Translations under genes and position numbers: made by a program
Notes under the pieces: model-generated
Seen by the model: the letters and a program-made list of their open reading frames with translations, nothing else
Databases searched by the model: none
Told to the model about the DNA's origin: nothing
NCBI GenBank assembly: GCA_949318235.1
Contig: OX439131.1
Span: 27,179,379 to 27,243,378, forward strand
DNA length: 64,000 nucleotides
Direction: 5' to 3'
From: Ecdyonurus torrentis
Taxonomy: Eukaryota; Arthropoda; Insecta; Ephemeroptera; Heptageniidae
Part shown: positions 1-64,000 of the stretch, one piece after another
How the letters are laid out: every line of letters begins with the position of its first letter
Position numbering within the stretch: position 1 is the first letter of the stretch

Positions 1-237
1 AATATGCTATCTTTATGAGAAAACGCAGCGGCCGCCACTGCCCCGTTCTGTCAGCGGCGATCGTGCGTGCACCCGGCGTAGTGCGCCGCACACCGTACCG
101 TACTGTATCGCCTGCTGCGATCGAGCTAGATAGTACAAGAAGTAGGGAGCACTGGAACGTATGGATTAATAAAAATGGAACGGTGTTGTTCCGACGACGT
201 TCCAGCCGTTCCTACAAAACTTTTGACCAGAGCTGTA
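1..237. mobile_element. Partial foldback element cut by the window edge
   Basis: The segment from about 5 to 50 (CTTTATGAGAAAACGCAG, then a GCGGCCGC-rich stretch) recurs at 32613-32655 inside a short element with inverted ends. The right end here (AACTTTTGACCAGAGCT, about 219-235) matches the right terminus of that element. The interior here is longer and GC-rich, so this looks like a fuller copy whose left end lies outside the window. No convincing protein is encoded. Confidence 0.6.
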
Positions 238-1229
238 CATTATGCATCATAATGGCATACACACCAAACACACCATAGACAGGAACACTGTAGTCATATT
301 TTTTTCGGGGCCAGCGTATGTACATACAAATCATAAACATACGGCGTGTACATAAGTGTTGTAATGTTGTAATGCACAGTGTACCGGTATATATAATACG
401 TATAAAATATATGTATATACATATATAATACATATTTTATAAAAATCATACCGGTATACAGTGTGCAGTACACATACATAATTTTATGTACATGTATACA
501 GCACAGGCACAGCACAGCACACTATGTGCGATATGATATTATTTTATTAATATGTATGTATAAACATATCATTATGATATTGATATAGCAACAATTCACT
601 TTTACATACATACCAATTAACAATTATGTATGTATGTATACATACATACTCAAGCCTCAAGCAAAGCAACCCGGTACGGATTGATAAACTATGTAAAAGT
701 TCTAAAACAAGCAAATTACCTCTCTCCTCGTTTGGCAGACCCATTCGTTCCTTCATCACCAGTGCACATATCCATTTTTTAGTTGTGTTGGGAATTTAAA
801 TTACGTTTAAGTACTAACATTAACCAACCAACTACAAATAATTCTCAATTAATTTATTAGAAATTTGCAGTGGAAGTGTAAACTTAACCGCCTCAATTTT
901 TCTTAATCAAATGACAAATGGCGACGACAGGGATACCAACAGATAAAATTTCAAAGAAAATTTTGGAAAATTGCACCATCTTATAAATATTCTTACTAAA
1001 TCTAATGGATAACCCACCACTAAAAACAATCAAAATTCTATCTTGCTACTACTCTAGTACTCTACTAAAAATACTATATATTATTTAAAATAAAGTAATT
1101 AAGAATAATTTGTTAAAAAAATTTTTACTTTCATTTCACCTTATTATTTTTTTTTTATTTTTTTTTTGTAATTTTAAAATTTATAACATTTGTGTGCATA
1201 ATTTTATTTTATTATTATTATTTTATTCA
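238..1229. other. AT-rich intergenic DNA, no gene seen
   Basis: The stretch contains an imperfect palindrome at about 372-475, with ACCGGTAT and ATACCGGT arms around TATA-rich DNA. It also has TACATA/TATGTA runs around 600-655 and poly-T tracts near 1148-1168. No splice-compatible coding exon was recognised on either strand. Confidence 0.5.
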
Positions 1230-1239
1230 ACTCCCCGCT

Positions 1240-1665
1240 AAGTCCAGGAGACCAGTGCGAGACATGTCTCCCCGGGACGTCCCCTCGGGGACCTCTAGGG
1301 GACATCACTTTTTTGGCTTAGTTTTGGTCAGAACTGGCTCTAAATATTATTTTAATGGGTTTGCTGTCACTTGTATGTTTTTTAAATATTTGTTATGATA
1401 ATTTTACGACATTTTGAAATAAAAGTACCCTCTCGAGACCAGTGGAGATGTCTCGAAAGACATCTCTCGGTGGGACCTCGTGGGACTTCATATATAAAAA
1501 ATTGCATTTTTGTGCATTACTTCAATTATTAAGTACATTTTTCTATATATTTTGGTAGTCTATATGCTTTGCAGTTCATTAAATAATGTTTTTAATAACA
1601 TGGGACATCTCGAGACCAGTGGAGATGTCTCGAAAGACGTCTTACAGCGAGACCTCGCGAAACAA
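1240..1665. repeat. Diverged repeats carrying GAGACCAGTG / GACATCTC motifs
   Basis: Three related blocks (about 1245-1310, 1432-1490 and 1607-1662) combine GAGACCAGTG with GAGATGTCTCGAAAGAC or GGGGACATC-type words. Similar words recur at 4740-4890 and in the 118-bp satellite between them. This suggests the blocks belong to one large repetitive unit spanning about 1.2-4.9 kb. No protein is encoded. Confidence 0.5.
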
Positions 1666-1959
1666 TAAAAAAAAAATTTTTGAAGAAAAAAAGTATAAAA
1701 CAAAAAGTTAATTTAGAAAGAATTAAATTTTTTTTATTCTTCTCTGTAATTTGTTAAATATATAATAATATTTTCTTAAAAAGCGGGATTCTATTTTTTT
1801 ATTATTATTTTTTTTGTGCCTTTTTTTTCCATTTTTGTATGTTAAATATAAATAGTCTGACTTTCTGATCTTAAATTTTCCGAATTATAATTTACAGTGC
1901 ATAGTATTTTGTTATTATTTAAAATTTAATAATTTTTGTCATTGACTGTACAGTCACAG

Positions 1960-2300
1960 TCTTTTTGCCCGTGACTATACTTTTTTGGGGGTTTCCTGGT
2001 TTCCTCGAAAACGCGACGCGGTGATTGGCCAGTTGGCCGCGCAGCTGTGCGAAAAACCGTCACTGTTGGTTTTGAACAACCAATCAGCAATCGGGTAAAA
2101 CGGTCTAACCGAGTCTTACTCGCCATGCATGCTCGCCCGGCTTGCCTAGCGTGCGACAGATCGACAGCCAGGCTAGTGCCGAAATGTTATGTGGCGTGAT
2201 TGAGTTAGACTTTTTTGTATTGTTATGAAGATTTTGTAAGTTTTTAATTGTAAATTTGTGTTATTATCAGTGTTTTATTATCAGGAAAACTTTGTTAAAG
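1960..2300. promoter_or_regulatory. CpG-containing, CCAAT-box-bearing segment, possible promoter
   Basis: This segment is much richer in GC and CpG than its surroundings. It has a GATTGG box near 2021, a CCAATCAG box near 2080, and a donor-like AAAG/GTAAGA at about 2298-2306. No coding exon follows on the plus strand. It could be a promoter with a non-coding first exon or a promoter inside a transposon. The call is weak. Confidence 0.25.
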
Positions 2301-2463
2301 GTAAGAATATTTATTGTAGTCGTTTCAAACGATTTTAATCAATGTTAGGCTAAAAGAAACGTGTTTTTTTTTTCATATGTAACGGCCGCGCGGTTTTCGA
2401 GTGTTTGTGCCATGCAAACGGATACTGCACAACATTTGTCATGTATAGTTTGAGACGCGTAAA

Positions 2464-3604
2464 CTAATTACGAGGTAATGCTATGATTTTACATATACAT
2501 ATGTTGTTTTTCTTCATATATTATATAAATATACTGCATGTATACATACACACGGAGAGAATTGCCCGAGTTGAAATAACAGAAGTGCGAACCACTCAAG
2601 ATTTTGAGGTACGTACGTACTTTTGTTATTTCAACACATAATTCTCTCCGTGTAATTTTGGTATATGCCGTATATGTATAAGTAGACAATAAATATCGGT
2701 GGAATTTTTTAACTGTACTGCAAAGTATTTTTTCTGCATGTTTTGTATAAACTATGTATGACTTTTTTTTTATATATATGTAATGATGCCTATTATTATG
2801 TATTTATTTTTTAACACACGGGGGCATATATAAGGAAACTTAGATTTCAGAAAGGTTATACGCACGGGAAAAGCATATTGCATCACCTTGCATATATTTT
2901 TTTTCTTTTTTTTTTTCTTTTTTTTTTCTTTTTTTTTTTCTTCATAATTTTTTCCATATATTATGTTTTTTTTTATCCATGCCTTTTTGACTTTTAATTA
3001 ACAGTTTTACTAATTACGAGGTAAAATTATGATTTTACATATATATTTTAATGCTGTTTTTTCTTCATACAGTATATTATATAAATATACCGCATATACA
3101 CGGAGAGAATTGCCCAAATTGAAATAACAGAAGTGCGAACCACTCAAGATTTTGGAGTTCCGTGCGTTGGTTATTTCAACTCAGTTAATTCTCTCCGCTT
3201 AGACAATAATTATATCGGTGGAATTTTTTAACAGTACTGCAGAGTATTTTTTCTGCATTTGTATAAACTAATGTATGACTTTTTTTTTTAAATGTAATAA
3301 TGCCTATTATATTATGTATATTTATTTAATAACACAACGGGGGTTAATGTTATGCATATATAAGGAAACTCAGATTTCGGAAAGGTTGCGCACGGGAAAA
3401 GCATGTATTGCATGGCCTTGCGTATATATATTTTTTCTTTCTCTTTCTCTTTTCTTTTTTTTTTTTTTTTTTTTTTTTTTCTTCATAATTTTTTTTAAGC
3501 ATTACTTTTCTAAAAATATGCATATATGCATGCCTTATATATTATTTTATTATATTTTTTTATAAGCATCACCATGGCTTTTTTACTTTTAATTAACAGT
3601 TTTA
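2464..3604. repeat. Tandem duplication of about 550-590 bp with internal hairpin
   Basis: Two consecutive units (about 2464-3009 and 3010-3604) each begin with ACTAATTACGAGGTAA and end with TTTTAATTAACAGTTTT. Each contains an imperfect hairpin whose arms end in ACGGAGAGAATTGCC and AATTCTCTCCG (about 2552-2655 and 3098-3200), then a long T-rich tract. The units differ by many small changes, so the duplication is not recent. Confidence 0.75.
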
Positions 3605-3664
3605 CTAATAAGTTTTAATTGCACTAACAGTATAATTAAGTGGCAATAATATAACTTATTTATT

Positions 3665-4720
3665 TTTCATTTATTGTCTCCTCTAAGGAAACTTGTAATA
3701 AATCTAGATGTCTTCTGAGGTCCCGAGGTGAGACTTTGAGTGGACATCCTGAAAAAGGTGCCCAAACTTATTTATGTTTCATCCTTTGTTGTGTACAGGG
3801 AGTTAAAATATTTAAATGTCTCCTGATTTCCCCAGGTGACACATCAAGCGGACATCATGAACGAGGGCAGGGCCTCCAACTTATTTATGTTATCGCTTGA
3901 TTGTGTACAGAGTTGAAATATTGAGATATTTCCTGAACTCCACAGGAGAGACATCGAGCGGACATCCTGAACGAGGGGCCCCAAGTAGGCCCTCAACTTA
4001 TTTATCATTTAATCTATTATTTACAGGGCATTGAAATATTGAGATGTTTCCTGAACTCCCCAGGAGAGACATCGAGCGGACATCCTGAACGAGGGGCCCC
4101 AAGTAGGCCCTCAACTTATTTATCATTTAATCTATTATTTACAGGGCATTGAAATATTGAGATGTCTCCTGAAGTCCCCAGGGGAGACATGGACTGGACA
4201 TCCTGAACGAGGGGCCCCAAGTAGGCCCTTAACTTATTTATCATTTAATCTATTATTTACAGGGCATTGCAATATTGAGATGTCTGCTGAGGTCTTCCGG
4301 GGAGACATCGAGTGGACATCCTGAACGAGGGGCCCCAAGTAGGCCCTCAACTTATTTGTCATTTAATCCATTACTTACAGGGCATTAAAATATTGAGATG
4401 TCTCCTGAGGTCCCTAGGGGTGACATCGAGCGGACATCCTGAACGAGGGGCCCCAAGTAGGCCCTCAACTTATTTGTCATTTAATCCATTATTTACAGGG
4501 CATTGAAATATTGATATGTCTCCTGAGGTCCCCAGGGGAGACATCGAGTGGACATCCTGAACGAGGGGCCCAAAGTAGGCCCTCAACTTATTTATCATTT
4601 AATCCATTATTTACAGGGCATTAAAATATTGAGATGTCTCCTGAGGTCCCCAGGGGAGACATCGAGCGGACATCCTGAACGAGGGGGCCCTAAGTGGGGC
4701 CCAAATAATTTTTTTGCTAA
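3665..4720. repeat. 118-bp tandem satellite, about nine units
   Basis: The word GACATC followed by CTGAACGAGG or a variant starts at 3743, 3851, 3961, 4079, 4197, 4315, 4433, 4551 and 4669. The first two spacings are 108 and 110 bp; the next six are exactly 118 bp. Each unit carries GGTCCCCAGGGGAGACATC-like and GGGGCCCCAAGTAGGCCC words plus a TTTACAGGGCATT segment. The period is not a multiple of three, so the open frames across it are incidental. Confidence 0.9.
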
Positions 4721-4739
4721 AAATGAGCCAAAATATTTA

Positions 4740-4895
4740 GTTGTCCCCTAAGGTCCCCACGAAGGATTTCTGGGAGAGGTCCCCAAATATGGGTCTCGTT
4801 CGGGACATCTTTTTAGACGTCTAAAATGACATCTCATATGACATCTCGGGGGATGTCTCGCGTGGACCTTAGGGGATGTCTTAAAAGAAGTCATT
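4740..4895. repeat. Right-hand block of GACATC / GGGGATGTC repeats
   Basis: The block contains GGTCCCCA, GACATCTC and GGGGATGTCT words that resemble, in inverted order, the block at 1240-1665. It directly follows the satellite and may be the other boundary of the same composite repeat. Confidence 0.45.
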
Positions 4896-4912
4896 TGGAT
4901 CTAGCGGGTCAT

Positions 4913-5278
4913 ATTGACTAGTAAAGGAACAACGGTTTTGAGGCCGACTATAAGGGATTTTAGTCACTTCCGCTTCTCTGTTTCTTCTTACTACGCAAGC
5001 GCAGTAATTCGAAACGGAAGCGGATGGGAGTGAAATTGCTTATATAGTTGGCTTCAAAACAGTCAGGGTCGGACTGGCACTCAAGAAGCCTCGTCCGCAA
5101 AAGGGGTGTAATACCCTCTCTAGACTTGCTCTCTAGAGGCCACAAATGGGCGTGACGCCCTGGTTACACCCCTTTTAGGGCCTTAGAGGTCTACTAACAG
5201 GGAGGCCACATCCGCTATCACTGACTTTACTCTTATGGCCAGTCCGAGCCTGAAAACAGTTGTTCCTTTATCAGTCAA
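4913..5278. mobile_element. Foldback element with a nested hAT MITE
   Basis: The terminal inverted repeat runs from TTGACTAGTAAAGGAACAAC at the left to GTTGTTCCTTTATCAGTCAA at the right. The first 150 bp form an internal palindrome: GAGGCCGACTATAAGGGA on one side, its imperfect complement ending near 5058 on the other. A separate hAT-type MITE (5064-5252) is inserted in the right arm, so the outer element is older. Confidence 0.8.
5064..5252. mobile_element. hAT-type MITE, copy 1
   Basis: The ends are CAGGGTCGGACTGGC and GGCCAGTCCGAGCCTG. A perfect 8-bp target duplication AAAACAGT flanks it (5056-5063 and 5253-5260). The interior has paired AAAAGGGGTGTAAT / TTACACCCCTTTT arms. The same family occurs at 12054-12728 and 52723-52899. 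CAGGG-type ends with 8-bp duplications are the signature of hAT-superfamily transposons. Confidence 0.9.
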
Positions 5279-5517
5279 TAAGCTAGAAGTAAGAACACAG
5301 TATTATAAACATAAAGTTTTATGCAATTATGCATTGTTATATGAGCGCATGCATGCATAATATAGTTCACACATCACACATGGTCACAAGACTTGAAATA
5401 CTCACAAAGTTCTATATTTAAAAAAAAACTTTTAATTTAACAAATTGTCAACAGTATACATAAAAGTTGCTCTATACATATCACAAAAAATATCATTTGT
5501 CATAAATATGCATATAA
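5279..5517. other. AT-rich intergenic DNA, nothing recognised
   Basis: This short stretch between two transposon copies has no exon-like reading frame and no recognisable signal. Confidence 0.4.
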
Positions 5518-5726
5518 TATATCGATGCCTCCGCGTCAAAAGCGAGCATCTACACTTTCCTGATTTCCGACAAAACGACTATCTACACTTTCCGCCGCGG
5601 AGCATCTGCAATGTTAAGCTTATGGACGCTAGTCGGGTTTCAGCGCTGCTCGGAAAGTGTAGATAGTCGTTTGGTCGGAAATCTGGAAAGTGTAGATGCT
5701 CGCTTTTGACACGGAGGCATCGATAT
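5518..5726. mobile_element. TA-flanked palindromic MITE (TATATCGATGCC ends)
   Basis: Inverted arms start TATCGATGCCTCCG and end CGGAGGCATCGATA. Inside, the word CTACACTTTCC occurs twice per arm in inverted arrangement, with a centre near 5610. The layout resembles the element at 29456-29672, which also uses paired CTACACTTT words. The flanking TA suggests a TA target site. Confidence 0.8.
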
Positions 5727-6042
5727 ATATGAGTAAAAAACAATGGAGTTTAAAGTTACAACTTCAATGTCTCTAAAATCTCAATAATTTTTGTTACTAA
5801 TTATTTCTGAGAAAAACTGGTGAAAAGCATATCTGCACACAAATGTTAAGTGATTACTTCAATGATATGAGCTTAGTTAAGCTTTGACGCCACATGTGAG
5901 CAGAAAATGCAGTGACTGCTACCGTGGCTACACAGTTTAGAAAAAAATAGTTTTATTTTCCAATAATAATTACCATTTATGTTTTTTGTAGGTTATAAAG
6001 AACCAGCAGAACAATAATAATAAATAAAAGCGAAGAAGGGAG

Positions 6043-6043
6043 A

Positions 6044-6080
<37 letters not shown>
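6043..6080. repeat. (AT)n microsatellite
   Basis: A run of TA dinucleotides directly abuts the MITE at 6081-6246. A second run of about 75 bp follows that MITE (6245-6318). The element probably inserted into a TA tract. Confidence 0.9.
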
Positions 6081-6085
<5 letters not shown>

Positions 6086-6242
6086 TCGTGGTTCTGCTAT
6101 AATGTCCGATGTCCATTTGACCTTGAAAAATATTTTTTGCTGCAAATGACCTGAAATGGGAAAATCCAAAATTTGGGGTCGATCAGACGATTTTTATTTT
6201 TTCAAGGTCATTTGGACATCGGACATTATAGTGGAATCACGA

Positions 6243-6246
<4 letters not shown>
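6081..6246. mobile_element. About 166-bp MITE (GTTCNGCTATAATGTCC family), copy 1
   Basis: The terminal arms are TATCGTCGTGGTTCTGCTAT and its near-perfect complement, followed by TGTCCGATGTCCATTTGACC. The interior contains AAATTTGGGGTCGATC. Related copies lie at 8709-8875 and 23346-23522. It sits between two (AT)n tracts, downstream of the SETD9 stop codon. Confidence 0.85.
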
Positions 6247-6321
<75 letters not shown>

Positions 6322-6408
6322 CTTCAATAAAAAATGTTCCGCTGCATGTAAAAATATTAATATAGGTATATGGTACATATATACATATTGCTGGAACTAC
6401 TGGTAATT

Positions 6409-6414
6409 TTTATT
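6409..6414 (-). terminator. Candidate polyadenylation signal for SETD9
   Basis: TTTATT on the plus strand reads AATAAA on the minus strand, about 265 bp past the SETD9 stop codon. The AT-rich context makes this a weak prediction. Confidence 0.3.
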
Positions 6415-6678
6415 TATCTCCGAAGAATATCATGCAATGCAAACAACACTATAGAAATAATTTGGCTGTGTTTACATAATTAAATCTTTCTGCATTGCAT
6501 TCACATTCTCACTTAAATTTAAAAGCAACACAAAATTTTCTATCCAGAGTAAAGTAGTGGAGGTAATGAATGAATATTATAACTACTATGTGACTATTTT
6601 TAGCAAACATAATATAAGTGTGACATTTCTATGGTTAACGGTATGTCAGTCTCATTGTATGTAAGAAAATACATTATG

Positions 6679-9600
6679 TCATTTACTTCCTACTATTGTA
6701 AAGTAAGACGACAGAACTTCTGTGCCTGCAGTAATATCTGTAGTGGCTACTAAGGCAACAACTCTCCGTGGTGATCCAGGAGTGTATGATACATATGGCA
6801 GGAAGCACAGCAAAGATTTAGGGAAATCATTGCTTAATGTACATTCTTGATAAGCAACATTACATGGTAACTCTGCAAATATACCGATATGTTATTTCAA
6901 TAATAAAAGAAGAGGGGGCATAAAAATATTTCCCGTTACAGAGGGTTGAACTGTAAAATTTGTTTTTTTTTTTTACCTTTGTTATTATTATTGACATACT
7001 GCCCGATACTCCATGGATTTAAAGGATAGTATCCTAACCATGATGGATCTGAAATTTCCACGGGGCCCATTCTATCTCTTCCACTCAGGGATCTGTTAAA
7101 TCATTTTAAGAAAAAATTATAAAAACAAATCAATGAAAATGAGTTCTATATTATTATGTATCAATTGAGCTGCTGAAGTTTAGCGGGTTTGCATACTTTA
7201 CATTAACTTAGCGGTGATAGCGAAGATATTTCCTATGCTAGCAATGTTAATTTCAATGACTTTGCAGGGCTCTACTGGCCTTAAAAATTATTGCTTTTGG
7301 TAGCGACTTACACAAAATTTTAAAGCAACATCTAGTTAACCCAAGTCCAGTGCTTGAAATTAATTTCAATGCAAAATACATTTTTGATTAATTTTCTCCG
7401 AGAGCTCTATCAAAACTACAAACAAAGGAGTTGAGGAAAAGACGGTGCAATTTAAAAAAAAAAAGTGAACAAAGAGCAGTTTTACAATAACAGAGATTAT
7501 CTGCTATCTGACAACATGACCCAATTATCTTACGCGTCAATGATTTTGATAATTTGCCAAGTAACAGTCACAGTGAATCAAATTTATTTTAAATGTTAGT
7601 TTTATTAAAAATCATACATATTTCTTTTTTGATCGAAGTTCTAGCGAGATTTTGAACTGCCGTGACTTAAAAGTAATAAGTATTACGTAATATTTTTTAT
7701 TTAAATATATTGCTTTAAAATGAAGCTAGAACTTCGATCAAAAAAGAAACATGCATGATTTTTAATAAAACTAACATTTAAAATAAATTTGATTCACTGT
7801 GACTGTTACTTCGCAAATTATCAAAATCATTGACGCGCAAGATAATTGGGTCGTGTTGTCAGGTAGCAGGTAATCCCTTCTATTGTAAAACTGCTCTTTG
7901 TTCACTTTTTTTTATATTGCACCGTCTTTCTCTCAACTTCTTTGTTTGTAGTTTTGATAGAGCTCTCGGAGAAAATTATTCATAAATTTATTTTGCATTG
8001 AAATTAATTTCAAGCACTGGGCTTAGGTCAACTAGATCTTGCTTTAAAATTTTGTGTAAGTCGCTTCCAAATGTGGTAATTTTTAAGGACAGTAGAGCCC
8101 TGCAAATTCATTGAAATTAACATTGCTAGCATAGGAAATATCTTCGCTATCATCGCTAAGTTAAGGGGCAAAATGCAACCCTCATAACTTTGGTTGGTCA
8201 ATAGGATAAACCTAACATGTGATTTTTTGGAAAAGAATGAGATGAGGTGGATTGGTAAACTGTCCCATGATACTGGCACGATAGCAGGAGACATGAAACA
8301 CCTCTCCTACCATTTTACCTGGGACACACTGGCATATGAATGGGCATCAATGTGAGGAGAACACAAGAGCACATTCAGTGCAATCAGTCAATTGCAATAC
8401 ATGTGTGTGAAAGGATCAATATGTTAATATTATGATAAATTGAAAGAAAAGGATAGGAGAAAACCAGCAAGGGCCTTACCATAGCGAAGAGAGTCCCATA
8501 GTTCGGTGAAAATCTTGCTAGCACAGATATAACATAACTAACACATTGGAAATATTTCGGCAATCGACTCCAAGAGAGATATGGAGCATGTTATGCCTTC
8601 ATCAGTCCTTACAGACTCAGAGAGAAACTGGCCCTTGCTGGTTTTCTCCTATCCTTTTCTTTCAATTTATCATACCTAACCGCGATGGTTTATTTTCCTT
8701 AATATACATATCGAGGGGGCTCCGCTATAATGTCCTAAGTCCACTTGACCTTGAAAAATAAAAAATCGTCAAATCAACCCCAAATTTTGGATTTATCCAT
8801 TTCAGGTCATTTGTGGCAAAAAATGTTTTTCAAGGTCAAATGGACTTAGGACATTATAGCGGAGCACCCTCGATATGTTAATATAAGTGCAGCTTAATCC
8901 GTCAATTTTCTGTGCTTGCCAACCGCAATGTTTTCTTTCTCAAATACATATAATCCATAAGGAAGCATGTCAAATTGATACCAAAACTTAGAGTCGTCAG
9001 CTAGCACTTTGTTCAACAATATGTTGGGCTCTGGGTTTGTTTATATTTTTTATACTGATGGCAATACAAAAGAAGAGATAAAAAAATGAAAGTTTTTAAG
9101 CAAGTTTAACAAGGCAAGAATGCAGAGATATTAATACAACCTGAATATTATTTTTGACAGTCCAGAATCCTTTCCATCAATATGAACTCCATCCATACAG
9201 CGGAAGACAAAAGAATTTCCAATAGATGGTAGTAAAATTGGTTCATAAGGATGATATATGGTACCTAGGCAGAAAATATGAATGTTTGTTAGAATATGTT
9301 CTTATCTCACAACCATCTCTCATTATTTTCTAAAAATAAAAAACTCAAGTCTTAACTTTACCTGGATATAAGGCAATGATAGACCCTTTGGCAGCAAGGC
9401 CTTCAGTTACAAAAACTCCAGTACCACAACCATGAATCGAACTTGGCGCACGATCAACACAAAAGCCAAAATGTTGTTTCATTTTCTATAAAATAACAAT
9501 ATTGATAAAAATAAATAAAAGAGGAAAATGATCAAATGTCAACCCAGCTAGAGCACAAATATTAATTGTAAGGTGTACAGGATGACATACAGCTCATATA

Positions 9601-10930
9601 TGATAACATAATAACTCTGTGCCACGTGAGACCTCATCCTCTTGATAAAAATTCTACTTTGTGGTAAGGCCCTTGCTGGTATTTCTATCCTTTATTTTAA
9701 TATTAATCATCATAACCAAGATGTTCCCCCCCCCCCCCCCCCCCCTTAGTTGAATTTTATGAATAATATATATACTAAATTCCAGTATGTGATCCAAAGT
9801 AAATAACCAGAAATTTATATATATAGTCAATTTAAATATTAATTTTACTGATACTGTACCTGCTTGTTCCACATAGCAAGACTAGCAGCACCATCAGAAT
9901 CTGCCTTCCGAAGTTTTGGCAAAAATGTCAAGATGGCTTCCTCAACTTGCTCAGCAGGAATCAAAGCATCATGTGGGTTGGAGACTATCCTGGCAGTTTC
10001 TCGTGCGCTGTAAAATTGCATATATGAACACATTGAACACAAAAATTAATTAAAAGGAAAAATTTAGCATATTTGCACTTTCTGTTGTATTCACCCAATA
10101 CTATAATAAATAAATATATAAAAATTACATATCTGTAAAGGAAACTGAAAATCTCACTTTTAAGATGTACATTATACATAATACATATGTGTACATAGGT
10201 ACATAATTGGTTTAGCAGTGTGTTTGACTTTATAACACGTAGCTGCATAAAAAGCCATTTTCAGAGAGGGTTATAATAGGTAATCAGCACGATCCTATTG
10301 CATGTTCATATATGCATGCAGACCGCATGGACCTGAACTGGTTCTCAAGAACTGCTTCTAGAAACCGTACCTGAGAACTGTTCTTCTTGTTTAAGAACCG
10401 GTTCTTATTTTACAATAAGAGCAGAAATAACACACATTCTATTAACTTTCGAGTGATATGCACGACGAGGAAAAAAAATGTCAGGAAGGAATGCTGAGAT
10501 TAGTGCGCTGCAGCTTGCAGCATATATATATATATATATATATATGATCAGATCAGGGTTATATAGTTAATTAATTGGAACAAAAAATGTCACGGAGGAG
10601 TGCGGGGGCTGGGGCACTGCGTAAATATTGTGATAAGGGTTCAGAAACAGATAGGGTATAGTGTATGATAGTGTATAGTGAATATTATGAGTGATATATG
10701 CATGACACCGACTACAGTACTAATAAATGGAACTAGGAACCGCACCGCGGTTCTACACAGAACCGCCAAGAATTTTAGGAACTGCAGTGCTTTTACAGAA
10801 TCAGTTATTAAAAATTGAAGGCGGTTCCGGTCCCCGATACATACCTTCCACCTAAGTTGAAAGCAATCCAAGGAACAAATCTGAAGCGATAGTTTTTCCA
10901 TATTTTTAAAATTTGCGTAAAAAATGTCAT
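6679..10930 (-). CDS. SETD9: SETD9-like SET-domain protein
   Basis: Six coding exons join in frame with GT-AG sites: 10845-10930, 9860-10007, 9362-9485, 9141-9264, 6977-7092 and 6679-6872. They give 263 aa; human SETD9 is 299 aa. Exon 1 reads YRFRFVPWIAFNL, the conserved family N-terminus. Exons 3-4 read GTGVFVTEGLAAKG and PFEP-like YEPILLPSIGNSFVFRCMDG. Exon 5 has SGRDRMGP and GQYVNNN. Exon 6 has NVAYQE and ends near SSYFTIVG. These match the SET fold of SETD9, a poorly characterised putative lysine methyltransferase; substrate and location are unknown to me. The start at 10930 is the closest ATG to the conserved block. Intron 4 carries a 962-bp foldback and several repeats, and intron 1 is repeat-rich. 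The gene is head-to-head with the AGTRAP-like gene. Confidence 0.93.
7203..8164. mobile_element. 962-bp foldback element ending in TTAA, in SETD9 intron 4
   Basis: The left arm starts TTAACTTAGCGGTGATAGCG and the right arm ends CGCTATCATCGCTAAGTTAA. The arms stay recognisably complementary for about 440 bp to GATCGAAGTTCTAGC / GCTAGAACTTCGATC at about 7632 and 7724. The TTAA at both ends suggests a piggyBac-like TTAA target. Open frames inside are on palindromic DNA and are not genes. Confidence 0.85.
8431..8702. repeat. CCAGCAAGGGCC / AACCGCGATGG repeat, foldback copy
   Basis: The arms GGATAGGAGAAAACCAGCAA (8451 on) and TTGCTGGTTTTCTCCTATCC (8637 on) are inverted copies. The right end carries TAACCGCGATGGTTTATTTT. 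Related sequence recurs at 13390-13860, 14227-14400, 25185-25625 and 56085-56310, with a fragment near 9665-9725. Confidence 0.75.
8709..8875. mobile_element. About 167-bp MITE, copy 2, in SETD9 intron 4
   Basis: The ends are TATCGAGGGGGCTCCGCTAT and its complement finishing CCCTCGATA, followed internally by AATGTCCTAAGTCCACTTGA. It is the same family as 6081-6246, but the interior AAATTTTGGATTT segment lies in the opposite orientation. Confidence 0.85.
9724..9746. repeat. Poly-C tract
   Basis: An uninterrupted run of about 23 cytosines in SETD9 intron 2, next to a fragment of the CCAGCAAGGGCC repeat family. Confidence 0.9.
10300..10840. repeat. GGTTCT/AGAACC-rich repeated DNA in SETD9 intron 1
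   Basis: Words such as GAACTGGTTCTCAAGAAC and AAGAACCGGTTCTTA (10331-10410) are matched by GGAACCGCACCGCGGTTCT and AGAACCGCC near 10735-10775. AAAAATGTCAGGAAGGA and AAAATGTCACGGAGGA repeat directly, and a short (AT)n lies at 10521-10544. It is an unclassified repeat ending almost at the exon 1 donor. Confidence 0.5.
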
Positions 10931-11362
10931 GAAAAAGCAATATGAAAAAAAACTCGAATTGTAGCTTCTTATTTCTTGATATGTAGCATATTTTTGTGAA
11001 AAAGAAGTAAAAAATATTGGTACATACAGAAAAGAACGAAAAACTAAAATCAAGAAAAGCAAAAAAAAAAAAAAAAAAAAGAAAACAATAATTATGTATA
11101 ATAAAGAAAAATTGAAACGAAAAAGAAAGAAAACACAGGAACAAAAAATCTAAACAAAAAACATCTGCTAACAATCGATGTTAAAGTGTAGTCCGATCCG
11201 AGTCCGATAATCGATACTTTTTAAAATCGCCCTAACCACAATAACATAGATCATGTGACTTGCAGAGGTAGAAATACAGGTTTGTTACGTAAATTGATCG
11301 TTCTTTTGTGCGCGTGACAGCAAGAGTGTCTACTGAGATACATTGCTTTAGATTAAAGAATA
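10931..11362. promoter_or_regulatory. Candidate bidirectional promoter, SETD9 / AGTRAP-like
   Basis: The two start codons are divergent and 432 bp apart, so both transcripts probably start here. The interval has an A-rich half (11057-11160), then a less AT-biased half with ATCATGTGACTT near 11251 and TGTGCGCGTGACAG near 11308. The transcription starts are not defined by the sequence alone. Confidence 0.5.
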
Positions 11363-14300
11363 ATGGCAGAAATTGGAAACTCATCTAGCTATATGCTAAA
11401 GGTAATTATAACCCTTTTATTTGATTTTTTTGTTGTACGGAACCACGCCCACGCGCTTTTGACATTTCAGTTCTGTGCACTTGCAACTGGAAGTGTTGTA
11501 TGCAATAATAACTTTACTTTTGATTTACTGGACCCTATATTAGCTGATGACTTTAATAATAAAAATATTTGATTAGCATCAGCACCAAAAGTTTCTCATT
11601 TATTTAAATTATGCATGAAAAACATACACATATGCATATATGTACAAAAATATACATATGTATACATACATAATTTATGTACATAAAATCATGCTTGGTA
11701 TATACATACATACATATACATATAAATATGAATAAATCTTACCCCAAAAAAAAAAAAAAAATGCCATTTAAATTAGAAATAGATAAATAAATAAATAATC
11801 GTCTTTATAAAGAATAATATATATAAAGAATATATTCAAAAAAATGCATAGAAAAAAAAATACAAATTTTAGATACGTATTAAGTATGAGCAAATACAGA
11901 CCCAGCTGCGGTGGCTCAACTGTATAATTCCAATAATTGAACCAAATTCCTACCAAAAGCTTTGCACAATTCATCTGTTATTTACCAGTTTCTCCGGCAA
12001 TCCATTCCACCCTTTACCATATCTGAGAAATAAACAAGTACAGTATGTATATGCAGGCTCGGACTGGCCATAAGAGCAAGTCCGCAATTGCGGACGTGGC
12101 CCCCCCTGTTTGGAGGCCCCCATGATACAATAAAGATAGATATGCTCGACCGATGACGAGTTTGCGCACGCTCTGCGCTGTCCTCTGAGTGACGTCACAC
12201 AGCGGACAAATACATAGCAAGGGTCCCCCTATACCCTGATGGAGCATTACTTCCATATAGTTCTGATTAAACTTCAGAAAATTGATGCCCTGTTCCACAA
12301 AAACGATCTCGATTTATTAGGAACTGCTATCTTCGATTACCGATATTTTCTTTTGATTTCCCGCAATTTCGGGTTAAAATGCAAAACACTCTCCGATTAT
12401 TTCTTACAGGTGCTAGGAATGAATGCGCAAAAAGTCTAGCAAGCGTTTGCACAGCTCTGGTGCGCTTGAAAGTTGACAAACGGCAAACATGCGCAGAACG
12501 AGAGCGAGGTGAGAAACCCGTCTCTGCGCAGGTAGCAATTAAAAAGTAATTTTGCGAACACTCTCGATCACCTCTTGATTATTTTGCGAATACACTCTGA
12601 TCTGCGCTTGAGCACCCCCTGGAGGCCCCTAAGGCCCAAAAAGGGGCGTAACTAGGGTGTTACGCCCCTTTTGTGGCCCCTAAAGAGTGTTTTGCGGACG
12701 AGTCCCCTTGATTGCCAGTCCGACCCTGTGTATATGTATACAAATTTATAGCATGATCAGTATTACTTTCCATTCTAATAAGTTATAACCCTTCTGTCAG
12801 TTTGCCCTTTAATTTTAACCATTCCCTGAACCCTCTCTGTCTCATTGCGGTGAGTCTTCTTGCCTACCTCCTACCTCTGTTTTTCTTTCCTTTTTTTTAT
12901 GTATATATTGAGGAATATGCCGCATTTCGGTATTACTGCAATCTCCGCGGGTGCAATTTTGGTACATCTGCATTCTCCGTGCTCCTTTCTATTGAAACAT
13001 CGTTATATGCTTATTCTGCACAGGTGGGCCATTAGTAGGTACAGCGGAGATCACACATACTAAAATTGCACCCGGCCCCGGCACCCGCGGAGATTGCAGA
13101 AGTACCGAAATGCCGAGTAACCCTCTATATGTTACATAATGCACATCTGTTACTTAATAATGCTATAAGCTAAAAAAAAAAAATAATAATAAATTAGAAA
13201 ATTCAATACCTGAAAGTTTAAATTAAAAGGTTACATATTTTCTTTTTTACAGATTATTTTCCTTCTACACTTCATTTTGGTTGTTTGGTAAGTATAAACA
13301 TACATATCCTTGTGAAGTTGCCTGGACATCATATTAAAGATTAATAGCAAAAGCCTATATTATAGAGAATAGATGTGATAAATTTGAAGAAAAAAAAAGG
13401 CTACGTAATAGAAAACCAGCAAGGGCCTTGTACAATAGTAAAGAGAGTTCCATAATGAAATAAAAATAATGCTAGCACAGAGATAAAACTAACACATTGG
13501 AGTTTTCAGCACTAAACCCCAAGAGAACACAGAGTGTGTTGTGCCTTCATCAGTCCAACATATAGTTTCCTATTGACAGTGAGTCTGATGAAGGCATAAC
13601 ATACTGTATTCTGTGTCGTCTCTATGAGTAGTGAGTTTAGTCAAGGCATCCTAAAGAAGACTGACTTCTGTAGGATGCCTTGGTTTAGTGCTGAAAGCTA
13701 TCCAAAATGTGTTAATTTTGTATCTCTGTACTAGCAATATTTTTATGTAACTATATGACTCTTCAATATGGTATAAGGCGCTCTTGCTGGTTTTCTTCTA
13801 TTCTTTTCTTTCAAATTAACCATACTTAACGGATATGGTTCATTTTACTTAATGTCCCTATAGAGAATAGAGCAGGGAAAATTAAGAAGTCAGATATAGT
13901 GAGCCAAGCTTCCTACAATTATATTACATTTCCTACATGATTGTGAATCTACAAACCATTTTTAAATCCCTAATTTATCATTTACTTGAGCTGTACTGTA
14001 CACTCCCCCGAGATAAATCTGACCGGTCGCGTTAAAGTCTCCTCATATATTTAACATTTGGAGACATGAACGCTGCAGCCAGATTTATCTCGGGGGAGTG
14101 TACCTTCAGCCAAGGCAGCTAAAGGTGACCTAGTGCTATTTTGTTAGTCAGACTGCACAACTTTTATACCCATAGACCATACTCCTCATGCTCTTTACTC
14201 ACTATTCTTCAATTCTAATTAATATGTATATTAAGGAAAATAAACCATCGTGGTTAGGTATGATAAATTGAAAGAAAAGGATAGGAGAAAACCAGCAAGG

Positions 14301-16340
14301 GCCTTACCATAGTGAAGAGAGTCTCATAGTTCGGTGAAAATCTTGCTAGCACAGATATAAAATAACTAACACATTGGAAATATTTCAGCAATCCACTCTA
14401 ATTAATATGCGCAATCAACATGAATACAGTATATTAGTAAATATTAATAAATTTGGGGATAGGAGATTGTGAGTTTTAAGCTGACAAGGACACCTAGTAA
14501 AAGAGAAATTAATTTCTGACCTAGGCCAAAATTGAACATTATATTGTATATCAAGGGATTGTACACTTATCCAAGGCATAAAAGTTACATGAAGAGAGAT
14601 ACCGCTTTCAATAGGAAGAGGCTTAAAAGTGAGAATAGATGAGTGCTAGGTTGCCTGCTCTGCGCTCACTACATTAGCAGATATTTTCAGTGCTATCCGT
14701 AGTACATATATTGCCAAAATTCGTGCAAATATAATTACAATAATACATTAGCAAGATTTTATGAGTGACAAGAAGTCACCGGAAAGGTCTGCAGGTGCTA
14801 CAAATAAGGAGCTAGCAATGTAGCACTCATTTACTCTTGCTTTTAAGCCTATGAACTCATTAACTGAACTCCGCTTGGAGCACATTTCTATTGAAAATGA
14901 CATCTCTCTCCTCCCCCCCCCCTCCTTTTTTACCTTTAGGCTGCAGATAAGTGTATACTCCCTTGATATACACTATAACGTTCAATTTTGGCTTAGATTA
15001 CAAATGAATTTCTCTTTCTTTCCTTGCCAGCTTAAAACTCACAATCTATCACCAAAATTTCTCTACTGTTTTATGTGTTATTGCTATCAAAATCTTTTCT
15101 GATCAACCTAAATAATGATCCAATTTTATATTCCACAGGGGTGTTCAAGGTGCTTGGAGTCCCAAGTCTTACTGGTTCTACAATGCATTCCTTTTAATTC
15201 TTTTAATTTGGGCATTGCATCATCGAGAGTCAGAGGATCCTGTGCAAATGGTACGTCCACTCTTTTGACCCCCCCCCCCCCCCTTTTCAATATACTAATG
15301 AGGAAATATTTGCAAATTTCAGGCTTTGGTGGTAAACGTATTGAGTATATTGTTTGACATCATAGTACTGGCAGTGTATTTCCCCTCATACATTCAGACA
15401 GGTATGTAAAATATAGCTGTCATTAAGTCCATCTGAATAAGCAATTCTGAAAAATAAAACCATCATTAATTAAGCAAATTGATTAAAAAAATACTGCAAC
15501 ATATCATAATTATGTGTTGCAATCTAATCAATGGTATCATATTAGTATTCTCACCATAAATGCTAACTAAGTATTTGTAGAATCCCTAAACTGATATGAA
15601 AATAGATCAATATAATGATTTAATAGAAAAACAAACAAATCGCTTGGAAGATTTAGGATGCCGCGGGTATATGCTATATGCTTGATGTGCTCAATTTCAG
15701 ATTAGGAAGGAAATAATTTTCTTTTTCACAAGGCATCCCTGGCACCTAACTTTCCCATTTTTTTCGCAATTTAGCCATGTGTTTTTCTATCATATTTATT
15801 ATTATTTGGTATTAACCTGTTCACGACGGAGTTTTTCACTTATCCCATAACGTTCAGTACGTCATATGACATGCTCTGTCGTGAACGAGTTAAAAATATA
15901 AATATTTTTTATTATTATTAGTAATTTTTTCTTAATTTCTTATAGTGGGCAGTGATAGATTCAGTGTAGGAATGGCAATCATTAATTTGGTTCTGCGTCC
16001 AATTACATCCATTGGGCTCTATCGTTGTTTACAAGATAGGGCAGGATTTGATGCTCCTGCCTTTCCTGCATTAGGAACATTATTTGGTGAGTGATTAAAC
16101 ATTTTATTCTCATTTTAATATATAGAATCATTTATTTAACTTTTATATTATTATTTTTTTTTTAGCATAAAGAACAGTTTATTTTCTTACACATTGTTGG
16201 TTTTGTGGTATGCAGGAAGTGGCAGGCAACATAGTCCTTATGAAGATATGGATCGACCTCACTCCATGCCACCCCCAGCACCACCTGCTGCAGCTGGTGC
16301 AAGCCCTTCAGAGAAACCTTACTACAATATTGTTGGCTGA
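11363..16340 (+). CDS. AGTRAP: AGTRAP-like (angiotensin II receptor-associated protein family) membrane protein
   Basis: Six coding exons join in frame: 11363-11401, 13253-13287, 15139-15250, 15323-15401, 15946-16086 and 16216-16340, giving 176 aa (human 159). Reading across exons 1-3 gives MLKIIFLLHFILVVWG, matching the family start NLKVILL...WG. Then come a second hydrophobic helix (YNAFLLILLIWALHHRES), a third (NVLSILFDIIVLAVYFPS), and a fourth after the family signature SDRFSVGMAIINL (about residues 91-103). The cytosolic tail is proline-rich and ends EKPYYNIVG. In mammals the protein binds the AT1 receptor tail and promotes its internalisation. Invertebrates lack a clear equivalent system, so the role here is probably a more general membrane-trafficking one (inference). 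Introns hold a hAT MITE and other repeats. Confidence 0.9.
12054..12728. mobile_element. hAT-type non-autonomous element, copy 2 (675 bp), in AGTRAP intron 1
   Basis: The ends are CAGGCTCGGACTGGCC and CAGTCCGACCCTG. A perfect 8-bp target duplication TGTATATG flanks it (12046-12053 and 12729-12736). Its ends match the 189-bp and 177-bp copies, but it keeps about 450 bp of unique interior, so it may be closer to the parental element. A TGACGTCA octamer lies at 12190-12197. No transposase frame is visible. Confidence 0.92.
12910..13125. mobile_element. Palindromic MITE, in AGTRAP intron 1
   Basis: The left arm (GCATTTCGGTATTACTGCAA, then TCTCCGCGGGTGC) is mirrored by the right arm (GCACCCGCGGAGATTGCAGA, then AGTACCGAAATGC). 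A central inverted pair GGTACATC... / ...GTAGGTAC supports a foldback about 215 bp long. The family is unknown. Confidence 0.75.
13390..13860. repeat. CCAGCAAGGGCC repeat family, foldback copy in AGTRAP intron 2
   Basis: The arms start GAAAACCAGCAAGGGCCTTG (13422) and end CTCTTGCTGGTTTTCTTCTA (about 13782-13801). They contain the shared words TGCTAGCACAGAGATAAAAC and CTTCATCAGTCC. The interior includes a second small inverted pair, AAGGCATCCTA / TAGGATGCCTT. Confidence 0.75.
13999..14102. mobile_element. 104-bp MITE (TACACTCCCCCGAG ends), copy 1
   Basis: Terminal inverted repeats TACACTCCCCCGAGATAAAT and ATTTATCTCGGGGGAGTGTA flank a short middle with TATTTAACATTTGGAGA. A copy of the same length, with TACACTCCTCCCCAATAAAT ends, lies at 35137-35240. 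Confidence 0.85.
14227..14400. repeat. CCAGCAAGGGCC repeat family, one-armed copy
   Basis: It starts TAAGGAAAATAAACCATCGT, the shared terminus of this family. It then follows the 8431-8702 copy closely (GGATAGGAGAAAACCAGCAA ... TTGCTAGCACAGATATAA) to about 14395, where similarity stops. The second arm is missing. Confidence 0.75.
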
Positions 16341-16927
16341 ATTAGTAACAAAAATTGCATGCTTTTAATTAATACATTTCACCAAGAGTTTTTGCTTAAA
16401 ATTTTCACAGCTACAGTATTTAAAAATTTCCTTCATTTATATTGAATATACATACAAGTATTTTGAAACATAAATTTTGAATTATTATCATTAATATTGT
16501 AATTGTAAGATTCTAAAATGATCAACTAGAAGTGATCAAAATAATATTAGTTAATAAATGACCTTTAAGTGCAGCTAATTAAATTAAGATATTGTATTAT
16601 AGATTTGTCCCTTTTTTTTCTGTTGAAGGCATTTATTATAATTTAATTTTATAACAAAAATAAAGAGACGGCAATATATTAAATCTCAAGTATGTTGAAT
16701 TTTTTATGTGTTCAGATTTTTTACTGATTAGTACTTAACTATGTAGTTTTATATGAATTAAATTAATTAGAGGCTGTTTATTGCCTGTAATCTCTATAGT
16801 TTATTAATTTTTGGTGTATTTTTCCTTAAAAAAGTGAATTTAAATAACTTTACCAGCAAAGATAAAATTCTAATCATTATGGGGAACAAAATGTAGGTAT
16901 ATTTATCTTACTTTAGATCTTTAAGAT

Positions 16928-16971
<44 letters not shown>

Positions 16972-17150
16972 CTAAAATGAATTATATTTTTTGCTAGCAA
17001 AATATTTATGTTATGAATGCAATATATTACTCAACAAATTCTGTTTTTATGCTTTTAAAATATTGATCAATACGTTGAATTGTAGTGCAATTAAATACAA
17101 AATGTCTTAAGAATAGTTATATTTTTTTCATACACGTGTGTGTATGTGTT
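16341..17150 (+). other. Probable AGTRAP-like 3' UTR and flank
   Basis: AT-rich sequence follows the stop codon. AATAAA hexamers at 16553-16558 and 16659-16664 are candidate polyadenylation signals. A run of about 39 T residues lies at 16929-16967. No coding sequence was recognised. Confidence 0.45.
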
Positions 17151-17523
17151 GTGATTAATTGGTGTGTTCCAAAGTGAAGCTTAAAGTTTATAAACCAGTC
17201 TCTCTCTATAATATAATAGATAAATGTTTTGAATTATATATTGATAACATTATTAAATGTCAATGTTATTATATTGCACTTGATATAAACTTGCATTCCA
17301 AATGTGCCATTCTGTAGGTTTGAAAATAATTAACTCATTTTTTGTTTTTAAAATTATATTTACCTATATGTGCTAATAAAATGTTTAAATATACACGTAT
17401 ATTGAACATACTATTATTTCAATATCCACATGCCACCATATATATGACAAGTATGATGTACCGTTTTTAAAAATCATATAGTGTATTAAGGGAAAAACCA
17501 CCATGGTTATATTATGTACGATA

Positions 17524-17776
17524 TATCGATGCTGTTGTGACTAAACCACTCTTCTACTATTTACGGGTTTGCTTACTTTCATGCATCTATGTTTATCGGG
17601 ATAGCCATAGAAATGCACATCTACATTTATTGCAACAGCAGGTAAAAAACACTGTTACATAGGAAAACAGGCGTAGAAGTGTTTTATACCTGTTGTTGCG
17701 ATAAATGTATATGAGTGAAAGTAAGCAAACCTGCTAAAAGTAGAAGTGTAGTTTAGCTGCAACAGCACCGAAATAT
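17524..17776. mobile_element. TA-flanked palindromic MITE (TATCGATGCTGTTG ends)
   Basis: The left arm TATCGATGCTGTTGTGACTA is mirrored at the right by GCTGCAACAGCACCGAAATA. Inner arms GGTTTGCTTACTTTCATGCA / GTGAAAGTAAGCAAACC and GCAACAGCAGGTA / ...TACCTGTTGTTGC confirm the foldback. A GGGAAAAACCACCATGG word, like the end of the CCAGCAAGGGCC family, lies just upstream. Confidence 0.75.
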
Positions 17777-18904
17777 AGAAAATTGTAGAGGTATATTGCT
17801 AGGTCAGGATAATATCAGCTATGTTGTTGGCTTACCCAGAAAGGGACTATAGCTTCATGATTTTATGTATGTATGTAAAAAAAATATACAATAATAATAA
17901 TAGGACAAAATAGTAGGTAGAAGATTGGAGTTACATTGAAAATTAATAAAATGCAATATGTCTGTTTGTATAATGTAGAGAATTTTTAAGTTACATTAAT
18001 TTTTTATTTAACTAGCTCTTATCTTTTCCATTTACTTTGAAATATTTAAGTCTCCCTAATAAAATTTATCTTAAAATATTAAGAGTGGAGTAATAACATA
18101 GATACATTACATTTTTAAATTTTATTACTATTTGTTAATATTTACATCTAGATTTGCATAGGTAAATCTAAAACTACCACACAAAATAAGATGGATCAGT
18201 GACACGTGACACAATGAGAAAAAAAAACATGGTCCCACTAAGGAAATATTATTACACATAACAAAAGTGAATGCTAGAAGTTTTAAATAATTACAGAAAC
18301 ATTAATGTTAACAAAATACCCACACTAAAGAAAAAGAAAAAAATTATAATAGTAAGTACAATAATACTTTACGCACATTAAAGTTAAATGATATATGGGA
18401 TTAATCAGAAATACTGATGCAATAAAAAAGTTTTAAAACTTTTTTTTTTTTAATGACATCACAAGTTGACATAAGATAACATAAATAAATATTAAAGGGC
18501 TTGCTTTTAAATAAAAATGTGTAGATAAACTATAAAAAGACATAAGATAAAAAAGTTAAAACAAATATTGATGACAAAATTTTAGTCCAAAGAGAAAAGA
18601 ATAAACAAATGTACTATTATCAGTTACTTGAGGTTCTCTGCTTGTCTGAAAGCATTATATAAAAAAGAAATACATAAATCCTTAATTTTTTAAAAATTGA
18701 ATTAATTCCTTTCTTTGCATATTCATGTTATAAACAAAAGAAATTTGTCCCAGTACATTTTAATAGTTTAAAAAATAAGAACACCAAAAATATACAGCCT
18801 TTTATTAAAAAGGAAATTAAAGATTGCACCACTCAGATCAGACTTGATAATAATAATTTACTTTTAACTGTAAGGGGGTAGAGAGCTCTTAGGCAAGGGA
18901 TTTT

Positions 18905-18945
<41 letters not shown>

Positions 18946-21900
18946 TTTTAGCAATAGCTATAATTAAGACAAATTGATGAAAAGGCCAGAGATGTATTTT
19001 TATGTTATTATTATTAAATCTACATGTAAAACATAATAGTAGGCCTAAGATATTTAGTTTCGTGCCATATAACATGAGTTGTATAACAAACTTTAATGAC
19101 ACAAATAACAATCATGCTTTGCAAATGTATAAGACTGCAAACTAAAACGTTGATCCGAGAGCATAAAGTTGTTAGCTGTAATAAAGCAATTAAATGAAGA
19201 ATGGGGTTTATATTAAGAAATTTTGTTCTACGCCTAAAGTATAGGGATCAAAAATATAATTGACCAAAATTTTGGAATGCTTCTGATTTTTATTTATTTG
19301 CTAAATGAGAAAAAGACATAAAATTTAAAAATGCCAAAAACATAGTAAATTTTATTATATTACAGTATTATAAAAAAAAATATATAATAAAAAAAAAAAG
19401 TCCTTATGAATACCTTGCCTGAATAATTTAACATTATTATATCAACATTCTATCAACTCAAATGTCAAAAATAGGTGGGCTATATCAAAATAGTGTACAG
19501 CTATAGTGCTATTTCTACTATATGGTCCACATAAAATTAAATGTTGCCCAATAAGCTCTGAAAGTGTTCATACAATTTTAAAGCTCACTCAGACATACCT
19601 TAAATTCAAATTAAAGTAAAACAGAAAAAGTTATTTCATTACTGACTATTACATTATTATTATCTGTGTCATTCTCTAGCTTTAATATAAGATAAATAAA
19701 TTAAAATAATGAAGAAGAAAAAAAAACAAGTTTACGACATGTACTAACGTTAATTTATGTCTTGCTTTATGCAAAAAAAAAAAAGAAAAGAAAAGAAAAG
19801 GAAAGAAAAGAAAGAAAAGAAAAAGAAATACGAAGAAGTTTAATTTAAATTAAAGGAGAGAGAATAGTTTAACAATTAAAGCATATTATATGGAAATTTA
19901 TACTCCTCAAAAATATTTTATTTAAGAAACAAACACAGTAGTAGGATTACTTCAAGCTATGTGCTACAAAATAGAGCTAGCAGTAATCATACATCCCATT
20001 TTTCTTTTCTTTATAATTTAAGATTTTTTGCAGAATATAAGATTCCATATTATGTGCTTAAATTGAAAAACTATTCTTGTTACTTTGATTTATATATAAC
20101 TTTAATAAATGTGTGATATTATTAAAAAAAAAAAAAAGATAAAAATTTATGAATAAATGATAAAAGAAGAGAGGTTACTTGAGTTTTCATTCTATTACAT
20201 GATAATCTAGTATATTTATTTGATTTGAAATGAAACTATTGCCTGAGAAGTAATAATGAAATGCCTAATTTATGTTTGTGTCTTGAAGGCTGCTTATATT
20301 TTTTAATATTACTTTACATAATCATAAACAGTAATTATGTACGTAACCCATTTCCTTGATTAAAAAAAAAAAAAAAAAAAAAAAGCGCAATTCCACAAAG
20401 TATAAGGTGATCTTTGTGTGTGTGTGTGTGTTTTGGAGCATAAAAACAGAGTTTTCAAACATCATTACTTACTTAAGAAAGAGATGGTAAGGAGAAGCAA
20501 AAAATATTTTTGAAACTATTGTTTTAAGCTGCAAAACATTTTCACTAGCTGCCAGAAAATTGAAACAAAAAAATATATAAAAAATAATAATAATAAAGCG
20601 CAAGAAAAAAGAAGCTCCACTTGACTTGTGTGCTTATGGATATTTCTTATTGTAGATTGGAAAATGGAAAAACAATTTAATGTAATGTCCAGCCTATGTT
20701 TTTCATTTTTCTACATAATTTATAGACAGCAGGATTTCCCCCTTGTCCCTTAAGGACAAAACATATTTTGTTAAATTTTTAAGTATGTATGTCCCTTTTA
20801 TGTAGTGTAAAAATAGCTTAAAATTCATATGTAAAAAATAAAAAATAACTTGTACCAATGAAAATATTGATAATATGCTACATGTTATTGCATACAGTGT
20901 AACATTTAAAGTAATAATAATACAATATTAAAAATGAAGGCCATTATAAAATATTTGAAACTCCTATATCATATTTTTTACTCATTATTTGAGCACTATA
21001 TAATAACAACTTTAAGATTTACATGTAATCATGTTAAAAAATAATCATAAAAAAAAAGAGAGAAAAAAATTCTATGAAACAGGCAGTGTGTGTATTTATA
21101 AAGGAATGCCATGATATATTTAAGTATTTAATTCTTTGAAATGCTATTTACTTAATTAGAATATATAGTTTGTCTATAACTTTTATGTAACTTATCTCTA
21201 GCTGGGTCAAGTGATGTAAGGAAAAAAAAAAATGTAATAAGTGCCTTTTGTATAATAGAATTATTTCTTATCACCAATCACTGGTAGTCTAAACAACTAT
21301 AAAACTCTACATTTAACTCTATTTAAATCCAACTGGATTATTATACAATTAAGTAGTTTTATTATTGCAGAAAGTTCAACATGCAGTGAAAGCTCATCAA
21401 TATGTTGCACCTTCATAATGTCAAACAGTAAATCACAGCAAAATGAGCACCAAATGATGCTAACAGTTTACACAGGACTCATTTAAAACTTATTTTTGCA
21501 AAATACAATATAACATAGTATTTTTTTTTCTTGTTACTTTATTAATTTAATGTACACCTTTTTTAAATACAAATCGTCAGGATATTATTTAAGAAACTGA
21601 TTTCTTTCATCTGTGTCACCTCTTCACTTATTTATGATGACTATATAATTAATGATGACGATATTTTATACTCTAAACACATCATCTCTATTATTTAATC
21701 CTGTAAGTTGACAGTTTTTTTATTTTTTTATTCCACTTTTCACCATTGTTAGCTTTCACTGCATTTCACAAGTTATTTCTTAAGAATGAAGAAACATCAA
21801 TAAAAAATAGATGATAGATTGTTTTCTTTTAACTATAACATCTAGAAGATATTTTATTAAAAAAAAAAATGGTAAATGTATATACGAGGTCAAAAAATTT

Positions 21901-22353
21901 ATATTAATAAATAGAGAATCTTATTAGAAAATATTTGAAGCACCACTCCAAAACAACTTTCATTTCTTATTTAACTAGTTAATTTGAAGATGCATTAAAT
22001 TCCAATATAAATTACAATTGCAATTTAAATTTAATGACTTTCAAATTGATATCAATTAATTTTATTTGTTAAATATACAACAATCTAATGCGAAGTCTAT
22101 ATAGATAGATGCGTTTTCAATTAAATTTACTTTCAATGCATGTTATATGTTTTCAAGTGTTTCACATATTTTAAAAAGAAACATTTTTATATTAGTGCTA
22201 AGAATTTCCTTTACACCCTAGATAAATCAAGAGAAGTATTTATGATTAACAGTGCAAAGGAAAAATCAATTTTAATAGGTAGCACTATAAATAAAATGAA
22301 AAATACATACATATAGATTAAGGCCTGCTTACTTATTAGTCCACACTTGAAGG

Positions 22354-22389
<36 letters not shown>

Positions 22390-22718
22390 TAAATAAGCAA
22401 TTCTTGTAATTTATTCATTTGTATTCATAATCAACTTGGCACCTGCACATGTATATAAATATAATTATCAAAATAAAACAGGCAACTTTTAGGACAGAAT
22501 GTGAATATGTGTGATAATAATATTACAAAAACAATTTATTTACTACATTTTTAAATTACTAATAGTGTATATAAGTATATATCTGTCAATAAAAATATCC
22601 CGTCAGCACTACAAGAATTCTTAAATTTCTCTCTTTTTTTTTCTTTTCTTTTCTTTTCTTTCTTTCTTTTTTTCTTTCTTTTTCTTTCTTTTTCTTTTTC
22701 TTTTTTTTTTTTTTTTAC
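17777..22718. other. AT-rich intergenic DNA between convergent genes
   Basis: I see no conserved exon in about 5 kb. The stretch holds T tracts (18909-18942), A tracts (20362-20384, 22352-22386), a GAAAA-type purine tract (19770-19830), a short (TG)n at 20417-20431, and a pyrimidine tract (22628-22716) before the next MITE. Part of it may be 3' UTR of the PMCA or AGTRAP-like genes. Confidence 0.5.
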
Positions 22719-23014
22719 ATATCAACGTTGTTGCGAAAAAAATGTGTAACTCGTATTTTGTCAAGTGAAGCAAAATGTGTGTCTTTTTTGTCACGCTAAG
22801 CAATATGTGTATCTTGTTTTTTGTCACGCGAAGCAATATGTGTACGTCGAGCGCCATCTCCATTACGTTCGGGAATGACTTACACATTTTGCTTACCTTG
22901 ACAAAAAACGAGATACACGTTATGTTGCTTATCGTGACAAAAAAACAACTTACACATTTTGCTTCGCCTGACAAAATACGAGTTACACATTTTTTTCGCA
23001 ACAACATCAATTTA
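22719..23014. mobile_element. Foldback element with 33-bp subterminal repeats, copy 1
   Basis: The ends read ATATCAACGTTGTTGCGAAA and TTTCGCAACAACATCAA. Each arm contains several 33-bp repeats of the type GCAAAATGTGTAACTCGTAT followed by TTTGTCACGCGAA; the right arm is in inverted orientation. Frames on both strands give repetitive peptides only because the unit length is a multiple of three. The same repeat builds the element at 52966-54024. Confidence 0.85.
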
Positions 23015-23345
23015 TAGCCTATGTAATAAAATAAAAATAATAATAAACATCATACTCTTTCTCTCACACACAAGTTTTCTTCTATTTACAGTGAAGTAAT
23101 ATTATATTTTACAAACTTCTGACAGTCCAAGTAACATTTTTTTTTTAATACTGTCATATTTATGTTTTGTTTTTTTTTTTTGTATTTTTTTTTTAATAAA
23201 TTATTGTAAAAATTTATTAATTTATATAGTACCATCATTAAAATAGCACAAACAATCATATTCTATCCACCACATAGCACAAAAACAAATGTAGTGAAAT
23301 AAATATAAAAACAAAATGTAATTCAATATGAACTACAAATAATCA

Positions 23346-23522
23346 ATATTGACATTGTTCCGCTATATTGACCGATGTCCACTTGACCTTCACCTTGATT
23401 TTGTTGTTGTTGTTGTTGTTGTAAATGACTTGAAATGCAAAAAATTCAAAATTTGTGGTCAATCTGACGAAATTTATTTTTTCAAGGCTAATCGGCTGAT
23501 AGAGTGGAACAACGTCGATATA
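23346..23522. mobile_element. About 177-bp MITE, copy 3 (degenerate)
   Basis: TATTGACATTGTTCCGCTAT at the left is mirrored by AGTGGAACAACGTCGATATA at the right. Internal GATGTCCACTTGACCTT and AAAATTTGTGGTCAATC segments match the copies at 6081 and 8709. A short GTT repeat (23402-23422) has expanded inside it. Confidence 0.75.
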
Positions 23523-24761
23523 TTTTATAGTTATTATGAAAGTTGTGACTTAAAGCATGGGCCTTATTTAGTTTTTTTTTTTTTTTTAATATATATTTTT
23601 ATGTGATGTATAATAAGGTTGTCAGTCAATATAGATCCAAATATGGATCAATTAGAAATACAAACATATAAACTTTTTGTCAACAAGGTCTTTTTTTTTC
23701 CACTGGGATATTAACACAGCATTTTGTAACATTATTACTCTTTGCTAAATAGAGTTATTACAATAACACATCACAAAACTTACTTTATTTATTGATTTTA
23801 ATTGTAACAATTAAATTTAAGTATTTTTAATGTTTTTATTTTTATTATTATTGTTGTAACAAAGCCAGCTGATCAAAATATAGTCTCTTTTTGATAAAAA
23901 TGGTTTTATTATTATTTATTCTTTTAAAATATGATTTGTTGTTAATTCATATTACTGGCTTTGAGAACACCACTTTTTTTGTTGAACACCATATTATCCA
24001 AGACCACATGGTAGACAAGTGCAAACATTTCCAACAACACACATATAACAATTATAGTAAAATACACCTGGAATTAAACAAGTTTCAAATACACAGAAAA
24101 ATAATAATAATAATACAGAATTTATGTTTTAATCTCAACTGAAATTATTATCTTCTTTGTAGATATTTTCAAACTAAAACAAATAAGGACTAAATCAAAT
24201 GTAAATCACTGAACAATTTTATTTGCACACTTTATTCCCTACGTTTTGTAGGGATATTCCACCATGTGTCTGGCTTCTTTTAAAAGCAATATTATACATT
24301 ACCATTTTTGTTTGTTTAATTATTTAGTATTATTAATATTTATAATGTAATTACTAATATAGTAATGTCTTTCAATTTTTTTGATATAATTTGAAACACA
24401 TTTTACAATATTGATTGAAAAATCACTATATTTAAGAAGGGAAAAATATATATTTATATATATATATTATATATTTATCTTAATACTAAGAAATTTAATA
24501 ACAATAACACTGTGTTTGTTTTAAGATATGAAGGCATGTATAAAAGATGTGTGTGTATATATATGCTATAATTTATTACAACAAATTATCCAGTCTCTAA
24601 ATACATTTGTTATGAAAACTGGATTGAGACAAAGAGGATTAAAAAAGTTGTAGGATTTGTTTTTACTTTTTTTTATATATTATAAGTATTAAGATAAAAT
24701 CCTAACTATAATTAAAAAGTCCAGTAAAAAGTGATGCTGAAAGATTATAAGTGTTGAGTGT
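23523..24761 (-). other. Probable PMCA 3' UTR, AT-rich
   Basis: This lies downstream of the PMCA stop codon on its strand. It contains many TTTATT words (AATAAA on the minus strand) and no recognised coding exon. The 3' end cannot be fixed from the sequence. Confidence 0.35.
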
Positions 24762-46959
<22,198 letters not shown>

Positions 46960-48078
46960 TTTTTAGCCAATTAAATACTAATTATTGAAAAACTAAAATA
47001 CAGGTGTTACTTATTCAAGTTCGGTGCAAACTGGAGAAATGCAAGCAATGATAAGGCGAACCTCTTATCTTCCCACTTCCCATTCAGGACTCACCGTTTA
47101 GGCTGGTAAAGCCTCAGGCTAGATCATAACTAGGCCACAATATGTATGTTTTACCTTACGATAAAAGGTAATGAACACTAGATCAAATCAATAAACATCA
47201 TCTCAAAAATAATACCACTAAACTATAGAGGTGCTATATGACCTTTCATAAAAATTAATTAGAAAGCTACAATACAACACAATATTCTCAAGCGACGTGG
47301 TGCACCTCTTTTTGGAAAAATCGGTTGCCGCCTATCTTCGAGGTTGCCATTTTCCTCCGAACTGTCAAAAATATTTTTTTTTGTCTCAACAATGAATAAG
47401 ACCTTTTTATATTCTTTGTAAATAATTACTGATTAGAACTATTTCAATAATGTGAAATTTTATTACTATCCTCATACATAAAAATTAACACACTAACAAC
47501 ATACAACTTGGCAACATTGATATGAACAAATTTGAAGTGAGCTCTCAGCCGTTTTTCCCGTTTTCTAGGCGCAGTTTGCACCATGGTTTGCACTTTGCAG
47601 CTAACTTCTGCTAACTTCATAGCATTTACCGGATTATACTTTAAAAATGATTTATAAGTCGTCGTTAAAAATGGGGCATAAAGTCTCTACTTTCCACATA
47701 TATTGTAACATTTAAAATTATGTACACAGTTATGATAAATAATTATTATACATAAAGAGCTAAAAACCTGAAAAATATTAGACCGACTGACATTTAAATT
47801 TGGCGGTCTTATTTTTGAAATATAAGGTTTGCGTTATAAATTTTAAGTTTTGTTAAATGTGTAAAATCACGTACAATTTGTAGAAATTGAATATAATATT
47901 AATAAATTTATATTTTTAAATAAAAATCAAAATTTGAATACTTATATAAAAGTACAACTTATGATTAAAATTCGTTGAAAAAACTTTACGTCATTTCAAA
48001 AAATGAGGATCATGCGCAGAAAATGTGCAAAAATGAAAAATATTACGCAGTGTTATCCGAGTTGTTGCCGTTTGAAGG
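46960..48078. promoter_or_regulatory. Divergent promoter region, PMCA / Caprin
   Basis: The start codons are head-to-head, 1119 bp apart. On the PMCA strand a good donor CG/GTGAGTCC at about 47087-47094 and an acceptor-like TTTTAG just before the ATG suggest a short 5' UTR intron. GAAAATGGCAACC near 47345-47357 (minus strand) resembles a YY1 site. On the Caprin side TTTACGTCATTTC near 47988 resembles a CRE half. Start sites are not fixed. Confidence 0.45.
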
Positions 48079-48858
48079 ATGCCTTCTGCCTCTGCGAAGC
48101 TGGAGAAACAGGCCTCCCAGGAGGTGTCAGACCCTTTCAAGCAGGTCTTGACTATGATTGATCATAAAAGGCGCAACTTAGAGAAGCGAAAGGTATAATT
48201 TTTTTGACTTAATTCACGTTGAATCACTAATAATAAAGGGTTCATGTCAAACCCTTGGTATCGGCGCCATGTTGCGTTAGCCGTCTGCCATGCCATGTGC
48301 TCGAGTCTTTGTTAAAAGTCTTTTCTTAATGATTAGGCTAGCTTGTTTCCTCCCAAAACCTCTAAATTGTTATTTGACCCCTTTTATACATATACAATAG
48401 TTTTGCTGCAATATCGTTGTACGTAATTAGCTTGAAGGTCATGGAAGTTAGTGCATCAATTATTGGATGGGAGATAGGGCCAAATAAAAGTGATCCGTTT
48501 CTAGATTCATTATGTATGTATAAAAAAATCATATGTATAGTTACTTCGATGATTTGTTTGTATTTTCAAAATCTTGGCATTATTAATTCTCCATAATTGT
48601 TCAATTTGTATCCATAAAACATCGCTGAACTGCCCTGAAAAAGGAAATCATTGCATCGTTCTCGAATCCAAGCGGCAAAATGCAAAGCCAAGGTCATAAT
48701 CAGTATTTATTACAGCGTCCGTTCTTTCACTTTGCTTTTTGATGGATGATATGCATATCATACATGTATGCAGACAATAGAGGTTATGCGTGAGGAACCC
48801 GAAAAAAAAAAAAAAAAGCTTAGGGTCCCGTAATTTTTTATTCCTGAAGCATTGTCAT

Positions 48859-48890
<32 letters not shown>

Positions 48891-51800
48891 CTTCTTTCTT
48901 CCCCTTTTCTTTTTGAAAAAAAAATATTGCTTTGAGGCCAGATATATTGAAAGCTAATTTAAAGCTAATTTAAAACTTGAAATAAACATATACATATTAA
49001 CATTTTTTTTTTGTATTATTATTATTTTTTTTTTTTACTGATATGGTTACATAAGAAAAAAAAAGTCATAAGTACCAATTTACTCCAATCTATAATCACC
49101 CTTTTAAATTTCTAGTGTTAAAGGCGTAGAACACCCTCAGGACCAAAATATGATAAATAAGCACATAAATTGTACATACCAGGCTCATATAGTGGTAATA
49201 CCGTTGATTGCACCCTTCTGGTTGATTTTCCAAGTATTTTAGGTTGAAAATTGTAACGGTTCTCTTTGCGGGTTCGTTTCGTCATACGATACTCCGCTTT
49301 TCTAGCAGTTTCAAGTATAGATAAACTCTTTTTTTCTATTGGCTGACAATAAAATTGCGCGAAAGATGTTTGAAACGTTTATAACACATTTTCCTTTTCA
49401 ACACTGATTATATTATTCTTGATCTCTGTGGTTGTAATTATGATACACATACTTCACAATTATTACAATTACTATTACAGTATACTGTTATGATGCGCAA
49501 CATCTCTAAATGAGTGTCAATGAACCCCCCGGTCCCCGCAATGCACTAAACTGCGAACACGCGTACAGATCGTGCACGGGCAGGCGGCAGGCTACAAGGA
49601 AGTAGCGATCACCACAGCATAGGGGAGGGGGTTGGAGCTCTAGATGCGAGAGCTACTAAAAACAAAGAGCAGCACGGACGATATACCGCGTGCCTTTGCC
49701 TCTCAAAGGAGAGCTGCTCTAGAGTTCCAACCTGGCTCCAACCCCCTCCCCTATGCTGTGGGGATTGCTACACTGACTTCCTTGTAGCCTGCCCGACTGC
49801 CCGATATACGCGTGTTCGTAGTTCCGTGCATCGCGGGCTGATCGCAGGGATCGGGGGGTTCGTTGACACTGATTTAGAGAAATTGCGCATCATAATGTGT
49901 AGCATCTAGCATCATAACAGTATATAGTAATTGTAATAATATTATGTATCATTGTGAAGTATGTGTGTATCATAATTACAACCACAGAGATCAAGAATAA
50001 TATAATCAGTGTTGAAAAGGAAAATGTGTTATAAACGTTTCAAACATCTTTCGCGCAATTTTATTGTCAGCCAATAGAAAAAAAGAGTTTATCTATACTT
50101 GAAACTGCTAGAAATGCGGAGTATCGTATGACGAAACGAACCCGCAAAGAGAACCGTTACAATTTTCAACCTAAAATACTTGGAAAATCAACCAGAAGGG
50201 CGCAATCAACGGTATTACCACTATATGAGCCTGGTATGTACAATTTATGTGCTTATTTATCATATTTTGGTCCTGAGGGTGTTCTACGCCTTTAAAAAGG
50301 TTAATCTAAATAATGAGAGAGAATACATTGTAATCCGGTCCAAAATAAAACGCAAGAAGTGTTTATATGGTAATGGTACTAGTTATCGGCAGGCCGCAGT
50401 TATCGACAGGCTCTTTTTACGGCGAAAGTAATAAGTTAACAAGATTCTAACTAGAACCAACCTATCTTAGAATTTCGTCTACTTGCCATACCACTACCTA
50501 CAAACTCTTTTATCACTAGAGGGGGCCGAGATAAACTGCCGAAAACTGCAGCAGTGTCGGTTTGGCTGCTTTTCTCAACAATACTATAGGAATTTCAACC
50601 TTAAGATCCTTAAGCTGCCGATAACTAGTACAATTACCATAAATTGCATAGGGTTGTGCACTTTAGCAAGCTCATCATTATTAATAATTATTATTGCAGT
50701 AGTAAATGGTGTTATTACATATTGTGTGATATATTTTGAATATATGTCAATTTCTTTATACTGAACTGTATTACCTGTATGTACTTATATTTCTTGCATT
50801 TTGTTAAGCCTGACTTGAATGTTTGTTGAATGGAGAAAGTAATAATATCATTAATTGAATATTATTCAATGTTATTGTTTACAGACAAAACTTGATGGCT
50901 ATCGTACTGAGCAGAAGAATGGCAAGGAGTTGAAGGGTGAGCAGTTAGCAGCAGTGGCCAAGTATGGTGAAGTGTGTACAACACTAGAATTTGCTGCAGA
51001 CTTAGCCAAGTCTGTGCAAACTCTAAGTGCTGAACATGCTAAACTACAGAAGAAACAACTACGGAAAGATCAACTGGAACGTACACAAAATGAACTCAGC
51101 AGGATCCGAGAACTTCTCATTATTCAGGTTTGATTTGTCAAATAGTTCATAAATAACTGAGAAATGCCTCCACTTCTTTGTCTACCTCATTTGATTTATA
51201 AGTCTGATAATATTTTTACTTTTACCAGCTGGTAAGAAATTGACATGCATTCACATATTCATTTATTTGTTGTAACTTTGCACAGCAAATTGCTAAAAAG
51301 CATGGTTTCAAAATATAGTAATTATTTTGCATCGCAAAGTTACAAGTAAAGAAATGTGTGACTACACCTCTAGGTAGTAAAATTAAGTGCTAAAAAAAGC
51401 TCACTAGGTCTCTTTATGTTAAAATTCATTTAAATATTAATCTTAAAAAAAATAAAATAAAAAAAATAAAAAAAACTCATTTGCCTTTATATTTATAAAA
51501 AATTATGTCTACTGCTGGTTCTTTCTTTTTCCTTAAAGCCCAGGACAGCAGTCAATTCTTATTGCACTTTAGAATCCGCCCCTGGGATAGCGTCCATAAA
51601 GCTAGCACGGTCCAAACTTGTAACAAGAAAAGAGAAAAACCGCTGTCCTAGGCTTAAGACTCTAGTCTTAAAGAGTTCAATTGGAGGACACTTGTACTTG
51701 TGGTGTCAATTTGAAACTAAAAAGCTAATATTACCCAAAGTGTACCACTACTACCACTGTTATTCTTGATGCTATTTGTTCTGGTGACTTATGTTAACAA

Positions 51801-52069
51801 TATTGGTTTTGCAGGATGTGATGCAGAATATGGGCAATGAAACTGTACGAGAAGACTTTTTGGCAGGCAGAGATGGTGCTGCCCAGATTACTCAGGAAGA
51901 ATTGACTCGGCTTGATGAACTGTATCCTATGGTGGCTCCTAAACGTGAAGATGGCGCAGCATTTGTACAGCACGTATGTTAATAAATAAATAAATAAATA
52001 TGGAGTCAATTTTTTTTCAAGTGATACGTTGTTGCTTTTAATGTGCTGAAACCCTATAGAAAAATATCA

Positions 52070-52112
<43 letters not shown>

Positions 52113-54618
52113 ATATATAGGCCTATATATATATATAGGGTATATATACCTATATATTATATTTAATTGTGTATGTTGGTTTTAGGTGGCAAGTGCAGCT
52201 GAGCATCTACTTCATCTGATGGAAGGTCGTAACAAAGAGTTTCTTGGTTCCAATTATGCATCCACAAAGGAGCTCTTGCAACGGATTAATACTAGTGGAT
52301 ATTTTGAAAACAATGCACTAAAACTGGCACCTGAGACAATATCACAGGTTGGTGCCCCTTTTTATCACAATAATATACACAATTTTGTACTTAGCATGAG
52401 GGTGCTACCATAGTGTTTGGACCAGCCATCAAGACTGTAGCTCTCTCACTGCAGCACCTCTACTTAACACAAGGATGAGTTGACTGAAAGTTTGTCTGAG
52501 CACTATAAGTAATTATAGTAATAGTAATATTAAATTAACTAATGACACTACAAAAATGACTATTTTTGCAATACACAGGATATAGTGTGGGGGGCACTGC
52601 TAACTTTGTGGGAAGAAAAGAAAAAGAAAGAAAGAAAGAAAAACAATAAATTTTTTGGTGTGTCATATTTTCATTTTTCTATTCATTTAGTATTGGATTG
52701 ACAAAACAGAAATGTAAGCCAGCAGGGTCGGACTGGCAATCAAGGGGCCTCATCCGCAAAAGGGGCGTAAAACCCTCTTTAGGGGCCACAAAGGGGGCGT
52801 AACGCCCTAGTTACGCCCCTTTTTGGGCCTTAGGGACATCCAAACACGGGGGGCCACGTCCGCAATTGCGGACTTGCTCTTATGGACAGTCTGAGCCTGT
52901 AAGCCAGTCATTGTGCCCAACAAAGTGTGGGTGTGAATCAAAAATTTTGCACTAATATACTTGCATATCGAGGTTGTCGCGAAAAAAATGTGTAACTCGT
53001 ATTTTGTCAGGCGAAGCAAAATGTGTAAGTCGTTTTTTGTCACGCTAAGCAAAATGTGTAACTCGTATTTTGTCACGCGTAGCAAAATGTCTATCTCGTT
53101 TTTTATCACGCGAAGCAAAATGTGTAACTCCACTTTTTGACAAAAATGATTTTTTTAATGTTTTGAATTCTTTGAATTATGTACTTCCTTGAGTTCATTT
53201 TTTATTGTTTGAATCGATTTATTTATTAAGTTATTGTTTATTTCTTATCGCTTCTCTTAGTCAATCTTAAAACGCATATTTAGTTATAAATTTAATCGCT
53301 AGGTGGCACTTTTTTATTTAAAAAATAATAGTTTTAAAAGAGAAGTACCAATGTTAAAGAGTTTTAAAACTTATAACTAACTAATTTTATTGCCCTAATA
53401 ATTTCAAATTGTTTACTTATGAGCTGTATTCTATGTTTCTAAAATTATTAATTATTGAAAACAACGAGCCTGTATTTTCAATAATGGCGTGATACATTTT
53501 TAAGAATTATGTGACCATAATTTTATTTTAGTTGTTTCTTTGTACAGTTGGTGTGCAAATTTTTCGAAAAACACATGGGCGTGTTAGTGTGGATATGATT
53601 ACGTAAAATTAAGAACAATGATAAGAATAAGCCTATTTTTATTTAAATTTATAAAATTAAAATAATTTTTTATATAAATAATGCACTTTTTAGCTTACCT
53701 AGTATAAAGTTTTAATAAAAGAAAAGCAATATTACTCATAAATCATGCATTTTGTTTGCTATAATAATATCTTGTAAAATTTTTGTTTGAAAAATTAATT
53801 AAGCATAAAAAATTAGGTTATTTAATATTTAAAACAATATAATGTATAATATTTTTTTACAAACGCTTCTCCTGTAAAATTTCTTATTTACGACTTACAC
53901 ATTTTGCTACGCGTGACAAAATACGAGATACACATTTTGCTTAGCGTGACAAAAAACGACTTACACATTTTGCTTCACCTGACAAAATACGAGTTACACA
54001 TTTTTTTCGCAACATTATCGATATAGCAAGTTGTCACACCTTTTTAACCTTTTTGTATTACATACTGTGCAGAGGGTAGCAAAAGTAATGATTCTACACT
54101 AATACACTTTCGAAGGTTTCAAAATAATAATATAAAAAAAAAAGAATAAAATAATTTTCCTGTGAATTAAGTAACCTCTAAGGAACGATCAAAACTGTGT
54201 ATACTTATGTAGATTCCATTATACCTCCCCCCATAAAAAAATTTCAACTTATTCAAAAAATGGATACACATTTCTGTGACATCATAATCCCTTTGCATGA
54301 TTGGACAAGAACAAATCACTTCTAGTAAAGTGGTAATGTTATGAGCTATAAATAACCAAATCTCAGACTCAAAATACTGCACTCCTCAAGAGTTCCTAAT
54401 ATCCTACTTAAACAAATTGGGCCACCTTTTGTCTTACCAAAGGCAGTACTCTTCACTATGAAGAAGTGATAAACTAATTGGTTGGCCTGTCCCTGCACTG
54501 GCAACTTCTGTTAAAGCCCTTGTCAACTTACTTTTTTATCATTTAGAATGCTAGATTGATAATTACCATACCTTATCTCAGGGTTTCTCAACCTGCTCCC
54601 CAGAATTTAGGAAGAAGT

Positions 54619-54661
<43 letters not shown>

Positions 54662-57600
54662 AAAAGAAAAAATATGTTCATAATTTTTAAACAATACAGT
54701 ACAAAACGTCTCAATTTTCATGAATATTGTGTTTATGAATAATATCTATTAATTATGTATTATTAAAAATTTATTTAATTTTAGTTACATGAAACTAAGG
54801 ACCATATTGTATTTTCTAAGCATAGCCTTAATTTTCCAAAATATAAATTCCAGTTAATTTTTCAATTTTTTGACAGATTCGTTTTGATTTTTTTTTAACA
54901 GGAGGCTGTATTTGTTACAGTTCTATTATTTCTCAAAATTACATTTAAAAGCGTAAAATAGTAGTGTAGAAATGTTCAAAAATACGCTTTTAAAAACAAT
55001 TTATTTTATTATTTTTCAATTAACCATACAATTTCTGCTCTGAAGTTACAAATTTATTACTTAATTTTTTCCTTGGTTCCATTATATTTGTAAAATTTAA
55101 AGCTGTAATTTTAGATAGGATTTTTAATGGGGTGAATGTTAATCTTCTTGAAATTATGTTCACTTAAATTCACTTAAATTGCTTTAAAAACGGTCACGTG
55201 GTTGGAAAAAAAATCGCGCCTGCGGCGGGCTTTTTTGGGGGGCTACGCCCCTCAATCCCCCCAGTGCTCCGTGAGCACTCCTTACTTTTAAAAGTGCTCC
55301 GCAGCTCAAAAAGGTTGAGAAACCCTGCCTTATCTTATTACTTATTATCCATGAATTAGTTGCTTTTGTATTTATTTTCATTTTGATGGTTATTTCACGC
55401 ATCTGACGTCACTATGTACCGCCGCCAATCACAGTCACCACTCTGGTCATGTGATAAATATAAGCCCCCCCCCCCCCCCCCCCCCCCACAAGTGCTTTGC
55501 ACACCATCATGGCCCCATTGGTACATTGTGACTGTGACGTCAGATGCGTCAAATAACAGTCAAAATTAAAATAAATACAAAATCAACATGGTGGTGTCTA
55601 ATTCATGGATAATAAGGTATGGTAATTATCAATATAGTATTCTAAATGATAAAAAAAAAAAGTAAAGTGATACGGGCTTTAATACTTGCATGCAGCATCA
55701 CTGCTTTACACCATGAGTTAGCCGTTAAGTCAGCCAGCACAGGATTGGTAGTGAAGGGTGATATCTGTGTTGCAAAAAAGCATATTAATAATTAATTGGG
55801 AAATAAAAACCATTTTGTTTTGAAGATATTATCAAAGGAAAGTATAGGGAAAATATGTAAGTAAAGATCTTGATGGCACACCAAGTATGCTAGCCACTAT
55901 GTTACAGAGACAGGCGCATAATAGACATATTAATTATAGTATTTAGACAAACTGCCAAATTTTTATCACTATAATCAAATAGCTCACGTCAAATAATTAA
56001 TTGTCTCTATTTTTAGTACATATTTCTTTTTTCTTCAGCAATTGTTACATCAATATTATATTTATAAATTGATGATATAAATATAAGAAAAAAACCATTT
56101 CGGTTTAAATTGCAAATCAAAGAAAAGTAATAATATTAAAGAAAAGGATAGAATAACCAGCAAGGGCCTTACCACAGTAGGCACAAAACACTGTGCCATG
56201 CGAGACTTCGACCTCTCCATAGAACTTCTACTGTGGTAAGGCCCTTGCTGGTTATTCTATCCTTTTCTTTAATATTGATCCTAACCGCGATGGTTTTTTC
56301 CTTAAATTGAAAGAAAAGTAATAGATGATTTTAATTAAAGCACGCTATATTGAAAGCTATATTACGCGAAAATCTTTAATTAATAGATACAAAAAAGGGG
56401 GACCCAAAATTGCAAGCACAATTGCAAGGCTTTCATTAGCAGTCTTGTGCTTGCAATTTTGCGTCCCCCTTTTTTGTATCTATTAATTAAAGATTTTCGC
56501 ATAATATAACTTATATTTATAAATTGTTGTTTTATGGTTTCAATTATAGGAAGCTAACTGCCAGGAGCAAGTCACCGAAGCACCATTGGTTGATCCAGCT
56601 ATCATTGCCAAAGAAGAGGCTGCTCCTACCAATCTTCCTCAGAACATGCCTCCTCCACCCGTAGAAGCCCAGGTGATGGTTGCTACTCTACCAGTCGTTG
56701 CTGACGCTGCTTCTTACTTCAGTGCCAATGTGGCTCCTGTAGCAAATGCAGCTCCACAGTACCCAGCTCTACCCCAGCAAGTCATGCCCCCTGTCCCTGT
56801 TCAGTTGCGACAACAGCAAAGGCCAATTTCAGAGGTAATTGGACAAGGCAACAGCTCCTTCAATTTTCTGCAAGAATCCCAGCTGGAGATGGAGACTCCA
56901 TCCCCTCCTAACGTAGACTTGGCAGTTATGCTGCAGTACCCCCATGGCACCATACCCCCAGTAAGGAATCCACCTGCTGCTCCTGCAGCATCTGCAGTAC
57001 CTCAGCCTGAATTCCATCAGACTATCCCTACACAGACGTTCACTAACCAAAGCTTCTCTGTGGTCCCACAACAAGGCGCTATCCCAGTATCAACTGCTCC
57101 TCCTGCCCCTGCAGCACACATTCCAGCAACATACCCTCAACCACCCTCAGTTCCAGTCGCTACTCCTTACATGCCAAGTGTAGAACCCCCTCCTCCTATC
57201 CCTATGCCTCCCAGAGCAATGCAGGAAGAACAGGTTAAGATGATGGCACAGACTAGTACTGCTGCTGCTCCTGTTCAGCCTCCATCATTTGCACAGGCAA
57301 CCTATAGTAGCCAGGCTCAAGCATCAAAGCCACAAAATTATGTGACTAGTGCTCCTCCTGGCTTTCAGCCTCAACAAAAAGCTTTACCTAACATGCAGCC
57401 TCAACCTCATATGCAGCAGGCTCCTCAGCAGCAGCCAGCCAAACCACCCCAACATCAACAACTAGCACAGAGTCAGTTCCAGCCTATTCCTAGTCTAGAG
57501 CAAGCTGCTGAGCAGGACCGGGCAGAAGAACAGATGAATTGGGCTGATGGTAAGATAAGATAAAAACTACTGTAGTGAACGTATTGACATGTGTGTTTAA

Positions 57601-58684
57601 GTGTTAAATGCATCTAACCCATGGCTTGATTTCTAGGAGGTGCTGAAGGTGATGACTTCTCTGGTGGACGTCCGGGAGGTTTCAGAGGCCGAGGTGGCCG
57701 AGGAGGGCGAGGACGAGGCACTGGTTTCTCTGGACGTAGTCGAGGGCAACAGAATGGAGGAGGAAAATCTGGTGAGTATCTTGGCTATTTTATTAGCTTG
57801 GACATGCAACTTTACCATATTATGCAACATTTTAACATTGTTATATATGAGACGAAATTCGCCGTTCCAGCCACGACGGCACCAAATGCAAAATGTTTTC
57901 AGATTTTGATGAAATTTTTTTTGGTAATACACCTAAGTGTAGTACGTAACTCAGCAAAATATGTTCAAAATATTCTTATTATTAAGGCCGCTAGAGCGCT
58001 TTGAACGTGCCGCGGACGCTTTTTAAGTGTCACATGGGCTCAACTTTGACGCGCGATAACTCTGCCTCTAGTTATTGGAATTTCGATTTTATTTTTTTAT
58101 TGTAATGAACAATAGGTACTTATAATTATATTAACTGTTGTGAAATTATAAATTTGCAATTTTTATTATAGTTAAAAAAAATAAAGAAAATTTGTAATTT
58201 TAGCCCAAATTAGCTATTTTGAATGCTTAGTAAAAAATAGTAATTTTTTAAAAAAATTACTTTTTACGATCTTATGGGCTACTTTAGATCTTGTTTAACA
58301 TAAAAATCGAAAAAAATGTTTTTTTGGTGGTTTTGAGTATTTGCAGCAGTGGTTTTAAAAACACATGTTTCGAAAAATGACCCATATTGACATGCAAATA
58401 AGTCTATGATGCAACTTGATATCAATAAAAATAAGTATACTGCAAGAAAGGGCATTTCCTACTTAACAAATGTAAAAAATAAAAAAGTTGTGTATTGAAT
58501 GTCTTCTGTAAGATATCGAGCACCTCGCAACATGCTATATTGCGCTGCGCGCTACGTCAGAAATATCCCACTTTTCACTTCCACGCCGCTTGTAAACCCT
58601 TAAACTAGCCAAATTTTATATCCCTTTTTAAGCTCTAACCATAAATAGTTATCCTGGAAAAAAAATCTAATTTTATCAATAATC

Positions 58685-58751
<67 letters not shown>

Positions 58752-60258
58752 AATGAAGCTTTTTTATTAGTTTGAATATTATGTAGTTCAATATCTTTTA
58801 TATTTAATATAAAATATTAGCAATAGTCAAAAGGCAAAAAATATAATAATAAAAAATTAAATAAAAAAAAAAAAAAAGAAAACAATAATAATAACTATAA
58901 TTTAATCTCTTTACTTTAATTTTTAACATTTAAAATTTAACATTTCCATCATTTAACTCAAAATAAATACATTACCCGGATTAAAATATGCCTTTTTTTT
59001 TTAAGTTAGCTTCAAACATCAGTTAGATGCTTTTGATTTTTCTGTTATTGATTTTGTTGTTTTTCGATTGAATCAAAAAAGAATAAACCATTTTAACAGC
59101 TTAGCAATTTGATAGTATTTCAAAAAATAATAAAAATAATAAGGGGATGCTATAGGGGGCACTAAAATAGAATATTAATATATAAGGAAATGTTTTTTTC
59201 AAGAACAATTAATTATTGTTCTACGTAATTATACATTTAATAAAGTTAGTTTGAATCAAATTTTAATTAAATTTTAAAACGAGGGTCTCAATAAGATTTT
59301 TTCCCCTTTGCCTTTTGCCTATTGCTAATATTTTGTATTTAAATTAATAGATGCGAAAGATATTGAACTACATAATATTCAAACTAATAAAAAACTTCAT
59401 TCAAAAAAAAAAAAAAAAAAAAAAAAAAAACATTATTGAGAAAATTAGACTTTTTTTCCAGGATAACAATTTATGGTTAGAGCTTAAAAAAGGATATAAA
59501 ATTTGGCTAGTTTAAGGGTTTACAAGCGGCGTGGAAGTGAAAAGTGGGATATTTCTGACGTAGCGCGCAGCGCAATATAGCATGTTGCGAGGTGCTCGAT
59601 ATCTTACAGAAGACATTCAATACACAACTTTTTTATTTTTTACATTTGTTAAGTAGGAAATGCCCTTTCTTGCAGTATACTTATTTTTATTGATATCAAG
59701 TTGCATCATAGACTTATTTGCATGTCAATATGGGTCATTTTTCGAAACATGTGTTTTTAAAACCACTGCTGCAAATACTCAAAACCACCAAAAAAACATT
59801 TTTTTCGATTTTTATGTTAAACAAGACCTAAAGTAGCCCATAAGATCGTAAAAAATAATTTTTTTAAAAAATTACTATTTTTTACTAAGCATTCAAAATA
59901 GCTAATTTGGGCTAAAATTACAAATTTTCTTTATTTTTTTTAACTATAATAAAAATTGCAAATTTATAATTTCACAACAGTTAATATAATTATAAGTATT
60001 GTTCATTACAATAAAAAAATAAAATCGAAATTTCAATAACTAGAGGCAGAGTTATCGCGCGTCAAAGTTGAGCCCATGTGACACTTAAAAAGCGTCTGCG
60101 GCACGTTCAAAGCGCTCTAGCGGCCTTAATAATAAGAATATTTTGAACATATTTTGCTGAGTTACGTACTACACTTAGGTGTATTACCAAAAAAAATTTC
60201 ATCAAAATCTGAAAACATTTTGCATTTGGTGCCGTCGTGGCTGGAACGGCGAATTTCG

Positions 60259-60338
<80 letters not shown>

Positions 60339-61984
60339 GTTCATAGCTGATGCAAATGTAAACAATCTGTGATTGCAATTTAATGTGTAGTATTATCTAG
60401 CGTTGTTTTATCTCACATTTATATTTGTTGAAAGTATCGCAAAGATAACTTTTCCGTATTAATGAATTCTCAGGCAACTACCAAAACCGTGGCAACCAAG
60501 ATGGAGGTGAACGTGGCTATGAAAATGGTGGGCCACCTCAGCGCGACTACAGCCAGCGTGAATACGGTGGTAATTTTAAACGAGGAGGCGGCGGTGGCGC
60601 TCCCAGAGACAGAGAGGGTGCTCCTAGCAGAGGTGGACAAGGTTGGTTTTATCAACACAATATCTGACAATATGGTAGTCCATGATAAAAGCATTAATCA
60701 TAATACATCGTGGTGATACAATCATGATGTATTTTATGTAGGCTGACCAGAAGTCCTGATTTTCCCGTGATAATCCCGATTTTGACACCTCGTCCCGTCT
60801 AAAAATTGAAATGTCCCTATTTCTTACAAAGGGGGAAAAATTAAAATTAATATAAAGCACACATAATGAATGATTTTAACATAATAACATCGTGATATCT
60901 GGTAGTTTTATTTAAAAGCAAATTTTATGACTGTTGGAAAAAAAAGAACAAGGAGTTCAAAATATTTTTTTAAATTATGATTATTTCTGATGTACTCTTA
61001 TTAAAAAATAAGATAAACAGCTATAATTTTTTCATTTAGCCATTGGAAAAAACCTTCAAAATAAGCTTAAAAATCAGGGACCATGCCCCCTTTATGAAAA
61101 TTTTTGTGCCTCCGGCAAGGCACTCTGCCCCCATCCCAGGTTGCTTGGCGCCAGGATCAGCGTGTCCTGATTTTGCCTCTAGGGAATATGGTCAGCCTTA
61201 TTTTATGTTGGACGAAAAAGGAGTAAAAATGCAATGTTTCCAAATCACTTATTTTGTGGGGTGGTCTTGTGTGGGAAAAAATATTTTAGAAATTACTTAA
61301 AAATTTGTATTTGTGTGTGTGTGGGGGGGGGGGGGGGGGATACTACAATTTTTGTTATTTGGGCTGGGTTGGTTGAAAAACGTTACCAAGATAAGGGTGT
61401 CAAACTAAGAATGATAAGAGATAGTTAGCACTATATTTCAAGGAGCATATTTTTCTTAGTCATGCTGATGAAGCCCAATAAGGCTGAAACAGCTGTCTAT
61501 GGCTTGTGAGTGAGGTGTTCTAAGTAAGTAGTGTCATACATTTTTGTGAGCCACATCAAAAATACCAATAAAATAGCAAATACCAACCCCTTCTCACCCT
61601 CTTTACAAATTTGAGCTTCGGTAATAATGAGCTCACTATGGTACACCCCTTTTCAAGTTATATAAAGTACACACCTTTCGCGTTTAATTTTTGGATCAAG
61701 TTAGAATATTTTCTCTCATGTCAGGTGTCGCTATCTATTAACAGTTTAATTTCCCACTTCCCAATTGTTCAAATCTATGTGTTTTTCTATCATCTTTTTA
61801 GCAATCAATTATTTGCTAAGTCAATTTATTTTCTTAATCATCTACATATAGCTCATTTAAAAAAAAAATGAAACTTTCAGGCTACAGAGGTGGTAGCGGT
61901 GGTCCTTTCCGAGGCAATCCCAGCAATCGCATGAGAGGCAGCAACAACCAAGGGGGTCCTCGTCCCCAACAAGTGAAGCAGTAG
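48079..61984 (+). CDS. CAPRIN1: Caprin (cell-cycle-associated RNA-binding protein)
   Basis: Eight coding exons join in frame: 48079-48192, 50885-51127, 51815-51973, 52186-52347, 56550-57549, 57637-57771, 60474-60641 and 61881-61984, giving 694 aa (human CAPRIN1 709). Residues 1-226 form the conserved HR1-type helical region (DPFKQVLTMIDHKRRNLEKR, then LDGYRTEQKNGKELKGEQL). Exon 5 (227-559) is low-complexity, rich in Pro, Gln and Ala. It holds FNFLQESQLEM at 330-340, which matches the G3BP-binding motif of vertebrate Caprin-1 (NFIQDSMLDF). Exons 6-8 form an RGG/G-rich C-terminus (GGFRGRGGRGGRGRG). Caprins bind mRNA, associate with G3BP/Rasputin and act in stress-granule assembly and translation control. 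Introns 1, 4 and 6 are largely foldback elements; intron 7 carries a hammerhead motif. Confidence 0.95.
48804..49035. repeat. Poly-A / poly-T tracts in Caprin intron 1
   Basis: A run of about 18 A near 48802-48818, then about 30 T (48860-48890) and a T-rich stretch to 49036. No mobile-element boundary is evident. Confidence 0.85.
49118..50295. mobile_element. 1178-bp TTAA-ended foldback, Caprin intron 1
   Basis: The ends TTAAAGGCGTAGAACACC and GGTGTTCTACGCCTTTAA equal those of the 300-bp CRE-bearing MITEs, but the interior is different. Long arms include ATTGTACATACCAGGCTCAT / ATGAGCCTGGTATGTACAAT and CATAGGGGAGGGGGTTGGAG / inverse. They meet near 49700. The arms are nearly identical, so the element is young or still under exchange. 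Confidence 0.9.
51533..51657. mobile_element. Small TTAA-ended hairpin, Caprin intron 2
   Basis: TTAAAGCCCAGGACAGC at the left is matched by GCTGTCCTAGGCTTAA at the right, 125 bp in total. The TTAAAGCCC start is shared with the foldback at 54511-55682. Confidence 0.65.
52068..52140. repeat. (AT)n tract with TATATATAGGCCTATATATA palindrome
   Basis: A TA repeat that passes into an AGGCCT-centred palindrome just before Caprin exon 4. The same AGGCCT palindrome type occurs at about 62912-62942. Confidence 0.85.
52723..52899. mobile_element. hAT-type MITE, copy 3, Caprin intron 4
   Basis: The ends CAGGGTCGGACTGGC and GGACAGTCTGAGCCTG are flanked by a perfect 8-bp duplication TAAGCCAG (52715-52722 and 52900-52907). 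It is 177 bp and closely follows the 5064-5252 copy. Confidence 0.93.
52966..54024. mobile_element. Foldback element with 33-bp subterminal repeats, copy 2, Caprin intron 4
   Basis: The left end TATCGAGGTTGTCGCGAAAA is followed by about four 33-bp units (GCAAAATGTGTAACTCG...). The right end carries about three units in inverted orientation and finishes TTCGCAACATTATCGATA. About 750 bp of AT-rich unique interior separates them. This may be a longer relative of the copy at 22719. Confidence 0.85.
54579..55327. mobile_element. 749-bp hAT-type element (CAGGGTTTCTCAACCT ends)
   Basis: The left end CAGGGTTTCTCAACCTGC and right end AGGTTGAGAAACCCTG are inverted. A perfect 8-bp duplication CCTTATCT flanks it (54571-54578 and 55328-55335). 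The interior has (GA)n at 54626-54656 and AT-rich DNA without a transposase frame. Confidence 0.93.
55466..55487. repeat. Poly-C tract
   Basis: About 22 cytosines at the centre of the CRE-bearing foldback. Confidence 0.9.
56085..56530. mobile_element. Nested composite of two foldback repeats, Caprin intron 4
   Basis: An outer repeat starts AAAACCATTTCGGTTTAAAT and later shows CAATTGCAAGCACAATTGCA / TGTGCTTGCAATTTTGCG arms (56408-56470). Nested in it (about 56140-56300) is a CCAGCAAGGGCC element ending GATCCTAACCGCGATGGTTT. The duplicated host word GAAAGAAAAGTAATAGA lies on both sides of the inner element (56112 and 56310). Confidence 0.75.
57845..60266. mobile_element. 2.4-kb giant palindrome filling Caprin intron 6
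   Basis: The left end ATATGAGACGAAATTCGCCG and right end CGGCGAATTTCGTCTCATAT begin arms about 1 kb long. Examples: AAGGCCGCTAGAGCGCTTTG at 57986 and CAAAGCGCTCTAGCGGCCTT at 60107; GAATGAAGCTTTTTTATTAG at 58751 and CTAATAAAAAACTTCATTC near 59385. Arms differ by scattered substitutions. A long T run (58687-58750) in the left arm faces an A run (59405-59430) in the right. No protein-coding frame. Confidence 0.92.
60262..60335. repeat. (AT)n microsatellite
   Basis: About 70 bp of TA repeats at the right edge of the giant palindrome, suggesting insertion at a TA tract or expansion at its boundary. Confidence 0.9.
60739..61199. mobile_element. hAT-like element (TAGGCTGACC ends), Caprin intron 7
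   Basis: The left end TAGGCTGACCAGAAGTCCTG and right end TATGGTCAGCCTT share a short inverted repeat GGCTGACCA. The flanks carry ATTTTATG at 60731-60738 and 61200-61207, an 8-bp duplication. TCCTGATTTT words occur near both ends in inverted relation to the terminus. No coding frame is seen. Confidence 0.7.
61323..61339. repeat. Poly-G tract
   Basis: A GT-rich stretch followed by about 17 G in Caprin intron 7. Confidence 0.9.
61458..61504 (+). ncRNA. Hammerhead ribozyme motif, type I, minimal stem III
   Basis: All hammerhead parts occur in order on the plus strand: stem I strand AGTCATG (61458-61464), core CTGATGA (61465-61471), stem II AGCC / GGCT (61472-61475 with 61482-61485, loop CAATAA), core GAAA (61486-61489), a 2-bp stem III (A61489-T61496 and C61490-G61495) with loop AGCT, cleavage triplet GTC (61495-61497), and stem I strand TATGGCT (61498-61504). 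The two stem I strands pair over 7 positions, two of them G-U. The layout resembles hammerheads of Penelope-like and other small animal retroelements. It lies in Caprin intron 7, sense orientation, 376 bp before the last exon. Activity is inferred. Confidence 0.8.
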
Positions 61985-63440
61985 AAGACTAGCGAGTAGC
62001 AAAATGAACCAGCAGTGGAGAAGGGAAAACCAGCGATGGCAACAACTCGTGATCAACCGACATCGCAATAGAAAATAACAAATTTCTCTTCCTCTCTTCT
62101 CTCTTAGCTCTCGCAATCCTCTCTGTTTCAATATTAATTGCGTTCCATTATTTTTTTAATGCTCCACAACCTTCCAAAAAAAAAAAAAAAAAATGTGGCA
62201 GGCTGGGAGGGAAAAAAACACAAAATATAACTGTAATAAACAAAAGAAATGCAGAGTTAAGTTATATAAAATTAATTTAAAATAAAATATAATAAGTGAT
62301 TTATTACTATGAGTATTACTTTTTTTTTTCTGAGCATTTGCATTACCACTTCTATGTTTATTAATTTGTATATTGTAATAGATTTTGATAAATTATAATT
62401 TAATCTTTTTTGTGAAAAAATATATATTTGAGAGTGAATAAAAGGTTTCAAAATGTTTTGTACAGAAGAAAGATAACTTCACGTATTTTTGATTGGATGG
62501 TAATAATAAAAATTATATATATATATATATATATCCTAAACATAATTACTCTAAAATTATTTGCAGATTTCCATTATCGAAATATGTAATATCGTTTTTA
62601 TATTTTTTGTTTTGTTAACTTCCTTGCGCAGTAAAACACCAAGACTGGATTTATTTGTGTGGCAATTGAATGTGACTGTAAAGTGAAGTGGTCAGTTTTG
62701 CTGCAAAAACTAAAGTGACATAATAATAAAAAGAAGGGGGGAAATAATAATAATAAAAAAAAATAATAATAAAAAAAAAGGACTGCATTTCTCTGCAAGT
62801 GCATTTTTGACCCATCATAATTTTAAGTATACATAATATATATTATATAAAATAAAGAATTCATAAATTCCATTTTCCAAATTATGTAATAAAAATAATA
62901 TGTGCAGCTATATATATACCTATATATAGGCCTATATATAGGAATGTGAACAGTAATATTGTATTTTTATTTGTATAGTAAAATTTTAGATGTATGCTGC
63001 ATAACATTAATAATATTAATATAATAATTAAAAAAAAAAAATCTACCTTAATATCAATTCTTATTTCTTCAATCTTGCAAAATAAACTCCCATGTAATCT
63101 TTTTGTTACTCTCATCTATTGTACTGTAATATATTTTGCTGCCTACTTTATAATGGCCTATTAATAAAATGCATTATTAGTACTGTATAAACGTATGTGC
63201 ATTCTTTTTCTGTTTTATCACTTGCAATTACAGATCTCTTTAACATTCGATCCCCTTCCCTCACAAACACATGGCATTTATTCCTTAATAAATAAATGTG
63301 ACTGATAATAAATGTAAGTAGATTTCTTCTTTTAAACATTAAAAATGCATAAACAGATTTTACAGTATAAATAAAATTACCCTTGTGTATTTAGCAATGA
63401 AAATGAACTGTTGGCTATAAATAAAGGATTTCAGTAAACA
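61985..63440 (+). other. Probable Caprin 3' UTR
   Basis: Sequence after the TAG stop. It holds AATAAA at 62437-62442 and 63420-63425, either of which could set the 3' end. The stretch contains a (TA)n at 62514-62535, A-rich tracts and an AGGCCT-centred palindrome (62912-62942). No other coding exon is recognised. Confidence 0.5.
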
Positions 63441-63521
63441 ACTTCTTTTCTTGATTTTACTTGATTAGTGCTAGATAGTTTTCATAATTTTCATGTTAAA
63501 AAAAACATCCATACTGGACAA

Positions 63522-63865
63522 GGTATTAATTACGTTTAAAAAAAATAATTAGAAAATAGTTGGTAGAGATTAGAGCACGTTGAATTGAAAATTAATAAAA
63601 CGCGAAAATTCTCTAATTTAAATAGTAAATTGGGACTAGGGATGCAAATCATTATAGCTTGCGCTAAATAAAAATAGACGTCTATTTTTATTTAGCGCAA
63701 GCTATAATGATTTGCATCCCTAGTCCCAATTTACTATTTAAATTAGAGAATTTTCGCGTTTTATTAATTTTCAATTCAACGTGCTCTAATCTCTACCAAC
63801 TATTTTCTAATTATTTTTTTAAACGTAATTAATACCAACAGCGATGGTTTTTTCCTATATATTAC
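63522..63865. mobile_element. Near-perfect palindrome between 14-bp direct repeats
   Basis: The arms start GGTATTAATTACGTTTAAAA (63522) and end TTTAAACGTAATTAATACC (63836), meeting at AATAGACGTCTATT near 63677 with essentially no loop. The word CATACTGGACAAGG lies on both sides (about 63510-63523 and 63866-63879). The right flank carries AGCGATGGTTTTTTCC, the terminus of the CCAGCAAGGGCC family, absent on the left. Confidence 0.85.
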
Positions 63866-64000
63866 ATACTGGACAAGGAACAATCAAATACTGGTTAAAA
63901 TAGAGAAAAGAAATTATTATCACAGAAAACAGTGTAATTTAACAACACTAGTATTTGAGGAAAAGCAATGATTTTGTTAATTAGTCCAACGACTTAAATA

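Follow-up and report, generated by a model that had tools for sequence, protein, structure and literature searches.

A probable solo type I hammerhead sequence in the last intron of a Caprin gene

The window, the whole 64-kb stretch of DNA that was analysed, contains in the last intron of a Caprin gene a hammerhead-type motif at 61458-61504 (+), which reads AGTCATG-CTGATGA-AGCC-CAATAA-GGCT-GAAA-CAGCTG-TC-TATGGCT. Most probably it derives from a genuine hammerhead of the animal repeat type and now stands by itself. The favoured explanation, with a probability of about 0.68, is a solo type I hammerhead of retrozyme or Penelope-like origin that persists as an isolated copy in this intron. As a self-cutting RNA, the motif is complete but, judging from predicted folds, probably weak; activity within the intron is doubtful and may be slow or silent, and the motif probably serves no purpose for the host gene. 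An open-access library yielded no account of a Caprin hammerhead; the one paper listed there as combining hammerhead ribozyme, Caprin and intron deals, by its title, with AAV vector transcripts.

The identity of the host gene rests on two exons with the Caprin-1 dimerisation domain, which also match solved Caprin chains; two protein relatives were found at 84% and 48% identity, and the low-complexity Caprin exon gave no match to solved structures. The first-pass annotation had placed the motif on the sense strand of the last Caprin intron, and both the PF18293 exons and the GT..AG phase-1 intron agree with this. The predicted cut after C61497 would split the intron into 856 nt on the donor side and 383 nt on the acceptor side.

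The invariant core positions, as an excerpt of PMC3088659 lists them (C3 U4 G5 A6 N7 G8 A9, G12 A13 A14 A15.1 and U16.1 H17), are all present and in register, and there are three stems with the open end at stem I (7 bp, 4 bp and a palindromic 6 nt), the arrangement of a type I hammerhead. None of the core-adjacent pairs is mispaired: 15.1-16.1 is A-U, 1.1-2.1 is a U.G wobble, one of the two in stem I, and 10.1-11.1, the first pair of stem II, is an atypical A-U where G-C is usual. Direct reading thus bears out the parts and coordinates given earlier for the core, the 4-bp stem II and the 7-bp stem I, as well as the type I, short-stem-III architecture. It had also been remarked that a minimal stem III suits dimers, which fits well with a stem III that forms the palindrome ACAGCTGT: in a monomer it would provide one C-G pair under an AGCU cap, and in a dimer 8 bp. 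What that annotation did not contain are the sub-threshold Rfam score, the atypical 10.1-11.1 pair and the predicted misfolding of the monomer, all of which are considered below.

Table 1. Features of the Caprin gene and of the hammerhead-type motif (window coordinates).
Feature	Position	Strand	Basis and details
Caprin-1 dimerisation domain exon	51788-51979	+	Pfam PF18293, E 2.8e-16
Caprin-1 dimerisation domain exon	52186-52410	+	Pfam PF18293, E 4.6e-11
Last Caprin intron, 1,239 nt, phase 1	60642-61880	+	GT..AG; CAAG/GTTGGT ... TTTCAG/GCTAC; frame RGGQ-G-YRGG
Stem I, 5' strand AGTCATG	61458-61464	+	Sequence; partner 61498-61504; 7 bp, 2 of them G.U
Hammerhead core CUGAUGA (C3 to A9)	61465-61471	+	Sequence, core pattern, model R1
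Stem II AGCC/GGCT, 4 bp, 6-nt loop CAATAA	61472-61485	+	AGCC 61472-61475, loop 61476-61481, GGCT 61482-61485
Core GAAA (G12 to A15.1)	61486-61489	+	Sequence, model R1
A15.1 + CAGCTG + U16.1, perfect 8-nt palindrome ACAGCTGT	61489-61496	+	Sequence, folding
CAGCTG stem III/loop	61490-61495	+	Sequence; followed by TC 61496-61497
C17, predicted self-cleavage after this base	61497	+	Core alignment; 383 nt to intron 3' end
Stem I, 3' strand TATGGCT	61498-61504	+	Sequence; pairs with 61458-61464

The bare core words alone are unremarkable, and it is the stems in register that set the motif above chance. The loose core pattern CTGANGA..GAAA..GTC is expected 0.52 times per window and was present in 38 of 100 shuffles. 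A strict descriptor, with at least 4 pairs in stem II, at least 7 in stem I and a paired stem III, was satisfied by 82 among 21.2 million simulated cores, an expectation of 6.2e-5 per window, and a second simulation with slightly narrower limits gave 4.5e-5 (123 of 44 million); both values take as given that CTGANGA occurs 16 times in the window. The earlier statement that all parts in register are unlikely by chance therefore stands, at 4.5-6.2e-5 per window for core plus stems. In 44 Mb of Markov sequence, read on both strands (88 million strand-bases), there were 0 strict and 2 loose matches, and the expectation for the loose descriptor is 2.9e-3 per window from the Markov sequence and 9.9e-4 from the simulated cores. 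Per Gb of such sequence this corresponds to approximately 1 strict and 15 loose matches, so that scanning very many windows can yield a lucky match.

With regard to covariance models, no Rfam family reached its gathering score anywhere in the 64-kb window, and the best match in a 351-nt stretch was Hammerhead_HH9, with 24.2 bits, an E-value of 7.3e-4 and a gathering score of 52. Scoring against the Rfam hammerhead models, which the first-pass annotation had proposed as a check on its claim, therefore went against the motif, which stays below the gathering threshold for a type I hammerhead; a dedicated model, R1, does recognise it. The Rfam thresholds appear to miss likely real hammerheads, given that none of six viral loci with hammerhead motifs reached that of Hammerhead_1: three matched this family at 27.1-30.5 bits (threshold 34) and three gave no match up to E 0.01. 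Because of these strict thresholds, R1 was built for type I hammerheads from viral (IMG/VR) contigs, at least 222 rows of which were reduced to 61 non-redundant sequences; 33 of the 61, hand-picked for alignment and including no animal sequence, were used for training. Over the 64-kb window the sole significant match of R1 lies at 61457-61505, with 27.7 bits and an E-value of 3.6e-6 against 10.8 bits and 1.2 for the runner-up, these E-values being rough owing to a short calibration. With filters off, over 30000-64000, the scores were 27.7 bits against 11.7 for the runner-up. Weak R1 matches at 13494-13561 (-) and elsewhere were discarded as noise (E 0.32 or more). As a yardstick, 12 loci outside the training set were scored, with five matches at 45-63 bits and four at 13-24, and the motif, at 27.7 bits against the 45-63 of the former, is thus placed below typical viral members.

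The pair at 10.1-11.1 is where the motif departs from the viral hammerheads. Among the 69 distinct ones listed, drawn from the 88 loci that were collected first, with no constraint on stem II, this pair is G-C in 59, T-C in 7, A-A in 2, T-T in 1 and A-U in none; when the loci from a GTCC scan are added, G-C accounts for 88 of 98, and two scans aimed at A10.1-U11.1 forms found 0. Chance matches of the descriptor have A-U in 50 of 123 cases and G-C in 2 of 123. Nevertheless, an A-U pair may occur, since paired changes at G10.1 and C11.1 are described for cave cricket hammerheads (PMC2837043, in excerpt). Loop II, CAATAA, agrees with the HH9 consensus loop CAAAAA in length and in five of six letters, and a CAAWWA loop, whose chance frequency is 0.003, is absent from all 378 stem II hairpins of comparable form in 214 collected, mostly viral, loci; the loop thus looks animal-like rather than viral, as far as one consensus can tell. 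HH9 is the C10orf118 ribozyme and HH10 the RECK ribozyme. A schistosome hammerhead has a loop similar to CAATAA. As for stem III, it is fully self-complementary in 16 of 123 chance matches (lengths 2-8 nt). A viral-contig scan for an identical stem III (GAAACAGCTGTC) gave three matches, none recognised by R1, and scans for an identical loop II gave one viral and two prokaryote matches, one of which scored 16.8 bits with R1 and two nothing, so that no good relative emerged from them.

The folding predictions, which leave out tertiary contacts, are less favourable to a working ribozyme. In the monomer, the CAGC of stem III is predicted to pair with the GCUG at the core, with a minimum free energy of -14.4 kcal/mol; the hammerhead fold has -7.6 or -6.7 and lies 7.5 kcal/mol above the ensemble. 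For viral hammerheads the cost of adopting the hammerhead fold was at most 2.74 kcal/mol in 61 of 61 among the matches listed, with a median of 0.53, a comparison that is hard on the Caprin-intron motif in that the viral set had been picked for at least 2 stem III pairs. Within a dimer, the cost is reduced to 3.7 kcal/mol (-29.1 vs -32.8), so neither form gives a competitive core fold (7.5 in the monomer, 3.7 within the dimer). The overall fold stability of the stretch is unexceptional, with z between -1.35 and -1.60. These predictions argue that a lone copy would be mostly trapped in an inactive fold, the CAGCUG of stem III being able to pair with the core CUG and thereby hide the ribozyme in the monomer.

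Several features of the motif are found among hammerheads of animal repeats. A palindromic stem III is described for the repeat-type ones (PMC3088659, legend of Fig. S8), and in the axolotl HHR_Amex1, whose stem III is one pair under a palindromic tetraloop, 6% of the monomer is cleaved within an hour, the dimer being far more efficient (PMC7229834, in excerpt). With animal non-LTR retrozymes such as HHR_Amex1 and a newt satellite, the motif has in common the type I form, an intact core, a one-pair stem III with palindromic tetraloop and a predicted competence for dimers (PMC7229834, in excerpt), whereas theirs are present in many copies in tandem repeats of 150-450 bp and the Caprin motif is single in the window, with A-U at 10.1-11.1. 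Minimal type I hammerheads are dispersed in their thousands in the non-coding DNA of many animals (PMC7761336, in excerpt), and those of Penelope-like elements and Terminons share with the motif the very short stem III and a dispersed position in non-coding animal DNA (excerpts of PMC7761336 and PMC11167929), but the frames of the Caprin intron are without reverse transcriptase or GIY-YIG, and its 4-bp stem II carries an HH9-like loop. Regarding activity, 14 of 18 consensus hammerheads cleaved, and two of the four inactive ones, those of Aedes and Nematostella, may require dimers (PMC3088659, in excerpt); of five schistosome W-element candidates whose stem III is very short, three cleaved and the remaining two carried mutations in the core or at the cleavage site (PMC8490949, in excerpt).

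Intronic hammerheads are known in amniotes (excerpts of PMC6155905 and PMC3088659), which makes a hammerhead in a Caprin intron one of a kind already known. Those of RECK and C10orf118 cleave in vitro (PMC3088659, in excerpt). The motif resembles the amniote HH9 and HH10 in being intronic and type I, with a loop II of CAATAA vs CAAAAA, but it scores only 24.2 bits against the HH9 gathering score of 52, and the inner part of HH9 stem I is deleted in the alignment. From the viral (IMG/VR) hammerheads, with which it shares the core, a stem I of 5-7 bp, a stem II of mostly 4 bp and recognition by R1, it differs in that theirs have a paired stem III (at least 2 bp, by selection) and mostly G10.1-C11.1.

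The search for copies and for a parent element was confined to the window. No second copy was found by descriptor, core pattern or R1, as had been noted on first reading. Repeats of the intron elsewhere in the window were not significant outside low-complexity sequence (AT and poly-A runs among the matches listed), and no tandem repeats of 150-450 bp of the kind seen in animal non-LTR retrozymes accompany the single copy. Eight translated intron frames contained no reverse transcriptase, GIY-YIG or other endonuclease domain, the best match (E 0.048) being to an unrelated family. The interpretation given in the first-pass annotation is supported in part: a retroelement origin is likely, with no element body found around the motif, and cutting of the pre-mRNA or of the lariat is no more than a proposal. 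The same intron contains at 60740-61198 a 459-bp non-autonomous DNA transposon, with inverted ends AGGCTGACCA and a 10-bp duplication TATTTTATGT on both sides. This transposon was rejected as carrier of the motif, as it is enclosed by target-site duplications of its own and stops 259 nt upstream of the motif.

The weightiest competitor of the solo hammerhead is a chance resemblance, in which ordinary intron sequence happens to fit the hammerhead descriptor. This reading is clearly the less probable one and still deserves serious consideration. Its expectation within the window, together with the R1 E-value, argues against it, as do two extras that neither descriptor nor model demands, a loop II resembling that of HH9 and a palindromic stem III; in its favour are a score under every Rfam gathering score, the number of matches expected per Gb, an A10.1-U11.1 pair that is common in chance matches and unseen in the viral hammerheads listed, and the predicted misfolding of the monomer. 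An intronic box C/D snoRNA, with TGATGA as box C and CTGA as box D instead of a ribozyme core, would suit the sense intronic place, the TGATGA at 61466 and the CTGA at 61484, and there are weak Rfam snoRNA matches. Yet the best of these to be named, SNORD74, reaches 12.7 bits against a gathering score of 41 (E 0.68), the boxes are merely 12 nt apart, and 61300-61700 holds no second exact C box and no further CTGA except inside CTGATGA; the snoRNA is disfavoured as highly improbable.

Two further readings turn on the splicing of the intron. A 64-nt exon at 61460-61523, cryptic or of the cassette type, that would end Caprin early with VMLMKPNKAETAVYGL could exist alongside the solo hammerhead or instead of it. 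An acceptor-like TATTTTTCTTAG precedes 61460 and GTAAGT stands at 61524, each the one intron match for the patterns tried, and the reading frame that comes from exon 7 crosses the motif, with 16 open codons before a TGA; however, an open frame of 16 codons easily arises by chance and such an exon leaves the hammerhead core unexplained, which makes it unlikely. The same sole GTAAGT and sole acceptor-like match (61450-61459) bracket the motif, which may be a coincidence, and could also speak for a co-opted regulatory ribozyme, whose cleavage of the Caprin pre-mRNA would steer splicing or produce an alternative 3' end, a role that has been suggested for the RECK and C10orf118 hammerheads of amniotes. 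The sense orientation within an intron of a conserved gene, the intact core, the in vitro cleavage of these two amniote ribozymes (PMC3088659, in excerpt) and HH9 as best Rfam family are compatible with co-option, but the weak predicted monomer fold, the inability of a single copy to form a dimer in cis and an HH9 score of less than half its threshold leave it quite unlikely. An even more speculative variant, to which hardly any probability is attached, is a dimer-gated switch. Here ACAGCUGU would keep single Caprin pre-mRNAs uncut by sequestering the core CUG, and two nascent transcripts, on pairing through it, would assemble into a double hammerhead in which each cuts the other within the 64-nt cassette exon (boundaries 61459/61460 and 61523/61524). 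Cleavage would then respond to the local density of transcripts at the gene, which encodes an RNA-granule protein.

Under the favoured explanation of a solo hammerhead derived from an animal repeat, the ACAGCUGU palindrome would have joined two adjacent ribozymes in the parent element, giving a dimeric hammerhead with a shared 8-bp stem III that would cut tandem transcripts of the element after UC. A copy would then have inserted into the last Caprin intron and remained isolated there. Being alone in the intron, the motif is predicted to pair its stem III strand with the core CUG, so that the majority of molecules would be held as an inactive hairpin; the Caprin pre-mRNA would be cleaved slowly or not at all, and would normally be spliced first. 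If active, the motif would add one more host gene to the few with an intronic hammerhead, in this case a gene for an RNA-binding protein, and even as a relic it suggests retrozymes or Penelope-like elements in the same animal genome. There is also a lesson for scoring, as the Rfam thresholds passed over viral hammerheads too.

Other repeats lie in the gene and elsewhere in the window. The preceding Caprin intron contains a foldback element at 57842-60269, whose arms, 57842-58838 and 59307-60269, show 94% complementarity in an alignment of 1,006 bases; (AT)36 comes after it. A 144-nt inverted repeat at 63536-63823, with 99% complementarity and no spacer, lies downstream of the last Caprin coding exon. 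Upstream of the first Caprin exon found, two nearly identical open frames of 86 residues are present in inverted orientation at 49118-49378 (-) and 50035-50295 (+), and are perhaps the ends of one mobile element. Furthermore, a 118-bp tandem repeat occupies 3708-4695; its 7.7 copies span 3794-4695 and are preceded by a diverged stretch.
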